Source: Spartobacteria bacterium
GTDB taxonomy: Bacteria; Verrucomicrobiota; Verrucomicrobiia; Chthoniobacterales; UBA10450
NCBI GenBank assembly: GCA_003134785.1
Contig: PLCN01000014.1
Coordinates: 1-64,000, forward strand
Reading direction: 5' to 3'
DNA length: 64,000 nucleotides
Shown here: piece by piece, positions 1-64,000 of the stretch
Numbering within the stretch: the first letter of the stretch is position 1
Layout of the letters: each line of letters begins with the position of its first letter
Notes under the pieces: model-generated
What the model was told of the DNA's origin: nothing
Seen by the model: the letters and a program-made list of their open reading frames with translations, nothing else
The model's database searches: none
Program-made: the position numbers and the translations under genes

Positions 1-22
1 CAATACTTTTCACACAGTCTCT

Positions 23-134
23 CGATGGAGCGAACGGCCACCCGCTTTACGTTCGCTTCTCACATGACTAACCCCCTTTCACTTCGACCGACGCGCGGTC
101 CCCGTGGCCGTCGCTCATCTCTTTCTCGTTAGGC
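23..134 (+). other. attC recombination site 1 (integron)
   Basis: The right core box GTTAGGC is at 128-134. The segment at 24-41 pairs with 104-119 once one G and one A are left unpaired, which is the extrahelical-base signature of integron attC sites. A weak left box is near 66-72. The site belongs to a cassette upstream of the window, so the array continues leftward. Its GTCGCTGA/TCGTTAGGC-type end resembles the other attC sites in the array. Confidence 0.7.
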
Positions 135-148
135 CACTACACACACTT

Positions 149-670
149 ATGAGCATATTCGGAAGACCAAAGAAGACGCCACCATCAGGCGATGAGATTC
201 GCACCATAGAGAAGGAATTCGAGACCAAGTGGCGCATCGGCGCAAGGACTGCCGTGTTAATCGTTCGACTGACGAGTCGGTTTAGGTCAGAGATTTCGTT
301 GTCGGCCGGTGAGGACACAGTTAATGCCAAGAGTACGGTGGATGTAATGATATTTCAATCGACAGCGGACAGTGAGAACACGCGACACGGCCCATCAACG
401 GCCGGTTTTGCTTCGTTGCGTGACACCGGCCTAAAGGCTGGTTCACGCATCAGGGTCACCGCGCGAGGCCCAGACGCAGCCGCCGCGATGGACGCCCTAT
501 CGGAGTTGTTTTCATGCGGCGCACGCATTGACCTGTGTATTGAGCCGGGCTGTCCCTCGCCTCCGATACTCAATGGCTACACGCCAGACATTATCCATTA
601 CGCTTGTTCAAATGGCCACGCCTGGACAGTGCGTCGCAGCGATGCGAGCAAGGTCCAACCAGACGCTTGA
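149..670 (+). CDS. cassette gene: HPr-like domain protein lacking the phospho-accepting His
   Basis: This 173-aa protein has a central region (about residues 28-115) that aligns with the PTS phosphocarrier HPr: an R-I-G-A-R-T-A segment where HPr has G-I-H-A-R-P-A, then an N-A-K-S segment at the HPr regulatory-Ser position, and an A-G-S-R-I-R-V-T-A-R-G-P-D-A stretch typical of the HPr C-terminal half. The catalytic His is Gly, so canonical phosphotransfer is not expected. About 25 extra residues interrupt the domain. The C-terminal tail holds four Cys and a His in a C-x4-C...C-x3-H layout that could bind metal. I chose ATG 149, just after attC 1, over the GTG at 104 because the latter lies inside the attC. 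The stop overlaps attC 2. The HPr relationship is my own alignment by eye; the function is unknown. Confidence 0.6.
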   Translation: MSIFGRPKKTPPSGDEIRTIEKEFETKWRIGARTAVLIVRLTSRFRSEISLSAGEDTVNAKSTVDVMIFQSTADSENTRHGPSTAGFASLRDTGLKAGSRIRVTARGPDAAAAMDALSELFSCGARIDLCIEPGCPSPPILNGYTPDIIHYACSNGHAWTVRRSDASKVQPDA

Positions 671-748
671 GCCAATGAGCGCCGACGATGGCCTTTGTGA
701 ATTCGATGCGTTATCGGCGGCGCTCATGGCTCAGCTTCGTCGTTAGAT
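653..748 (+). other. attC recombination site 2
   Basis: The left box GTCCAAC (653-659) fits RYYYAAC and the right box GTTAGAT (742-748) fits GTTRRRY. Between them, a GAGCCAATGAGCGCCGA segment pairs with its near-complement at about 712-732, leaving a bulged A and a small internal mismatch. The site closes the HPr-like cassette and overlaps its last codons. Confidence 0.75.
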
Positions 749-776
749 CGTAACGCCGCTCGCCTCAGCCACACGT

Positions 777-1061
777 ATGAACATCCTCATTGTTACACTC
801 GTCCTCCAGCGGACGATGCGGGATTACGCGCCAGCCCGAGCGTACATCGATTCGTTCGACTGGCGTTATGCCTGCGCGCCAACCGCTACCACGCACGTGA
901 TGCTACTTCGCACTGACACGCCCGAGCAGGAGATAGAGCAGCGACTGCGCAGCCACATCGACGCGACAGACGACTTCTGCCACGTCGACTGCTACGACAC
1001 TACCGAGGGCCCGCGGCAGCTGCTTGACGCAGCAGATTCTCTCCGGCAGTGGTTGCAGTAG
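777..1061 (+). CDS. cassette gene: small protein, possibly SinR/Cas2-like fold
   Basis: This 94-aa acidic protein begins with a hydrophobic strand (M-N-I-L-I-V-T-L). A D-Y-A-P/Y-I-D-S-F-D-W helix region follows, then a T-T-H-V-M-L-L-R-T-D strand and an R-S-H-I-D-A-T-D-D-F segment. This order (strand, helix ending in W, 'S/T-T-W/H-x-L' strand, helix, 'I-D-x-x-D' strand) recalls the small SinR/Cas2-like ferredoxin-fold family often found alone in bacterial genomes. The match is by pattern only and no catalytic activity can be claimed. No CRISPR array is nearby. It follows attC 2 and is followed after 22 bp by another ORF without an intervening attC, so the two probably share one cassette. Confidence 0.45.
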   Translation: MNILIVTLVLQRTMRDYAPARAYIDSFDWRYACAPTATTHVMLLRTDTPEQEIEQRLRSHIDATDDFCHVDCYDTTEGPRQLLDAADSLRQWLQ

Positions 1062-1083
1062 TTATCCACCCAATACTCGTTCA

Positions 1084-1590
1084 ATGGCAACGTGTGTTCG
1101 CATCAGCATCCTCATAACGGTGCTGGCACTGTTGGTCGCGAGCTGCTCACGTCCCAAAAACGCGGCAGAGCTCCCTAAGGAGTTCAACGAAGCATTGGGA
1201 GTATTCCTCGACGAAGCTTCGAAGTTGGCGTCAATGACAGAAGCGACAGCCAAGCAACCGGAATTCGAAGAACAACTAAAGGTCGTCGAAGCTGCCTTTG
1301 TGAAGGCAGATCGGATTTGGCCTCACGGCGATCGATACTCGAAAGCAAGGGCGCTTTTTGCCGAAGCGCTGGATGACTGGCGCGCGTGCAACGAACTTCG
1401 GGTCGCTGTTCTCCTCGGACATATCCGCGCGACCGCTGAGGGCCAGGTAGCGGTATTGTCACAGGACCGACGGCTCGACGCAAAATCACGATCTCGCTTC
1501 GACAGCGCCCAAGAACAGTTGACTGATCTACGCACCCGCGAAGCGCGAGCGTCGCACAAATTCGCGCAAGGACGCGCATACTTGGACTGA
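1084..1590 (+). CDS. cassette gene: predicted lipoprotein, unknown function
   Basis: This 168-aa protein has a lipoprotein signal peptide: basic start, hydrophobic core (I-S-I-L-I-T-V-L-A-L-L) and a V-A-S-C lipobox with Cys at residue 20. The mature part is helical, rich in Ala, Glu and Lys, with no recognisable domain. It would be anchored in the cell envelope. I chose ATG 1084 because it puts the signal peptide at the N terminus; an in-frame start at 1024 would lie inside the preceding gene. There is no attC between it and the upstream 94-aa gene, while attC 3 follows the stop, so it looks like the second gene of a two-gene cassette. Confidence 0.65.
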   Translation: MATCVRISILITVLALLVASCSRPKNAAELPKEFNEALGVFLDEASKLASMTEATAKQPEFEEQLKVVEAAFVKADRIWPHGDRYSKARALFAEALDDWRACNELRVAVLLGHIRATAEGQVAVLSQDRRLDAKSRSRFDSAQEQLTDLRTREARASHKFAQGRAYLD

Positions 1591-1608
1591 TGTTATGCTT
1601 GCCCAACG

Positions 1609-1737
1609 ATCTAACCAGGCGATGCAGCGAACCGCGAGCCGCGCTGCGACTTACCTTCTGAGTGTTTGCCATCCACCCGCTCACTCCGAGTCATGCTTTA
1701 CAGGGCTCGCGGTCGCTGATCTTGGGTCTCGTTAGGC
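1609..1737 (+). other. attC recombination site 3
   Basis: The left box ATCTAAC (1609-1615) and right box GTTAGGC (1731-1737) bracket 129 bp. The arm GATGCAGCGAACCGCGAGCC pairs with the arm before GATCTTGG after leaving one G and one A unpaired, the same two extrahelical positions as in attC 1. A second RYYYAAC (GCCCAAC) lies just upstream at 1601-1607. Confidence 0.8.
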
Positions 1738-1743
1738 CCATTC

Positions 1744-2304
1744 ATGAAGATCTCTTTTCCATCCGAGCGTCCAGATGGTCACGCGCCATGCGTTTGGCAT
1801 GTTCAACAACTGTTACTGCAAGCAGTGGAGTCGCTTCTTGGGCCTCGCGAAGGGCGTTACACAATTTGCCAACCGAGATTTCTGACGACTGATGGCCAAC
1901 CTCACATCTGGAGCAACGCCGACCAGGCCGGTGCGTACCTCAGCACAGCATCAGCGGGTTATTGGCCGACGCTTGTGTACGAGCTTGCTCATGAAACCGT
2001 ACACCTGTTGAATCCCGTCGTGGGCTCCACGAACTTACTTGAGGAGGGAGTCGCAGTCGCTTTCTCCGTCTCTCAATCCGCATTGCTGACAGATCACCCA
2101 CAGCGCCCCTCCCCAACAGATAAGCGATATGTGACCGCACATTCGTTAGTTGAGGGTCTTCCAGGAGGCGCCTTCCCGGCCGGCCGCTTAGTCCGAGAGC
2201 GCTTTGGTGCTCTGGGTCGTCTGACACAGCCTCAGCTTGAATCGCTCTTTCCTGCTGTTGGTGCGTCAGTGCTAACCAAGCTTGCAGCTCATGATGTGCC
2301 GTAA
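1744..2304 (+). CDS. cassette gene: putative HExxH zinc metallopeptidase-like protein
   Basis: This 186-aa protein carries an L-A-H-E-T-V-H-L-L segment around residues 82-90, a match to the HExxH zinc-binding motif. An L-L-E-E-G-V-A segment about 15 residues later could supply the third ligand (Glu), as in gluzincin-type peptidases. No signal peptide or membrane segment is seen, so it would be cytoplasmic. It starts at ATG 1744, seven bases after the GTTAGGC of attC 3, a typical cassette spacing, and ends just before another RYYYAAC box. The family was not identified. Peptidase activity is an inference from the motif alone. Confidence 0.55.
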   Translation: MKISFPSERPDGHAPCVWHVQQLLLQAVESLLGPREGRYTICQPRFLTTDGQPHIWSNADQAGAYLSTASAGYWPTLVYELAHETVHLLNPVVGSTNLLEEGVAVAFSVSQSALLTDHPQRPSPTDKRYVTAHSLVEGLPGGAFPAGRLVRERFGALGRLTQPQLESLFPAVGASVLTKLAAHDVP

Positions 2305-2307
2305 TGG

Positions 2308-2341
2308 GCCTAACCCCTATGTAGGGAGTCAAGCGTGGATG
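2308..2341 (+). other. partial attC-like site (left half)
   Basis: The box GCCTAAC (2308-2314) is followed by a CCCTATGTAGGG palindrome-like run. The first 34 bp match 4868-4901 with only two differences. No GTTRRRY partner is close; the transposase remnant begins just downstream. It may be the left half of an attC split by an insertion. Confidence 0.5.
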
Positions 2342-2363
2342 CAGGGTATGGGTTGGTTCTAGT

Positions 2364-2798
2364 TCATTGGTTTTGGGTTGGTAAGTGGTTTGAGTTAATC
2401 TTGGAGACGCCTCCTCTTCCTTTTGCTCGTTGGGTTTTGTGTTTCCAGCCCCGAAAGCTTTCGGGGTGCATGCGGCCACTGCCGGAGCGCAAATTGACTC
2501 CGAAAGCTTTCGCGAGTTGATCAATGCGATCGGTGGAAGAGGAACTGGGGGAGCGTTTCTGCTTGAGCCTGGCCGCCCAGCTCAAGAACGCCTCCTTTTT
2601 GAAGCGCTGCGCCGGCTTCGGGTTGCCTCCTCCTTCCTGCACCACCACCACGTAAAACTCCTGGTGCACATCGATTCCAAGCTTGATCGTTGCCTTGCCC
2701 GGATTAAACTCCGAGCGGGTTTCCTCGAGTGAGGACGACTCTACCTTTATGGTATTATTCATATTGTCGGGTGTAGGTCCCAAACCCGCATCCGACAA
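2364..2798 (-). pseudogene. remnant of an IS110/IS1111-family transposase gene
   Basis: Read on the - strand from ATG 2798, residues about 37-78 give K-L-G-I-D-V-H-Q-E-F-Y-V-V-V-V and a K-K-E-A-F-L-S-W-A-A-R-L segment. These are characteristic of the N terminus of IS110-type DEDD transposases; the D of G-I-D-V-H is the first catalytic Asp. Homology stops after about 75 residues and the rest of the frame is unrelated, low-complexity sequence containing two CCGAAAGCTTTCG palindromes. A full transposase has well over 300 residues, so this is a decayed fragment. It sits between a half attC and a full attC, which fits the IS1111-attC group of elements that target cassette attC sites (family knowledge; target use here is inferred). 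Confidence 0.65.
2449..2517. repeat. two CCGAAAGCTTTCGG-type palindromes
   Basis: Positions 2449-2466 are a perfect 18-bp palindrome, CCCCGAAAGCTTTCGGGG. Positions 2497-2517 are an imperfect one built on the same CGAAAGCTTTCG core. The same core forms the loop stem of the attC at 3533-3599, recurs with one change in the attC at 2814-2873 and appears again at 20216-20235. Confidence 0.7.
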
Positions 2799-2813
2799 CT
2801 CCCTTCATGTCAT

Positions 2814-2873
2814 CTAGGCGATGGAGCGAACTCCGAAAGTATTCGGAGTCGCTGATCTTGGGTCTCGTTAGAC
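2814..2873 (+). other. attC recombination site 4 (damaged left box)
   Basis: The right box GTTAGAC is at 2867-2873. The stem GATGGAGCGAACTCCGAA pairs with TTCGGAGTCGCTGATC, leaving the same A unpaired as in other sites of this array. The left box reads ATCTAGGCG where attC 3 has ATCTAACCAGGCG, so four bases (ACCA) appear to be missing. The loop is an ACTCCGAA...TTCGGAGT palindrome. Confidence 0.7.
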
Positions 2874-2888
2874 GCTCGAACACACCCT

Positions 2889-3461
2889 ATGAACAAACAA
2901 CCTAAACCCGAAAAGCTTTCACCAAAACAACGTGAAGAACTACTCAGGGTACTGGAAGCCCGTTTTAAGAAAAACACCAGCCGCCATCAAGGTATTGTAT
3001 GGGCCAAAGTGCAAGCAAAGCTGGAAGCGAACGCCGAAAAACTATGGTCACTTAACGAAATGGAAAGAACCGGCGGCGAACCGGATGTGGTTGGTCATGA
3101 TAAAAAGACGGGCGAATATATCTTTTTCGATTGTTCAGCGGAAAGCCCTGGCGGACGCAGAAGCGTTTGTTACGACCGTGAAGCACTGGATTCCCGGAAA
3201 GAACACAAACCGGAAAATAACGCTGTCGATATGGCAGCAGCCATGGGCATCGAGCTTTTAACAGAAGAACAATATCTGAAGTTACAGAAACTGGGAGATT
3301 TTGATACGAAGACTTCGAGTTGGGTGAAAACACCTCCTGATATTAGAAAACTCGGCGGTGCCCTCTTTGCTGACCGTCGCTACGGCCGTGTCTTCGTGTA
3401 TCAGAACAGTGCGCCCTGCTACTATCGGGTTAGAGGGTTCCGTGGCTCGCTAAAGATTTAA
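2889..3461 (+). CDS. cassette gene: DUF4256 family protein
   Basis: This 190-aa protein matches the DUF4256 family along its length: an S-P-K-Q-R-E-E-L-L start, a W-S-L-N-E-M-E-R-T-G-G-E-P-D-V-V block, D-C-S-A-E-S-P, C-Y-D-R-E-A-L, M-G-I-E-L-L-T-E-E-Q-Y and a G-G-A-L-F/G-R-V-F-V-Y ending. The family has no established biochemical role and is expected to be cytoplasmic. The base composition is clearly more A/T- and A-rich (many AAA and GAA codons) than its neighbours, which points to an outside source. It is bounded by attC 4 and attC 5 and starts at ATG 2889, 15 bases after GTTAGAC. Confidence 0.85.
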   Translation: MNKQPKPEKLSPKQREELLRVLEARFKKNTSRHQGIVWAKVQAKLEANAEKLWSLNEMERTGGEPDVVGHDKKTGEYIFFDCSAESPGGRRSVCYDREALDSRKEHKPENNAVDMAAAMGIELLTEEQYLKLQKLGDFDTKTSSWVKTPPDIRKLGGALFADRRYGRVFVYQNSAPCYYRVRGFRGSLKI

Positions 3462-3532
3462 GTTTGTCTGGCCTCTTTGCTTTGGCCTTTATATTCGTTG
3501 GCTTTCGTTCGCTGCTCGTTTGGCACCCACGC

Positions 3533-3599
3533 GCCTAACCATGCGCGCTCCAGTGAACTCCGAAAGCTTTCGGAGTCGCTGAGCTCTTTCTCGTAAGGT
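3533..3599 (+). other. attC recombination site 5
   Basis: The left box is GCCTAAC (3533-3539). The right end reads CTCGTAAGGT where others have CTCGTTAGGC, so the right core is degenerate. The top of the hairpin is a perfect 20-bp palindrome (3557-3576), and the lower stem pairs GCTCCAGTGAA with TCGCTGAGCT with bulges. About 70 bp between the DUF4256 stop and this site contain no gene. Confidence 0.65.
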
Positions 3600-3661
3600 G
3601 GACTCAAGTGGCGGTGGCGCCGAGCAGTGCTGCGAGCTATGGTACTCGACGACAGGGCGAC

Positions 3662-4255
3662 ATGATGGCAAACACGGATTCTCACGTAACGATCCACATG
3701 GCGGCGAGCCTCGACGGCTTCATCGCTCGAAAGGACGGGAGCGTCGACTGGATGGAGACGTCCGACGAATTCGCAGGCGGGGACACCATGGACCCAGGAT
3801 TCATCGAGGCGTTCCTCAAGACAATTGACTGCTACGTCATGGGGTCGCGAACCTATGAGACCGCGTTGAGTTTTGAGGCCAAAGGGTTGGGGTGGTCGTA
3901 CGGCGACAAACCCACCTTCGTCCTCACTAGTCGCGATCTACCACGAACCCGGGATACCGTCGAGTTCTACTCAGGCGATCTCGCGCAGCTTGTGAATGGA
4001 CGCCTGCGGCCGAGGTTCCGTAGCATCTGGTTTGTTGGAGGCGGTGTGGTCTCCGCCGAATGCCTTCGTCTCAGGCTAGCCGACGAAGTCCGTTATTCGA
4101 TCCTACCGATCTTGATTGGTGATGGGATCCCATTCTTCGACAAGCTCGACCGAGATGTCGCCCTGCATCTGGCGGAGGTCAAAGCCTACGAGAGCGGTAC
4201 GGTGGCGCTTCGTTACGAGGTGCAAGGAGATCGCGAGAGACGGAACGCCACCTAA
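3662..4255 (+). CDS. cassette gene: RibD/dihydrofolate-reductase-like protein
   Basis: This 197-aa protein belongs to the RibD C-terminal/DHFR-like superfamily. It has an H-M-A-A-S-L-D-G-F-I-A-R-K-D-G-S-V-D-W-M N terminus, a Y-V-M-G-S-R-T-Y-E segment, P-T-F-V-L-T-S-R, a glycine-rich W-F-V-G-G-G segment (NADPH loop in the family) and an I-L-P-I-L-I-G-D-G strand. Members are NAD(P)H-dependent reductases or uncharacterised homologues; it is not a proven trimethoprim-resistance DHFR. I chose ATG 3662 (ATG 3665 is equally possible); an upstream in-frame GTG at 3608 would add 18 residues unlike the family. The stop codon is embedded in the left box of attC 6. Confidence 0.8.
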   Translation: MMANTDSHVTIHMAASLDGFIARKDGSVDWMETSDEFAGGDTMDPGFIEAFLKTIDCYVMGSRTYETALSFEAKGLGWSYGDKPTFVLTSRDLPRTRDTVEFYSGDLAQLVNGRLRPRFRSIWFVGGGVVSAECLRLRLADEVRYSILPILIGDGIPFFDKLDRDVALHLAEVKAYESGTVALRYEVQGDRERRNAT

Positions 4256-4357
4256 CCAGGCGCGTAGCGAACCGCGGACCGTCCTTATGCCTAGGTTTGA
4301 CAGTACGCGAAAGTTGTTTGTAATTCGCGCGGTCGCTGATCTTGTGTCTTGTTAGGC
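4250..4357 (+). other. attC recombination site 6
   Basis: The left box ACCTAAC (4250-4256) and right box GTTAGGC (4351-4357) span 108 bp. The conserved AGCGAACCGCG and CGCGGTCGCTGATCTTG arms pair with an unpaired A, as in attC 3. The left box contains the stop codon of the preceding gene. Confidence 0.8.
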
Positions 4358-4388
4358 GACCAGGGAAGCACTGATAGCCTCCGATTCT

Positions 4389-4826
4389 ATGCTGAAGAAG
4401 AACCGCTCGGCACCAAATACGGCCGTAACACCCGTGCTGTACTACCCCGACGTGCGCAAAGCAGTCGAGTGGCTCACCACGGCCCTGCCGTTTACCGAAC
4501 GTCTCCGCAATTCCGACACTCGGTGTCAGCTCTTGCACAGGAACGGGGCCATCGTCGTCGCCCAACCCGGCGTCCACGCTGACGCCGCTCCTTCGACGCA
4601 GCAGAGCCCCGCGGCGCACTCCGTCATACTTCGTGTCACGGGGATCGACGAACTCTTTGGACGCGCCAAGGCAGCTGGTGCTCGTGTTCTCGCTGAACCC
4701 GCGGATCACATGTATGGCGAACGCCAATGCTCGTTCCTCGACCCATGGGGACATCCGTGGACACTTTCGGAGACGATTTTCGATTCCGACCCAGCCGACT
4801 GGGGCGGTAAACTCCTGGTCGAATGA
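4389..4826 (+). CDS. cassette gene: VOC (glyoxalase/bleomycin-resistance fold) protein
   Basis: This 145-aa protein is a two-module vicinal-oxygen-chelate protein. It shows L-Y-Y-P-D-V-R-K-A-V-E-W-L with a following P-F (first beta-alpha unit), and H-S-V-I-L-R-V/D-E-L-F-G-R-A-K-A-A-G-A with an R-Q-C-S-F-L-D-P-W-G-H-P-W ending (second unit). Family members range from glyoxalases to antibiotic-binding proteins; a specific substrate cannot be read from the sequence. VOC proteins are common integron cassette cargo. ATG 4389 lies 31 bases after the core of attC 6. Confidence 0.8.
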   Translation: MLKKNRSAPNTAVTPVLYYPDVRKAVEWLTTALPFTERLRNSDTRCQLLHRNGAIVVAQPGVHADAAPSTQQSPAAHSVILRVTGIDELFGRAKAAGARVLAEPADHMYGERQCSFLDPWGHPWTLSETIFDSDPADWGGKLLVE

Positions 4827-4867
4827 GTGCGGTCGAAACCGGAAAGTCGAGCCATGCTCGACTGGTC

Positions 4868-4911
4868 GCCTAACCCCTACGTAGGGAGTCAAGCGCGGAT
4901 GTAAGTTAGGC
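4868..4911 (+). other. attC-like site 7 (unusually short)
   Basis: GCCTAAC (4868-4874) and GTTAGGC (4905-4911) are exact complements only 44 bp apart. A CCCTACGTAGGG palindrome and AGTCAAGCGCGGATG lie between them. The left 34 bp match the half site at 2308. It lies between two cassette genes where an attC is expected but is shorter than typical sites. Confidence 0.55.
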
Positions 4912-4927
4912 AACTTTTCAATTACAT

Positions 4928-5314
4928 ATGGTTATGAGCAAATCACAAAGTTACCCGTACGCCACTCACCTCGACATCAAGTTCCCAGCCCTCAGTCTGG
5001 TAGATGTTCCCTCATTGGTGAAAGCCTGCACCGATCCCTGGTACAACCAGACGCTTTGCAAAGTGAATGACTCTGTGGTGCGCCTGGGGGTAATGCAGGG
5101 CGATTACCATTGGCACAAGCACGATAAGGATGATGAGTTTTTCTTTGTCCTGGAGGGCCACTTCGTGATCGACCTTGAAGATCGATCGATCGACCTTCAG
5201 CCCCAGGAGGGTTTTGTCGTTCCTAGAGGCGTCGTTCATCGGACCCGCGCCCCTGATCGAGCAGTTATTCTAATGGTGGAAACCGCTGCCATCGTTCCCA
5301 CCGGCGATGTCTAA
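4928..5314 (+). CDS. cassette gene: cupin-domain protein
   Basis: This 128-aa single-domain cupin has motif 1 at about residues 59-79 (H-W-H-K-H-D-K-D-D-E-F-F-F-V-L-E-G-H) with His/His/Glu metal ligands. Motif 2 is at about 92-105 (P-Q-E-G-F-V-V-P-R-G-V-V-H). It probably binds a divalent metal in the cytoplasm; the substrate is unknown. The start could be ATG 4928 or ATG 4934. The stop codon overlaps a GTCTAAC box, the usual overlap between cassette gene and attC. It is the last cassette of the array. Confidence 0.8.
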   Translation: MVMSKSQSYPYATHLDIKFPALSLVDVPSLVKACTDPWYNQTLCKVNDSVVRLGVMQGDYHWHKHDKDDEFFFVLEGHFVIDLEDRSIDLQPQEGFVVPRGVVHRTRAPDRAVILMVETAAIVPTGDV

Positions 5315-5340
5315 CGCGCTCGGCTCGGAGCTTTCGCGAG
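5309..5340 (+). other. half attC at the distal end of the array
   Basis: GTCTAAC (5309-5315) fits the left attC box and overlaps the cupin stop codon. The following bases (CGGAGCTTTCGCGAG) recall the palindromic loops of other sites, but no GTTRRRY follows before the next chromosomal gene. The site is therefore truncated. Confidence 0.55.
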
Positions 5341-5355
5341 TTCGTGGAACGGATC

Positions 5356-5598
5356 CTAGTCCTCGAAGTATGAGCCGCTCACGCCGCCGCGCCAGGTGTG
5401 AACGATGGCGTTGCCGTCATCGAGGAGAGAAATGCGATGAGCGCGAACCTCGTCGACGGTGATTACAGTGGGGCCGTGCTTCGTTGCCGCAAGCGTGGCG
5501 AGCCCGGCCGCGGCGCAAAGCAATGCGATGAGAACATGGTTCTGCCGTTCGACGCGCTGGAGGCGTGTTTGGATGTGAGTGAGAGCTGTGTCGGTCAT
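5356..5598 (-). CDS. small membrane-anchored protein, unknown function
   Basis: This 80-aa protein has a cytoplasmic N terminus (about 20 residues), one membrane helix at about 21-40 (V-L-I-A-L-L-C-A-A-A-G-L-A-T-L-A-A) and a short C-terminal domain with a D-E-V-R-A-H-R-I-S-L-L-D-D-G-N-A strand pattern. The latter resembles short 'V-x-A-x-x-F-x-L-x-D-x-x-G' beta repeats seen in many bacterial membrane proteins. It is on the opposite strand to the cassettes and is the first gene beyond the array, so it probably marks native chromosome. Function not recognised. Confidence 0.6.
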   Translation of the reverse strand: MTDTALTHIQTRLQRVERQNHVLIALLCAAAGLATLAATKHGPTVITVDEVRAHRISLLDDGNAIVHTWRGGVSGSYFED

Positions 5599-5884
5599 GG
5601 CGCGATGGTAGGTTAAACCACGAACGGAGCAACCACCTTTGCCACCGGTTCTCCCGCGGGGGCGATGGCGAAGCGCCTGGTGTTAGTTCTCCCTCTCCGG
5701 TCTCGACTCACCCCATCGGCGCAATCGGTTATGTCCGCTTCTTTGCTGTTGCTAGTGCGCAGAGGCAGTGGCGGCGCCTTCTCTCCTTGTGATTAAACCA
5801 TCCAAGTAGAAGTCGGAAGTTAGAGGTCAGACTTGACTCAAAGACGACGGAGGCAAACAATCGGAGGGAAAGGACCCTTGGGAC

Positions 5885-6289
5885 ATGAAGAAGAAAAAAT
5901 CAGCGACGAAAAAACCGGCCACAAAGAAATCCGCCACGCGGAAGCCGACCGCGAAGAAATCGACCGATAAGAAAACGACTGCTAAGAAATCGATCGGGAA
6001 GAAGTTAAGCACAAAGCGATCGACTCTGACGTTTCTGACCGAGAGCCTGCCCGGTTTCACGGTCGGGCGCCTCAAGAAAACGCGCATCCAGGCAGTCGGC
6101 GGCACACCTCCGTACAGTTTTGGGTTAGCCCAGGGTAGTAATCTTCCCGCAGGTCTTGGCTTTAATTATCAGGGAACCCTTTGGGGGAAGCCCACCCAAG
6201 CCGGGGATACCACCATCTTTGTCAAAGTGATAGACTTGATCGGCGGCCATCTCACCCAGGCTTTTGATGTGCAGATAAGCTCTCCGTAA
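5885..6289 (+). CDS. Lys-rich histone-H1-like tail fused to a putative Ig (He_PIG-like) domain
   Basis: This 134-aa protein has two parts. Residues 1-48 are almost entirely K, A, S, T and P in K-K-S/K-K-P repeats, like bacterial histone H1-like proteins that bind DNA. Residues about 58-132 form a G-G-T-P-P-Y-S-F...L-P-A-G-L...G-T-L-W-G-K-P-T-Q-A-G domain, the pattern of He_PIG/'putative Ig' modules usually found in secreted adhesins. No signal peptide is present. The combination is odd: a nucleic-acid-binding-like tail on a domain normally extracellular. About 285 bp upstream contain no gene that I can support. Confidence 0.7.
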   Translation: MKKKKSATKKPATKKSATRKPTAKKSTDKKTTAKKSIGKKLSTKRSTLTFLTESLPGFTVGRLKKTRIQAVGGTPPYSFGLAQGSNLPAGLGFNYQGTLWGKPTQAGDTTIFVKVIDLIGGHLTQAFDVQISSP

Positions 6290-6386
6290 CCGGAGATGAA
6301 AATCGGAGGCGCCTGGTGCGCCGTTCCCGGATCGACAAATTCGGGATTGCCTGCGAATCGCGTGGGGAATACGATCAGCTTGTCTC

Positions 6387-6812
6387 GTGAATGGCTTGCA
6401 TTTTTCGCACGCGCTTGTTCCGGGCGTCATCGCCGGCGTCCTCTCGATCTTCACCAGCTGGTTGTGGATGGGAGCGATTTTTCATCGCTTCCAAAAGCTG
6501 ACTCCGCAGACCTGGCGGCGAGAGACGGGACTGAGTCACGCCCTTTCGAGCGCCTTGCACATTCTGGCCGCGATCGGGATCGCCATTCTTTTCACGATCG
6601 TCGCACGAGATCAGGGTGGATACTTTTCCGCGGGAATACTCGGCGGCGTACGATTCGCCCTTGCCTGCTGGTGTGTATTCGCGCTGCCCATAATTCTGGG
6701 CGACGCGATCTACCTTAACCTGCATCCTCTTGTCGTCCTCGGGCAGCTTCTCGACTGGCTTTCCACTTCGCTGCTCGCAACGGTCATCACCGCGTGGTGG
6801 CGCACTCGTTAG
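6387..6812 (+). CDS. four-helix integral membrane protein, unknown function
   Basis: This 141-aa hydrophobic protein has about four membrane helices: residues 11-31, 53-72, 83-104 and 113-135. A short conserved-looking W-M-G-A-I-F-H sits at the end of helix 1. The layout recalls small DUF1761-type membrane proteins, but I cannot assign it firmly. It starts at GTG 6387. Its TAG stop lies in a TCGTTAGG word, and the tRNA-Cys gene follows on the opposite strand. Confidence 0.6.
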   Translation: MNGLHFSHALVPGVIAGVLSIFTSWLWMGAIFHRFQKLTPQTWRRETGLSHALSSALHILAAIGIAILFTIVARDQGGYFSAGILGGVRFALACWCVFALPIILGDAIYLNLHPLVVLGQLLDWLSTSLLATVITAWWRTR

Positions 6813-6831
6813 GCCAGGCCGGCTGTGAGAG

Positions 6832-6903
6832 AGGCGGGGGCGGGAATCGAACCCGCGAATAGAGGTTTTGCAGACCCCGACCTTACCACTTGGCTACCCC
6901 GCC
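6832..6903 (-). tRNA. tRNA-Cys (anticodon GCA)
   Basis: On the - strand a 72-nt cloverleaf is visible. The GGCGGGG/CCCCGCC acceptor stem has U as discriminator base, typical of tRNA-Cys. The D arm has AGCC...GGTAAGGT. The anticodon loop C-T-G-C-A-A-A contains GCA, and the T arm is GCGGG-TTCGATT-CCCGC. The CCA end is not encoded, so it must be added by the CCA-adding enzyme. Confidence 0.95.
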
Positions 6904-7115
6904 CTAATGCGAACGGAGAGTAGGAGCGGCGCATGATGCTGTCAACGAAGCGTGCCGTCTCTTCGAGCGGCACGAGGGCGTGCCGACTCCATTTTACCCG
7001 CCTACGCCAAATCCTTGGAGACGGCCCGCCCTCAGGGCGTTGGATTTTTTTCTTGGAATTTCTACCGACAGCTTGCCCGCCGTAGCCTTGCGGAGGAGGG
7101 TTCCGCCGCTTCCGC

Positions 7116-8393
7116 ATGCCAACTCTTTCGTCTCAACTCTTCGCCCGCGCCCTGAATCGAATTCCCGGCGGTGTGAACTCGCCCGTGCGCGTCTTTCGCG
7201 GACTCGACCGCGAACCATTCTTCATCGATCGCGCGGAAGGCGCCAGGATCTGGGACGTCGACGGCAACGAATACATCGATTACGTCGGCTCATGGGGGCC
7301 GGCAATTTTGGGGCACGCACCTCGGGTCGTCATCGCTGCGATTCGCGAGACAGCCGCCCGCGGAGTCAGCTTCGGAATTCCGAATCCGCTCGAAGTGGAA
7401 ATGGCGGAGTTGATCTGCCAATGGGTTCCTTCGATCGAAAAAGTGCGAATGGTGAACAGCGGCACGGAAGCGACGATGTCCTGCATCCGTCTCGCGCGCG
7501 GATTTACCGGACGCGACAAGATCATCAAGTTTGACGGCTGTTATCACGGGCATGTCGACGCGCTGCTCGTGCAAGCGGGCAGCGGCGCGCTCACCCATGG
7601 ACGAGCCGACAGCGCCGGTGTCCCGGCAGATTTCGCCGCGCTGACCATTTCGCTTCCCTTCAACGACATCGAAGCTGTGCGCGCCGCTTTCCGCGAAAAC
7701 GCAAAGACCATCGCCGCCGTGATTCTGGAACCGATCCCGGCCAATGCCGGTCTCTATTTTCCGCGAGGAAATTTTCTCGAATTGCTGCGGGAGGAATGCA
7801 CCAGAAACGGCGCGCTCCTGATCTTCGATGAAGTGATGACGGGCTTTCGCCTAGCGCGCGGCGGTGCGCAGGAACTCTACGGAGCGCGGCCTGATCTCAC
7901 TGCGCTCGGCAAAGTGATCGGCGGCGGGCTGCCGGTCGGTGCTTTCGGAGGACGCGCGGAGATCATGCAGCAGTTGTCGCCCGAGGGTCCGGTCTACCAA
8001 GCCGGGACGCTTTCCGGCAATCCGCTCGCGATGGCTGCCGGCCTGGCGCAGCTCCGCGAACTCGAGCGGATCGATGGTTGGAAATTGCTGGAGACCGCAG
8101 GCGCGCGTTTCGAAGAAGCCGCCCGCGCAACGCTCCGAGACCTGAATGCGCCCTGCACCTTTCACCGAGTGGGTTCGATGTTCTGCCTTTTCTTCACGCC
8201 TGATGCCGTGATCGATCTAGCCACGGCCAAACGAAGCGATATCAAAAAATTCGCAACCTTCTTCAGAGGCTGTCTCGATCGCGGCGTTTACTTTGCGCCT
8301 TCGCAATTCGAGAGCGGCTTTCTCTCCATCGCCCACCAGGATTCCGATCTGGACGCCACTTTGCGGGTGATGCGCCAAAGCCTCACCCTGTAG
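7116..8393 (+). CDS. hemL: glutamate-1-semialdehyde 2,1-aminomutase
   Basis: This 425-aa PLP enzyme converts glutamate-1-semialdehyde to 5-aminolevulinate, the last step of the C5 route to tetrapyrroles. The N terminus P-G-G-V-N-S-P-V-R-V-F-R, the N-S-G-T-E-A-T-M phosphate-binding segment (about 114-121), F-D-G-C-Y-H-G-H, the I-F-D-E-V-M-T-G-F-R motif (about 236-245, PLP pyridine-binding Asp) and L-G-K-V-I-G-G-G-L-P-V-G-A-F-G-G with Schiff-base Lys 266 are all present. Length is normal for the family and the protein is cytosolic. The TAG stop falls inside the left arm of an intergenic inverted repeat. It appears to be a single-gene unit. Confidence 0.97.
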   Translation: MPTLSSQLFARALNRIPGGVNSPVRVFRGLDREPFFIDRAEGARIWDVDGNEYIDYVGSWGPAILGHAPRVVIAAIRETAARGVSFGIPNPLEVEMAELICQWVPSIEKVRMVNSGTEATMSCIRLARGFTGRDKIIKFDGCYHGHVDALLVQAGSGALTHGRADSAGVPADFAALTISLPFNDIEAVRAAFRENAKTIAAVILEPIPANAGLYFPRGNFLELLREECTRNGALLIFDEVMTGFRLARGGAQELYGARPDLTALGKVIGGGLPVGAFGGRAEIMQQLSPEGPVYQAGTLSGNPLAMAAGLAQLRELERIDGWKLLETAGARFEEAARATLRDLNAPCTFHRVGSMFCLFFTPDAVIDLATAKRSDIKKFATFFRGCLDRGVYFAPSQFESGFLSIAHQDSDLDATLRVMRQSLTL

Positions 8394-8458
8394 CGGCGGT
8401 CTATGACCGCCGACAGCGTCTCACTGAAAGCGATTCGGCGGTCATAGACCGCCGCTAC
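8390..8458. repeat. perfect inverted repeat, 24-bp arms (GTAGCGGCGG type)
   Basis: Arms at 8390-8413 and 8435-8458 are perfect complements with a 21-nt loop. Each arm is itself nearly palindromic (GCGGTC/GACCGC). It starts on the hemL stop codon. It could act as a terminator or mRNA 3' stabiliser, although no T-run follows. Confidence 0.85.
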
Positions 8459-8514
8459 AGAAGACAAGACTAAGTCTTTGCGTCACAGGGCCGCTTGGAC
8501 TATCACACTCCGCT

Positions 8515-11082
8515 GTGAGTTCCGCTTCCTCGGGCCCCATTCGCGCGGTCGCGAAATTTTTCTTCGACGGCGATCGAAAATTTTTCGTGAAGGGCGTCAC
8601 CTATGGGCCTTTCAAGCCGGACGCGGAAGGCCATTATCTCGGCCCGCGCGATCAGGCGGAGCGCGATCTCGCGCAGATGCGCGAAGTCGGGCTCAACGTC
8701 GTCCGGATCTATCACGTCCCGCCCCTCTGGTTTCTGGATTGTTGCGCGGCGGCCGGGATGCGCGTCCTCATCACTTTGCCGTGGGCGAAACACGTCGAGT
8801 TCCTCGGCCGGAAGGCATCGCGCCGCGCGATCGTCGAGATGGTTCGGTCAGCGGTCGCCACCAATCGCGGCCATCCGTCGATCTTCGGCTATCTCGTCGG
8901 CAACGAAATCTCCAGCACCATGGTGCGCTGGCTCGGCGTGAGACAGGTGACCGAATTCGTCGAGCATCTGATTCGGGTCGGGCGCGAGACGGATCCGAAC
9001 GTTCTTTTTTCCTACGCCAGTTATCCGCCGACGGAATTTCTCCTCCCGCAGAACAGCGATTTTTCCTGCTTCAACGTTTACCTGCACGACCAGGGCGACT
9101 TCGAGCGTTACCTGCTTCGCCTGCAAAATCTCTCCGAAGATCGTCCGCTCATTCTGGGCGAATTCGGGATGGACACGATTCGCCACACCGAAGAGGAACA
9201 AGCGAGCATGCTCGGCTGGCACGTCGACAGCGTGGTGAAATGCGGGCTCGCCGGAACGATTTTTTTCACCTGGACGGACGAATGGTTCACGGGCGGGCAG
9301 GAGATCACCGATTGGGCGTTTGGCCTCGTCACGCGCGCGCGTGAGCCGAAGAAATCGTTCTTCACTTTGCGCGACAAGCTCGGACAGGACAACGCTGCGC
9401 TGCCGCATCGCCCGTTGCCAAGCTCACCGTTCGTCTCGGTGATTGTCTGTTCTTATAATGGAGGGAAGACGCTGGCCGAGTGTTTGGAGTCGTTAGGCAA
9501 ACTCGATTATGCCCACTACGAAGTCATCTTGGTGGACGACGGATCGACTGATAACACGCGTGAGATTGCTGCGCGCTTTCCCAACGTCCGCTATTTTCAC
9601 CAAACCAATCATGGTTTGAGTCACGCGCGAAACTACGGCGCCGCCGTCGCAAAAGGAGAAATTTTCGCTTACACCGACTCCGACTGCATGGCAGATGCCG
9701 ACTGGCTCTATTACCTGCTGAGCACGCTCTTGAACGGCGATTATGCGGGCGTGGGGGGCCCGAATGTTTCGCCCCCTGCGCAGAGTTGGGTGCAAGCCTG
9801 CGTCGCCGCCGCGCCGGGCGGACCGAGTCACGTCCTCCTCACCGACACGGTCGCGGAACACATTCCCGGTTGTAACATGGCCTGGTATCGGTGGGCGTTT
9901 GAAAACGTCGGCGGCTTCGACCCGGAATATCACAAGGCCGGTGACGACGTCGATTTTTGCTGGCGGGTGCAACAAGCCGGGCACGAGATCGCCTTCAGTC
10001 CCACCGCGGTCGTGTGGCATCATCGCCGGTTTACGCTCACGGCATTTCGGAAGCAACAGGAAGGCTATGGCGAGGCCGAATCGATGCTGCGTTTCAAACA
10101 CTTGATTTTTTTCGGCCCAACCGGTACGGCGAAATGGCGGGGACAGATTTATGGAACGCCGCGTTTCAGTTGGTTCATCAACCGGCCGATCATTTATCAC
10201 GGCGTCTTCGGCGAAGGCTTCTTCCAATCGATTTATCCTACGCCGCAATCCGAAGTGGCCGGCTATCTGGCCAGCATCGAATGGTTCGCGCTTGCGGTTT
10301 TTCTTTTCGGGCTCGGAATTTTTCTGCCGGCGTTGCGCATCGTTCCCTACTTGATGTTCGGAGGGACGTGGAGCGTCGCCATCTCCTACATGCTGCGCGC
10401 TCGCATCGAGCCGAAGTTCGACACCATCCCCGCGCGCTTCCTGGTGATGTTCCTCGCCTTCGCCCAGCCGCTCGTGCGCGGATGGTCGCGTTATTTCACC
10501 TGGCTCCATTTTAAGCGCACGCCGCGCGGCGTCATTAGAACACACGAGCATCTGCCGGCGGGCGAGGAATTCGGCGGAAGTTTGCGGCGCCGCAGCTATT
10601 GGAGCGAGGAAGGGAAGGACCGGCACCATCTGCTCGGCTCGGTCTTTGGGCTCCTCGACGAGGAAGGCTGGCGCTATTCCACAGACACGGGTTGGAATGA
10701 GTGGGACATCCAAATTTACGGAAATTTGTGGTGGAGCATTACGCTGCAAACCGTGACCGAATATCACGGCGGATTAAAATGCCTCACGCGCGCTGGTCTT
10801 CGTTACCGGTACGTGACCACGACCGTGATCATCAATCTCGTCCTCATTACGTTGCTGGTTTACCACCAGCTCAACACTCGCCACATCGACCTATGGCTCC
10901 TCTCGCTTTTCTTCGCTTGGATCGTCTTCCTGGGAATTCGAGCCCGCGCCTTGAAATCTCGCGTGGCGGAACTCGTGGATGTTGCGGCTTTTCGCGCCGG
11001 CCTTCGGCGAATTTCCCGTCGCCCGGCTGCGCCAGAAACGCCGCCTCCGCCGAAGTCACCTTCCGCGGTTGAAGTGGGATAG
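8515..11082 (+). CDS. glycoside-hydrolase-like domain fused to GT2 glycosyltransferase, membrane-bound
   Basis: This 855-aa fusion has three parts. Residues about 10-290 look like a (beta/alpha)8 glycosidase domain of the GH2/GH5 type (GH-A clan), with G-N-E (Glu 131, acid/base position) and L-I-L-G-E-F-G (Glu 216, nucleophile position). Residues about 305-560 are a GT-A family 2 transferase with V-S-V-I-V-C-S-Y-N-G-G, V-D-D-G-S-T-D (340-345) and D-S-D (388-390), plus a G-D-D-V-D-F-C-W-R motif. Further on come hydrophobic segments at about 590-650 and 810-845. It probably builds or remodels a cell-surface polysaccharide at the membrane. GTG 8515 is the likely start. The next gene, a GT-C-like transferase, begins 11 bp downstream, suggesting one operon. 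Confidence 0.8.
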   Translation: MSSASSGPIRAVAKFFFDGDRKFFVKGVTYGPFKPDAEGHYLGPRDQAERDLAQMREVGLNVVRIYHVPPLWFLDCCAAAGMRVLITLPWAKHVEFLGRKASRRAIVEMVRSAVATNRGHPSIFGYLVGNEISSTMVRWLGVRQVTEFVEHLIRVGRETDPNVLFSYASYPPTEFLLPQNSDFSCFNVYLHDQGDFERYLLRLQNLSEDRPLILGEFGMDTIRHTEEEQASMLGWHVDSVVKCGLAGTIFFTWTDEWFTGGQEITDWAFGLVTRAREPKKSFFTLRDKLGQDNAALPHRPLPSSPFVSVIVCSYNGGKTLAECLESLGKLDYAHYEVILVDDGSTDNTREIAARFPNVRYFHQTNHGLSHARNYGAAVAKGEIFAYTDSDCMADADWLYYLLSTLLNGDYAGVGGPNVSPPAQSWVQACVAAAPGGPSHVLLTDTVAEHIPGCNMAWYRWAFENVGGFDPEYHKAGDDVDFCWRVQQAGHEIAFSPTAVVWHHRRFTLTAFRKQQEGYGEAESMLRFKHLIFFGPTGTAKWRGQIYGTPRFSWFINRPIIYHGVFGEGFFQSIYPTPQSEVAGYLASIEWFALAVFLFGLGIFLPALRIVPYLMFGGTWSVAISYMLRARIEPKFDTIPARFLVMFLAFAQPLVRGWSRYFTWLHFKRTPRGVIRTHEHLPAGEEFGGSLRRRSYWSEEGKDRHHLLGSVFGLLDEEGWRYSTDTGWNEWDIQIYGNLWWSITLQTVTEYHGGLKCLTRAGLRYRYVTTTVIINLVLITLLVYHQLNTRHIDLWLLSLFFAWIVFLGIRARALKSRVAELVDVAAFRAGLRRISRRPAAPETPPPPKSPSAVEVG

Positions 11083-11093
11083 ACGGAAGAGAA

Positions 11094-12428
11094 ATGCGCC
11101 GCGCTCAGCTCGTCCGTTTCGCGATCGCGCTCACGGGTGAGATTCTTTGCTGCGCTTCCTTGAATTTGTTCGACGACTGGTCGCGCGAGGAAATGCCCGT
11201 GAAATTCGTGGCCGCCGCCATGATCTGTGGGATCGCCTACTTCATCGCGGTCAAAGAATTTCCCATCGGCGCGAACGTGCGGACGCAAGCGGCGATTTTT
11301 TGGTCGTTCGCCGTCGTTTTGCGTTTGATCGCGTTGCCTCTCGCCCCTAGCGATGATGTGTGGCGTTACCAGTGGGAAGGAAAAATTCAGCGAGCCGGCT
11401 TCAATCCGTATGTCAACGCGCCGGACGATCCGAAACTGGAACAACTCCGCGCGGAATTTCCAAATTGGCAAAAGATCAATCACCGCGAATATCGCGCGAT
11501 CTATCCTCCCGGCGCCGAGCTGATCTTTCGAGCGCTGAGCGTGATTTCCGATCGTCCTCTCTTCTATAAATTTCTCTTCGCCGCCGCCGATCTGGCGACG
11601 ATCGCCGTGTTGTTGCGTTTGTTAGGCGGGACTAATCGTTATGCGAATGCAGCCTGGTATGCGTGGAATCCGCTGGTCGTTTACAGCTTCGCCGGCGCCG
11701 CTCATTTCGACAGCTTGATGATTCTGCCGATGACGGCCGGAATCTTGTTCCTCACTCGATTCGAAATCGAGACCGATTCGCGCCGAAAATGGTTGCTGGC
11801 GGTCGCCGCTTCGGCGGCGTTTGGCGTCGCCATCTCGATAAAGCTTGTTCCCGTTCTCCTGCTCCTCTCGTGCGTTTTCGCGCTTCGTCTCCGCGCGATC
11901 ACGCTGGTCGTGAGCGCGGCAATTCCCGCGCTGCTCAATCTCTGTTACGGCTATCCGAAAATCCCCATCTGGGAATCGCTCCGCCGCTTTGCCTACGTGA
12001 CCAGACTAAATGATCTTTTCTGGTGGCTGATCGAAGACACGCTTCGGCCGAATCCGTATCAGAAAAATTATCATTATAATGTGACGCTGATAATCTGCGT
12101 GGCCGTCGTGTCGCTTTTGTTCTGGCGAAACTGGAAACGCGGGATGATCTGGGCGCTCGGGATCGCGCTTATCCTGAGCCCAGTGCTGCATCCCTGGTAT
12201 TGCACCTGGATTTTACCGCTGGCCGCGTGGCGACGCTCCTACGCTTGGCTCGTGCTCTCGGTAACGCTCTTCGCTTATTTCCTGTTTTGGAATGAGCGGC
12301 TCTTCGCTTTGCCGTGGCACGCCGAGCCGTGGATGCGGGCGATCATTATTGTTCCGCCCGTGGTTGCGGCAGTTCTATTTGGCATCACACAAAGGACACG
12401 AAGGGCACAACGGCAAGAAACTTTGTGA
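11094..12428 (+). CDS. polytopic GT-C mannosyltransferase-like membrane protein
   Basis: This 444-aa protein has about ten or more membrane helices and an A-P-S-D-D-V-W-R-Y-Q-W-E-G-K motif after the second or third helix (Asp 87-Asp 88). The acidic pair in the first extracytoplasmic loop is typical of polyprenol-phosphate-sugar-dependent GT-C transferases (GT87/DUF2029 and MptA-like). It would transfer a hexose, perhaps mannose, on the outer face of the membrane. It follows the GT2 fusion by 11 bp, and a DPM1-like GT2 at 18894 could supply the lipid-linked donor (inference). The last ~15 residues are encoded by an inverted repeat. Confidence 0.75.
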   Translation: MRRAQLVRFAIALTGEILCCASLNLFDDWSREEMPVKFVAAAMICGIAYFIAVKEFPIGANVRTQAAIFWSFAVVLRLIALPLAPSDDVWRYQWEGKIQRAGFNPYVNAPDDPKLEQLRAEFPNWQKINHREYRAIYPPGAELIFRALSVISDRPLFYKFLFAAADLATIAVLLRLLGGTNRYANAAWYAWNPLVVYSFAGAAHFDSLMILPMTAGILFLTRFEIETDSRRKWLLAVAASAAFGVAISIKLVPVLLLLSCVFALRLRAITLVVSAAIPALLNLCYGYPKIPIWESLRRFAYVTRLNDLFWWLIEDTLRPNPYQKNYHYNVTLIICVAVVSLLFWRNWKRGMIWALGIALILSPVLHPWYCTWILPLAAWRRSYAWLVLSVTLFAYFLFWNERLFALPWHAEPWMRAIIIVPPVVAAVLFGITQRTRRAQRQETL

Positions 12429-12439
12429 CCTTTGTGTGA
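12385..12439. repeat. CACAAAGGACACGAAGG-type inverted repeat
   Basis: TCACACAAAGG at 12385-12395 pairs with CCTTTGTGTGA at 12429-12439. It overlaps the end of the preceding gene, providing its C-terminal codons and stop region. Confidence 0.7.
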
Positions 12440-12454
12440 GTTCCTTCTCGCCGG

Positions 12455-13357
12455 TTAATCTGGAATCTGCCGCATCGCTTTCGCGAAGTCCGACGGAACC
12501 GGCGCCTCGAAGGTCATGACCTCGCCCGTGCGCGGGTGGCGAAAGGCGAGCTTCCACGCGTGCAGCATTTGCCGCGGGAACGTACCCGCATGTTTGCCGC
12601 CGTACAATTTATCGCCGAGCACCGGATGAGCGAGGTGATGCAAATGCACGCGGATCTGATGCGTCCGGCCGCTGTGCAGTGTGCACTCCAGGAGACTCAT
12701 GTCCGCGCCAGAACGCAGGACGCGATATTCCGTCTTCGCGGCTCGTCCCTGCCGGCGCGCGATGCTCATCCGCTGACGATGGACCGGATGCCGGGCAATG
12801 GCCGCGTCGATCACGCCCGTCGATTTTCGCGGAACGCCCGCCACCAGCGCGAGATAGATTTTCTGCATCGTCCGCGCGGCGAATTGCTTCGAAAGATCAC
12901 GGTGCGTCGCATCGTTTTTCGCGACCACGAGACAGCCGCTCGTTTCCTTGTCCAGACGATGGACGATGCCCGGCCGCTCACGTCCTCCGATGCCCGAGAG
13001 ATTCTTGCAGTGGGCCAGCAACGCATTCACCAAAGTATGTGCCTGATGTCCGGCGCCGGGATGCATCACCACTCCAGCCGGCTTGTTCAGCACGAGCAGA
13101 TCGTCGTCTTCGAATAAGATCTCCAGCGCGATCGGCTCCGGCTGTGCTTCGATTTTTTCGAGTTCCGGTTTGGTCAGTTCCACGATGTCGCCCGAGCGCA
13201 CTGGATCGCGCGGCCGGGGCGCTTTTCCGTTTAGCCTAACGAATCCTTCGCGAATCAAAGTTTGGAGTCGCGCGCGGGAAAAATCGGTGAGCTCTAGCGC
13301 GAGAAAGCGGTCGAGCCGCAAGCCGGAACGTTCGCGCGCGACTGTGAGCTGGATCAT
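12455..13357 (-). CDS. rluD: RluA-family 23S rRNA pseudouridine synthase
   Basis: This 300-aa enzyme isomerises specific uridines in 23S rRNA. An S4 RNA-binding domain occupies about residues 10-62 (L-D-R-F-L-A...R-E-G-F-V-R-L-N-G). The catalytic domain carries N-K-P-A-G-V-V-M-H-P and H-R-L-D-K-E-T-S-G with catalytic Asp 136, then S-G-R-T-H-Q-I-R-V-H-L and G-D-K-L-Y-G-G. S4 domain plus length best fit RluD; RluC or another RluA subtype is possible. I preferred ATG 13357 because the 19 residues added by the upstream ATG 13414 do not resemble the family. Confidence 0.92.
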   Translation of the reverse strand: MIQLTVARERSGLRLDRFLALELTDFSRARLQTLIREGFVRLNGKAPRPRDPVRSGDIVELTKPELEKIEAQPEPIALEILFEDDDLLVLNKPAGVVMHPGAGHQAHTLVNALLAHCKNLSGIGGRERPGIVHRLDKETSGCLVVAKNDATHRDLSKQFAARTMQKIYLALVAGVPRKSTGVIDAAIARHPVHRQRMSIARRQGRAAKTEYRVLRSGADMSLLECTLHSGRTHQIRVHLHHLAHPVLGDKLYGGKHAGTFPRQMLHAWKLAFRHPRTGEVMTFEAPVPSDFAKAMRQIPD

Positions 13358-13766
13358 GAATGGGCTGCCGCCGCTCGGATAAACATTTCCGCGCTTCTTC
13401 TGCCGACACGCCAAGTGTTAGCATCAGTCCGCAGTGCCGAGCGCGCCCGATAAGGCAAGCCAGGAATGTTCCGTCCAGGGCGTCGTCGTTGATGTAACGG
13501 TGAAGAGCCGGTCGCGCGCGTCCAATGCCGGGCCTGCGGTGAAAAGTTTCCGTGGACGTGGGCGGCGGGGGCCCAGTTTACAAAGCGCGATACGCGCCGC
13601 TGCGAATGACGAAGGGTCCGGAGGCCGCGCAGGAAAAAGGGTTGATCCATGGCGACATAAAAGACGAAGAAGCGAAACTCAACCGCCAGCTCAGAAAAAC
13701 CCAAAACTAAACCGCAGAGCGAAGGAAGGCCCGTTATTTAGCCTTCCACGCCCGCAAATAGCACGC
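13358..13766. other. 409-bp stretch without a supported gene
   Basis: Open frames exist on both strands but none has a recognisable product. On the + strand, two frames that would need a frameshift near 13545 give protein-like pieces, including a charged 34-residue tail from ATG 13607 to TAA 13711. This could be a decayed small gene. No RNA family was recognised. Confidence 0.3.
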
Positions 13767-14057
13767 TTAGTGACGACCGCTGATCTGGATACCGGGGTAT
13801 CTGTTCAACTGGTCGGCAATCGGGGCATTCCCGTTCCGCTCCATCTCCCGCTGATCGATGGTCAGGACGGGACCATTGTTTCCAATCGTGATGATGTTGC
13901 GTTTCTTCACCCGCTGTTTGATGTGAGAGCCGGTGAGGGTAACCCACTCATAATCCGCATTGTCGGCCTGCGTCTTCTGTTCGACCACGGGCCGATCAGC
14001 CATGGCGGAGCCCAAAGACAGCGCGCCAATCATTGCACCAAGTATTAGCCGTTTCAT
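13767..14057 (-). CDS. small secreted protein with TonB-plug-like sequence
   Basis: This 96-aa protein has a Sec signal peptide (M-K-R-L-I-L-G-A-M-I-G-A-L-S-L-G-S-A-M-A, cleavage after about residue 20). The mature part holds V-T-L-T-G-S-H-I-K-Q and a later N-G-N-A-P-I-A-D-Q-L-N-R-Y-P-G-I-Q-I-S segment. These recall the 'V-T-G-S-R-I-x-R' and 'D-L-L-x-x-x-P-G-V' elements of TonB-receptor plug domains, but no barrel follows. A periplasmic location is expected. ATG 14057 was chosen over ATG 14105 because it puts the signal peptide first. Function unknown. Confidence 0.55.
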   Translation of the reverse strand: MKRLILGAMIGALSLGSAMADRPVVEQKTQADNADYEWVTLTGSHIKQRVKKRNIITIGNNGPVLTIDQREMERNGNAPIADQLNRYPGIQISGRH

Positions 14058-14227
14058 ACGGACAAAATACTCGTGGCTGGACTTCGCGTCAAACGGCCAG
14101 GCCATCTAAATTCGAGCGTTCCCGCCCTCCATGGTGTCCAAGAATGCTCGCGCAAAGTTTTACAGCCCAATCGACAATGCTAGGTTAACGCGTCTCGACT
14201 GGCTGCGTTGCCGCGAGGCGCTCATCC

Positions 14228-15820
14228 ATGACCCAAAACCCACCCTTTCCATCGCCAGAAGAATTGAAATCGAAGCTCGCCGATTTCATGAAAACGAATT
14301 TCGGCGACAAGGTTTCGTTTGCGACTTACACCGAGGCGGAGACCGCGGAAGCTCCTTCGGACGAGAAAACGAAACGCATCGACGACGAGCAATTCGTCTT
14401 CGATTTTTTGCCGCGCGATATCAAGGCGCATCTGGACCGGTTCGTCATCAAACAGGACGAAGCGAAGAAGGTGCTCTCGATCGCCGTCTGCGATCATTAC
14501 AACCACGTCAATTATTTGCGCCGGCTCGAGAAGGAAGATGCCGTGCGCGCTGAGGAGACGGAATACGCAAAGCAAAACGTGATTCTGGTCGGGCCGACCG
14601 GCGTTGGAAAAACCTACCTCATCAAACACATCGCGGAGCTGATCAAAGTTCCCTTCGTCAAAGCGGACGCGACGAAATTCAGCGAGACCGGATATGTGGG
14701 CGGCGATGTTGAGGATTTGGTTCGGGAGCTGGTCGACAAAGCGGACGGCGACGTGCAACTCGCGCAATTCGGAATCATCTACATCGACGAGATCGACAAG
14801 ATTGCGGCCGCGGGAAATCTGGCCGGACGCGATGTGAGCGGGCGCGGGGTGCAAACCACGCTGCTCAAGTTAATGGAAGAAACTGATGTGCCATTGCGGA
14901 GCGCGAACGATCTGCAGGCGCAGCTACAGGCGGCCTTCGAATTTCAGAAGCGGGGTGGAAAAGCGAAGCGTGAAACAATCAGCACGCGCCACATTCTTTT
15001 TGTGGTGAGCGGCGCGTTCGAGCGTTTGAAGCAGCAGGTGTCGCGGCGTCTCACGCAAGGCCAGATCGGATTCAACACCGAGCCCCGGCTGGTGATGGAC
15101 AACGAATTGTTTCAGTACGTCACGACGCAGGATTTTATCGAATACGGTTTCGAGCCGGAATTCATCGGGCGCCTCCCGGTTCGCGTCGCCTGCGAAGAAC
15201 TGATCGCGGACGATCTCTACCAAATCATGAAGTTTTCCGAGGGGAGCATCCTTCGGCAATATGAGCGCGCCTTCCGTGCTTACGGCATTGAGATCAGCTT
15301 CGAGGATGAAGCGTTGCGCTTGATGTCCGAGGCCGCCGCAAAAGAAAAAACCGGCGCCCGCGGTTTGCTCACCGTCTGGGAAAAACTGTTTCGCGACTAC
15401 AAATATTACCTCGCCGGTTCGGGCCTCAGCCAACTGCGCGTTTCGGCGGAGCTGGTGCAGGAACCCAAGCGCGTCCTTGATCGGCTCAGGGCGGAAGGCC
15501 ACAAACAGGAAGAGACTGCGCTCGCTCAAAGCGCCCGCGCCTTCGCGGATCAATTTGGGAATGAGCACGGACTTCAAATTTCGTTCGATGAAGCGGCTCT
15601 CGCCCGGCTGATCGAACGCGCGCAGGCGGAACGCATGACCATGCCAGATCTTTGCGCGCACCTCTTCAAGGATTACCAGTTCGGGCTCGGTCTCATTCAA
15701 AAAAATACCGGGCAAAAAACCTTCGTCCTCGACCGGGGAGCAGTTGATGCGCCCGATAAGTTCTTGAGCGATCTGGTGGTGCAGTCCCACTATCCAGTTG
15801 CGCCCGGGGAAAAGAATTGA
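14228..15820 (+). CDS. ClpX-like AAA+ unfoldase without zinc domain, with duplicated C-terminal lid
   Basis: This 530-aa AAA+ protein is close to ClpX. It has Walker A G-P-T-G-V-G-K-T (122-129), pore loop G-Y-V-G (155-158), Walker B Y-I-D-E-I-D (185-190), an I-G-F tripeptide in the ClpP-docking position (280-282) and E-F-I-G-R-L-P (311-317). The N-terminal Cys4 zinc domain of ClpX is absent, replaced by about 60 unrelated residues. The lid-like region at about 355-420 is followed by a second similar copy at about 449-516 (I-S-F-E-D-E-A-L versus I-S-F-D-E-A-A-L; L-F-R-D-Y versus L-F-K-D-Y). It probably unfolds proteins for ClpP or a partner. A cyclase-like gene follows after 16 bp. Confidence 0.85.
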   Translation: MTQNPPFPSPEELKSKLADFMKTNFGDKVSFATYTEAETAEAPSDEKTKRIDDEQFVFDFLPRDIKAHLDRFVIKQDEAKKVLSIAVCDHYNHVNYLRRLEKEDAVRAEETEYAKQNVILVGPTGVGKTYLIKHIAELIKVPFVKADATKFSETGYVGGDVEDLVRELVDKADGDVQLAQFGIIYIDEIDKIAAAGNLAGRDVSGRGVQTTLLKLMEETDVPLRSANDLQAQLQAAFEFQKRGGKAKRETISTRHILFVVSGAFERLKQQVSRRLTQGQIGFNTEPRLVMDNELFQYVTTQDFIEYGFEPEFIGRLPVRVACEELIADDLYQIMKFSEGSILRQYERAFRAYGIEISFEDEALRLMSEAAAKEKTGARGLLTVWEKLFRDYKYYLAGSGLSQLRVSAELVQEPKRVLDRLRAEGHKQEETALAQSARAFADQFGNEHGLQISFDEAALARLIERAQAERMTMPDLCAHLFKDYQFGLGLIQKNTGQKTFVLDRGAVDAPDKFLSDLVVQSHYPVAPGEKN

Positions 15821-15836
15821 GAGCGATCCATCACAG

Positions 15837-17126
15837 ATGAAACGGCATATCCTTTCAGCGCTCATCATCGGCCTGATCGCGGCTGCCATCGTGATGGGCT
15901 TGCACGTGAGCGGCCTGCTGCTGCGACCGGAACTGGTGATCAAGAATCTTCTTCTGCGCCATGCCACCACGACACGGTCGCTCCTCGATCAGATGCATTA
16001 TCCGTTCGTGTTTATTTTGGCGGCCGGTGTCGCGTGGATGACCCTGGCGACGAATCGGCGCGGGCGGCTTGCTTTAATGGTGGGAGTTCTGCTTCTCGAA
16101 TTGGCGGGAGTGGCCTGGGTCTGTTCGCTGTATCACGTTTTCTTCCAGCCCTTGCCGTCGGTTGCCGGGGTGACGCTAGGTTTTCTTTTCCCGGTTGCGT
16201 TGATTGGATTCGCGGGCGTGATGGAGCGCCGCAGCTTGCGCCCTCCCCGCGAACCGCGTGTGCCGCGCGAACCCGCAGCGGTTCCTGTCGCGCCGGTTTA
16301 CGAGAGGCCGGCGCCTCGGGCCAGGCGTGGCGACGCGGTGCCCGATTCCGTGGCGAAAACTTACGAAGTCACTGCCGTCGTTTGCGACATCGCCGACAAG
16401 CACGATCTCGCGGAGGAATGCGAGCCGGCAGTCTTCGCTGAGATCACGGAGAAATTTATTGCGCACGCGATCGAGGCATTCCGCGCGGCAGGCGCTTACG
16501 TTGAATCGGTTGGTGGCGAAGGGGTCGTGGCCATCTTTGGATTTCCGGAGAGCGACCGGCAACACGCGGAAAAGGCGACGCGCAAAGCGATGGCGCTCAC
16601 GCAGTCTTTCACTGATTCCAACAAGCGAACCAAGATCGAGGCGCTCGCCAACGCTGGTATTCACGCCGGGGTAAGTTCCGGGACGATGATTATGGCGCCG
16701 CTGAAAAATAACGGGCAGCGCGCGATGCTGGCGACGGGCGAGCCCGTCGAGTTGGCGCGGCGATTTTGCATCGCCAATCGCTTTTACGGATCGAAAGTGC
16801 TGCTCGGGCCGCGCACGTTCGAGCTGGCCAGCAAAATTCTCGTGGCGCGGCCGATCGATTTTCTGAGCGGCGTCGATGTGCGCGAACGCCACGAGATTTA
16901 CGAACCGGTCGTCCTGGCGCTGGAGGCTTCGCGAGATGAAATCACGCGTCGCGATGCGTTCTGGAATGGCGTGGTCCTTTACCGCGAGAAACGTTGGGCG
17001 GAAGCCTATTCACAATTTCAAAAAGCGCGCGGCCCGGAGGGTCACGAAGATCGCCCACTGCAATTGTATCTCCGCCGGCTCGAACCGCTGGCCTTGCAAT
17101 TGACCGATACTCCGCTCGACGCGTGA
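15837..17126 (+). CDS. membrane protein with class III nucleotidyl-cyclase-like domain
   Basis: This 429-aa protein has membrane helices at about 6-28, 55-72, 78-100 and 108-128, then a Pro/Arg-rich linker (132-168) and a class III cyclase-like domain (about 175-355). The first metal Asp is present (V-V-C-D-I, Asp 184), but the second, normally in a G-D motif, is Glu (G-G-E-G-V-V-A-I-F-G, Glu 228). A G-I-H-A-G-V-S-S-G segment and G-E-P-V-E-L-A-R-R-F align with later cyclase motifs. A short helical tail resembles a TPR-like region. Catalytic activity is doubtful without a test. ATG 15837 was chosen; it lies 16 bp after the ClpX-like gene and 13 bp before recR. Confidence 0.7.
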   Translation: MKRHILSALIIGLIAAAIVMGLHVSGLLLRPELVIKNLLLRHATTTRSLLDQMHYPFVFILAAGVAWMTLATNRRGRLALMVGVLLLELAGVAWVCSLYHVFFQPLPSVAGVTLGFLFPVALIGFAGVMERRSLRPPREPRVPREPAAVPVAPVYERPAPRARRGDAVPDSVAKTYEVTAVVCDIADKHDLAEECEPAVFAEITEKFIAHAIEAFRAAGAYVESVGGEGVVAIFGFPESDRQHAEKATRKAMALTQSFTDSNKRTKIEALANAGIHAGVSSGTMIMAPLKNNGQRAMLATGEPVELARRFCIANRFYGSKVLLGPRTFELASKILVARPIDFLSGVDVRERHEIYEPVVLALEASRDEITRRDAFWNGVVLYREKRWAEAYSQFQKARGPEGHEDRPLQLYLRRLEPLALQLTDTPLDA

Positions 17127-17139
17127 AGCGCAGCCGGCT

Positions 17140-17745
17140 TTGAGGAAAACCGAATACCCGTCGGCCATCCGCGACTTGATCGCGCAGTTGCGTCGCATGC
17201 CCGGGATCGGGCCGCGCTCCGCGGAACGCATCGCTCTCTGGATCGTGCAATCGCGCGGCGATCAGCCAGAAGACATCGCGCGCGCCATCACCGCGACCCG
17301 CCAAACTGTGCGGCCCTGCCCGCGCTGCGGATTTTTCACCATGGAGGAAATCTGCGGAATCTGCTCGGACACGTCGCGCGCTCCGGATCTGCTTTGCGTG
17401 GTCGAACAGGCCACCGACATTCTTCCTCTGGAAAAAACGAGCGCCTTCCGCGGGCGCTACCACTCGTTAGGTGGCCGCATTTCCCCGCTCGACCACATCG
17501 GTCCCGATGATTTGCGAATCAAGGAGCTGGTCGCGTGCATCGAGCAGGAGAAATTTTCCGAAGTCATCCTCGCACTCGCCGCCGACGTGGAAGGCGAAGC
17601 TACGACCAATTATCTCGTTGAATTGCTCAAGCCGTTTTCGGTCACGCTAACGCGAATTGCGCATGGCTTGCCCGCCGGCGGCGGTCTCGAATCGGCGGAC
17701 GAGCTTACGCTCTATCAAGCGCTTTCCGGGCGGACGAAACTGTAG
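17140..17745 (+). CDS. recR: recombination mediator protein RecR
   Basis: This 201-aa protein loads RecA at gaps together with RecFO. The helix-hairpin-helix (R-R-M-P-G-I-G-P-R-S-A-E-R-I-A), the four-Cys zinc finger (Cys 60, 63, 72, 75), a TOPRIM domain starting at L-C-V-V-E and the R-Y-H-S-L-G-G-R-I-S-P-L-D segment are all present. Length is normal. The start is TTG 17140, 14 bp after the cyclase-like gene, so it is probably co-transcribed with it. Confidence 0.96.
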   Translation: MRKTEYPSAIRDLIAQLRRMPGIGPRSAERIALWIVQSRGDQPEDIARAITATRQTVRPCPRCGFFTMEEICGICSDTSRAPDLLCVVEQATDILPLEKTSAFRGRYHSLGGRISPLDHIGPDDLRIKELVACIEQEKFSEVILALAADVEGEATTNYLVELLKPFSVTLTRIAHGLPAGGGLESADELTLYQALSGRTKL

Positions 17746-17773
17746 CTTTGGCACTTCGTGCCCCCACTACGCG

Positions 17774-17895
17774 TGTCATCCCGAGTCGCAGAGACGACGA
17801 GGGACCTCACACCTGCGAATGCAAGCCTCCCTTTGCCGGGAAGCGTCCACTGCGTTTGCGAGGTCCCTCGCCGTCTTGCGCGGCTCGGGATGACA
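17774..17895. repeat. MITE-like inverted repeat, family B copy 1
   Basis: TGTCATCCCGAG at the left end and CTCGGGATGACA at the right end are exact complements 122 bp apart. A GAGGGACCTC/GAGGTCCCTC pair lies inside. The same termini occur at 23379, 55283 and 60597. It fills the gap between recR and lipA. Confidence 0.85.
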
Positions 17896-18001
17896 GCTCG
17901 GACACGCCCGAGCGCCTATGTCTGAATTTGGGCATTGGATTTGCCGCCGCTTTACCCTGGCGCGGTTGCCTTTCTCCATCGGTGCGAATAGCTTCGCGTT
18001 G

Positions 18002-18889
18002 ATGTCCTGCGCGAAAATCGATCCGGCGTTGCACCAGGCGCAAAAGCCCCCTTGGATCAAAGTGCGATTGCCTTCAAATCCGGTTTTCTTCTCGACCAAG
18101 GCGCTCATCTCGGATTTGCGGCTGCACACCGTCTGCGAAAGCGCGCAGTGCCCGAACCGCTGGGAATGCTGGAGCCAGGGCACCGCGACAATGATGATCG
18201 CGGGCGAACGCTGCACTCGCGCGTGCGGCTTCTGTGCGGTCACCACCGCCAAGCCGTTTGCGTTGGAGGAAGACGAACCGCAGCGCGTGGCCGAAGCCGT
18301 GCGCCGGATGGGATTGAAGCACGTCGTCGTTACCGCGGTGGCGCGGGATGATCTCAAGGATGGCGGCGCGAATCACTTTGCCCGCACGATCGAGGCGATC
18401 CGCGCGATGGATCCTTCCGTTATCGTGGAAGTTCTGGTCCCCGATTTTCATGCACAGGATTGGTGCATCCAAATCGTGCTCGAGGCTGCGCCCGACATTT
18501 TCAATCACAACATGGAAACGGTCGAACGCTTGACGCCCGTGGTGCGTTCGCGCGCGAAGTACCGGACCTCACTCGAAGTCCTGCGCAAGGCGAAGGAATT
18601 TTCTGCGCAAGTCGTCACCAAGAGCGGAGTAATGCTTGGCCTCGGCGAAAAAGAGCCGGAACTTTTCCGGACGATGGACGACCTGCGCGAGATCGGGTGC
18701 CAGGTGCTGACTCTCGGCCAATATCTGCGACCGACGCCGCAACATCTTCCGGTGGTTGAATTCGTCACGCCGGAGCGTTTCGATGCTTACGGCGAGATCG
18801 CGCGCGCGAAAGGTTTCGAGCACGTCGCCTCGGGGCCGCTCGTCCGCAGCTCGTATCACGCCGCGGATTTCCATCCGGTCGTTCGTTAG
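18002..18889 (+). CDS. lipA: lipoyl synthase
   Basis: This 295-aa radical SAM enzyme inserts two sulfurs into protein-bound octanoyl groups. Both iron-sulfur sites are visible. The auxiliary cluster has C-x4-C-x5-C (Cys 45, 50, 56) and the radical SAM cluster has C-x3-C-x2-C (Cys 71, 75, 78). The A-R-D-D-L-K-D-G-G-A motif, H-N-M-E-T-V and the terminal G-P-L-V-R-S-S-Y-H-A complete the match. I chose ATG 18002; an in-frame ATG at 17918 would add 28 non-conserved residues. A glycosyltransferase gene follows 4 bp later. Confidence 0.96.
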   Translation: MSCAKIDPALHQAQKPPWIKVRLPSNPVFFSTKALISDLRLHTVCESAQCPNRWECWSQGTATMMIAGERCTRACGFCAVTTAKPFALEEDEPQRVAEAVRRMGLKHVVVTAVARDDLKDGGANHFARTIEAIRAMDPSVIVEVLVPDFHAQDWCIQIVLEAAPDIFNHNMETVERLTPVVRSRAKYRTSLEVLRKAKEFSAQVVTKSGVMLGLGEKEPELFRTMDDLREIGCQVLTLGQYLRPTPQHLPVVEFVTPERFDAYGEIARAKGFEHVASGPLVRSSYHAADFHPVVR

Positions 18890-18893
18890 CAAA

Positions 18894-19595
18894 ATGGCGG
18901 TGCCCCGGGATGACGCCGCGATCGACCGGACGACCGTCGCCGCTGTCATTCCCGCTTACCTCGAAGAGAAACACATCGCAGAAGTTGTCCGGCGCACGCT
19001 TCCGCAGCTCGATCGTGTCCTCGTCATCGACGATGGCTCGACCGACGCAACCGCGGAAACCGCGCGAAATGCAGGAGCGGAAGTCATCGTTCATCCGCAT
19101 AATCGCGGCAAAGGCGAATCGATCAAAACGGGCCTGCGTCACTGGCTCGATCGCAATTTCACATACGTCGTGATTCTCGATGGCGACGGCCAGCACCGGC
19201 CGGAAGAGATCTCGCGCTTTCTCGCCGCTGCCTCCACACGCGCCGAGCTGTTTGTCGGCACTCGCATGAGCGACGTGCGCGAGATGCCGCTCTTGAGGCG
19301 CTCGGTCAATCGCTACATGAGCAACAAAATCAGCCGCCTCTGCGGCCAGCCGATTCCCGACACGCAATGCGGCTTTCGCATGGTGCACCGCAATCTCATC
19401 CCGGACTTGCTTGGAGGCGCCGATCGCTTCGAGTACGAAACGGAAATGCTAATTCTGGCCAGCCGCAAAGGCTGCCGGATCGAGTCAGTCCCAATCACCA
19501 CGGTCTACTCCGACGAAGTCAGCAGCATCCACCCCGTGCGCGACACTATCCGTTTTTTCAAACTGATGCGGCGTTACGAGAAGCCGGAGGTTTGA
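18894..19595 (+). CDS. GT2 glycosyltransferase, dolichol/polyprenol-phosphate mannose synthase-like
   Basis: This 233-aa GT-A protein has A-A-V-I-P-A-Y-L-E-E (15-24), I-D-D-G-S-T-D (45-51), N-R-G-K-G-E (70-75) and D-G-D-G-Q-H (96-101). The latter two are typical of DPM1-like enzymes that make a polyprenyl-phosphate sugar. It has no membrane segment, so it would act at the cytoplasmic face. The GT-C-like transferase at 11094 could use such a donor (inference). It starts 4 bp after lipA. Confidence 0.85.
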   Translation: MAVPRDDAAIDRTTVAAVIPAYLEEKHIAEVVRRTLPQLDRVLVIDDGSTDATAETARNAGAEVIVHPHNRGKGESIKTGLRHWLDRNFTYVVILDGDGQHRPEEISRFLAAASTRAELFVGTRMSDVREMPLLRRSVNRYMSNKISRLCGQPIPDTQCGFRMVHRNLIPDLLGGADRFEYETEMLILASRKGCRIESVPITTVYSDEVSSIHPVRDTIRFFKLMRRYEKPEV

Positions 19596-19597
19596 TC

Positions 19598-20119
19598 TTA
19601 GACCAACCCACGCCGCCGGAAATCGCCCATGTTTCCGCCACTGGAACGTTCGATCAGATCGATCGTGAATTTTAGCAGGCAGACTTCCCAGGCATCGTCC
19701 ACGCCTTGGATCACGGCGCTGAGAGGTTCTTCGGAATGTTCGACCTGGAGTTTGGTCCGCGCGATCACGGCTTCCAGAGTATCGCGCACGGTGTTTTCGG
19801 TGACGTCGGTTTTCCGAAACTGGAAGCCGTAGCGCAGCACCGCCATATCGCGCGTGCGCTCGCGCAGTTGGTCGACATATTTCGAGGCTTTCTCGCCGAA
19901 GCCCTCGAGCAACAACCGGCAGTAATGTTCCGTCGTCAGGATTTGCGGACGTTCGGCGTGAATTCTTCCATCGCGAACGCGGATCTCGTTGACCTGATCC
20001 ATCAATTCCGAAATCAGATAGAACCGAAAGCTGGTGCTGCCGAAGCTGGCGATCTGGCTTTCCGGCGCAAGAATTACGCGCGTGTTTTCGATCGCGTATT
20101 GAAAATCGTCTTCGGTCAT
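19598..20119 (-). CDS. conserved hypothetical protein
   Basis: This 173-aa soluble protein has an F-R-F-Y-L-I-S-E-L-M-D-Q-V-N-E-I-R-V-R-D-G segment near residue 32-52 and a helical C-terminal half. It has no signal peptide, membrane helix or catalytic motif that I recognise. It converges with the GT2 gene, the stops lying 2 bp apart. Confidence 0.6.
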   Translation of the reverse strand: MTEDDFQYAIENTRVILAPESQIASFGSTSFRFYLISELMDQVNEIRVRDGRIHAERPQILTTEHYCRLLLEGFGEKASKYVDQLRERTRDMAVLRYGFQFRKTDVTENTVRDTLEAVIARTKLQVEHSEEPLSAVIQGVDDAWEVCLLKFTIDLIERSSGGNMGDFRRRGLV

Positions 20120-20215
20120 CAGTAACGGCCTACGTTAATCGACCATCCGGCAAAAAGGAAACGCGATGGTAGGGTGACGCTCTGCGGAGCCGTGGTCCTT
20201 TCATGTGCGGCTCGA

Positions 20216-20235
20216 CTCCGAAAGCTTTCGAGAGC
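20216..20235. repeat. CGAAAGCTTTCG palindrome outside the cassette array
   Basis: CTCCGAAAGCTTTCGAGAG here shares its core with the palindromes at 2449, 2497 and 3557. It lies between two - strand genes in a 146-bp intergenic space. Confidence 0.6.
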
Positions 20236-20265
20236 GGGGCAGGGTCTCGCTCTACCAATTCAAAA

Positions 20266-21222
20266 TTATGCGGCGGAATCCGCGAGCGGAACGGCGGCGA
20301 CCTCGCGATCGCGACCGGAATGCCACCTGTGCACTGCTTCGGCGGTAAAGATGGCGAGCGCCGCCCAGATGAGGCTGAAAGTGATGAGATGATTGCGAGT
20401 AAAAGGTTCGTGATAGAGAAAAACACCCAGAAGAAAACTTCCAGTCGGCGCCAGGTATTGGAGGAAACCAACAGTCGTCATGCGGAGATGCCGGGCAGCG
20501 TGTCCGAACCAAACGAGCGGCAGACCGGTCACGACACCGGTGGTCACCAGAATGAATGTGATCGGCCAATGGGCCGGACCGAAGGTGAGATTGCCCGCGC
20601 GTTGCAGCTGGAGCAAATAGATGATGGCGACTGGAGTGAGCAGGGTGGTCTCGAGGAAAAGACCGGGGATCGGACGCGTCCCGGATTTTTTGCGCAGCAG
20701 GCCGTAGGTCCCAAAAGAGACGCAGAGGATGATGGCGATCCAGGGGAATTTCCCGTAACCGAGCGTGAGGTTGAGCACGCCGACCAGAGCGAGGAGCACC
20801 GAGACGAGCTGCCAGCGCGTGAGGCGCTCGCGCAAAAAAATCGCGCCGAAGAGAACGTTGACCAGCGGCGTCATGAAGTATCCCAGGCTGGTTTCGACCA
20901 CGCGGCCGATATTCACGGCCCAGATGAAAAAGAGCCAGTTGATCGAGAGCGCGAGACCGCTGGCTAAACAATAGAGCAGGGTGCGACGGGAGCGCGCCGC
21001 TTCGCGAAGCTCCGGCCAGCGCCGTTGCCAGGTGAGCAAGACGATTAGGAAAAGGATGGTCCAGACGAAGCGGTGCGCGAGAATTTCGGCCGCCGGAAGG
21101 GTCTTGAGTAGCTTCCAATAAACCGGGATGAGTCCCCAGGTAGCGAAGGCGGCGAAGCCGGCAATTAGCGCCGAGCGTTCCTCACGTTGTTGGGCGGGAG
21201 ATTTCGGCGGCGCGTGCATCAA
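20266..21222 (-). CDS. rarD: EamA-family transporter RarD
   Basis: This 318-aa protein of ten membrane helices belongs to the RarD branch of drug/metabolite transporters. The N-terminal A-T-W-G-L-I-P-V-Y-W-K, the H-R-F-V-W-T segment in helix 2, the L-G-Y-F-M-T-P-L-V-N-V-L-F-G motif and Q-Y-L-A-P-T in helix 9 are typical. It is an inner-membrane permease of unknown substrate (a chloramphenicol-sensitivity name only). Length fits the family. Confidence 0.9.
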   Translation of the reverse strand: MMHAPPKSPAQQREERSALIAGFAAFATWGLIPVYWKLLKTLPAAEILAHRFVWTILFLIVLLTWQRRWPELREAARSRRTLLYCLASGLALSINWLFFIWAVNIGRVVETSLGYFMTPLVNVLFGAIFLRERLTRWQLVSVLLALVGVLNLTLGYGKFPWIAIILCVSFGTYGLLRKKSGTRPIPGLFLETTLLTPVAIIYLLQLQRAGNLTFGPAHWPITFILVTTGVVTGLPLVWFGHAARHLRMTTVGFLQYLAPTGSFLLGVFLYHEPFTRNHLITFSLIWAALAIFTAEAVHRWHSGRDREVAAVPLADSAA

Positions 21223-21264
21223 ATCGCATTCCTATTTCATGGTTCGCGTGCTCGGGCAAATAAC

Positions 21265-21326
21265 GTAGAGGCGCTTGTGCCAGGCGCCTGTTCTATCGGT
21301 TAGGCTCTAGGCCCAAGCGCCTCTAC
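21265..21326. repeat. inverted repeat, family A copy 1
   Basis: GTAGAGGCGCTTG (21265-21277) and CAAGCGCCTCTAC (21314-21326) are exact complements, and a GGTTAGGC word lies in the loop. Related copies are at 39364 and 52423. It precedes the CTG-started gene. Confidence 0.85.
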
Positions 21327-21351
21327 ATTTTAGAAATCGACGGACAACCCA

Positions 21352-23346
21352 CTGAAAACGAAAAATTTCTTTGCCGAACTCAAACGGCGCAAAGTCTACC
21401 GGGTGGCGGTCGCGTATGCGATCGTGAGCTGGCTGCTGATCCAGATCGCGACGCAGGTCTTTCCGTTTTTTGAGATCCCAACGTGGGTCGTGCGGCTGGT
21501 GATCGTGTTACTGGTTTTGGGTTTTCCGGTTGCACTCCTTCTCGCCTGGGCGTTCGACCTGACGACTGAAGGGATCATCCGCACGGACGATCTTGTCGAG
21601 CCAGCGCCGAGCCAGGCAGCCGGCAGTTCAAAAGCGCTCCGGGCCACGCCCACGCCGCCGCCGGAAAAGAGCATCGCGGTGCTGCCTTTCGATAACTTTA
21701 CGGACGACGTGCAGAACACGTACTTCGCGGATGGCATTCAGGACGACATTCTCTCAAGCCTCGCGAAAGTAGCCGACCTCAAAGTGACCAGTCGGACATC
21801 TGTCCGGCAGTTTAAAACGGGAACGCGCAATCTTCGCGAGATCGGGGAAGCGCTCGGCGTGGCTTATATTTTGGAAGGCTCGGTTCGCCGCGAAAGTAAT
21901 CGGGTGCGAATCAACGCGCAGTTGATCGACGCCCGGACGGACCAGCATGTTTGGAACGATACCTATGATCGCGAGATCACGGATTTGTTTGAACTACAGA
22001 GCGAGCTGGCGCGGCGGATCACATTCGCGCTTCGCGCCAATCTCTCGCCGCGCGAAAAAGCCAGCCTGCAAATTCATCCGACGGCGGACATGGCGGCGTA
22101 TGAGCTTTTCCTGCGCGCGCGCGATCTTTTTCGCTGGAGCGGCTCGGGCGATCCGCGCGAAAACGGTGAGCGCGCTCTTCATCTGCTGGATGAGGCCATT
22201 CAGCGCGATCCTCATTTCGCTCTCGCGCATTGTCTGGCTTCGCGCGTTCATGGCGAACTCTATTGGTTTGGTTACGACAGAAGCCGAGCGCGTCTGACCC
22301 AGGCGAAGCTGGCGGCGGATCAAGCATTGCGCCTTCAGCCTGAGCTCGGCGATGCGCGTCTCGCTCTTGCGTACTATTATTACTACGGTTACCGCGATTA
22401 CGAACTCGCCCGCACGGAACTGGCCATCGCGCAGCAGGCCACGCCTAACGATGCCGAGGTCTGGGACGCCGCCGGTGCGATCGATCGACGCCAGGGCCGC
22501 TGGGATGATGCAGTTCCGAACTTTGAAAAGGCGAGAGAACTCGATCCTCGCAACAGCGCGGTGCTTTGGAACCTGGCCGAGACCTATGCTTGCGTCCGCC
22601 GCTTCGATGATGCGGAGCGCGCTTTTGCCGACGGGCTGACTATTCATCCCGAAGCTCATTTGTTCGCGCTCGCGCAGGCCGCGATTGAACTGAAAACGAA
22701 CGGCGAGACAGCGCCGTTGCACGCCGCGTTGCGCGCGATTCCGAACGACTTCGATCCGGGCGGCGCCGTGACCACGATCGCGCTGCGTCTGAGTCTGATC
22801 GATCGCGATTATGCGGAAGGCGCGCGTCTGCTGGGAGCAACGCGTTACGAGAAGTTCAACGATACCGGAGTGGGGGGGCCTGCGGCGGTGTTTGATGGAT
22901 GCACGCTCCCGAAGGCTTGGTACGAAGGTCTCATCGCGCGCGGGCGAGGGGAGGTGGATGCAGCCGAGCGCGCTTTCGCGGAGGCACAACGCATTGTCGA
23001 AAGCGATCTGGCGCAGTGGCGCGACGATGCGAAGACGATGGCCCTGCTTGGTTTGCTGCAGGCGATGCGAGGCCAGAAAGAAGAGGCAATCCGCGTGGGC
23101 CGGCGGGCAGTGGAGTTGTTGCCGACTTCGAAGGACGCCTACGACGGGCCATTACTCGCAACAAAACTGGCGGTGATTTACGCGCAGGTCGGTGAACTCG
23201 ATCTCGCTCATGAGCTGCTCGCGGATTTGGTGAAATCTCCGAACGGTCCGACCGGGGGGACCTTGCGGGTTGAACCGGAATGGGAACCGTTGCGTGGTGA
23301 TCCGCGTTTCGAGAAACTGATTGATGCGGCAGTTGCGACCGGCTAA
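21352..23346 (+). CDS. membrane protein with TolB/FlgO-like domain and TPR repeats
   Basis: This 664-aa protein has an N-F-F-A-E-L-K-R-R-K-V-Y-R-V-A-V-A-Y-A-I-V-S-W-L-L N terminus, two membrane helices (about 18-36 and 46-66), a domain starting at K-S-I-A-V-L-P-F-D-N (about 102-215; TolB-like beta-propeller or FlgO family) and then many TPR-like repeats to the end. The N-terminal motif is conserved in this family directly after the start Met. Here the only codon that can start it is CTG 21352, since the frame upstream closes with TAG and no ATG/GTG/TTG lies between. GTG 21403 would drop the first 17 residues. Such proteins often occur with adenylate-cyclase or kinase effectors; the role is unknown. 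Confidence 0.8.
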   Translation: MKTKNFFAELKRRKVYRVAVAYAIVSWLLIQIATQVFPFFEIPTWVVRLVIVLLVLGFPVALLLAWAFDLTTEGIIRTDDLVEPAPSQAAGSSKALRATPTPPPEKSIAVLPFDNFTDDVQNTYFADGIQDDILSSLAKVADLKVTSRTSVRQFKTGTRNLREIGEALGVAYILEGSVRRESNRVRINAQLIDARTDQHVWNDTYDREITDLFELQSELARRITFALRANLSPREKASLQIHPTADMAAYELFLRARDLFRWSGSGDPRENGERALHLLDEAIQRDPHFALAHCLASRVHGELYWFGYDRSRARLTQAKLAADQALRLQPELGDARLALAYYYYYGYRDYELARTELAIAQQATPNDAEVWDAAGAIDRRQGRWDDAVPNFEKARELDPRNSAVLWNLAETYACVRRFDDAERAFADGLTIHPEAHLFALAQAAIELKTNGETAPLHAALRAIPNDFDPGGAVTTIALRLSLIDRDYAEGARLLGATRYEKFNDTGVGGPAAVFDGCTLPKAWYEGLIARGRGEVDAAERAFAEAQRIVESDLAQWRDDAKTMALLGLLQAMRGQKEEAIRVGRRAVELLPTSKDAYDGPLLATKLAVIYAQVGELDLAHELLADLVKSPNGPTGGTLRVEPEWEPLRGDPRFEKLIDAAVATG

Positions 23347-23378
23347 CAAGCCATGCGCTTTTTGTGGGCAACTAAGCG

Positions 23379-23550
23379 GTCATCCCGAGCCGCGCAGACG
23401 GCAAGGGACCTCGCAGTCGCAGTGCCGGCCACCGAAAAACAAACCACCCTTATCCGATTGTGGCGCCCGATCCGACGCGAAAGCGAATGAGCACTTGGAG
23501 GTCAGCGCTCCTCCCATGGTCGCGGTCCCGTCTGCGCGGCTCAGGATGAC
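23379..23550. repeat. MITE-like inverted repeat, family B copy 2
   Basis: The GTCATCCCGAGCCGCGCAGAC left end pairs with GTCTGCGCGGCTCAGGATGAC at the right, with one mismatch, over 172 bp. The right-hand interior (GAGGTCAGCGCTCCTCCCA) is shared with the copy at 55283 but not with those at 17774 and 60597. Confidence 0.8.
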
Positions 23551-23601
23551 ACTCGCCGTTGTCGTGAGTGACAAGTCGGTTTGTCCTTCGGTCGATTTCC
23601 C

Positions 23602-23708
23602 GTAGCCGCTTCGCCATGCGAAGCGTGGAATTGGCTATCGAGGAGAAGGTGCATCTCGGTTCCCAGTAGCACGGCACCACCCGGCGCCTCGCATAGCGAG
23701 GCGGCTAC
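23602..23708. repeat. GTAGCCGC...GCGGCTAC inverted repeat
   Basis: GTAGCCGCTTCGC and the right end GCGAGGCGGCTAC are near-complements about 107 bp apart, ending two bases from the msrB stop codon. Together with the family B copy it fills the 364-bp gap from 23347 to 23710, in which I see no gene. Confidence 0.65.
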
Positions 23709-23710
23709 AG

Positions 23711-24175
23711 TCACTTCTTCGGCTCGAAGAGCGAAAGGTAGCGCTCCAGCCCTTCGTCTTTTAATTTCTCGACTGGCACGAAGCGCAGCGCCGCTGAGTT
23801 CATGCAATAGCGCAAACCCGTCGCTGGCGGACCATCGTCGAAGACATGGCCGAGGTGTGAGTCGCTCGACTTCGAGCGCACTTCCGTGCGCACTCCAAAT
23901 GAGTGATCCACTTTCTCCACGACATGCTCCGGCTCGATCGGTTTCGTAAAACTCGGCCAGCCTGTGCCGCTCTCGAATTTATCGATCGAACTAAAAAGCG
24001 GCTCGCCGCTGACCACGTCCACGTAGATGCCGGCGCGGTGATTGTTCCAATACTCATTCTGAAACGCCGGCTCCGTTCCGCTTTCCTGAGTAACACGATA
24101 TTGCAATGGGGAGAGCCGTTTGCGTAGCTCAGACTCGGCAGCTGAATTGGCGTCGTTCGTTGGCGGTTGTGTCAT
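23711..24175 (-). CDS. msrB: peptide-methionine (R)-S-oxide reductase
   Basis: This 154-aa MsrB has [13 protein letters not shown] at about 26-38, G-W-P-S-F (72-76), [13 protein letters not shown] (104-116) and [11 protein letters not shown] with catalytic Cys 124. The two C-x-x-C zinc pairs of many MsrBs are absent, as in non-zinc members. It reduces methionine-R-sulfoxide in proteins. No signal peptide is seen, so it is cytoplasmic. About 240 bp upstream (24176-24414) contain no feature that I recognise. Confidence 0.93.
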
Positions 24176-24414
24176 AATCCTAACAGCATGCTAGCACGTC
24201 CGGCGCGTTTCGCTGGCAGGTAAGGAGATGGGTCGGGATGCTTCAAGCAAGAATCTGGCTACTCGTTCCGCCCGGCTTCGGGCACGCGGATGTAACGGCT
24301 GAGGATCAAACCGACCGGGCGCGAATGCGGCGGCGCGCAGTTCGGGCTTGCTGCGCATGAGGCCGCTGCTTTAAGTGGGGCGGTGACGCGTTTCAACCCG
24401 CCAGCTAGCTAAAA

Positions 24415-25866
24415 ATGGCGTTAAGCAGATTTTGGGTCGTTCTCTTCCTCGCTTCGATAGGCTATCTCCTCGTCCTGCTGTTTAGCGGACGATACTACGC
24501 CATCGAATTTGCCGTGAACGGCAAGAAGGACGAGCCGCTGCTGCAACGCGAGTTTTACGTCGACCAAGCGTCGCCGGAATTGCGGAGCAGCTTGCAGAGC
24601 GCGTCCGACCACACGGTCACGATCGGCGGCGAGCAATACAAGATCGACAACGGCGTGGTGAAGGTTTACTCCGGCAAACAGGCCGCAGATGGAATTCTGC
24701 CGACGTGCAAAAGCACCATCCTCGATCTGCTCTTGCCGCTGATCGCGTACCTGTCGTTCTTCAGCGGCATCCTGCAATTGTTGATCGACAGCGGCGCTTC
24801 GGAACGCGTCGCGAAACTTCTCAGTCCGATTTTCGTTCGTGTTTTTCCCGAAGTGCCGCGCGGTCACCCGTCGATCTCGTATATGACATTGAATTTCGCT
24901 GCGAATTTTCTCGGGCTCGACAGCGCGGCGACACCTTTCGGCTTAAAGGCGATGGAGAGTCTGCAAGAACTGAACAAGGACAAGGACCGCGCGAGCAATC
25001 CGCAGATCATGTTCCTTTGTTTGCACGCGGCCGGGCTCACGCTCATCCCGACGTCGATCATTAGTTATCGCGCGGCGCAACACGCGCTCAATCCGGCGGA
25101 CGTGATGCTGCCTTGCATTATTACCTCATTCATCGGCACGGTCGCGGCGCTCGTCCTCGTCGGCATTCGCCAGCGGATCAATTTGCTTAATGCCACCATC
25201 GTCATCGCCATCGGCGGCATCGTTGGCGTCATCACGGCATTGCTCATTTATATCACGCGGCTCGATCTCATCAGTAAGAGCCATTTCACCGGCAATCTCT
25301 CCAACGGCGTGTTGCTAAGTCTTATCTTAGTGATTCTCGGTTACAGCTTGTGGCGCGAGAAACAATTCGGCGCCAAAGGCACCACCATTTTCAATTCGTT
25401 CGTCGAAGGCGCCTACAACGGCCTAACTGTCGGGCGCATTATCTTCCCTTATATTCTCGGTATGCTGGTCGCGATCTCGCTTTTTCGAAATAGCGGATTG
25501 TTCGACATGTTCGCGGGCGCGCTGGCGTGGATCTTTCGCGCCTTCCACGTGAACGAACAGATCGTGAATGCGTTGCCCATCGCGATTCTTCGGCCATTCA
25601 GCTCAGCCGGTAGCCGCGGATTCCTCATCGACGCCATGGGTACATACGGCGCCGACTCCTTTACCGGCCGGCTCGCCTGCGTTTTCCAATGCGCGGCCGA
25701 GACCACCTTCTATGTCATCGCCGTTTATTTCGGGAGCGTGAAGATCAAGCACACGCGATACGCCCTGAGCACCATGCTCCTTGTGGACCTGATCTGCGTC
25801 TGCGCGGCCATCTTCGTCTGCCTCGCATTCTTTCAATTGCCGGCAGGCGCTCCAGCCGCGCCTTAA
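24415..25866 (+). CDS. SpmA-SpmB fusion, nucleoside-recognition (Gate) domain membrane protein
   Basis: This 483-aa protein with about ten membrane helices joins two Gate domains. The first half (about 110-250, N-F-A-A-N-F-L-G-L-D-S-A-A-T-P-F-G-L-K-A) resembles SpmA. The second (about 325-470, F-V-E-G-A-Y-N-G...I-L-R-P-F-S-S-A-G-S-R-G) resembles SpmB. In Bacillus the two are separate spore-maturation proteins; fused forms are widespread in non-sporulating bacteria and their substrate is unknown. A large periplasmic insert (about 30-95) follows the first helix. ATG 24415 follows an AT-rich leader. Confidence 0.85.
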   Translation: MALSRFWVVLFLASIGYLLVLLFSGRYYAIEFAVNGKKDEPLLQREFYVDQASPELRSSLQSASDHTVTIGGEQYKIDNGVVKVYSGKQAADGILPTCKSTILDLLLPLIAYLSFFSGILQLLIDSGASERVAKLLSPIFVRVFPEVPRGHPSISYMTLNFAANFLGLDSAATPFGLKAMESLQELNKDKDRASNPQIMFLCLHAAGLTLIPTSIISYRAAQHALNPADVMLPCIITSFIGTVAALVLVGIRQRINLLNATIVIAIGGIVGVITALLIYITRLDLISKSHFTGNLSNGVLLSLILVILGYSLWREKQFGAKGTTIFNSFVEGAYNGLTVGRIIFPYILGMLVAISLFRNSGLFDMFAGALAWIFRAFHVNEQIVNALPIAILRPFSSAGSRGFLIDAMGTYGADSFTGRLACVFQCAAETTFYVIAVYFGSVKIKHTRYALSTMLLVDLICVCAAIFVCLAFFQLPAGAPAAP

Positions 25867-26112
25867 CTGAGCCCGCTGCTTGGCCGCTGCCTGGTCATTA
25901 AAGCCGAGATCCTTCGAAAGCCACAGAACCATCGTCTTGTTCGTGACCGAGTACGCGGTGTAGATGAGGAACTTGATCAGGAACGTGAGCCACAACTCGC
26001 GTTGAGCTCCCTTGAGGACGGTGAATTTCGCGAGAAAACCGATAAGACCCGTCGCTGCGACTGGAACGACGTTCTCTTCCGGCACGAATGGTCCTTTGAT
26101 TGCTTCTCCCAC
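25867..26112 (-). pseudogene. truncated 5' fragment of an MFS transporter gene
   Basis: From ATG 26112 on the - strand, residues about 38-80 read R-E-L-W-L-T-F-L-I-K-F-L-I-Y-T-A-Y-S-V-T-N-K-T-with a following M-V-L-W-L-S-K-D-L-G. This is the first helix and loop of a major-facilitator transporter. Homology stops where the convergent SpmAB gene ends (25866); beyond that the frame is only antisense of SpmAB. The rest of the transporter has been lost, probably by a deletion that joined the two ends. Confidence 0.65.
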
Positions 26113-26214
26113 GGTTTTTCAGCTACGACATTTTCGCGACAAAACAGCCATGGCGACGAACTTGCCGTACTGCGCGGCAGAATTCTACGGTCGAATTTTT
26201 CCTTCTGGGGAGCG

Positions 26215-26349
26215 CAGGCTGCCAGCCTGCCCTTCTCGGCAGCTTGCCGAGACGCCTGCTCGACGCGGCAACGCGGACAAACTGCGTGCGTTGCTCAGTG
26301 TTGCCGGCAAGCTGCCGGCAACTGCAGGCTGGCAGCCTGCGCTCCCCAG
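26215..26349. repeat. long inverted repeat, perfect 26-bp arms (GCAGGCTGGCAGCCTGC type)
   Basis: Arms at 26215-26240 and 26324-26349 are perfect complements, and each contains the near-palindrome GCAGGCTGCCAGCCTGC. Inner CGGCAGCTTGCCG and GCCGGCAAGCTGCCGGC hairpins add structure. It lies between the MFS fragment and the 3' end of murI. Confidence 0.85.
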
Positions 26350-26365
26350 AGAAAGAAATGACGCG

Positions 26366-27214
26366 CTACAAGTGAGTGTGAGGCGTCACTTGGCGCAATT
26401 GCACTTCGCCGACGTCGAGCTGTAACGCTTCGCGCGCGACGCGGAGGAAACTATCGGGCGGATCGGTCAACGCGACTTGCAGGCTGCCGGTATTTGCTTC
26501 CGGAGCGCGCAGGTTTTCGCGAATCAAGAGATCGCGCACGGCGCTGGCGCAATTTTGCGCGGAGTCGACGAGCGTGATTGTATCACCGAGAAGTCGAGCA
26601 ATGGCCTTACGCAGAAGCGGGTAATGCGTGCAGCCGAGCACGAGGGTATCAATTCCTTCGTCCACGAGCGGGCCGACATATTGCATGATGATCTGGTCCG
26701 TGATCGGGCGTTCGAGCCAGCCTTCCTCGATCAGCGGCACCAGGAGCGGACAAGCGCGAGCTGTCACTCGAATCTCGGAATCGAGCGAGCGTAGCGCGCG
26801 TTCGTACGCTCCGCTGTTAATCGTCGCACGGGTTCCGATCACGCCGACCTGACCCGATCGAGTGGCGGCGATGGCGGCCCGAGCACCAGGCAGAATAACT
26901 CCCGTCACCGGAACGGGGACGCTCTCGATAAGCTGCGAAAGCGCGACGGCCGAGGCGGTGTTGCACGCGACCACGACAGTCTTCGCGTTTTCTTCGAGCA
27001 GCATCGCCGCGATCTCGAGACTGTAACGCTGAACCGTCGATGCGCTTTTGCCGCCGTAGGGTAGGCGCGCGGTATCGCCGAGATAATAAATGGACTCGTT
27101 AGGCAAGAGGGTGCGCAACGCGCTGACTACGGTCAGACCACCAATTCCGGAATCGAAAACGCCAATCGGCTGTGACTTTTCGGCGGAGCCACCTTGCGCT
27201 TTTCCGTTACTCAC
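26366..27214 (-). CDS. murI: glutamate racemase
   Basis: This 282-aa enzyme makes D-glutamate for peptidoglycan. V-F-D-S-G-I-G-G-L-T-V (Asp 21, Ser 22), Y-L-G-D-T-A-R-L-P-Y-G (44-54), V-A-C-N-T-A-S-A with catalytic Cys 84 and L-G-C-T-H-Y-P-L-L with catalytic Cys 195 are all in place. Cytosolic. Its start overlaps the end of the amidase gene by 8 bp, so two cell-wall genes are co-transcribed. Confidence 0.96.
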   Translation of the reverse strand: MSNGKAQGGSAEKSQPIGVFDSGIGGLTVVSALRTLLPNESIYYLGDTARLPYGGKSASTVQRYSLEIAAMLLEENAKTVVVACNTASAVALSQLIESVPVPVTGVILPGARAAIAATRSGQVGVIGTRATINSGAYERALRSLDSEIRVTARACPLLVPLIEEGWLERPITDQIIMQYVGPLVDEGIDTLVLGCTHYPLLRKAIARLLGDTITLVDSAQNCASAVRDLLIRENLRAPEANTGSLQVALTDPPDSFLRVAREALQLDVGEVQLRQVTPHTHL

Positions 27215-28304
27215 CGGCGTTGATCGAGATCGAAGGTGGATGAGGCGGCTCGCTGATGGAACGCGCGTGAGGCGGCAGGTTTGTTTTCGCCACGGCGAAG
27301 TTTGTGGCGCCGGCGCGATAATTCACCGCGGCGTTATAATTCTCAATCCCCTGCGCGATGGCCGCGCCGAGTTGATGGCGATATTGAGCCGTGGCGATGC
27401 GCTGTCCTTCCCTCGGGTCGCTGATGAAACCGCCTTCAAGGAGAACCGCCGGTATTTTGCTATTGCGCAAAACGTGAAAGCGCGCGTGACGCACGCCTCG
27501 ATCGAAAATGGAAACCTTCGTCAACACCGCGGCATGAATGGAAGCAGTCAGCGCCATGTTCTGGCCATCGAGCGCGTTACCGGCGTGGTGCCCCTGGTCG
27601 ATGGCGGAGATGTGGTGTTCGCTCGAAGCATTCGAGGGCACGCCTTCGGGCGCGAGCGCGTAGCTTTCCAAACCCGCGCCGCCGGAGGAAGAGTTGAAGT
27701 GAATGCTGACGAAGACGGCATGGGAAAAACGATTGGCGAAATTTACCCGGTCTTCCAGAGAAACAGCCACGTCGTTCACCCGGGTCATCTCCACTCTGTA
27801 GCCGGCCCGGATTAGTTGCGTGCGGGCCGCGAGCGCAACATCGAGCGCGAATCCCTTCTCGGTTCCCCAGCTGCTCGAAGCGCCTTGATCGGATCCACCA
27901 TGGCCGGGATCGAGCACCACGGTTTCCACTCTTTCCGCCCTCTGAATTCGGCTCGGGCGCAAGACGGGCTCGATGATTTTGCTGACATCCATCACGGAGA
28001 CCAAGTCTTCGTCGCCGTTGCTCAGGAGCGGAAAGTTTGCGAAGAAGCGGACGCCGTTGATGGAAAACTCGCTCGTGCCTGCCTGGGCCCGGATGACGCG
28101 GCGCTCGCTCCGGAGTGAGACGGTGCGGCTGATTCGGGTGTATTCCGGGAATTGGTAGAACTGCGCGACGTTGGCGAAGGTAACGTATGGTCGATCGCGT
28201 TGGCGGACCACCGTCCAGTCGTTAGCGAGCGCTGCTGAACCAATCAAGGCGAGCACGAGACCCGCAAGAAAGAAGCGCTTTCGATTTTTCTTCCTCGTGT
28301 TCAT
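27207..28304 (-). CDS. N-acetylmuramoyl-L-alanine amidase (Amidase_3)
   Basis: This 365-aa exported enzyme cleaves the amide between MurNAc and L-Ala in peptidoglycan. A signal peptide (residues 1-27, hydrophobic F-F-L-A-G-L-V-L-A-L-I-G-S-A-A) is followed by an ~90-residue N-terminal domain. The catalytic domain has V-L-D-P-G-H-G-G (zinc His 135), the Glu in G-T-E-K-G, S-I-H-F-N-S and L-L-E-G-G-F-I-S-D-P. I chose ATG 28304 as start because it opens the signal peptide; ATG 28346 adds 14 residues. It overlaps murI. Confidence 0.93.
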   Translation of the reverse strand: MNTRKKNRKRFFLAGLVLALIGSAALANDWTVVRQRDRPYVTFANVAQFYQFPEYTRISRTVSLRSERRVIRAQAGTSEFSINGVRFFANFPLLSNGDEDLVSVMDVSKIIEPVLRPSRIQRAERVETVVLDPGHGGSDQGASSSWGTEKGFALDVALAARTQLIRAGYRVEMTRVNDVAVSLEDRVNFANRFSHAVFVSIHFNSSSGGAGLESYALAPEGVPSNASSEHHISAIDQGHHAGNALDGQNMALTASIHAAVLTKVSIFDRGVRHARFHVLRNSKIPAVLLEGGFISDPREGQRIATAQYRHQLGAAIAQGIENYNAAVNYRAGATNFAVAKTNLPPHARSISEPPHPPSISINAGE

Positions 28305-28377
28305 GTTCGTGCTCCTGCTCGTAATCGTGATTTCCGCTCCGATCAAGCGGGGACGATCACGAGCACGAGCACGAGTA
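28301..28377. repeat. GCTCGTGATCG-type inverted repeat
   Basis: GCTCCTGCTCGTAATCGTGA on the left is nearly complementary to the tandem CGAGCACGAGCACGA-rich right arm (28350-28377). It covers the amidase start region and its leader, so it may affect translation of that gene. Confidence 0.6.
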
Positions 28378-28419
28378 GGATGAGGACGACGCGGAGGGCG
28401 GAGTCCGAAGAGGAGGCGC

Positions 28420-31400
28420 CTACGCGGCGTCTAGCAGGCCGCTTTGCAAGACGTGACTCAACTTTAGCAGCAGGCTGCGCGTGGTATAGGGCTTGGTCAG
28501 GCAGCCATCAACGTTGAGCGCGGTGATCTCGGCTACATGGGAATCGTCGGCCCGGCCCGTGGAGACGATTACTTTGAGTCCCGGTTCGATCTGGCGCAGC
28601 GTGCGCACGAGCATTAATCCGCCCATCCCCGGCATGGCGAGATCGGTCACGACTACGGCGATGCGGCCCATCTGTCGCGCGAAAAGAGCGAGCGCGGTCG
28701 GGCCGTCTTCGGCGACGAGCACTTTGTAGCCGTGGCTCTTCAGGATAAGCTCGGCTACTTCGCGAATGCTCGGTTCGTCGTCGACCAACAGGATGGTTTC
28801 ACCGTGTCCGCGCGGGATCATCCCATCCGCCTGTAGAGCACCGGAGGTGTCGACGGTAGGTTTGGCAGGCACGAAAATTTTGAAGCTGGTGTGACCCGGC
28901 TTGCTGTCGACGGCGATAAAACCGCCGTGGCTCTTGACGATACCGGCGACGGTGGAGAGCCCGAGGCCGGTGCCCTTCCCGATGGTTTTAGTGGTGAAGA
29001 AGGGATCGAAGATTTTGTCGAGGACCTGTTTTGGTATTCCGCTGCCTGTGTCAGTAACTTGCAGCATGACATGCGGCCCGGCGGTCGCGCCAGGCGTCAT
29101 CCTCGCGTAAGGCTCGTCGACGTCGAAATTCTCGGCGCCAAGACATAACTCGCCGCCCTGGGGCATGGCATCACGCGCATTGATGCAAAGATTGAGAAGA
29201 ACTTGATGGAGCTGGGTGGAATCAGCTTCGAGTGAGCGAATGTTTTCCTCGTAGCAGGTGCGCAGGGTGATCGACTTCGGGAAGGTCTGGCTCGCGATTT
29301 TTGAGACTTCTTCGAGGAGGTAGATTGGTTGCAGCAGGGTGCGGTCGCCATCCGTGCCGCGGGCAAAAGTGAGGACCTGTTTGATGATGTCAGCCCCGCG
29401 ATGGGCGCTCGTTTCCACGATATCGAGAAATTTTGCCCGCTCGGCTGGTTCCATCTCCCCGCGCAAAACGGGCGCGGCCATCATGATCGGCACCAAAATA
29501 TTGTTGAGATCGTGGGCCACGCCGCTGGCGAGAGTGCCGATGCTTTCGAGTCGTTGTGCGCGGAGGAATTGTTCCTCGATCGTTTTTTGCTCGGTAATAT
29601 CGGTGTTGATCACGAGCTTGGATTTCGGCTGGCCATGCTCGTCGCGAACGAGAGTCCAGCGGCTGCGGACGACCACAGTGCCTCCTTGTTTGGTGAGGTG
29701 ACGGCATTCGCCCGACCACGCCCCGGTCTCGAGCAAGGTGCGCTGCACCGCGAGCGTGTTGACCGGCTCTTCCTGATACAGGAAATCTCCGCTCAGTCGC
29801 CCACTCGCTTCCGCTGCAGTCCAGCCATAGAGAACCTCTGCGCCGTGATTCCAGAACTCGATCCGATCATCCATATCGCGGACCATGATCGCGTCGTGAG
29901 CGAGATTGAGGAGGTTGGCTTGCTCAACCGTTTTTCGCTCGGCCTGCAAGAGACTCGTTAGGTCGGCGAGGGAACCGACGATCCGGATTGGCTTGCCCGC
30001 GTCGTCGAGAACCACGCGCCCGCGGCCAAGGAAATTTCCGAAGGTGCCGTCGCCGCGCAGGATGCGGGTGTGTGCTTCGTAGCGACCACCGTTGGCCATT
30101 TGCTCGCGGACTGCTTTTTGAAAGGAAGCGCGGTCATCCGGATGAAGCAGGGCGGTAAACGCCCCGACACTCGGAACGAACGAGTCCCGCTCGAGGCCGA
30201 ACATCTCGTACATGCGATCCGACCAGGTCAGCACATCGGTCACAAAATCGTGTTCCCAGATACCATCGTTGGAGGCGGCGATGACGAGTCGGAGGTGTTC
30301 CGCGCTTTCCCGCAAAACGATCTCAGCGCGGGCACGTTCGATGATGGACCACGAGCGCTCGACGACTTCCTGCACCAGCGCGATCTCGGCATTGGTCCAG
30401 TGCCGCGGGGTTAAATGGTGGACTGCCATCATTGCGACCAGAGAGCCATTCTTGATCAGCGGGCAGGAGATCATCGCTTTGATTTGGATGGCGTTGAAGG
30501 CGGCGGCACCTTCGGCGGGTGTCAGCTCGGCATCGACGTCTTGCAGCACGAGCGTGCGGCCGGCGGCTATCTTTGAGTGGGTATGCTCACCGAAATCCGA
30601 CAGTCGAAATTCACCGATGACGCTGGCGCATCCGTCGGTGTAATCGCCGGGCACGGTCAAATGGTCGCCATCTTTTTCCACTTCGGCATAAGCGCAGCGA
30701 GAAACGCGCAGATGCTTTCCAAGCAACTGCGCGACGGCAGCCATGATTTCGTTGGGCTCCGAAAGAAAGTGGGTCGCGTCGCTTAGATCGTTGAGGAAAC
30801 GGAAGCGCCGCTCGCTTTCACTGAGGACGTCTTCCGCCAGTTTGCGCTCGGTGATGTCCGTGTTGGCGCCGATCCACTCACGAACGGCCCCGTTGGCGTC
30901 GAGGACCGGCACGCCGCGCACCGAGAAGAGCCGGTAAGTCTTATCTGCGCCGAGCATGCGATACTCGATTTCAAAGACGCTTTTGTTAGCCCTGCACTCG
31001 TCCCAATGACGCAGAGTCCGGGGTCTGTCCTCCGGATGCACGCAATCGATCCATCCGGTTCCGATGATTTCTTCCAGGGTCTGGCCGGTGTAGGCCCGCC
31101 AGCTGGGCAAATCCTCTAGGACCTGGCCCGCAGGATCGGTTTGCCAGACGATTTCCCAAGTGGCTTTCGTGAAGGAGCGGAAACGCGCTTCGCTCCGGAG
31201 CAACTCTTCTTCAGAGCGCTTGTGTTCGGTGATGTCCCGAACGCTTCCTTCATAATAGAGAGGATTGCCGGCGGCGTCGCTGACGGTACGGACGTTCTCG
31301 GAAACCCAGATCGTGCTCCCGTCGGTGAGCTTCGCTTCGTATTCGAAGTTGTTTGCGCCGCCATTTTCGAGAAGGCGCTGGAGTTCGTCGCGCTTTGCCG

Positions 31401-32760
31401 GATCGACGTAATTCTGCTGCTGAAGACCCTTGCGCTCCCGGATTAATTCCTCGGGGCTCGCATATCCCGCCATCCGCGCTAACGCCGGATTGGCCGATAT
31501 AAAAACGCCGTCGAGCCCGCTCTGAAAGATTCCTTCTGAGGCGTTGTCGAAGATGGAACGGTATTTTTCGTCCGCCTCGTGCAACTGCCTCTGCACGGCT
31601 TTGCGTTCGGTGCTATCCCGCACGATCACCTGGACCGCTGGTTTTCCTTCATAGACGAATGAGATCACTCTCGACTCGACCTCAACCGTTGAGCCATCGA
31701 GCCGCAGCAGCCGGCGTTCTGCCGTCGGCGGCTGGTTTCCTGCGGCGACTTCTCGCGAGCGGCGGGCTACTTCGTCGCGTTCGTCCGGATGCAGAATGTC
31801 GGATACGCTTCGGCCGATGAGCTGTTTGAGGCTGTTTGCGCCCAGCAATTTCATCGTGGCCGGATTGACGAAAACGATTGTCTCGTCACAAACCACAAGG
31901 ATTGCATCAGGGGAATGGTTGACCAGGAGGCGGTAGCGCGCTTCGCTCTCGCGCAGCGCTTGTTCCGCCTGCTCGTGCTCGTCCACCTCGGTCCGCAAAC
32001 TCGTTTTGTCCTTCCTGAGTCTGCGAACGATTCTCAAGACCGCGGCGCCCGTGCCTAGTGCAATGACGATCGCGAGCCCGATGAGGATGTCGCCGGCGAT
32101 TCGCGCCTGCTCGATCCGGCCGGTGGTGTTCGCTGCAATCCCGCGACCTTCCGCTTCCTCGGCACGGAGCAACGCATCTAGCGCCCATTGGTATTGATCG
32201 TAAGCCGGGACTTGCGTCGTAAGCGCGAAAGCCGTCGCTTCCGCGTTCTGTTCGGCGCGACTCAACGCGAGCAGTTGCTCAGTCCGATCGGAGTAAGCCT
32301 TGCGCGCTTGCAGCGCCTCGGCATAAAGCCGTTTCTCGATTTCGTTATTGGCGGCTTTTTCGTAGTCGATGAGATTCTTGGTGTTCGTCTCTGCCAATCG
32401 GGTGATGAGATGTTCATGGCGCTGCCTCTCTTCGGGATTCGTCGCTGCCACATGCCGAAAGATTTCCACTTGCCGTAAGCCCAGGTTCTTGCCGACACGG
32501 TGAAGAATCGCGATCTCTCCCATGGCGGAAGATCGCTCCGCGCGGTTGAGGTTTTCGATAGAGCGCAGGCTGAAGAAAAAGACGCCGCCAATCGCGGTGA
32601 GGATGGCGCAGAGCAGGGCAAAACAAAGAACGAGCCTGGTGGCCAAGGGGAATCCGCCAAGGAGGGGGCGGTTCTCCCGCGACAATCTAGGGTCCAAAAC
32701 TCTGATTATGGTGCAGATGCTGAGCCATCCTCCGAAGAAACGCAGATTTCTCGCGGACAT
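28420..32760 (-). CDS. hybrid sensor histidine kinase, multi-PAS/GAF with receiver domain
   Basis: This very long (about 1446-aa) sensor is anchored by two membrane helices (about 40-66 and 222-246) flanking a helical extracytoplasmic domain. Inside the cell come a PAS series (roughly 270-650), a GAF domain (about 665-820), two further PAS domains (about 835-1075), the dimerisation domain with phospho-accepting His 1083 (G-V-A-H-D-L-N-N), a HATPase with G-S-G-I-P and G-T-G-L-G-L-S boxes, and a C-terminal receiver with Asp 1373 (V-V-T-D-L-A-M-P-G-M-G-G). The missing partner is a downstream phosphotransfer protein or regulator; none is adjacent. The start is uncertain: ATG 32838 would overlap the divergent valS start, so ATG 32760 is preferred. 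Confidence 0.85.
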   Translation of the reverse strand: MSARNLRFFGGWLSICTIIRVLDPRLSRENRPLLGGFPLATRLVLCFALLCAILTAIGGVFFFSLRSIENLNRAERSSAMGEIAILHRVGKNLGLRQVEIFRHVAATNPEERQRHEHLITRLAETNTKNLIDYEKAANNEIEKRLYAEALQARKAYSDRTEQLLALSRAEQNAEATAFALTTQVPAYDQYQWALDALLRAEEAEGRGIAANTTGRIEQARIAGDILIGLAIVIALGTGAAVLRIVRRLRKDKTSLRTEVDEHEQAEQALRESEARYRLLVNHSPDAILVVCDETIVFVNPATMKLLGANSLKQLIGRSVSDILHPDERDEVARRSREVAAGNQPPTAERRLLRLDGSTVEVESRVISFVYEGKPAVQVIVRDSTERKAVQRQLHEADEKYRSIFDNASEGIFQSGLDGVFISANPALARMAGYASPEELIRERKGLQQQNYVDPAKRDELQRLLENGGANNFEYEAKLTDGSTIWVSENVRTVSDAAGNPLYYEGSVRDITEHKRSEEELLRSEARFRSFTKATWEIVWQTDPAGQVLEDLPSWRAYTGQTLEEIIGTGWIDCVHPEDRPRTLRHWDECRANKSVFEIEYRMLGADKTYRLFSVRGVPVLDANGAVREWIGANTDITERKLAEDVLSESERRFRFLNDLSDATHFLSEPNEIMAAVAQLLGKHLRVSRCAYAEVEKDGDHLTVPGDYTDGCASVIGEFRLSDFGEHTHSKIAAGRTLVLQDVDAELTPAEGAAAFNAIQIKAMISCPLIKNGSLVAMMAVHHLTPRHWTNAEIALVQEVVERSWSIIERARAEIVLRESAEHLRLVIAASNDGIWEHDFVTDVLTWSDRMYEMFGLERDSFVPSVGAFTALLHPDDRASFQKAVREQMANGGRYEAHTRILRGDGTFGNFLGRGRVVLDDAGKPIRIVGSLADLTSLLQAERKTVEQANLLNLAHDAIMVRDMDDRIEFWNHGAEVLYGWTAAEASGRLSGDFLYQEEPVNTLAVQRTLLETGAWSGECRHLTKQGGTVVVRSRWTLVRDEHGQPKSKLVINTDITEQKTIEEQFLRAQRLESIGTLASGVAHDLNNILVPIMMAAPVLRGEMEPAERAKFLDIVETSAHRGADIIKQVLTFARGTDGDRTLLQPIYLLEEVSKIASQTFPKSITLRTCYEENIRSLEADSTQLHQVLLNLCINARDAMPQGGELCLGAENFDVDEPYARMTPGATAGPHVMLQVTDTGSGIPKQVLDKIFDPFFTTKTIGKGTGLGLSTVAGIVKSHGGFIAVDSKPGHTSFKIFVPAKPTVDTSGALQADGMIPRGHGETILLVDDEPSIREVAELILKSHGYKVLVAEDGPTALALFARQMGRIAVVVTDLAMPGMGGLMLVRTLRQIEPGLKVIVSTGRADDSHVAEITALNVDGCLTKPYTTRSLLLKLSHVLQSGLLDAA

Positions 32761-32821
32761 CGCAGCCGCAGGCACGGTTTTGATTTTGCAATCGCCGCGC
32801 TCTCTTCGATGATTGCTCCCC

Positions 32822-35491
32822 ATGGCGGAAATTTCCAAGACCTACGAGCCGGAAACGGTCGAGCCGAAGTGGTACGCCCGCTGGGACGAGGCCGGGTGTT
32901 TTCGGGCGGACGCGCATTCGCCGAAGCTGGCGTTCTCGATCGTCATTCCGCCGCCAAACGTCACAGGTATTTTGACTTTGGGTCATGTGCTCAACAACAC
33001 GATTCAAGACATTCTGTCCCGTCGGGCGCGCATGCAGGGCTTCGAAGTACTTTGGTTGCCGGGCACCGATCACGCCGGAGTAGGAACCCAGACCGCTGTT
33101 GAAAAACATCTTCGGCGAACGGAAAACAAGACGCGCCATGATCTGGGCCGGGAAGAATTTCTCCGCCGCGTCCTGGATTGGCAGGACAAACATGGCGGAA
33201 TCATCATCGAACAACTCAAGCGCCTGGGCTGTTCCTGCGATTGGTCGCGGCAACGTTACACCTTTGATGACGATTATGTCCGCGCGGTCGAGCGAGTGTT
33301 TGTCGATCTTTACGGTAAAGGCCTGATTTATCGCGGCCGCCGGATGATCAATTGGGACCCGGCGGCGCAAACCGCGCTATCGGATGAAGAAGTCATCGCG
33401 AGGGCGCAGAAGGGGAGCCTTTACTACGTGCGCTATGAGATCGTCGAGGAACTGGGGCGAGACCTGGAAGTCGCCACGACGCGACCGGAAACAATCATGG
33501 CCGATACCGCGCTCGCGGTTCATCCGAACGACAAACGTTACGCCGGTCTGATCGGCAAACACGCCTGGCGTCCGCTCGTGCGCGAGAAGCTTCCGATCAT
33601 CGGAGACGCAGCCATCGATCCGGAGTTCGGCACCGGTGTTTTGAAAGTGACGCCGGCGCACGACAAAATCGATTACGAAATAGGTCTCCGGCATTCGCTT
33701 CCGGTGATCGACGTGCTTCATCCGGATGGCCGGATCAATTGTCCGGCCGTTCCCGAACTGGATGGTCTCGACCGTTTCGCCGCGCGCCAGAAAGCCGTCG
33801 AATTGCTGAGCGAGCGCGGTTTGCTCGCCAAAGAGGAGCCGCACGAAAACAACGTTGGCTTTAGCGAACGCAGCGAAGTGCCGATTGAGCCCCGACTCAG
33901 CGAGCAATGGTTTCTCCATTATCCCCAGACCGCGGAAGCGTTGGCGGTGGTGCGCGATCATCTCATCCGTTTCTTTCCCGCGCATTGGGAAAAGGTTTAC
34001 GCGCAGTGGCTCGAAAACATTCAGGATTGGTGCATCAGCCGGCAAATCTGGTGGGGTCATCGGATTCCGGCCTGGTATCGAAACGAGGCCGCAAGGAAAT
34101 CGGAAAGCGAAAACATCTACGTCGGCCTCGAGGCGCCGGCTGATGCGCAAAACTGGACCCGGGATTCGGACACACTCGACACGTGGTTCTCGTCCTGGCT
34201 TTGGGCCTACGAAACGATGGACGTGGAAACGCGCCGGAAATTTTATCCGACGTCCGTTCTTGTCACGGCGCCAGACATTATCTTTTTTTGGGTCGCGCGC
34301 ATGATCATCGCCGGCCTCGAGTTCAAGCCGGGTAAGACTCCGGCGATTGAAGACAACATTGCGTTTCGCGATGTCTTCTTCACCGGACTCATTCGCGACA
34401 AGCAGGGTCGGAAAATGAGTAAGTCGTTAGGCAATTCCCCCGATCCGCTCGATTTGATCGCCAAGTACGGCGCGGATGGGTTGCGCTTTGGTTTGATGCG
34501 GATCGCGCCGAGCGGGCAGGACATCGCGTTCGATGAAAAGCAAATCGAAGAAGGCCGCAATTTCGCGACGAAGCTCTGGAACGCCGCACGTTTTCGCCAG
34601 ATGCATGGACCGAGCGAGGCCACGCCGCGCCTCGAGAAACACGCGCTTTCCATTTACTCGATAGAAGTATTGGCGCGGTTCGATGAGCTGCTGGCCACGA
34701 CCGAAGCAGCTTATCGCGAATATAAATTCAACGAGGTCGCGCAGCGGCTTTACGATTTTTTCTGGAGCGATTATTGCGATTGGTTCATCGAAGCAGCGAA
34801 GACGGAGATCTTCAGCGAAGACGAGGCACGCAAAAAATCAGTGCTGGCCGTGATGGATTTCGTCTTGTCCGGATTTCTACGGCTGCTCCATCCGTTCATG
34901 CCCCACATCACGGAAGAACTTTGGTCGGTTTTTGGATTCGGCGGGCCAGACGACGACATCAAGTCCAGCTCGATCCAGTTCACTCCAATGCCGCCGGCCG
35001 CATTATCTTCGATCAATCCGGAGACGATCGGTGAAGCGAGGAGCAAAGTGGCAAAGGTTTACGAAACGATCCTGGCCGGCCGCAATCTGCGTGCGACCTC
35101 GCGAATTCCTTCGAACAAGAAAGCGCGTTTCATCTTGCTCCCCAGTGGCGCAGACGAAAGGGAATTGCCCACCATCTCCCGCTTGCTCAATGCCGAGGAG
35201 CTAACGCTCGATTCGAAATTTCAGCCAGAAGCCGGCGTTCCGGTGGCGATGACTTCGCTTGGTGAACTGTATCTGCTCATCGCGGGTGGCGATAAATCAG
35301 CCGAGCGGGAGCGGCTCGAGAAGGAAATCGCGAAGCTCAAAAACGAATTGCGCATCGTTGATGGAAAGCTCTCAAACACTTCCTTCGTCGACAAAGCGCC
35401 ACCCGCAGTCGTGCAGGAACATCGGCAGCGGAAAGCCGATTTTAGCGAGCAGTTGACGCAACTGTGGAAGGCGCGCGCAGCAATGGATTGA
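32822..35491 (+). CDS. valS: valyl-tRNA synthetase
   Basis: This 889-aa class I synthetase charges tRNA-Val. It has P-P-P-N-V-T-G-I at 43-50, the HIGH-type motif as T-L-G-H (52-55), a connective editing domain (A-T-T-R-P-E-T...), W-C-I-S-R-Q-I-W-W-G-H, the K-M-S-K-S loop (531-535), an anticodon-binding helical domain with D-Y-C-D-W-F-I-E and a C-terminal coiled coil. The first His of HIGH is Thr, which is unusual. ATG 32822 is preferred over a start at 32813. Its 3' end overlaps the convergent methyltransferase gene by 50 bp. Confidence 0.97.
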   Translation: MAEISKTYEPETVEPKWYARWDEAGCFRADAHSPKLAFSIVIPPPNVTGILTLGHVLNNTIQDILSRRARMQGFEVLWLPGTDHAGVGTQTAVEKHLRRTENKTRHDLGREEFLRRVLDWQDKHGGIIIEQLKRLGCSCDWSRQRYTFDDDYVRAVERVFVDLYGKGLIYRGRRMINWDPAAQTALSDEEVIARAQKGSLYYVRYEIVEELGRDLEVATTRPETIMADTALAVHPNDKRYAGLIGKHAWRPLVREKLPIIGDAAIDPEFGTGVLKVTPAHDKIDYEIGLRHSLPVIDVLHPDGRINCPAVPELDGLDRFAARQKAVELLSERGLLAKEEPHENNVGFSERSEVPIEPRLSEQWFLHYPQTAEALAVVRDHLIRFFPAHWEKVYAQWLENIQDWCISRQIWWGHRIPAWYRNEAARKSESENIYVGLEAPADAQNWTRDSDTLDTWFSSWLWAYETMDVETRRKFYPTSVLVTAPDIIFFWVARMIIAGLEFKPGKTPAIEDNIAFRDVFFTGLIRDKQGRKMSKSLGNSPDPLDLIAKYGADGLRFGLMRIAPSGQDIAFDEKQIEEGRNFATKLWNAARFRQMHGPSEATPRLEKHALSIYSIEVLARFDELLATTEAAYREYKFNEVAQRLYDFFWSDYCDWFIEAAKTEIFSEDEARKKSVLAVMDFVLSGFLRLLHPFMPHITEELWSVFGFGGPDDDIKSSSIQFTPMPPAALSSINPETIGEARSKVAKVYETILAGRNLRATSRIPSNKKARFILLPSGADERELPTISRLLNAEELTLDSKFQPEAGVPVAMTSLGELYLLIAGGDKSAERERLEKEIAKLKNELRIVDGKLSNTSFVDKAPPAVVQEHRQRKADFSEQLTQLWKARAAMD

Positions 35492-36188
35492 AGAGGACGC
35501 GTTGCGTGTGGATCTCCGCGCCGCGCGCTTCGAAATATTCCTTCAGTTCCGGCGTGTAGAGCGAGTCGTCATATTCGCGATTAAGCTCCAGGCAAATCTG
35601 TCCGTCCGGCTTAAGCTGGCGTGCCGCCAAATCGTCGAGGAAAAACTCCCACTCTGGGATCTGCCATAGTTTGTCGGTCTTGTGACCGTTGAAGCAGATC
35701 ATGTGGGCGGCGATCACATCGAATTTCGAGCCCAGATTAGGCAGCGGTCGAAAGGCCTCGATGCGCCAGATTTTTCGCTTCACGCCAAGCAAATCGATCA
35801 TCTCGGTGAAGCCAGGCTCCTCATCCAAATCCAGTCCGAGAACGTCGTGACCGAGATATCGATTGATGTAGAGAAAATATCCGGTGCCGCACCCGATATC
35901 GAGGACCCGTTTGCGCCCACCTAGATCGAGACCCAGATCGCGCACACGCCGGAGATTGATTTCCATCCACAGTTCCAAGTCGAGATATTTCGGCCAGGCA
36001 TCGCCGGGATCCGCCACCGCATGGCGTTGATAGACTTGCCGGAACTTTTCTGCGTCGACGGTCCTGGTGATGCGCGCCGCGTCAAAAGTAAGGGGCGCGC
36101 GGCCGAGAAGGACTTGCTTTACATGACGCCGGGCGCTCGCATACGCGTCGCCCGTGAGCACCTTTCTTAGTTTGTAGGAAAATCGCAT
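35442..36188 (-). CDS. SAM-dependent methyltransferase
   Basis: This 248-aa protein has the class I SAM-binding motif V-L-D-I-G-C-G-T-G-Y (motif I, about 94-103), an acidic G-L-D-L-D-E at the end of the second strand, and F-D-V-I-A-A-H-M-I-C-F (motif post-I). Upstream is about 90 residues of basic helical sequence. The substrate is unknown; sugar- or lipid-modifying methyltransferases of this type are often surface-polysaccharide related. It is convergent with valS and overlaps it by 50 bp. Confidence 0.8.
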   Translation of the reverse strand: MRFSYKLRKVLTGDAYASARRHVKQVLLGRAPLTFDAARITRTVDAEKFRQVYQRHAVADPGDAWPKYLDLELWMEINLRRVRDLGLDLGGRKRVLDIGCGTGYFLYINRYLGHDVLGLDLDEEPGFTEMIDLLGVKRKIWRIEAFRPLPNLGSKFDVIAAHMICFNGHKTDKLWQIPEWEFFLDDLAARQLKPDGQICLELNREYDDSLYTPELKEYFEARGAEIHTQRVLFNPLLRAPSTVASTAR

Positions 36189-36246
36189 GGCCGAACTGGA
36201 GTCGAAGCGGCTTCGTAATCCGGTCGCGAAGTACTGTCAACACGCG

Positions 36247-36290
36247 GCATCGGCTTCCAGCCGATGTCCCACCGGCAAGATGCCGATGCC
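36247..36290. repeat. GGCATCGGC...GCCGATGCC inverted repeat
   Basis: GGCATCGGC (36247-36255) and GCCGATGCC (36282-36290) are exact complements. A CCAGCCGATG/CATCTTGCCG-like inner pair lies between them. It occupies the divergent promoter region between the methyltransferase and cstA. Confidence 0.65.
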
Positions 36291-36354
36291 ACGCCTGTTC
36301 CTGTTGTCACCGCGTGGCTATTTTGCCTAGATTGCCCACAGCAACGTAGCCGCA

Positions 36355-38400
36355 ATGACTCTCTGGAAAAAATTGCTTTGGATCGCCATTACGGCGCTCG
36401 GCTTTATAGCGATCGCGGTGCTAGCGCTTTCCCGGGGCGAACAAATCAGTGCGTTGTGGATCGTCACAGCGGGCCTCTGCGCTTTCGCGGTCAGCTATCG
36501 CTTCTACAGCAAATGGCTGGCAACGAAGGTCCTCGTCCTGAACGACGAGCGGGCCACGCCCGCGATTGCCAATGAAGACGGGAAAGATTTTGTCCCGACC
36601 AATCGCTGGATGGTTTTCGGCCATCATTTTGCGGCGATCGCGGGACCGGGTCCGCTGGTAGGGCCAGTGCTCGCGGCGCAGTTCGGATTTCTGCCCGGCA
36701 CGCTTTGGATTTTGATCGGCGCCACTCTCGGCGGCGGCGTGCACGATATGATCGTGCTTTTCAGCTCGGTCAGGCGCCGCGGCAAGACACTCGGGCAAAT
36801 GGTGAAAGAGGAAATTGGTCCCGGGGTGGGCGCGCTCGCTCTCATCAGCGTGCTCTTGATCATGATTATGATCATGGCGGTGCTCGCTCTCGTGGTGGTG
36901 CAGGCACTCGCGAAAAGTCCCTGGGGCGTCTTTACCATGGCGACGACGATCCCGGTCGCGCTCATCATGGGACTGGGATTGCGCACCGGAAAAATCAGCG
37001 TCACCTGGATCACGGCGTTCGGACTCGCGGGCCTCGCCTTCGCGGTTTGGGGCGGACAATTTCTTTCATATTATCCGATGATCGAAGGCTGGTTTCGACA
37101 GGATGAAAAATGGCTCGCGTGGGCGGTCATGATCTACGGATTGGCGGCGTCGATCTTGCCGGTTTGGTTGCTTCTCACGCCCCGGGATTATCTCAGCACT
37201 TTTCTGAAACTCGGCACGGTCGCGGCGCTGGCCATCGCGGTTGTCGCCTTGCGGCCGATGCTTCTGATGCCGTCGATCTCCCGCTTCATCGATGGGACCG
37301 GGCCGGTCTTCGCGGGACCCGTCTTTCCATTCGTCTGCATCACGATTGCGTGCGGAGCGGTCTCCGGTTTTCATTCCCTGATCGCCTCGGGCACAACCTG
37401 CAAAATGCTCGCGCGCGAATCGCGGATTCGCGACATCGGCTACGGCGCGATGGTGACCGAAATGATGGTCGCGCTCATGGCCATGATCGCCGCCTGTATC
37501 CTTCAGCCCGGCGAATATTTCGCGATCAACACGAAGGGCGCGCCGACTGAAGTGGTCGCGAAGATCAGCGCGGCAGGTTTCCCGGTCACCGAAACGGAAA
37601 TGCAGCAGCTCGCCACAGGCCTCGGCGAGACGACGATGTTCGGCCGCGCGGGCGGGGCGCCGACTTTTGCGGTCGGGATGGCGCATATGTTCTCGCGCAT
37701 CTCCTCGAATCCGACTGCGCTCGCGCTCTGGTATCATTTCGCGATCATGTTCGAGGCGCTCTTTATTTTGACGACGCTCGATGCCGGGACACGTGTCGGG
37801 CGATTCCTGCTGCAAGATTTGCTGGGCAATTTGTGGAAACCGCTGGGCAATACCAGCTCGTGGTCCGCCAATCTTTTTTCGAGCGTCCTGTTGGTTGGCG
37901 CGTGGGGGTGGTTTCTGTATCAAGGCGTGATCGATCCGCTCGGCGGCATCAATAGTCTTTGGCCGCTCTTTGGCATCGCGAATCAATTGCTCTCCATCAT
38001 CGCGCTCTGCCTCGGCACCAGCGTCCTGATCAAAATGGGCAAGACGCGATATCTTTTTGTCACGCTCGTGCCGCTCTGTTTCATGTGCGTCGTCACGTTT
38101 AGCGCCGCCTACCTGAAAATCTTTTCGCCCGATCCGAAGCTCGGATTTTTGAGCGGCGCGGAATCGCTCATGCAAACGGCCGGCACGATTGGTGACGTGG
38201 CCAAGGCCGCACAGATGACGAGACAAGCGGCCATCTGGCGTTTTGACGCATTGGTCGCGTTCGGTTTTGTGGTGCTGGTCTTTCTGATTGCGGCGGGGAG
38301 CGCGCTGGAATGGTGGCGACTCTTGCGCGGGTCGAAGCGCATCGTTCTGCATGAGAGCGAATTCATCCCGCTCGATCGCGCCGAACCCACCGGCGTCTAA
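36355..38400 (+). CDS. cstA: carbon starvation protein CstA (pyruvate/peptide transporter family)
   Basis: This 681-aa inner-membrane protein has about 16-18 helices. It carries the N-terminal F-V-P-T-N-R-W-M-V-F-G-H-H-F-A-A-I-A-G-P segment, G-P-V-L-A-A-Q-F-G, I-G-A-T-L-G-G-G-V-H-D and the later S-G-F-H-S-L-I-A-S-G-T-T block, all diagnostic of CstA. Characterised members import pyruvate or peptides on starvation. The stop is 4 bp before the M42 peptidase start, so a short operon is likely, which would fit peptide use (inference). Confidence 0.94.
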   Translation: MTLWKKLLWIAITALGFIAIAVLALSRGEQISALWIVTAGLCAFAVSYRFYSKWLATKVLVLNDERATPAIANEDGKDFVPTNRWMVFGHHFAAIAGPGPLVGPVLAAQFGFLPGTLWILIGATLGGGVHDMIVLFSSVRRRGKTLGQMVKEEIGPGVGALALISVLLIMIMIMAVLALVVVQALAKSPWGVFTMATTIPVALIMGLGLRTGKISVTWITAFGLAGLAFAVWGGQFLSYYPMIEGWFRQDEKWLAWAVMIYGLAASILPVWLLLTPRDYLSTFLKLGTVAALAIAVVALRPMLLMPSISRFIDGTGPVFAGPVFPFVCITIACGAVSGFHSLIASGTTCKMLARESRIRDIGYGAMVTEMMVALMAMIAACILQPGEYFAINTKGAPTEVVAKISAAGFPVTETEMQQLATGLGETTMFGRAGGAPTFAVGMAHMFSRISSNPTALALWYHFAIMFEALFILTTLDAGTRVGRFLLQDLLGNLWKPLGNTSSWSANLFSSVLLVGAWGWFLYQGVIDPLGGINSLWPLFGIANQLLSIIALCLGTSVLIKMGKTRYLFVTLVPLCFMCVVTFSAAYLKIFSPDPKLGFLSGAESLMQTAGTIGDVAKAAQMTRQAAIWRFDALVAFGFVVLVFLIAAGSALEWWRLLRGSKRIVLHESEFIPLDRAEPTGV

Positions 38401-38404
38401 TTTG

Positions 38405-39367
38405 ATGCAACGACGAGAATTGCTGCGCGTAGTTCGTTCTCTAGTCGAACAGCCCACGGCGCCGTTTCACGAGGATGCGGTGCGCGATGCGATCGTCGCG
38501 GAATTAAAAAAATGCGCGCATGTTCGGATCGAGCACGACGCGTTCGGCAATGTGATCGCGCGCTATCGACGTGGCACTCGGGCGCGGCCGCGATGGGCCT
38601 TCGCCGCGCACATGGATCATCCCGGCTGGGTGCGCACAGAAAAGGGCGACTGGCGCTTCCTCGGTTCCGTGGCCGAGCATTTTCTGGTCAATCCGCGGAT
38701 GCGCGAGTTCGGCGACTTCGCGATGTGGGACCTGCCGGCCTTCGAATTGAAGGATGAGCAAATCCATTCGCGCGCCTGCGACGACTTATTAGGCTGCGCC
38801 GAAATCATCTGTCTCTTTCAGGAGTTGGAAGCTTCGCGCGCAAACGTTCATTGCCTCGGTCTTTTCACTCGGGCCGAAGAAGTCGGGTTCTGGGGCGCGA
38901 TTCAACTGGCGCGGTCAAGAATACTCCCGAAGGAGATCACGATCTTCTCTTTGGAAACCAGCACGCCGCGCGGCGGGGCGGAAATCGGCCGCGGTCCGAT
39001 TGTGCGTGTCGGAGATCGGTTATCCATTTTCGACAGCGGCGAGACTGCGCGCCTCATGAGCCTGGCGGCAGCGCACGACATCCCGGTGCAACGCTGCCTC
39101 TTGGACGGCGGCGCCTGCGAAGCGAGCGCGTATCAGCTCTATGGTTACCGATCAGTGGCCGCGAGCATTGGTCTCGGCAATTATCACAACTGCGCTGCCG
39201 ACGGGAGCATCCAGTGCGAGTACGTGTCGGTGGCCGATTATGCGAAGATGGTTCGGCTCTGTCTGGCAGTGGTGTGCGAAACGAAGAGATCCGATCCGAG
39301 CAAGGACCTTCGCGATACGCTGGAGAAAAGAGCCGAACGCTATACGCCACTCTTCCGGAAAATGTAG
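38405..39367 (+). CDS. M42/M20-type metal aminopeptidase
   Basis: This 320-aa cytosolic metallopeptidase of the M42 (glutamyl aminopeptidase/FrvX) type shows A-A-H-M-D-H-P-G (His 69 metal ligand), A-C-D-D-L-L-G (bridging Asp), R-A-E-E-V-G-F-W-G (catalytic Glu pair) and S-L-E-T-S. It probably trims peptides and sits directly behind cstA. It is slightly short for M42. The final K-M codons and TAG stop are supplied by a family A repeat (A-A-A-A-T-G-T-A-G-A-G-type end). Confidence 0.85.
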   Translation: MQRRELLRVVRSLVEQPTAPFHEDAVRDAIVAELKKCAHVRIEHDAFGNVIARYRRGTRARPRWAFAAHMDHPGWVRTEKGDWRFLGSVAEHFLVNPRMREFGDFAMWDLPAFELKDEQIHSRACDDLLGCAEIICLFQELEASRANVHCLGLFTRAEEVGFWGAIQLARSRILPKEITIFSLETSTPRGGAEIGRGPIVRVGDRLSIFDSGETARLMSLAAAHDIPVQRCLLDGGACEASAYQLYGYRSVAASIGLGNYHNCAADGSIQCEYVSVADYAKMVRLCLAVVCETKRSDPSKDLRDTLEKRAERYTPLFRKM

Positions 39368-39428
39368 AGACGGTCGCCGCGGCGACCGCCTGTTTGATTC
39401 GTTAGGCGCTTGACACAAGCGCCTCTAC
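39364..39428. repeat. inverted repeat, family A copy 2
   Basis: The right arm CAAGCGCCTCTAC and the GATTCGTTAGGCGCTTG interior match copies 1 and 3. The left arm is altered to GTAGAGACGGTCGCCG. The M42 peptidase stop codon is the TAG of GTAGAG. Confidence 0.8.
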
Positions 39429-39434
39429 ATTTCG

Positions 39435-39848
39435 CTACTTGCGCCGCAGTGGCACGATGATTTCTTCGTCGCGACGCGCCAGAATCACGCGGCCATCCTC
39501 GATCCTTTTCACCGTGAGCTGATAAGTCTGAGTGCCCAATTGCAACCCAAATGTCTGGCCTTCCTGCATCGCTTTTCCATTGATAATGGCGAAGTGAGCG
39601 CCCGTATCGAGCGTGATCGAACTGACGAGAAAAGAGGACGGCTGAATTTCCGGCCCGACATGTTCGCCAGAGGTGGTTTGGGCCTTCGCGACCGGCTTCC
39701 AGCCGATGGGCCAGAACGGATTGCGGCCGCTTGCTTCCATCGTGAAACTCGACTTGTGTTTCAGGTCGATGCCTGAAGCGGCATCCTCGGCGCGCACGCA
39801 GTGCAGGCCCAGAAGCGCGACGGAGAAAATTGCTGCGAGCGTTTTCAT
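39435..39848 (-). CDS. PilP-like secreted protein of the pilus-assembly operon
   Basis: This 137-aa protein has a signal peptide (residues 1-20, L-A-A-I-F-S-V-A-L-L-G-L). The mature part has G-R-N-P-F-W-P-I-G and a C-terminal beta domain (I-I-N-G-K-A-M-Q-E-G-Q-T-F-G...V-I-L-A-R-R-D-E-E-I-I-V-P-L), the pattern of PilP/GspC-type inner-membrane-to-secretin linkers. It is the last gene of the pilM-N-O-like cluster and overlaps the previous gene by 4 bp. Exact family membership is inferred from context and layout. Confidence 0.65.
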   Translation of the reverse strand: MKTLAAIFSVALLGLHCVRAEDAASGIDLKHKSSFTMEASGRNPFWPIGWKPVAKAQTTSGEHVGPEIQPSSFLVSSITLDTGAHFAIINGKAMQEGQTFGLQLGTQTYQLTVKRIEDGRVILARRDEEIIVPLRRK

Positions 39849-40414
39849 CGTTTCACAATCGCCGTCATCGCGGTCAAGCTGACCTGCTGGAACTGCGGGT
39901 CATCCGCGACGGCGTGGAGGTTGAGGTGCGTGATCGACAGTAGCGGTTCGCTGTTTTCCAACACTGCGATCGCCTTCCCCGTGGTGGCGAAGTCCGTCTG
40001 CGGTAAGTCGAGCGACCAGGTGTAACGCATCCAGTTCGCGAGCTCGGGCTCTCTGAACGGGGAGCTATTCTCAAGGCGCGCCGTCGTCTTATCGATCTGC
40101 TGATTGGCGAAAAAGATCTTCATCCGCGGCGGGAACCAGGCGATCGGCGCGCCTTCGGGGCTGAGGGCTTTGAGGGCGGCGAACCGCGTCGTGGCGGCGC
40201 CGGCCGCCTGCTCGAGATTGGTCGCTTTCATCATCTCATTCTTTGAGCCGGCGACTTTACGTTGCAGGTCGTCGATCGTGGCTAGCATCGAATCGCGGCT
40301 CTTATTGAGCGGTCCGAGAAAGAAACTGAAGTAGACGTAGAGCAAGACCACGAAGCCCATCGAACTCAGCGCGAGCTTTTGGATTTGATCCTTGGTTAGG
40401 TTGAGTTTCTTCAT
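39845..40414 (-). CDS. PilO-like / Amuc_1100-like membrane protein
   Basis: This 189-aa bitopic protein has one membrane helix (about 15-35, A-L-S-S-M-G-F-V-V-L-L-Y-V-Y-F), then a coiled coil (about 40-75) and a ferredoxin-like periplasmic domain. The layout and place in the operon match PilO and the Akkermansia protein Amuc_1100. It would form the inner-membrane alignment complex with the PilN-like protein. It overlaps both neighbours by 4 bp, so translation is coupled. Confidence 0.7.
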   Translation of the reverse strand: MKKLNLTKDQIQKLALSSMGFVVLLYVYFSFFLGPLNKSRDSMLATIDDLQRKVAGSKNEMMKATNLEQAAGAATTRFAALKALSPEGAPIAWFPPRMKIFFANQQIDKTTARLENSSPFREPELANWMRYTWSLDLPQTDFATTGKAIAVLENSEPLLSITHLNLHAVADDPQFQQVSLTAMTAIVKR

Positions 40415-41073
40415 GGCTTTGGAGCTCGAACGCGTTCAGGCGCGGGAGCAGGCGCTGCTTTCGCGGTGGATGGAGCGGTAGTGAAAGTCACACTCAAGCC
40501 GAAACGAGCCATGGCCATATTATCGCCGCCGATTTTTACCAGCGTGTCCAGGTCTTCGAGCGTCTTGAATTCAACCTTCACTTCGCGGTAACTCTGTCCG
40601 AGCTGTTCGAGGAGTAATTGCCGAAGCTCTTCGGCGGCGGCGCGCGGTTCCCGGCCGGCCGCGAGACCTTCGATCATCACGCTCACGCCTTTGTTGTCCT
40701 CGAGCACCGTGCCATCCACGCTCGTGACCTGCGCGTTCAGGGCGACGCAGCGCGAAAGTTTTTCCAGGAACGGCGCCCAGTAAAAGCGACTGTCGATCAT
40801 CCCATCGAGCACTTTGATCGTGCTGATAATACCGTTCAATTCCGCGGAACGTTTTTGCGCTGAGGTGACTTTCGGTTCCACCTTGGACCAGTCGTGCTGG
40901 ATCGCGCTGAAGCGGTTGCGGATCTCGAGCGTCTTGTAGGCGTTCCACATGTAGTAGAGGATCATCAGCGTGCCGATTGCTCCCAGCACCATCATGCCGA
41001 TCTTGAGCGGATCGCGTTGACGCTGGCGCTGTTGCGAGATCTCCTCATGGAGGAGGTTGAGATGGAGTGCCAT
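40411..41073 (-). CDS. PilN-like inner-membrane protein
   Basis: This 220-aa protein begins M-A-L-H-L-N-L-L-H-E-E, where PilN proteins carry an I-N-L-L-P motif that binds PilM. A membrane helix (about 26-46), a coiled coil (50-90), a ferredoxin-like periplasmic domain and a Pro/Ala-rich tail follow. It probably recruits the cytoplasmic PilM-like ATP-binding protein to the membrane. It starts 8 bp after the pilM stop. Confidence 0.75.
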   Translation of the reverse strand: MALHLNLLHEEISQQRQRQRDPLKIGMMVLGAIGTLMILYYMWNAYKTLEIRNRFSAIQHDWSKVEPKVTSAQKRSAELNGIISTIKVLDGMIDSRFYWAPFLEKLSRCVALNAQVTSVDGTVLEDNKGVSVMIEGLAAGREPRAAAEELRQLLLEQLGQSYREVKVEFKTLEDLDTLVKIGGDNMAMARFGLSVTFTTAPSTAKAAPAPAPERVRAPKP

Positions 41074-41081
41074 GCGCGCTT

Positions 41082-42143
41082 TTAGTTCCTGAGATATTCA
41101 AACGCGGCGCCGCAGGCCACGTTGAGCGAAACGAATTCACTCGGCAGGGCCTGGCGTTTCGCCGGAGGCAGCGCCACTTCGCAGGTCTCGAGCGGGTCCC
41201 AGATTTCGCAGGGCAATCCCAGCTCGTCGCTCAAGGTCTGCAAAATCGTTTCCGTGCGGGCGAGGCCGCCGGAAACAAAAATGCGATGAATGCTTTGTTC
41301 GTGCTGTCCTTCGAAAAAGCCGATCGAATTGCGAACTTCCGTGGCCAGCCGGCTGAGTGACGTTCGGCAAATCTCGGTCATGCCGGCATCGCCTTGCTGC
41401 ATCATGACGCGAGCGGCGTTCGCATCGAGTGCGCCGTCGGCGGTGAGGGCTTGCGTCAGCGCCTTGCCGCCATAATCGATGCTGCGCACGAGCACCAGAT
41501 CCTTCTTGCTGCCGATCATCACCGTGCTCTGCAAGTGACCCATGTCGAGAAGAAGGAACGCGTCTTTCGCGAAGGTTTCCGGATAGGCGAATTCAAAAGC
41601 GTTGAACGAGCAGACTGGCGCGAGTTGCAAGATGTCCGCTGAAACGCGCGACTTGCTGCACGCTTCGGAAATTTGTTTGACCGTCGGCCGCAGCATTCCG
41701 CCGACGAGATATTTGGTCTTGGCCGCACCGTCCTGCGCAAGAGTTTCGGACGTTCCGATGGCAGCGCCGTTGGTTCCGTTGCCCGAAATCGGTGCGCAAT
41801 CCAGGACGAAATCCTTGCACTCCTGGTTCAAGACCATGAGGCCGTTGAGTCGAAGAGCGTTGCGCAGAAGATCGATCGGCGTATTGGGCTGCTCGATGAT
41901 GCGAAGAAGCGATTCGGGATCCGAGACCGCGATGGCGCAAGCTTTGGCGCTGCCGCCCAAGTCTTTGAGCAAGAGCTTGAGTTGCTGCGCCAAATCTTCG
42001 GGGGTCGTAAGCTCGTCTGGCACCTCACGCGAGGCGTAGCTGGTGAGCACGAATCGTTCGTCAGCTTTTCGCTGAAGCAATACGCCTTTAAAAATGTGCT
42101 TCCCCAGATCGATACCAAAGACAGAATTTGCGCGCCTCGCCAT
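41082..42143 (-). CDS. pilM: PilM-like actin-fold protein
   Basis: This 353-aa cytoplasmic protein has the actin/FtsA fold: V-F-G-I-D-L-G-K (8-15, phosphate 1), F-L-L-L-D-M-G-H-L-Q-S-T (phosphate 2), R-S-I-D-Y-G-G-K, and I-F-V-S-G-G-L-A-R (adenosine loop). It heads the operon with PilN/O/P-like genes and would drive assembly of a type IV pilus or type II-secretion-like machine. No ATPase, pilin or secretin gene is in the window. Confidence 0.85.
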   Translation of the reverse strand: MARRANSVFGIDLGKHIFKGVLLQRKADERFVLTSYASREVPDELTTPEDLAQQLKLLLKDLGGSAKACAIAVSDPESLLRIIEQPNTPIDLLRNALRLNGLMVLNQECKDFVLDCAPISGNGTNGAAIGTSETLAQDGAAKTKYLVGGMLRPTVKQISEACSKSRVSADILQLAPVCSFNAFEFAYPETFAKDAFLLLDMGHLQSTVMIGSKKDLVLVRSIDYGGKALTQALTADGALDANAARVMMQQGDAGMTEICRTSLSRLATEVRNSIGFFEGQHEQSIHRIFVSGGLARTETILQTLSDELGLPCEIWDPLETCEVALPPAKRQALPSEFVSLNVACGAAFEYLRN

Positions 42144-42158
42144 AATGCTGTCATTCCT

Positions 42159-42285
42159 GTAGCGGGAACCGTGCCGACAGCCCTGGTTTTCTGCCTTCCT
42201 CCCCTGTAGCCGCCGCCCTGTGGGCGCAGTGATTCCGGGATCCGAATAAGCGGGATTTCCGCGCTTCGCACAGCGAAGCAGCTAC
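42159..42285. repeat. GTAGC...GCTAC repeat upstream of pilM
   Basis: TGTAGCGGGAAC on the left and GCGAAGCAGCTACA on the right, with an inner CTGTAGCCGCCGCC, suggest a composite of GTAGC-type repeats like those at 8390 and 23602. It fills the gap before pilM and probably contains that operon's promoter. Confidence 0.5.
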
Positions 42286-42293
42286 AGCGAAAC

Positions 42294-43715
42294 TTATTTC
42301 TTCGCCGGGCTCGCCTGGTAACCGAAGAAATGCCGGCTCTTGATGATTTCCGCCACCTCCGGCGGAACCATTCGTTCCCACGCGGGATCGCCCGACTGCA
42401 ATTTTGCCAGCGCTTCCGGCGGATAGATGCGCAAATACTCCGGATTATAATCGGTGATTTCCTGGATAAACTCGTTGTCGATCAGGTAGCGGAAGAGCGA
42501 TTTCAAATTGGGCGCGACCTCGAGCTTCGTCGCGGTCACCAGCTCGCCGGTTTTCTCATCGATCATCGGGTAGACATAGAGTTTCAAACCGCTTTTGAAC
42601 ATCCGCCCGAGCGCCTCGAGAATTCCGCCTTCGAGGGTGAGATAGTATTTCTCGTCGAAAATCTCCATGAGGCTGGGCACGCCCATCACGAGACCGATCG
42701 TTCGATTGGTGTAACGCGCGAGATAAGAAGCGAGCCGAAAATATTCGCCGAACTTCGAGACCATAACGGTGCGGCCGAGCGCGCCCAAAATGTCCACGCG
42801 CGCGAGAAAATCCGCGTGGTTGAGCTGGCCCTCCGCCAGCAGATTTTCCAGCGTCATTTCCATCAGGACGACGAGATCCTGTTCCGCGCAGCCAGCCTGT
42901 TTGAGAAAGGCCGCGCGCGCGCCGTTCAGCATATCGTTCGTCGCATGCGTCACGGGCCGAAAACTGCCGCGCTCTACCAGGATCGCTTTTTTGTAGAGAA
43001 TGTCGGCGGGCTGGACCGTCTCACCATCGGCCGTGAACATGACCACATCGGTCAGCCCCTGGCTCACTAGTTGTAAGCTCATAAGACGATTGTCGATGTT
43101 CGGAAACGCCGGACCGGAGAATCTGATCATGTCCACCTGGATGCGATCCGGCGCGAGATTTTCCTGGAGCGAAGCGATCAACTTCTCCGGCGGCCGATGG
43201 TAAAACGCGCCGTAAAGCAGATTTACTCCGATGATGCCGAGCGCTTCCTGCTGATCGACGTTGGATTCATCGAGCATCCGGATGTGGATGATGATCTGGC
43301 TCGGCTCGCCGTGTGAATCCTCTTGGAAACGAACGCCCAGCCACCCATGCGATTCGTTGTGCTGCTTGAAACTGCGCGCTGCCACCGTGTCGGCGAAAAC
43401 AAAAAAGGCGCGCTCGCTGCCGAACTTCTTGTCCAGCCGCTCGATTAACAGGCTGTACTCGTGGTCCAGCATCGTCTGGAGCCGCTTGCGGCTGACGTAG
43501 CGGTCGGCTGGTCCGTAAATGGCGTCGCTGAAAGTCATGTCGTAGGCCGACATTGTTTTCGCCACGGTGCCGGAAGCACCGCCCACGTGAAAAAATCGCC
43601 GAGCGACTTCCTGCCCTGCCCCGATTTCGGCGAAGGTGCCGTACTTCTTCGCGTCGAGATTGATCTGGAACGCCTTCTTGTTGGTTCCGACGTCCATCTC
43701 CGCGTTCATAGGCAC
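42294..43715 (-). CDS. conserved protein of unknown function (about 470 aa)
   Basis: This 473-aa soluble protein starts with F-Q-I-N-L-D-A-K-K-Y-G-T-F-A-E-I-G-A-G-Q-E-V-and then R-R-F-F, a segment conserved in a family found in cyanobacteria and verrucomicrobia. Database labels such as TonB receptor or adenylyltransferase for this family do not fit. A G-V-P-S-L-M-E-I-F-D-E-K-Y-Y segment and a strongly conserved C terminus (E-Y-L-R-I-Y-P-P-E-A-L) are visible. There is no signal peptide or membrane helix. It lies between the pil and bat operons on the same strand. I cannot propose a function. Confidence 0.7.
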   Translation of the reverse strand: MPMNAEMDVGTNKKAFQINLDAKKYGTFAEIGAGQEVARRFFHVGGASGTVAKTMSAYDMTFSDAIYGPADRYVSRKRLQTMLDHEYSLLIERLDKKFGSERAFFVFADTVAARSFKQHNESHGWLGVRFQEDSHGEPSQIIIHIRMLDESNVDQQEALGIIGVNLLYGAFYHRPPEKLIASLQENLAPDRIQVDMIRFSGPAFPNIDNRLMSLQLVSQGLTDVVMFTADGETVQPADILYKKAILVERGSFRPVTHATNDMLNGARAAFLKQAGCAEQDLVVLMEMTLENLLAEGQLNHADFLARVDILGALGRTVMVSKFGEYFRLASYLARYTNRTIGLVMGVPSLMEIFDEKYYLTLEGGILEALGRMFKSGLKLYVYPMIDEKTGELVTATKLEVAPNLKSLFRYLIDNEFIQEITDYNPEYLRIYPPEALAKLQSGDPAWERMVPPEVAEIIKSRHFFGYQASPAKK

Positions 43716-43778
43716 TCAAGATGTGGACATTTGTGCGCTTCACAACTAACCGACACAGGCATTCTGCCCGATGGACGG

Positions 43779-44537
43779 TTACAGGCGCACCCGTTCCGCG
43801 CTGCTTGCCGGAATCCAGCCGCGAAGATCGTTTGGCAACGCGGCGTAAACCCAATCGCCGCGCTCGCTCAAGATCTTGATCTCGCTGCCAGCCGGCAAAA
43901 CCAGAACGCTGTTCGCATTATCCGCCGTGGCCAGCCGTGCCTGGATATTCTTGCCAGTCACGATCGCGAGCGCTCTTCCGTTACTGCCAGTCTCCAGCGT
44001 ATAAAGCGCAAAGACCGCGCCGGCAAAAACTGCGAGCGAAAGTAGGATCAACGCGACGACCCTTGCCGAACGCCGGCGCAAAAAGACAAGCCGCGCAACA
44101 AGGAAAAGCGCGAGCCAAAACGCGAGTGAGGCCGCGATCGAATATTGTGTGGGCGTTCCAGCGCCAATGTAACGCTCGATCACATTCTTCTTCAGCTCCA
44201 AAGCCCGAGCTTCATCGCGCGCCAGCCGAAGATTCGCTTCCGCTTCGGGATGATGCGGGTCGAACGCCAGCGCGCGCTCGTAATTCAGGATGGCCCGTCC
44301 GAAATCTCCGAGACGAAACCACGCGTTCCCCAAGTCGTAGAACAGCGTCGCGCTCAATTGACCCGACTGGACCAGAGCTTGATAGCCATCGACCGCTTCC
44401 CGAAAATGTCCCTCGCTAAAATCCTGATTGGCTTTCGTAAACGCCGGGTTCTGATCTCCGCGAACGGAAGTGGCGTTGGCGCAGACGAGAATGCCCGCAA
44501 CGAGCCCCAGAAGTACTAAGCGCATTCTCAATTTCAT
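43779..44537 (-). CDS. batE: BatE-like TPR and SH3 protein
   Basis: This 252-aa exported membrane protein has a signal peptide (1-27), TPR repeats (about 30-110; Y-D-L-G-N-A-W-F-R-L-G-D-F...Y-E-R-A-L-A-F-D-P), two membrane helices (about 133-152 and 160-180) and a bacterial SH3-like domain at the C terminus. It is the last gene of the Bat operon and overlaps batD by 4 bp. In Bacteroides the operon is linked to aerotolerance, in others to envelope stress; the biochemical role is not settled. Confidence 0.85.
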   Translation of the reverse strand: MKLRMRLVLLGLVAGILVCANATSVRGDQNPAFTKANQDFSEGHFREAVDGYQALVQSGQLSATLFYDLGNAWFRLGDFGRAILNYERALAFDPHHPEAEANLRLARDEARALELKKNVIERYIGAGTPTQYSIAASLAFWLALFLVARLVFLRRRSARVVALILLSLAVFAGAVFALYTLETGSNGRALAIVTGKNIQARLATADNANSVLVLPAGSEIKILSERGDWVYAALPNDLRGWIPASSAERVRL

Positions 44538-46399
44538 CCTCTCAGGTTGTCCACTAGATCGAGAACTTCCTTTCGGGTTTCCGGCGGGAGCAGGCGAATG
44601 CCGTTTGACCCGGCGCCGCTGTAGCGGACCTCGTCGCTCTTCTCGAACAAGTGCTGCAGACGCACGCGCGTTTCGTCGTCCGCGCGGAACGCGGTCGCCG
44701 CGATTTCCGCGTCGACCTTGTTCGGGTCGAGGTTCTTCGCGAGCGCTGTCTTCAACTGAACCGCCCGGGAAGCGCGGGAAAAATATTCCTGGGGCGAGAC
44801 ATCGTCGCGGTGCAAGCTTCGGTGCAGCTCCGCGGCTTCGCGCTGCAGCGCCTCACGTCGCTGCGCCTCACGGTTATCGAGATGCGCCTGCCGGATTTTC
44901 CAACCGATGTAGGCCAGCAGAACCAGCAGCGGAATAAGCTGCGCGAGCAAGAACGACCGGCGCGCGTAGAAGGGCGTGAACGATTGTGTCGTCGTCGGCA
45001 GCTCCGTCATTTGATAAAGAATGTCCTGTTGTTTCGGCGCGGGCGCTCGAGAGGCCGCTGCTGTAGGTGCGTTCGCTGCGGCCGGCGGAGCGGTCGGCAC
45101 TGGGACCACTCCAGCCACTCCACCTTCGACGTGGATCGGGACCGCATCGCCGCGCAGGGTGACGTATTGTTCCCTCAACGAATCGAAGTATGTGAAAAGC
45201 TGCGCCGGAATTTTATCTTTCCGTTCGTTCGGACTCAGGACCGTCTCGAACGTCTTCGTCCCGCTGATCCCAACGTCATCATCCTGTTTGAAATTCGCGG
45301 ACGGCGGATATTTGCGCCATCCCTTGTCGTCCTCGAACACCGGCGCCGTCACCCGATCGAAATTTCCGCGGCCAGAGATCCTCGTCGTCACCGTGAATGG
45401 ATCGCCCAGCTGTCCCGACTTCGGGTTCGCTTCCGATGTCATCGTAAAGTTGCCGATCGCACCGGTGAAACTCGGTGGAGCATTTGGCGGCAATGTCTTT
45501 ACTTCGATCTTGACCGGTTCGCTCGTGATCTTGATCGGCACCGGTTGGGTCAGCTCCGCGAAGAGATTCGGCATCATGTTGTCGAAACCGTCGTCCATTC
45601 CGAAAATGTCCCGCGGTGAATGTTGTCTCGACCGCGCCCGAGGCCACTGCATCAGGGTTTCCAATTCCGCGGGCCCGACTTCCAGACTGCCCGCTTTGGC
45701 CGCGGCGATGGCGGTCTTGTAGATGAAGACATAGAAGGGCTTTCCGTTCACGGTCTCCTGCTTCTGAGTGGGTGGCTGAATCTGCTGGATCGTGAAACCC
45801 TGGCCGTTCAATTGCAGTCCATGCAGAATCGCGTTCGGGTCGAAGCGCGCGCGGGTGTCGATCCAAACGCGAATTTCCACCGGCACTATCTCACCCACAT
45901 AGACGTTCTTCTTCGGAATGATCACTTCCGCGGCCGACAGTTTTTTGGGATCGATTGTCGTGCGATCTCCGGTGGTTGATTGCCGGCTCGAACTCCCGCC
46001 GACGTCCAGGGTGAGCGCTTCCGTTTTGAGTGAGGTGCCTCCCGCGTTAACGGTCTGTGGCGGGATGGTGAACTTGCCGGCCTTTAGCGGCATGATGGTG
46101 TAGTTGAACGTCACGCTCGAGGTGACGTTGAAGTTTCTCATTTCAAACGACTGCATCTGTCCCGTCGAACGAATGTCCAGACCGTCCACGGCGATCTCAG
46201 ACGGCGGCGCGGCATTCCGGGCGCCGCTCACTTTGAGTTGAAGCTCGACCGGCTGCCCGACCGCGGTTTCAGAGCTGGTGAGAACAGCGGTGACGGACGC
46301 ATCGTCGGCGCTCGCCGGATGCACCAAACCCGCCAGCGCGAGAGCCGCGATTACGAAACGCGCGAGGAGACGATGATGATGATGATGCAAGTGCGACAT
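44534..46399 (-). CDS. batD: BatD-like protein (oxygen-tolerance family)
   Basis: This 621-aa protein has a signal peptide after a natural run of five His residues (H-L-H-H-H-H-H, residues 3-9). Long beta-rich periplasmic domains follow (V-E-L-Q-L-K-V-S-G...F-N-Y-T-I-M-P-L-K-A-G-K-F-T-I-P), then one membrane helix at about 480-500 (F-L-L-A-Q-L-I-P-L-L-V-L-L-A-Y-I-G) and a helical cytoplasmic tail. The architecture is that of BatD. It lies 11 bp downstream of batB/C. Confidence 0.9.
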   Translation of the reverse strand: MSHLHHHHHRLLARFVIAALALAGLVHPASADDASVTAVLTSSETAVGQPVELQLKVSGARNAAPPSEIAVDGLDIRSTGQMQSFEMRNFNVTSSVTFNYTIMPLKAGKFTIPPQTVNAGGTSLKTEALTLDVGGSSSRQSTTGDRTTIDPKKLSAAEVIIPKKNVYVGEIVPVEIRVWIDTRARFDPNAILHGLQLNGQGFTIQQIQPPTQKQETVNGKPFYVFIYKTAIAAAKAGSLEVGPAELETLMQWPRARSRQHSPRDIFGMDDGFDNMMPNLFAELTQPVPIKITSEPVKIEVKTLPPNAPPSFTGAIGNFTMTSEANPKSGQLGDPFTVTTRISGRGNFDRVTAPVFEDDKGWRKYPPSANFKQDDDVGISGTKTFETVLSPNERKDKIPAQLFTYFDSLREQYVTLRGDAVPIHVEGGVAGVVPVPTAPPAAANAPTAAASRAPAPKQQDILYQMTELPTTTQSFTPFYARRSFLLAQLIPLLVLLAYIGWKIRQAHLDNREAQRREALQREAAELHRSLHRDDVSPQEYFSRASRAVQLKTALAKNLDPNKVDAEIAATAFRADDETRVRLQHLFEKSDEVRYSGAGSNGIRLLPPETRKEVLDLVDNLRG

Positions 46400-46410
46400 T
46401 CGGGACAGAG

Positions 46411-48624
46411 CTACCAGTCTTTATAGACACGTCGCGAAACCTTGCGTTCATCAAGTTGCACCCGCCGTTCTTCGTCTTTCATCGACTGCAAAAGAAGTTC
46501 CGCCTGTTTCTCGCTCATCTGGCCGTCCTTCTCGGGTTCGGCTTCCGCCACCTCGGCGCTCTGCTCATCCTGATTTGGCTTTTCGTCGCCGGCTCCCTTT
46601 ACTTCACCCGCCATTCTTTTCGCGGGAGAAGAACCGGGCGTCGGGTTCGGTGAATTGCCGGGGCCTTCACCTTCGCCTGGCGATGGAGACGGGCTTCCGT
46701 TTTCTTGGTCGGAAGGCGTTGGTGATTGATCGGGCTTTTCCTGATCGCCCTTCGGCGAATCCTTTTGGTCGCCCTTGTCGGAGCCTGCGCTGCTTTGAGG
46801 CGAGGGCGAAGGGCCTTGCTGATTTTGCTGCGACTGCTCGTCGTTACCGGGTGAAGGCGACGGCGAAGGTGTTTCGTCAGGTTTGGGTTGATCCTTGTTT
46901 TTGTCTTTTCCCGCCTCGTTCTTGGCCTGTGATTGATCGTCGCCTTTGTCCGGCTTCTGCTGGTCGCCCTGACCCGATTGGTCTTTCTGATCCTGTTGCT
47001 GCTGGTCCTGCTTTTTTTGCTGATTCTGTTTCTGCGGTTGTTGATCCTTTTGCTGGTCTTTGTCGTCTTTCTTGGAATCGTCCTTTTTCTTGTCCTGCGG
47101 TTTTGGCGATGGCGAAGGAGTGGGCTGCTGTTCGCGCTTTCGTTTCAATTCCTCGATCTTCCTTTTCACATACTCGAGGTTCTCCTGCGCCTCCTTGTTA
47201 TCCGGCGCAATCTTCAGACTCTGCTCGTAATGCTGGAGTGCGTTCGTCCAATCCTTCAGCTTCTCGTCATCTTTCTTCTGACCGTCGCCGCGCTGGTAGA
47301 GCGTGTTGCCGAGATTGTAATGGCTCCTGCTTTGCAGGCCCGCATCAGGTGAGAGCAACGCCTGGCTGAACGAGTTCAACGCCTTGTTAAAATCCTTCAT
47401 CTTGTAGGCGGCGGCGCCGGCATCGAATTCGATTTTGTCCGCGGCGTTTGTCTGTGGATGTTCTTTCAACGTCTTCTCAAATTCCTGATAGGCTTCGGGA
47501 AAGTTGTCCTGCCGGTAAGCATCGAGACCAGGCGCCGCCGCAAAGGAGAGGTTCGCGAGCAGCAAAAAAATCGCGGCCATCGCCAATGTCTTTTTCGCTT
47601 CGACTCTTCGCGATACGACCGCACGCACCCGCTTTCGCTCTCGCATCAGGAATGACGTAGCCAGGAAACAAAGAGCTGCGCCCAGCGGCCACTGATAGCG
47701 CTCGACTGGCCGCCGGGAAAGCCGCGCGTCAATATCGCCTGCTTGCATTTTCACGAGTCCTTCGTTGAAGAGCTGCCTCATCGTGCGCGGTCCATCCTCG
47801 AGGTGAAGATAAAATCCGCTCGTGGTTTCCGCGATTTCTTTCAAACGTTTTTCGTCCAGCTTCGATTTCACCAGTTGCCCATTGCTGTCTTTGACGAAGG
47901 CCGTGCCGCCGCCTTCGCCGTTGATCGGAATGAGCGAGCCTTCCGGCGTGCCGACGCCCACCGTGAAAATTCGCACACCAGCATCCTCCGCGGCCTTCGC
48001 CGCTTTCGCCGCGTCGCCGCTAAGCTCTTCGCCGTCCGTGAAAATGATCAGCGCCCGATTTCCGATCGCGCTTTTGCCGAAAGTGCGCACCGCCAGATCG
48101 ATCGCCTCCGAAATATTTGTTCCACCTTCTGGGATTGTGTTGGTGTCGAGGTCGTTGATCGCCTCGACCGCTGCATCGTAATCGATCGTCAGCGGCGCTT
48201 GCAGGAATGCGCGACCCGCGAACGCGACCAGACCAACCCGATCGCCCTGGAGTTCGTTGATCAGATCCTGCGCGGCCAGTTTTACTCGCTGAAGGCGGCT
48301 TGGCGGTACGTCGTTCGAAAGCATGCTACGAGAGGTATCGACCGCGAGGATCAGGTCCAATCCCTTTCGTTTTGCGTCGTCATAAGTGTAACCCCAGCGC
48401 GGCTGGGCCAGTGCTATGATCGCGAGAGCCAGTCCCAAAAGGACGAGCGCGAATCGGACGCTCCGTCGGCGACGGTCTACCGCGCGGGCGAGATTCGGCA
48501 GCAATCGCTCCGACACGAATTCGCGCAGCCGCAGCATCGCTCGCCGCTCGCCGCGAACGAACAGCGCGACGAGAAGCGGAATAACGAGCAGAGCCCAGAA
48601 CCATTGTGGCGAGCCGAAAGTCAT
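46411..48624 (-). CDS. batB: BatB-BatC fusion: VWA domain, TPR repeats and low-complexity tail
   Basis: This 737-aa protein joins two Bat proteins. Residues 1-330 are BatB-like: two N-terminal helices, a VWA domain (about 88-275) with the metal-site D-T-S-R-S and a third helix at about 312-330. After a second hydrophobic segment (about 350-366) come TPR repeats (about 370-500) as in BatC. Then follow about 200 residues made almost only of Q, K, D, P, S, G and E (K-D-Q-Q-K-D-Q-Q-type and S-P-S-P-S-P-type runs). The last 50 residues are charged and ordered-looking. Separate batB and batC genes are usual. Confidence 0.88.
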   Translation of the reverse strand: MTFGSPQWFWALLVIPLLVALFVRGERRAMLRLREFVSERLLPNLARAVDRRRRSVRFALVLLGLALAIIALAQPRWGYTYDDAKRKGLDLILAVDTSRSMLSNDVPPSRLQRVKLAAQDLINELQGDRVGLVAFAGRAFLQAPLTIDYDAAVEAINDLDTNTIPEGGTNISEAIDLAVRTFGKSAIGNRALIIFTDGEELSGDAAKAAKAAEDAGVRIFTVGVGTPEGSLIPINGEGGGTAFVKDSNGQLVKSKLDEKRLKEIAETTSGFYLHLEDGPRTMRQLFNEGLVKMQAGDIDARLSRRPVERYQWPLGAALCFLATSFLMRERKRVRAVVSRRVEAKKTLAMAAIFLLLANLSFAAAPGLDAYRQDNFPEAYQEFEKTLKEHPQTNAADKIEFDAGAAAYKMKDFNKALNSFSQALLSPDAGLQSRSHYNLGNTLYQRGDGQKKDDEKLKDWTNALQHYEQSLKIAPDNKEAQENLEYVKRKIEELKRKREQQPTPSPSPKPQDKKKDDSKKDDKDQQKDQQPQKQNQQKKQDQQQQDQKDQSGQGDQQKPDKGDDQSQAKNEAGKDKNKDQPKPDETPSPSPSPGNDEQSQQNQQGPSPSPQSSAGSDKGDQKDSPKGDQEKPDQSPTPSDQENGSPSPSPGEGEGPGNSPNPTPGSSPAKRMAGEVKGAGDEKPNQDEQSAEVAEAEPEKDGQMSEKQAELLLQSMKDEERRVQLDERKVSRRVYKDW

Positions 48625-48631
48625 AAAGTGT

Positions 48632-49708
48632 TTACGGCAGTTTCTTCCAAATCGTTTGCGACAACAAAATCTGCGCTACGAGCAGGGCACAACCCGCCAT
48701 GATGCAGGCGGGAAAGAGATCACGGTATTGTTGATATTTTTTTACCGCTACCGTCGTCTTCTCCAGCTTGTCGATGTCGTGAAAAATCTGTTCCAGCGAT
48801 TTCGTGTCGGTCGCCCGGAAAAATTGCCCGTCCGCGATCTTCGCTACTTCCTTCAGGCCGGCTTCGTTGAATTGAACGCGCTGGTCTTGATACATAATGT
48901 TGCCGAACATGTCGGTGTACGGCTTTCCCGTCCGCGGATTGAAGACTGGATAGGGAGCGATCCCATTGATGCCCGCGCCGATCGCGTAGAAACGAATCTT
49001 AAGCGCCTTCACCGCCTCTGCCGCGGTGTTGGGCGGAATCTTGCCGGCATTATTTTCCCCGTCGGTCAGGAGCACGATGACGCGGCTCTTCGAGTGCTTG
49101 TCGTTCAGCCGATTTGCCGCGGCGGCGATGGCCGAGCCGATTGCGGTGCCGTCTTCCGTCATGCCGGTCCGGACGCGCTCGAGGTTCTGCAAGAGCCAAT
49201 CGTGATCGAGCGTCATCGGGCTGATGACGTAAGGATGGCCGGCAAACGCGATGATGCCGATCCGGTCGTTAGGCCGCGCCTCGATGAACTGGCGCGTCAC
49301 TTCCTGGATGGCCTGGACGCGCGTGGCCTGCTCGCCGCCGATCGAAAAATCCTTTGTCAACATTGACTGCGAGACGTCGAGCACCAGCATGATATCGATC
49401 CCGCTGGCTTCCACCTGCGTGAGACTCTTGCCCAGCTGCGGCCGCGCCATGCCGATGGTGAAGAGCACGAAGGCGAGCAAAAATAGGCTACGCAAAAACC
49501 TGCCGGTGCGAGCGGCGCTCTTTTTTCCCAAAGACCGAAGTGCACTGGTCGAAGAAAAGGTCAGCGCGGCGGCCGGTCCGCTTCTCCCGCGGAGGTAAGC
49601 GAGCACCGGAATCCCCAGCAGGAGCAAGAGCAGCCAGGGCTGCGCGAAAGTGAGGGCCGAGTTGGCCGGCAGCCAGTCACGCAAGTTCAAGTTTTCCTCC
49701 TTCCACAA
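48632..49708 (-). CDS. batA: BatA-like VWA-domain membrane protein
   Basis: This 358-aa protein has helices at about 20-40 and 66-84, a VWA domain with metal-site D-V-S-Q-S (about 105-109), T-D-G-E-N-N and a C-terminal helix (about 332-350). BatA and BatB are paired VWA proteins thought to act as receptors or scaffolds with the MoxR ATPase. The first codons overlap the preceding DUF4381 gene by 32 bp, so the true start may be a little further in. Confidence 0.9.
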   Translation of the reverse strand: MWKEENLNLRDWLPANSALTFAQPWLLLLLLGIPVLAYLRGRSGPAAALTFSSTSALRSLGKKSAARTGRFLRSLFLLAFVLFTIGMARPQLGKSLTQVEASGIDIMLVLDVSQSMLTKDFSIGGEQATRVQAIQEVTRQFIEARPNDRIGIIAFAGHPYVISPMTLDHDWLLQNLERVRTGMTEDGTAIGSAIAAAANRLNDKHSKSRVIVLLTDGENNAGKIPPNTAAEAVKALKIRFYAIGAGINGIAPYPVFNPRTGKPYTDMFGNIMYQDQRVQFNEAGLKEVAKIADGQFFRATDTKSLEQIFHDIDKLEKTTVAVKKYQQYRDLFPACIMAGCALLVAQILLSQTIWKKLP

Positions 49709-50180
49709 AGCGCGTCGCTTCCTCGAGGAGCAGACGGCTGTCCTCCGTCGTCGCGTCGTAACGCGCGAACTTGATCAGGTCGCAGCGGTTCAGAAAATCC
49801 TCCAGCAACGATTTTTCGTCCTCGGAAAAAGGCGACGCTTTTGCCAGCGCGCTCAGGAACTCCACGGAGGTCTGGCGCGTGACCGGCAGATGATACTGCT
49901 CTGTGACATAACGCCGGAGAATATCGGAAACGCGGATGCTGAATTGGTATGGCGACAAGGTCTCTATTTCGCGACTGATTCGATCGAGCAGCTCGAGCGT
50001 ACGCTCGAGCGGCGATTGTTGCGGCTTGGGGCGCTGCCATCGGCGCCGGATCCACCATCCGATGACACCGAGGAGGACGAGTGCAATCAGCACTCCGCAA
50101 AAAATCACCCACGGAGGCAACAGCGAGTAATCAACCGGCGGCGTGATGTCGTGAAATTCTTCGGCAGCGAGGGAAAGCAT
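49677..50180 (-). CDS. DUF4381 membrane protein of the Bat/MoxR operon
   Basis: This 167-aa protein has an N-terminal D-I-T-P-P-V segment, a single membrane helix (about 23-44) and a helical cytoplasmic domain (L-R-R-Y-V-T-E-Q-Y near residue 90). It matches the DUF4381 family that regularly sits between DUF58 and BatA genes. The function is unknown, presumably structural within the membrane VWA complex. Confidence 0.85.
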   Translation of the reverse strand: MLSLAAEEFHDITPPVDYSLLPPWVIFCGVLIALVLLGVIGWWIRRRWQRPKPQQSPLERTLELLDRISREIETLSPYQFSIRVSDILRRYVTEQYHLPVTRQTSVEFLSALAKASPFSEDEKSLLEDFLNRCDLIKFARYDATTEDSRLLLEEATRFVEGGKLELA

Positions 50181-50192
50181 AACGCAATGGAT

Positions 50193-51089
50193 TCAGCGCA
50201 CAGCGAGGCGCCGCTCGCGTTGTTTGAAAAACGAACGGAGCGCGGGCAGGTAGTCTTCGCCTGTTCGCAGCGAGATGGCATCGATGCTGTTGCGACGCAG
50301 CGTTCGATTCAGTTCGGCGCGGTTCGTTTCGGCTAACGCGCTGAAGCGTGAACGGGTCGTCCGGTCCGCGGTATTGATCTCGATCTGCTCGCCCGTCTCG
50401 GCATCTTCCAGCGTGATAATCCCGACGTTTGGCAGCATTTCTTCCCGTTGATCCTGAATATGGATCGCAATGAAATCATGTCTCCGTCCGCTGACGGAAA
50501 GCTCCCGCGAAAAATCACCGGTCTGAAAATCCGAGACGAAAAAAACCACCGCCCGCCGCGTCACGACCTTGTTTAGATAATCGAGCGCGAGGGCCGGCGC
50601 GGTGCCGCGTCCCGCCGGTTCAAAAAACAGAATTTCGCGAATGATGCGCAACGTGTGCGAGCGCCCTTTCTTCGGCGGAATGAAAAGCTCCACCCGATCG
50701 CTGAAGAGAAGCAGGCCGACCTTGTCGTTGTTCCGGATGGCACTGAAGGCCAGCAAGCAGGCCACCTCGGCCGCGAGCTCGCGCTTGGATTGCGAGACGC
50801 TGCCAAAATTGCCGGACGCGCTCACATCCACAATCAGCATGACCGTCAGTTCGCGTTCTTCAGTAAATTTCTTGACGTACGCAGTGCCAAGCCGCGCCGT
50901 CACATTCCAGTCGATCGTCCGAATTTCGTCACCCGGCTCGTATTCGCGCACGTCTTGGAAATTCATCCCCCGTCCCTTGAAAACGCTATGGTAATCGCCG
51001 GCAAACGCCGTTTGGACCAAGCCTTTGGTCTTGATCTCGAGCGCGCGGATCTTTCGGAGAATTTCCGCAGGTGTTTGGCGAGTATCGTT
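50193..51089 (-). CDS. DUF58 protein (MoxR-associated, VWA-like)
   Basis: This protein of about 298 aa has the DUF58 hallmark E-Y-E-P-G-D-E-I-R-T-I-D-W-N-V-T-A-R near residue 55-71. A degenerate VWA fold follows (L-T-V-M-L-I-V-D-V-S-A-S, D-x-S-x-S type). It probably acts with MoxR as a chaperone-like pair for metal-binding or envelope proteins. An open frame reaches ATG 51167, but GTG 51089 (V-N-D-T-R-Q-T-P-A-E-I-L) fits the family start better and avoids overlapping the divergent small gene at 51128. Confidence 0.88.
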   Translation of the reverse strand, partial: NDTRQTPAEILRKIRALEIKTKGLVQTAFAGDYHSVFKGRGMNFQDVREYEPGDEIRTIDWNVTARLGTAYVKKFTEERELTVMLIVDVSASGNFGSVSQSKRELAAEVACLLAFSAIRNNDKVGLLLFSDRVELFIPPKKGRSHTLRIIREILFFEPAGRGTAPALALDYLNKVVTRRAVVFFVSDFQTGDFSRELSVSGRRHDFIAIHIQDQREEMLPNVGIITLEDAETGEQIEINTADRTTRSRFSALAETNRAELNRTLRRNSIDAISLRTGEDYLPALRSFFKQRERRLAVR

Positions 51090-51127
51090 CACTTGTAATT
51101 GGAAAGCGGTCGCGAGATAATTGTTCG

Positions 51128-51349
51128 ATGTTGCAGGAAATCCGCGACCTGATGCAGAGAGCGCCATTTGCTCCCTTTCGGGTGCATCTCGCAGACGGTC
51201 GAAAGCTTGAGGTTCCCCATTCCGATTTTGTCTGGCTGCCGAAGCCAGGTGTTTTCTTTTTCTTTCATGAAGATCGTGGATCCAGTGAACGAATAAATCC
51301 GCTCCTCATCGTCAGTATCGAAAGCGCAAACGGCGCCGAGTCGCGCTGA
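51128..51349 (+). CDS. small conserved protein (about 73 aa), unknown function
   Basis: This 73-aa protein reads L-Q-E-I-R-D-L-M-Q-R-A-P-F-A-P-F-R-V-H-L with A-D-G-R-K-L-E-V-P-H-S-D-F following and ending in a short beta segment. I recognise the pattern as a widespread family of tiny proteins with P-F-x-P-F and A-D-G-R-x-x-x-V-x-H motifs, usually unplaced and without known role. It lies on the + strand inside the - strand MoxR/Bat operon, 38 bp from the DUF58 start. Its stop codon abuts the moxR stop codon with no gap. Confidence 0.7.
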   Translation: MLQEIRDLMQRAPFAPFRVHLADGRKLEVPHSDFVWLPKPGVFFFFHEDRGSSERINPLLIVSIESANGAESR

Positions 51350-52336
51350 TCACGGCACGGGAAGTCCGGCAAAGATTCGGTCGATGATTGTCTCGCTCGA
51401 AATTGTTTCCGCTTCCGCTTCGTAGCTGACAATGATGCGATGCCGCAACACGTCGGCGCCGATGCTCTTGATGTCTTGCGGGGTGACGTAGCCTCGACCA
51501 TTCAAAAACGCGTGGGCGCGCGCAGCGAGCGCCAAATAAATCGTCGCGCGCGGCGAGGCGCCGTAACGAATGAGACCCTCGAGTTGCAGATTGTAGGAAG
51601 CCGGTTCGCGCGTAGCCCAGACGACGTCGACGATGTAATCTTTTACGCGGTCGTCGATGTAGATGCTGTTCACAACTGCACGCGCGGCGATGACCGATTG
51701 CGGATCGACCACTGACGTGACACTCAGGTTCGGCGCGGAAGTCGCCATCAAATCGAGGATCTGCCGTTCCTCGGATTTTTGCGGATAACCGATGTGCAGT
51801 TTCAACATGAAACGATCGAGCTGCGCTTCCGGCAGTTGATAGGTGCCTTCCTGCTCCAGCGGATTTTGCGTCGCCAGAACCAGGAAAGGATCGGAGAGGG
51901 GATAAGTTGTTTCGCCGATTGTCACCTGGCGTTCCTGCATCGCTTCGAGCAGCGCGCTCTGGACCTTGGCGGGCGCGCGATTGATTTCGTCGGCGAGAAT
52001 TAAGTTGGAAAAGAGCGGACCGAGCTTTGTGGTGAACTCGCCGGAACGTGGATTGTAAATGAGCGTGCCGATCAAATCCGCCGGCAGCAAATCGGGCGTG
52101 AACTGCAAACGCTGGAAGCCTGTCTGGATGCAGGCGGCAAGTGTTTTCACCGTGAGCGTTTTGGCCAGGCCGGGCACGCCTTCGAGCAGAATATGACCGT
52201 TGGCGAGCAGGCCGAGGAGCAATCGATCAACCAAATATTTCTGGCCGATCACGACGCGGCCGATTTGTTCGCGCAGCGGCGGAATCCATTGCCCCATTTC
52301 CTGCACTTGCTGTGTGATTTCCTGCGTCGATTTCAT
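51350..52336 (-). CDS. moxR: MoxR-family AAA+ ATPase
   Basis: This 328-aa AAA+ protein has Walker A G-V-P-G-L-A-K-T (53-60), F-T-P-D-L-L-P-A-D-L-I-G, Walker B I-L-A-D-E-I-N-R-A, A-T-Q-N-P-L-E-Q-E-G-T-Y-Q-L-P-E-A-Q-L-D-R-F and a C-terminal helical lid. It is the ATPase partner of the VWA/DUF58/Bat proteins. ATG 52336 was chosen because the 46 residues added by ATG 52474 are not family-like. Confidence 0.93.
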   Translation of the reverse strand: MKSTQEITQQVQEMGQWIPPLREQIGRVVIGQKYLVDRLLLGLLANGHILLEGVPGLAKTLTVKTLAACIQTGFQRLQFTPDLLPADLIGTLIYNPRSGEFTTKLGPLFSNLILADEINRAPAKVQSALLEAMQERQVTIGETTYPLSDPFLVLATQNPLEQEGTYQLPEAQLDRFMLKLHIGYPQKSEERQILDLMATSAPNLSVTSVVDPQSVIAARAVVNSIYIDDRVKDYIVDVVWATREPASYNLQLEGLIRYGASPRATIYLALAARAHAFLNGRGYVTPQDIKSIGADVLRHRIIVSYEAEAETISSETIIDRIFAGLPVP

Positions 52337-52422
52337 AAGAAGGTTGAGACAGGCGAGGCGAAAGAACGTTCGATCTAACGCCGCGCCCGCATATTGCGAT
52401 TTTGCGCGTCGCTTCCTTCGAT

Positions 52423-52483
52423 GTAGAGGCGCTTGTGTCAAGCGCCTGTTCGATCGGTTAGGCGCTTGGCGCAAGCGCCCTAC
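52423..52483. repeat. inverted repeat, family A copy 3
   Basis: GTAGAGGCGCTTG (52423-52435) pairs with CAAGCGCCCTAC (52472-52483), and the loop contains GATCGGTTAGGCGCTTG. The der stop codon, read on the - strand, is the TAG of this repeat. Confidence 0.85.
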
Positions 52484-53898
52484 ATTTTCTCAGCGCGCGC
52501 GCGGCAATTCAAGAGGACCGGCAGGCCCGGATACGGTTCGGCCGCGCGAATGCGGCCTTCGAGATATCGGCCGTAGGTTTCGCTCAGCAGCTTCGGCTGA
52601 TTCACAAACAGGACAAACTTCAGCGCTTCGAGCGCTCGGTCGTCTTCGCCGTGCGCCTGGGCAGCATAGAATAATTTCAGACGGCGAGTTCCGATGGTCG
52701 GCGGCGGATTTTCCTCGAAGGCAGCGCGCAACAACCGGTTCAACACACCGGTTCCGATGCGCACGTGCGCGGCCTTCCGGACATCGGCGATCAAGCGAAA
52801 GAGCTGTTCGACATTCTCGCCCGTCAGCGCGGATGCGATCAGGATGGGCGCGTAGTCGAGAAAGAAAAGATGCTCTCGGGTCTCGGTCATCAATTTTTCC
52901 ATGGCCGCTTTCGCGGCGCGTGGCGGCTTTACCAGGTCCCATTTATTCAAGATGACCAGACAGGGCTTTTCGGACTTCTGGATCAGCCCCGCGATCTTTT
53001 TGTCCTGGCTGGTCACACCACTCGTTAGGTCGATCACGAGAATGCACAGATCGGCCCGGCGGATCGTGCGTTCGGCGCGCATCACGCTAAAAACTTCCAC
53101 GGAGCTGGAATGCTTGCTCCTCGCGCGAATCCCGGCGGTGTCGATCAGGAGGTATTCCTGCCCGTCACGCTCATACTTGATGTCGACGGCATCACGGGTC
53201 GTGCCGGGCAGTTCGCTGACGATGGTGCGCGCATCGTGCAGAATCGAATTAATCAGCGAAGATTTTCCAGCGTTCGGGCGCCCGACGATGGCGAGGGCGA
53301 GGGGATGGTTGATGGTTGGTGGTTGATGGCCCGGCTCGCGAATGCTTTCGGAGTTGATGGAACTCGAAGCAGGCAAGAGTAAGTCGATCGTTTCCAGCAG
53401 ACCGGAAATGCCACGACCATGCGCCGCGCTGATCGGAACGGAATTCGCAAAGCCCAACCGCATGAAATCGTTTTCCAAATCTTCGTGGTTCGGATGGTCG
53501 ATCTTGTTGATCACGAGCACGACTGGCGTCTTCGATTTTCGCAGGATTCTTGCCAGCTCCTGATCGATCGGCGTGAGTCCATCCTGCGCGTCGACCACGA
53601 ACAAAATCACGTCGCTCTCACGCATCGCCGCGTCGGCTGAACTTCGGACCTGCACCCTCAACTCGACTTCGCCCGCGCCTCCGATTCCTCCCGTATCCCA
53701 GATGGTGAACGGCCGCAGCCCGCGCACGCAGGGCGCCGCCAATCGATCCCTCGTTATCCCGGGTTGATCGTGGACGATCGCAATGTTCCGGCCGGCCAGC
53801 CGATTAAAAAGCGCGGACTTGCCGACATTCGGGCGGCCGACGATGGCGACTTTGCCCACGCTCTCAGGCGCGATTTTCCGGTCCTTGGCTGCGATCAC
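52480..53898 (-). CDS. der: ribosome-associated GTPase Der (EngA)
   Basis: This 472-aa double GTPase is needed for 50S assembly. The first G domain has G-R-P-N-V-G-K-S (21-28), D-T-G-G and N-K-I-D. The second has G-R-P-N-A-G-K-S, D-T-A-G and N-K-W-D. A KH-like C-terminal domain follows (R-R-L-K-L-F-Y-A-A-Q). The extreme C terminus (K-M-stop) comes from the family A repeat. It starts 9 bp after the stop of pgsA on the same strand. Confidence 0.96.
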   Translation of the reverse strand: MIAAKDRKIAPESVGKVAIVGRPNVGKSALFNRLAGRNIAIVHDQPGITRDRLAAPCVRGLRPFTIWDTGGIGGAGEVELRVQVRSSADAAMRESDVILFVVDAQDGLTPIDQELARILRKSKTPVVLVINKIDHPNHEDLENDFMRLGFANSVPISAAHGRGISGLLETIDLLLPASSSINSESIREPGHQPPTINHPLALAIVGRPNAGKSSLINSILHDARTIVSELPGTTRDAVDIKYERDGQEYLLIDTAGIRARSKHSSSVEVFSVMRAERTIRRADLCILVIDLTSGVTSQDKKIAGLIQKSEKPCLVILNKWDLVKPPRAAKAAMEKLMTETREHLFFLDYAPILIASALTGENVEQLFRLIADVRKAAHVRIGTGVLNRLLRAAFEENPPPTIGTRRLKLFYAAQAHGEDDRALEALKFVLFVNQPKLLSETYGRYLEGRIRAAEPYPGLPVLLNCRARAEKM

Positions 53899-53907
53899 GC
53901 CGCCACG

Positions 53908-54513
53908 TTAACCCACTTTTGCGTTGGCGTGGCCTTGAGCCTGCAATTGCCGCACGCCGTCCCTCACGTAAATCACGCCGGAGACCAGCGTAAAGAACCC
54001 CGCCGCGAAAACGACATACAACAACGGCAAGACCCGCAGCTGCAACATCACCCACGCGATCGCTGCCATCTGCAAGACCGTCGCCACCTTCCCCGTCCAG
54101 CTCGGCCTGACGCGCACCTTGCCGTTTAAGATATGAAGCACCGCGCTCCCAACCAGGATGACTGTGTCGCGGGAGATCACGAGCACGGGAAACCACGCGG
54201 GGAATTTTCCGTAATGAAAATCGACCGTGCTCCAGTTGCTGATGCTGAGCGTGATGATGCCGCTCAAAAGCAAACCTTTGTCGGCGATCGGATCGAGGAT
54301 CATGCCGAGCGAGCTGCGCTGATTGTAGCGGCGCGCGACGTAGCCATCGAGGCCGTCGCTTACCGCCGCGAGAAGAAAGACCGAAATGGCGGCGAAGCGT
54401 TCCCAGTCCTGCGGGTTACCTTCCTGGATGCTTTGCCCATAATAAATCGCCAGCGTCACGAAGATCGGGATCATCAAGATCCGGATCACGGTGATTTTGT
54501 TGGCGGTGGTCAT
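53908..54513 (-). CDS. pgsA: CDP-alcohol phosphatidyltransferase (PgsA-like)
   Basis: This 201-aa integral membrane enzyme has the CDP-alcohol motif D-G-x2-A-R-x8-G-x3-D-x3-D at residues 56-78 (Asp 53, Asp 56, Asp 74, Asp 78). It has about five helices. It most likely makes phosphatidylglycerophosphate from CDP-diacylglycerol and glycerol-3-phosphate; other CDP-alcohol transferases cannot be excluded. It stands just upstream of der. Confidence 0.88.
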   Translation of the reverse strand: MTTANKITVIRILMIPIFVTLAIYYGQSIQEGNPQDWERFAAISVFLLAAVSDGLDGYVARRYNQRSSLGMILDPIADKGLLLSGIITLSISNWSTVDFHYGKFPAWFPVLVISRDTVILVGSAVLHILNGKVRVRPSWTGKVATVLQMAAIAWVMLQLRVLPLLYVVFAAGFFTLVSGVIYVRDGVRQLQAQGHANAKVG

Positions 54514-54578
54514 GGAAACGCGTCGGGGTCATGAAACTTTGCAAGGCCGGCGCGAAAACTTGCAAGGCAATTTGGAAA

Positions 54579-55166
54579 TCAAGTTTCCAATTCCGCCGAC
54601 CCTGTGCCCGAAGTGGCCGTGTGCCGTCCTTCGCAAAATTCCTCGATCATCTTCTGGTTGAAGGCCGGGATGTCGTCGGGTTTTCGGCTCGTGACGAGGC
54701 CATTGTCCACCACCACTTCCTGATCGACCCAATGCGCCCCCGCGTTCCGGACATCGGTCTTGATCGCCGGCCACGACGTGACGGTTCGGCCGCGGATAAC
54801 GCTGGCATCGATCAGGACCCACGGCGCGTGGCAGATCGCCGCGACCGGCTTGCCTTCACGGAAAAAATGGCGCACGAACTCGAGTGCCTCTGCGGAGGAA
54901 CGCAGCGTATCCGGATTCATCAACCCGCCCGGGATCATGAGCGCGTCGAATTCCTCCGGCTTCGCCTTGTCCAGCGTTTGGTCCACCGCGACGGTATCTC
55001 CTTTGTCAGCGTGGTTCATCCCCTGGATCTTTCCGGCTTTAAGCGAGACCACCGTCGTCGTGGCGCCCGCTTCATCGAGCGCGGCGCGCGGTCTCGTCAG
55101 CTCCACTTGTTCGAACCCGTCCGCAGCCAAAATCGCTACTTTTTTACCCGATAGTTTGTTCGCCAT
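54579..55166 (-). CDS. DJ-1/PfpI family protein (type 1 glutamine amidotransferase-like)
   Basis: This 195-aa cytosolic protein has K-K-V-A-I-L-A-A-D-G-F-E-Q-V-E-L (Glu 19), the D-A-L-M-I-P-G-G strand and the nucleophile elbow A-I-C-H-A-P (Cys 112, His 113). This is the YhbO/PfpI subgroup, reported as stress proteins, deglycases or proteases; which applies here is unknown. ATG 55166 was chosen over ATG 55223. Confidence 0.88.
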   Translation of the reverse strand: MANKLSGKKVAILAADGFEQVELTRPRAALDEAGATTTVVSLKAGKIQGMNHADKGDTVAVDQTLDKAKPEEFDALMIPGGLMNPDTLRSSAEALEFVRHFFREGKPVAAICHAPWVLIDASVIRGRTVTSWPAIKTDVRNAGAHWVDQEVVVDNGLVTSRKPDDIPAFNQKMIEEFCEGRHTATSGTGSAELET

Positions 55167-55282
55167 AAGATTTTCTCCTCGTAAACGTATTGCGTCATGT
55201 GACGCGAAGATACTACGAACCACCGCAGCGTATCGGATGTAGGCCGCAGATTTCCACGGTGGCTTGGGCGTTCGTTTCGTTT

Positions 55283-55456
55283 GTCATCCTGAGCTGCGCA
55301 GACGGCGAAGGACCTCACACCTGCAATTCGCAGCTACCAAAAGACAGTGGCGCCTTCTCCGAGGATGACGCCCAATGTAACGCGAAAGCGATTGAGCCAT
55401 TGTGAGGTCAGCGCTCCTCCCAGGGTCGCGGTCCCGTGTGCGCGGCTCGGGATGAC
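55283..55456. repeat. MITE-like inverted repeat, family B copy 3
   Basis: The GTCATCCTGAGCTGCGCAGACGG left end pairs with the GTGTGCGCGGCTCGGGATGAC right end over 174 bp. The interior GAGGTCAGCGCTCCTCCCAG matches copy 2 at 23379. It occupies most of the 390-bp gap between the DJ-1-like gene and tRNA-Leu; no gene is seen in the rest. Confidence 0.8.
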
Positions 55457-55556
55457 AATTGCTGTCGATGATGAACGACGACTCGATACCGTCAAACGCG
55501 CTTTTCAAAACAATCTTGGTCTGCGCTCCCAGCCGAGTAAGATGCAATTCGTTTGA

Positions 55557-55641
55557 GCCGATGTGGCGAAATGGCAGACGCAACGGACTTAAAATCCGTT
55601 TCCGGTAACCCGGAGTATGGGTTCGAATCCCATCATCGGCA
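55557..55641 (+). tRNA. tRNA-Leu (anticodon TAA)
   Basis: An 85-nt class II tRNA has acceptor stem GCCGATG/CATCGGC and discriminator A. The anticodon loop C-T-T-A-A-A-A contains TAA. A long variable arm (TTCCGGTAACCCGGAG) and the T arm ATGGG-TTCGAAT-CCCAT follow. CCA is not encoded. Confidence 0.95.
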
Positions 55642-55789
55642 GTCTTCTCAAAAGTTTTGCTCCGACGAAATGCAGGCCGGCAATGACAACACGGGGCAAC
55701 ATGAACTCGCAAGATCGATCGACTGATCCGTTCTAGGTGGCATCAGCGTTTCTCTTCTGATTTCGTCGAAGCACGCCACAGATATAGCT

Positions 55790-56545
55790 ATGAAAACTAA
55801 AATGCTCTTCATCTTCGTTTTCCTTTCAGCAATCGCAGCTCTTGCCGCATCTCCTGGCAGTGATTACCCGCTACCCGAAGGTGCGCTGGTTCTTGAAACT
55901 CAATCTGTAGCGCCGAACAGGGCGCTTGTTCTTTGGATGCTCAAGCCCACGAAGCATCCCCGGGAAACACCGGACGAACCTTATACCTGCCCGGAACAGA
56001 CGAGAGGAAGTTATTACACCGGCGCGACCAGAGTTTCCCTGGTGGACACCAAGACTCGCCGCGTCATCAACACAGTAAAGATCCTTGGTGGAGATGATGA
56101 AACAGAAGACCAGCTCGATCTTCCGTACAATATTCGTTCAGATTTTTACTACCATGTCGAAGGTGTCGCGAAGGAGAGCGAGGGGAAACCTACCATCATG
56201 TGGTTACAGGATTACAATGGGGATGGAAAGGCCTTGGAGTTTGCCTTGTTCGATGCCCAGGCGTGCATGGGATTGGGAACTACATTGATTGGATACAGCG
56301 AGCGCCAGGACAAGGTAATTCAGTATCAAACTCGCTTGAGCACCAAAGATTCGAAAGGCAAACGCTCGACCAAGACTCAACGTTGGGTCGATTATTTGTT
56401 CAGCAAGAAACCGGTGAGCCCGGGCTCGTGGAAATACGAGATCGATTACCGGGGCCGGGCCGGTGACCTCGATCAGTACGAGGTGCACTACGACAAGCAA
56501 TCGGAGCGGTTTGAAGGCAAGCTGATCGAGACAGGCGGCGAATAG
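55790..56545 (+). CDS. secreted protein, unknown function
   Basis: This 251-aa protein has a clear signal peptide (M-K-T-K-M-L-F-I-F-V-F-L-S-A-I-A-A-L-A-A, cleavage after A-A near residue 20). The mature protein is beta-rich with a D-Y-N-G-D-G-K-A-L-E-F segment (about 140-150) that resembles a calcium-binding D-x-N-x-D-G loop of integrin/FG-GAP type. Two Cys residues (about 65 and 158) could pair. No family assigned; periplasmic or extracellular. Confidence 0.65.
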   Translation: MKTKMLFIFVFLSAIAALAASPGSDYPLPEGALVLETQSVAPNRALVLWMLKPTKHPRETPDEPYTCPEQTRGSYYTGATRVSLVDTKTRRVINTVKILGGDDETEDQLDLPYNIRSDFYYHVEGVAKESEGKPTIMWLQDYNGDGKALEFALFDAQACMGLGTTLIGYSERQDKVIQYQTRLSTKDSKGKRSTKTQRWVDYLFSKKPVSPGSWKYEIDYRGRAGDLDQYEVHYDKQSERFEGKLIETGGE

Positions 56546-56611
56546 GGGCGAAGGATTTCATTAGTCAGAATGGACTTGCCAAAGGAGTTTCGATTCGTTG
56601 CTCTCTAGCTT

Positions 56612-57181
56612 GTGCCCGCGGCGGAACGTCCACTTTTTCTTCCGATCATCCTCGGCACGCCGAGACAGGGGAGGCGCAGTGAACATCCGGCTCACCTCGT
56701 TTTGGAGGAGACGAAAAAGCGCGCGGGAGTGGAGACGGAGTTGATCGATATTCGCTCGCTACACATGCGCCTCGACGATGCCGGCGAGGAAATGAAGGAT
56801 CCGGCTTTTTCCGCCACGGTCGAACGGGCGGATGGGTTGATCCTGGTCGTACCCGAATACAATCATGGCTACCCCGGGCTTTTGAAACACGCGCTCGACA
56901 TGAACCTGAACGAATACATCCACAAAGCGGTGGGCATTTGCGGCGTCTCGGCCGGAGCGGTTGGGGGAGCCCGCGTCATCGAAAATCTGCTGCCGGTCAT
57001 GCGCGAGCTCGGGCTCGTCACTACTTTTACGGACGTGAATTTTGGAACGGTGCAGAAGATTTTCGATGAACAGGGAAAGCTGCTCGACGAGAGTTTCGTT
57101 CGCCGCGTGAACAAATTTCTCGACGAGCTTATCTGGATGGCGCGGGTCCTCCGCTACGGTCGCGAAAACATCGCGCCGTAA
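56612..57181 (+). CDS. NADPH-dependent FMN reductase
   Basis: This 189-aa flavodoxin-fold protein has I-I-L-G-T-P-R-Q-G-R-R-S-E (phosphate loop, 12-24), V-V-P-E-Y-N-H-G-Y-P-G-L-L-K-H-A-L-D (flavin contact, about 79-96) and G-V-S-A-G-A-V-G-G-A-R. It reduces FMN or a quinone/chromate-like acceptor with NAD(P)H. GTG 56612 is the likely start. An ArfB-like gene follows after 18 bp. Confidence 0.88.
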   Translation: MPAAERPLFLPIILGTPRQGRRSEHPAHLVLEETKKRAGVETELIDIRSLHMRLDDAGEEMKDPAFSATVERADGLILVVPEYNHGYPGLLKHALDMNLNEYIHKAVGICGVSAGAVGGARVIENLLPVMRELGLVTTFTDVNFGTVQKIFDEQGKLLDESFVRRVNKFLDELIWMARVLRYGRENIAP

Positions 57182-57199
57182 TAGCGCGCTGGTATTCCC

Positions 57200-57583
57200 A
57201 TGGCCCGCTCGATCGAGCAGCGGATGAAGGAGCTCGGCATCCTTGATTCCGAATTGGAAGAAATTTTCGCGCGCTCGGGCGGACCGGGCGGCCAGAACGT
57301 AAACAAGGTGTCGACCGCGGTCACCCTGCGACACGGACCGAGCGGTGCCAGCGTCACGGTGCAGGATTCACGTTCGCAAGCGCTCAATCGCAAACTCGCG
57401 CGCGAGCGATTGCTGGATGCAATCGAGCGGCGCCGTCACGACGAGCGGGCCGCGGAAATCAAGCGCCGGGAAAAGATACGCCGCCAGCGGTCGCCCCGGC
57501 CGCGCGCTTTGAAGAAGCGAATCCTCGAAGGCAAGCAGCAACGGTCGAGATTGAAAAAGTTAAGATCGAGCGTTGATGATTGA
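57200..57583 (+). CDS. arfB: ArfB-like peptidyl-tRNA hydrolase (RF-1 domain)
   Basis: This 127-aa protein has R-S-G-G-P-G-G-Q-N-V-N-K-V-S-T with the catalytic G-G-Q at 30-32 and V-Q-D-S-R-S-Q. A strongly basic helical tail of about 45 residues (K-R-R-E-K-I-R-R-Q-R-S...) follows, as in ArfB, where it enters the empty mRNA channel. It rescues stalled ribosomes. Release-factor-like homologues with the same domain (PrfH) are longer. Confidence 0.88.
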   Translation: MARSIEQRMKELGILDSELEEIFARSGGPGGQNVNKVSTAVTLRHGPSGASVTVQDSRSQALNRKLARERLLDAIERRRHDERAAEIKRREKIRRQRSPRPRALKKRILEGKQQRSRLKKLRSSVDD

Positions 57584-57697
57584 AACCCGTCTCCAGCGCG
57601 AAGGAGAAAGTCAGCCGGTTAATCCAAAAATCTTCGTCCGAAATACATCTGGCCGAAGAACCTGCACCGATTCGTCCTTGAAGGAACAACTTCAACT

Positions 57698-57889
57698 ATG
57701 AAAAAACTTATTATTCTCACTCCATTCCTCACGATTGCCGCCGTTGTCCTGACCTCGTGCACGACTGTCGTGGAAAAACCAGCCCCCACGACCACCACGA
57801 CCACGACACAATCGGAAACGATGAAGAGAACCCCGCCGCCCTCGACCACCGTCGAGCAGACAACTACGCGCTCCTCGGGCAATTACTAA
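57698..57889 (+). CDS. small Thr-rich lipoprotein
   Basis: This 63-aa protein has the signal M-K-K-L-I-I-L-T-P-F-L-T-I-A-A-V-V-L-T-S-C with a V-L-T-S-C lipobox (Cys 21). The tail is almost wholly T, P, S, V and E. It is probably a short outer-membrane or inner-membrane lipoprotein without a folded domain. Confidence 0.7.
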   Translation: MKKLIILTPFLTIAAVVLTSCTTVVEKPAPTTTTTTTQSETMKRTPPPSTTVEQTTTRSSGNY

Positions 57890-57946
57890 GCGCGACCAAG
57901 CGACAACACGATTCGGAAGGGGCACGCTCCGCGTGTCCCTTTCCTT

Positions 57947-60544
57947 TTACACCGCCGGTGTCGGTGTTGGGTCCGCCTCAACTTCGGCGCTCTCCTGGCT
58001 CACGACCGGCGCGATCGCTTGCAATTTCTCCGCGCCGCGCAAATCCATCAGCTTCACGCCCATCGTGTTTCGGCCGACGGCGCGAATCTCTTTCACCCGC
58101 GTCCGCACCATCTGGCCCTTGGTCGTGATCAGCATCAGCTCATCGTTCTCTGTCACCGAGAGCGCCCCGACGACGTTGCCGGTTTTCTCCCCGGTCTTCA
58201 TCGTGATGATGCCCTTGCCGCCGCGCGATTGCCGCCGGTAATCGTCGAACGGCGTCCGTTTTCCGATTCCGTTCTCGCCGGCGACGAGAAGCATCGCGTT
58301 CGGATTCACAATCGCGATGGCAACGACCACATCGCCTTTCTCCGGGCGAATGCCCCAGACGCCGACGGTGTTTCGCCCTTGATCGCGCAGTTGCTCCTCG
58401 TGGAAACGCAAGCTCATGCCCTCTTTGGTGATGAGCACGACCTCGTTGTCGCCCGTCGTTAATTTCGCGTCGATCAGGCAATCGTCCTTCTCGATCTGGA
58501 TCGCGATGATGCCGCCTTTCCGGACGTTGCTGTAATCGGAGAGGTTGGATTTCTTCACGATCCCAGACCGCGTCGCGAAGACGATATGAAAATTCTCGTC
58601 CCACGTTTCGTCCACGGTGTTCGCACCCGTGCCCGATTTCTTTGATTGAATCCGAATCGTAGCCGCGATTTTTTCGTCAGCGCGCAATTCGAGCAAGTTC
58701 GCGATCGAACGCCCCTTGGACGCGCGGCCCATTTCCGGAATCTCGTAAACTTTCTCTACGTAAGCGCGTCCCGACGCGGTAAAGAACATCAGGTAATCGT
58801 GGGTGGTGGCGGTGAAGAGGTGCTCGATGAAATCGCCTTCCTCCTCCTCCGTAGCCCCTTCGCGCGTCGTCATTCCGATCACGCCTTTTCCGCCGCGCCG
58901 TTGCGCGCGAAACGCGCTCACCGCGGTCCGCTTGATGAAACCGCCATGGGTAATGCTGATAATGCAGCCTTCGTTGGCGATGAGATCCTCCATGTTGATC
59001 TCGCCTTCGTCGGGCACAAGCTGCGTGAGCCGCGGCCCCGCGTGCTTATCGCGGATGTCGCGCAGCTCCTTCTTGATGATCTGAAAGACGCGCGACTCTT
59101 TCGCGAGAATGTCGCGCAAGTCTTGGATCGTTTCGATCAAGTCCTTGTATTCAGCCGTGATCTTTTCGCGCTCGAGGCCGGTCAGCTGGTACAAGCGCAA
59201 CTCCAGGATCTGGTTCGCCTGGTGTTCGCTGAACGCGTAACGGCCGTCGAGCAACCGCGCTTCGTTCCGGATCAGGATGCCGATCTTCTCGACCTGCTTC
59301 CGGGTGAATTCGAACGCGAGCAATTTCACCCGCGCTTCATCCCGATTCGCCGATCCCCGGATGATCCGGATGAATTCATCCAGGTTCGCCAGGGCGATGA
59401 GGTAACCTTCGAGTGTTTCCGCGCGTTCTTCCGCTTTGCGCAATTCGAAACGCGTGCGCCGCAGCACGACTTCACGGCGATGATCGATGTAAGCCTGGTT
59501 CGCTTGTTTGAGCGGCAGCAACTTCGGCCGGCCGTGATCGATGGCCAGCATGTTGACTGCGAAGGAACTTTCCATCGCGGTGTGCTTGTAAAGATTGTTG
59601 ATCACGACCTTCGGGTTCGCGTCGCGCTTCAACTCGATCACGACGCGCGTGTTCTCGTCCGATTCGTCGCGGATCGCGGTGATATCGGTCAGCACCTTCT
59701 GGTTCACCAAGTCGGCGATGCGCTCGACCAGCGTCGCCCGGTTGACGTTGTAAGGAATTTCCGTGATGACGATCTGCTCGCGATTGCCCTTCAACTCTTC
59801 CACGCCTGCTTTGCCGCGGACCTTCATGCTGCCGCGCCCGGTCTCGAGATATTGTTTGATTCCCGCGAGTCCGAGGATGGCGCAACCGGTCGGGAAATCC
59901 GGCCCCTTCACGTGCTTGCGCAAATCATCAATCGTGATTTCCGGATCGTCGATCTGCGCGCAGATGCCGTCGATGACTTCACCGAGATTATGCGGCGGCA
60001 TGTTGGTCGCCATGCCGACCGCGATACCGGTGCCGCCATTAACCAGGAGGTTCGGGAACGCCGCGGGAAAAACGGTCGGCTCCGTGCGCGTCTCGTCGTA
60101 GTTCGGGACAAAGTTGACCGTGTCCTTGTCCATGTCGGTCATGAGCGCCGCGCCGAGATGCGTCATGCGCGCCTCGGTGTACCGCATCGCCGCCGGAGGA
60201 TCGCCTTCGACCGATCCGAAATTTCCCTGGCCATCGACCAGCGTTTCGCGCATGGCCCAGGCTTGCGCCATGTGGACGAGCGTCGGGTAGATCACCGCTT
60301 CACCGTGCGGGTGATAGTTGCCGCTCGTATCACCGCAAATCTTCGCGCATTTTCGATGCTGCCGGTTGGGGAACAGAGAGAGATCATGCATCGCGTAAAG
60401 GATGCGGCGCTGTGAGGGCTTCAGCCCGTCTCGCGCATCCGGCAGCGCCCGCGAGATGATGACCGACATTGAGTAATCGAGGAACGACCTCGACACCTCC
60501 TCGGCCACGTTGATCAGCTCTATTTTTTCGTTCGGGTTATACAT
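57947..60544 (-). CDS. gyrA: DNA gyrase subunit A
   Basis: This 865-aa type IIA topoisomerase subunit introduces negative supercoils with GyrB. Catalytic Tyr 122 sits in A-A-M-R-Y-T-E-A-R. The numbering at the N terminus matches E. coli exactly, and the quinolone region reads H-P-H-G-E-A-V-I-Y-P, so positions 83 and 87 are Ala and Pro. The GyrA box Q-R-R-G-G-K-G in the C-terminal pinwheel identifies GyrA rather than ParC. A short Thr/Pro tail ends the protein. It is transcribed after gyrB, separated by a family B repeat. Confidence 0.97.
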   Translation of the reverse strand: MYNPNEKIELINVAEEVSRSFLDYSMSVIISRALPDARDGLKPSQRRILYAMHDLSLFPNRQHRKCAKICGDTSGNYHPHGEAVIYPTLVHMAQAWAMRETLVDGQGNFGSVEGDPPAAMRYTEARMTHLGAALMTDMDKDTVNFVPNYDETRTEPTVFPAAFPNLLVNGGTGIAVGMATNMPPHNLGEVIDGICAQIDDPEITIDDLRKHVKGPDFPTGCAILGLAGIKQYLETGRGSMKVRGKAGVEELKGNREQIVITEIPYNVNRATLVERIADLVNQKVLTDITAIRDESDENTRVVIELKRDANPKVVINNLYKHTAMESSFAVNMLAIDHGRPKLLPLKQANQAYIDHRREVVLRRTRFELRKAEERAETLEGYLIALANLDEFIRIIRGSANRDEARVKLLAFEFTRKQVEKIGILIRNEARLLDGRYAFSEHQANQILELRLYQLTGLEREKITAEYKDLIETIQDLRDILAKESRVFQIIKKELRDIRDKHAGPRLTQLVPDEGEINMEDLIANEGCIISITHGGFIKRTAVSAFRAQRRGGKGVIGMTTREGATEEEEGDFIEHLFTATTHDYLMFFTASGRAYVEKVYEIPEMGRASKGRSIANLLELRADEKIAATIRIQSKKSGTGANTVDETWDENFHIVFATRSGIVKKSNLSDYSNVRKGGIIAIQIEKDDCLIDAKLTTGDNEVVLITKEGMSLRFHEEQLRDQGRNTVGVWGIRPEKGDVVVAIAIVNPNAMLLVAGENGIGKRTPFDDYRRQSRGGKGIITMKTGEKTGNVVGALSVTENDELMLITTKGQMVRTRVKEIRAVGRNTMGVKLMDLRGAEKLQAIAPVVSQESAEVEADPTPTPAV

Positions 60545-60596
60545 TTTGAAATTCTAAATCAGCCGGGCGCGCGTAGTCGCCGCTCTGTCATCCCGA

Positions 60597-60748
60597 GCCG
60601 CGCCGACGGCGAGGGACGTCGCAATAGCATTTTGCGCGTCTTGAACCTTCAGAAGCACAATATCGGCGCTGACGCCGCGCCTATTCTGGTTTGAGTGACC
60701 AGTCGAGTAACTGAGAGGTCCCTCGCCGTCTGCGCAGCTCGGGATGAC
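60597..60748. repeat. MITE-like inverted repeat, family B copy 4
   Basis: The GTCATCCCGAGCCGCG left end and CGCAGCTCGGGATGAC right end lie 152 bp apart, with GAGGTCCCTCGCCGTC as in copy 1. It sits between gyrB and gyrA and would be part of any gyrB-gyrA transcript as a long hairpin. Confidence 0.85.
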
Positions 60749-60755
60749 AAGCACC

Positions 60756-63422
<2,667 letters not shown>

Positions 63423-63594
63423 CTATATCTGGCGGCGAGAGGGAGCGCAGCGCCTGCATTTTGTGTCAGCCTATCCCGGACAGAATTGCCCCGTCAGCAG
63501 CCTAAATCAGTCGATTTTTGGCGGCGATGCCCGACCGCCGCAAAGATGCGAAATGGAGCCCTACAGACGGCGCTCGCCCGCTCCCGTGCGGTGC

Positions 63595-64000
63595 TTACGT
63601 CGGGCCAGATGCACTGTTCGCCGGCAACTCGGCGATCGAGTTCAAAACTCGATATCCCCGCGCGTACGTCTTCTGGTAATCGGCCGCAGCGGCGGTGATC
63701 TCGAAGACGATCTGTTCTTGCGCGCGTAAATTTAGGAAGGTAATCGCGCGGCGAATAGTCGAGCCGAGAACACTGTAGCTGAAAATGAATTGCTGGCTGG
63801 TCCAGCCGTTGATCGCAATCGCCTCCGCCTTTTCCTCCTCCAATTGAATGTTAATGGCGTCAGGCGGAAGCAGAGCGCGAGCGGCCGTGCGATAGGCTTC
63901 AAGATTTTTTCCGTCGAAGCGCAGGGCGGGTTGCACGGGCGATTTCCACAACTTCATGCCGGCGGACTTGATATCGCTGAAGCCGAAGGCGATGGAGTCG
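63595..64000 (-). CDS. partial hypothetical protein (5' part beyond the window)
   Basis: On the - strand the frame is open from the window edge to TGA at 63595, giving at least 134 residues of the C-terminal part. It includes F-G-F-S-D-I-K-S-A-G before an internal Met at 63957. The sequence is soluble, alternating helix and strand (L-P-P-D-A-I-N-I-Q-L-E-E-E-K...Q-Q-F-I-F-S-Y-S-V). No family is recognised. About 175 bp between it and the gyrB frame contain no supported gene. Confidence 0.55.
   Translation of the reverse strand, partial: DSIAFGFSDIKSAGMKLWKSPVQPALRFDGKNLEAYRTAARALLPPDAINIQLEEEKAEAIAINGWTSQQFIFSYSVLGSTIRRAITFLNLRAQEQIVFEITAAAADYQKTYARGYRVLNSIAELPANSASGPT

What the first reader, a model, noticed from the sequence alone, without database searches (positions are those of the whole stretch)
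2308..2873. IS110/IS1111-type remnant lodged in attC sequence
A fragment holding the first catalytic Asp region (G-I-D-V-H) of an IS110-type transposase lies between a left attC half (GCCTAAC at 2308) and a nearly complete attC (core GTTAGAC at 2867) that has lost four bases of its left box. A known group of IS1111 elements inserts specifically into attC sites, so this may be a fossil of such a targeted insertion in an environmental integron.
Basis: partly seen in the sequence, partly recalled or inferred. Interest (0 to 1): 0.55.

Follow-up and report, generated by a model that had tools for sequence, protein, structure and literature searches.

The report
Gutted jumping gene inside cassette site
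A Verrucomicrobiota bacterium carries a 500-base shrunken copy of a mobile DNA element that landed exactly inside the recombination site of an integron gene cassette; both of its ends survive but its enzyme gene and guide RNA are gone, which is mostly ordinary decay of a known kind of element, although some relatives lost only the enzyme gene and kept the guide RNA.

Summary
Window 2316-2815 (minus strand) is not a scrap of transposase. It is an internally deleted IS1111-type insertion sequence of 500 bp with both ends intact. It has about 70 codons of tnp, then a deletion of roughly 1 kb that removed the rest of tnp and the predicted guide (seekRNA) region, then about 230 bp of right end. It sits in one attC between GCCTAACC (2308-2315) and AGGCGATGG...GTTAGAC (2816-2873). 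Joining the flanks gives a 66-nt attC that folds well, so the 'four lost bases' are simply on the other side of the insert. Eleven right-end copies lie in this genome; 9 of 11 abut GTTAG. Longer siblings exist (1.33-1.52 kb). The only full-length tnp frame has SA in place of a serine-glycine pair kept by 14 relatives, so a working helper may be missing. Three relatives (G021, G026, G064) carry separate transposase-poor elements of 416-637 bp beside GTTAG, with the guide RNA kept. Predicted guides fit their own insertion sites better than shuffled ones (37 of 50 against 29.7; p about 0.005). It works like the known attC-targeting IS1111 elements, as a distant verrucomicrobial lineage. In-situ decay is the likeliest history.

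The parts
2308..2315 (+). attC R'' box GCCTAAC plus C: the part of the target site on the IS right-end side
   Evidence: Sequence; restored attC; GGTTAG (its complement) follows the right end in most copies
2316..2815 (-). 500-bp internally deleted IS1111-type element, both termini intact
   Evidence: ends align with the C3 (1523 bp), C25 (1375 bp) and C4 (1332 bp) copies
2316..2318 (-). 3 bp (AGG) outside the right subterminal inverted repeat
   Evidence: Sequence; the 7/3-bp offset of IS1111 ends is recalled, not from a call
2319..2329 (-). right subterminal inverted repeat ACTCCCTACAT
   Evidence: Sequence; 10 of 11 positions match the left repeat
2449..2520 (-). pair of REP-like palindromes (CCCCGAAAGCTTTCGGGG at 2449-2466; a CGCGAAAGCTTTCGGAG copy within 2493-2520) in place of the usual right-end hairpin
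2547..2558 (-). approximate deletion junction: tnp about codon 69 joined to the right-end noncoding region
   Evidence: Alignments; exact base not resolvable
2559..2762 (-). 5' remnant of the transposase gene (MNNTIKVE...GIDVHQEFYVVVVQ...)
2798..2808 (-). left subterminal inverted repeat ATGAAGGGAGT, 7 bp (AGATGAC) from the end
   Evidence: Sequence
2816..2873 (+). rest of the interrupted attC (AGGCGATGGAGCGAAC...GTCGCTGATCTTGGGTCTCGTTAGAC)
   Evidence: shares CTAACCAGGCG across the junction with attC sites near 1610 and 4254
1744..2304 (+). cassette ORF (186 aa, no Pfam family) whose attC is interrupted
2889..3461 (+). next cassette ORF, DUF4256
4868..4911 (-). older footprint: about 30 bp of the same IS right end between GCCTAAC and GTTAGGC, in the last recognisable attC of the array

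Best explanation
An IS1111-type insertion sequence recombined precisely into the R'' end of a cassette attC, between CTAACC and AGGCG, with no target duplication. The element then lost about 1 kb internally (about 80% of tnp and the whole predicted 80-90-nt seekRNA), most likely in place, leaving both ends in the split attC. Shown by sequence: both termini, the exact insertion point, the deletion, and the recurrence of the same target in sibling copies. Inferred: that insertion was guided by a seekRNA of the kind predicted in the siblings, that the deletion followed insertion, and that the split attC is no longer a normal cassette site. If a working transposase and seekRNA were present in the cell, the leftover ends could in principle still be moved in trans; no such helper is evident in this genome.
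For: Ends align with three longer copies in the same genome. The restored empty site is a 66-nt attC. In 5 of 5 own-genome left ends and 31 of 34 held left ends the base before AGATGAC is T. Right ends abut GTTAG in 9 of 11 own-genome copies and 27 of 32 held copies. A seekRNA-like hairpin lies downstream of tnp in relatives with conserved GYCTAACC, the complement of the target GGTTAGRC; own flank fits better than shuffled flanks, 37 of 50 against mean 29.65, p 0.005 in 20,000 shuffles (25 of 30 loci used). The seekRNA model finds 4 copies in the genome and none at 2316-2815. Only one copy with this junction was found in the genome. The C3 tnp has SSA where 14 relatives have SG (14 of 15 loci given; in the fifteenth, L070, the pattern hit another place), and C25 and C4 are deleted or frameshifted.
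Against: The copy is a mosaic: left end closest to C3 (91%), last 142 bp closest to C25 (96%), stretch 416-653 of the query 87% to C10:285.8k, so recombination between copies may have produced the deletion. Minis in three other genomes show that short forms recur, so arrival as a mini is possible. One of 11 own right ends (C10:318.6k) has no GTTAG and one (C22) has ATTAG. Five of 32 held right ends lack GTTAG, and left ends on three G042 contig ends have no attC-like flank. The shuffle test ignores relatedness of copies.
Confidence: 0.82

Rival explanations
1. The element arrived in the attC already as a miniature, moved in trans by a full-length relative that supplied transposase and seekRNA.
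For: Both ends are intact and longer than the 84/71-bp ends that sufficed for a mini ISEc11 in trans (PMC11187229, section 11). Transposase-poor elements with both ends occur in G021 (416 bp), G026 (577 bp) and G064 (637 bp). In G020 two loci share one junction next to GGTTAG, although their left end is of another type.
Against: No second copy with this junction was found in the genome or in the 82 other family genomes searched (in one search only 7 candidates per genome were scored). No clearly functional helper in this assembly.
Confidence: 0.25
2. The short form arose by recombination between two IS copies, for instance in neighbouring cassettes, deleting what lay between.
For: Left and right halves match different siblings best. 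The REP-like palindrome region is shared with other right-end copies.
Against: tnp joined to the noncoding region needs an unequal, non-homologous junction; the attC flanks restore one clean site, as expected for a single insertion.
Confidence: 0.2
3. Chance resemblance or plain transposase debris next to an attC, unrelated to targeting.
For: Pfam does not recognise the window ORF.
Against: Both termini and the target are shared by many copies.
Confidence: 0.01

Closest known systems
IS1111-attC elements (ISKpn4, ISPst6, ISPa21, ISPa25; [quoted passage not shown]
   Same: IS1111-type transposase in the siblings, subterminal inverted repeats, insertion at one end of attC, downstream noncoding region with a predicted seekRNA matching the target
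   Different: Found in Verrucomicrobiota. Transposase 24% identical to IS4321 and at most about 35% to the full-length plasmid-borne IS110-type enzymes listed; ISKpn4 and ISPst6 were not compared. The window copy lacks most of tnp and the seekRNA. The two founding papers are not held or not read; they are known here by citation and recall.
Laboratory mini ISEc11 (PMC11187229, section 11 read)
   Same: IS ends without tnp and seekRNA in cis; shown there to move when both are given in trans
   Different: The window copy is natural and sits in an attC; its movement is not shown
Bacterial MITEs (review PMC10969869, passages read)
   Same: Short, transposase-less, ends kept
   Different: Single copy in this genome; subterminal rather than terminal repeats; the G021, G026 and G064 forms keep a predicted guide RNA
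Coxiella QMITE2 (PMC5896051, passages read)
   Same: A short repeat linked with IS1111
   Different: QMITE2 is the target of IS1111, not an IS1111 derivative

Membership tests
IS1111 family | DEDD N-terminal domain plus Transposase_20 C-terminal domain | tested here: inconclusive
   Sibling C3: both domains. Window copy: only the first ~70 codons, no Pfam call
IS1111 family | Subterminal inverted repeats | tested here: met
   ATGAAGGGAGT at 2798-2808 and ACTCCCTACAT at 2319-2329, 10 of 11 positions (sequence)
IS1111 family | Long noncoding region downstream of tnp | tested here: met
   C3 copy: about 50 bp upstream, over 350 bp downstream
IS1111 family | GL-P----S(T)G motif (PMC11187229, section 6) | tested here: met
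   14 of 15 relatives given carry GLC..-..SG, two of them (L053, L057) with S for P (L070 not read correctly); the C3 copy has SSA; the motif is deleted in the window copy
IS1111 family | seekRNA in the downstream noncoding region, top-strand match 5' of bottom-strand match | tested here: inconclusive
   Predicted hairpin with GYCTAACC in relatives; bottom-strand segment only judged by eye; absent from the window copy; no RNA data
IS1111-attC group | Insertion at a fixed place in attC without target duplication | tested here: met
IS1111-attC group | Common descent of transposase with ISKpn4/ISPst6 | not tested
   No such sequence was compared
MITE | Transposase-less with both ends | tested here: met
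MITE | Multiple copies with the same internal structure | tested here: not met
   One copy of this junction found

The most novel reading that the evidence does not exclude
In this verrucomicrobial family, attC-targeting IS1111-type elements repeatedly give rise to natural transposase-less miniatures that keep their own guide RNA. These would be RNA-programmed MITEs that borrow only the enzyme and seed integron attC sites. The window copy would be a later stage that has lost the guide as well.
Probability: 0.3. Interest if true: 0.6.

Novelty: new variant of a known kind. Interest (0 to 1): 0.4.

Why it matters
It extends attC-targeting IS1111-type elements to Verrucomicrobiota, with a precise empty-site reconstruction and a guide-to-target fit that can be tested. 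The sister minis that keep the guide RNA but not the enzyme gene offer natural examples for asking whether seekRNA-guided elements can be parasitised in trans. For integrons, the array shows attC sites being split and eroded by such an element: one site split, and one carrying only a 30-bp footprint in the array's last recognisable attC.

Tried and rejected
Rejected: two separate attC remnants (the joined flanks make one attC). Rejected: a lone N-terminal scrap (both ends align). Rejected: that the window copy still carries a seekRNA; the model finds none there. Considered and rejected: one shared deletion behind the window and G026 minis. The tnp-side breakpoints lie close together, but G026 keeps the seekRNA that the window lacks, so the deletions differ.

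Led nowhere: Rfam found no relevant family. RNAalifold gave only a weak consensus (-10.6 kcal/mol, 6 of 19 pairs with two-sided changes, no control run); the single-sequence folds are clearer. Twelve seekRNA-plus-right-end loci without a left end of the usual type were looked at (output partly cut); their left boundaries differ, and I found no rule. Literature: no paper on transposase-less IS110/IS1111 elements that carry a guide RNA appeared in the listings of searches of this open-licence library; that does not cover most subscription journals or preprints.

Full report
What is there. The window is the first 64 kb of contig C9 (277 kb) of a 4.39-Mb, 25-contig genome. From base 1 to about 5.3 kb it is an integron cassette array: ORFs on the plus strand separated by attC-type sites ending in GTTAGRY. 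The finding lies between a 186-aa ORF (1744-2304) and a DUF4256 ORF (2889-3461).

The element. The minus-strand ORF of 144 aa finds long siblings in the same genome: C3:248.6k, C25:338.2k and C4:181.8k. After extracting termini, these copies measure 1523, 1375 and 1332 bp, and the window copy 500 bp, at 2316-2815. All four begin AGATGACATG and end ATAGG. Near the ends lie subterminal repeats, ATGAAGGGAGT and ACTCCCTACAT in the window copy, 7 and 3 bp from the ends. I recall that offset as typical of IS1111; it comes from no call. The window copy keeps about 70 codons of tnp, loses roughly 1 kb, and resumes about 230 bp before the right end. It is mosaic: left part 91% to C3, last 142 bp 96% to C25, and its right half 87% to a right-end-only copy at C10:285.8k.

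The target. On the IS strand the left flank ends CTCCATCGCCT and the right flank begins GGTTAGGC. Joined, they give a 66-nt attC that folds into one hairpin with all seven R'/R'' bases paired. Two other attC sites of this array share CTAACCAGGCG across that point.

Recurrence. A 139-bp right-end query has 11 matches in the genome and a 107-bp left-end query has 5. GTTAG directly follows 9 of 11 right ends; the exceptions are C22 (ATTAG) and C10:318.6k (none). In all held loci, the base before the left end is T in 31 of 34, and GTTAG lies in the first 8 bases after 27 of 32 right ends (33 rows, one being a palindrome read backwards). These loci were found by homology to the element, so they are not a random sample, but the flanks were not used to find them. 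In the 8 genus genomes there are 13 left-end and 22 right-end hits. At window 4868-4911 about 30 bp of right end remain between GCCTAAC and GTTAGGC in the last recognisable attC of the array. I recall that Tetu and Holmes described degenerate IS footprints at array ends; that paper is not held.

Relatives. In genome contigs, 23 loci encode relatives: 22 come from records titled as Verrucomicrobia(-ota), Spartobacteria or Chthoniobacterales MAGs and one from a MAG titled Acidobacteria. Two of their contig lengths equal those of G021:C8 and C25 (palsa_1379), and one equals that of G020:C17 (palsa_1414); I infer identity from that. Against plasmids, listed hits reach about 35% identity over most of the protein, and IS4321-type enzymes 24%.

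Guide RNA. Downstream of tnp the relatives share an 89-101-nt segment that folds into a long stem with a loop holding GYCTAACCTG (14 sequences). GYCTAACC is the complement of GGTTAGRC, the right half of the target. The IS1111 seekRNAs of PMC11187229 (sections 6, 8, 9, 11 and 13 read, plus a term search) are 82-96 nt, lie downstream of tnp, and match both target strands. A covariance model gives 32 matches in 17 of 83 family genomes, four of them in this genome (C3, C25, C4, C10) and none in the window copy. Using 25 of 30 fetched loci (dropped: L149 no right end; L138 no guide found; L134, L150 and L155 flank without GTTA), the two variable guide bases pair Watson-Crick with the element's own flank in 37 of 50 cases, against a mean of 29.65 for shuffled flanks, p about 0.005. 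Relatedness among copies is not controlled. No RNA has been observed.

Other short forms. Three elements with both ends and only a tnp remnant, each next to GTTAG, occur in G026 (577 bp), G021 (416 bp) and G064 (637 bp, with a degenerate right end). All three keep the predicted seekRNA (82, 94 and 66 bits). Of 30 fetched seekRNA loci, 14 have a left end within reach, 3 of these at miniature spacing. Five of the 17 genomes with a seekRNA match have no tnp match at E 1e-10 (G024, G039, G053, G064, G071), though several are incomplete assemblies. In G020, two loci share an 86% identical unit of about 550 bp with an identical junction between the start of another IS110-type gene and this seekRNA plus right end, beside GGTTAGCC and GGTTAGAC. 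Their left flanks are not clearly attC, so I treat them as suggestive only.

Is it alive? The C3 copy has the only full-length tnp frame in the genome, but its motif reads GLCPGEYSSAK where 14 relatives have SG (15 given, L070 not read correctly). C25 lacks a stretch near the 3' end of tnp and C4 is frameshifted and deleted. An integron integrase lies at C10:4543-5484 (TIGR02249, 464.9 bits) and contains an in-frame TGA, read as two ORFs of 102 and 218 aa. Both the IS and the integron therefore look partly decayed, although sequencing or assembly error cannot be excluded.

Verdict. What is added is that it is a both-ended internal deletion in a single, otherwise complete attC, in a genome with many such insertions. 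The open and more novel question is whether the guide-keeping minis of sister genomes move on a borrowed enzyme. The literature searches named in Tried and rejected listed no report of that, within the limits of the library.

Noticed in passing
window 2493-2520, 2449-2466, 3558-3575, 2831-2848, 20216-20233: REP-like palindrome around CGAAAGCTTTCG; the roughly 28-bp form in the IS right end matches, mostly at 91-100%, places in about 26 of the 82 other family genomes (counted by eye; five of those places read). It also forms the apex of two attC hairpins here.
   Followed up: partly
L043 4489-5496 (G000:C10): Integron integrase split by an in-frame TGA near a contig end, with minus-strand cassette-like ORFs leading to the contig end; possibly continuous with the array at window 1.
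   Followed up: partly
L147 about 1242-1788 and L153 (G020:C32, G020:C9): Two copies of a chimeric transposase-less unit: left end and gene start of another IS110-type element (LGLDVHKE) joined to this family's seekRNA and right end, same junction at both loci.
   Followed up: partly
L044 end (G000:C16:1-23), L146, L123: The second left-end type (CTAGACCTTATGGCTG) occurs in other genomes; in G000:C16 it abuts GCATAAC, the complement of a GTTATGC cassette start, so this second IS may also target cassette boundaries.
   Followed up: no
L130, L135, L139, L141, L142, L146, L147, L150, L152, L153, L154, L155: Twelve loci have seekRNA plus right end but no left end of the AGATGACATG type; right ends outnumber left ends (22 against 13 in the genus).
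   Followed up: partly
window 104-670: Cassette-borne ORF with an HPr-like (PTS-HPr) domain.
   Followed up: no
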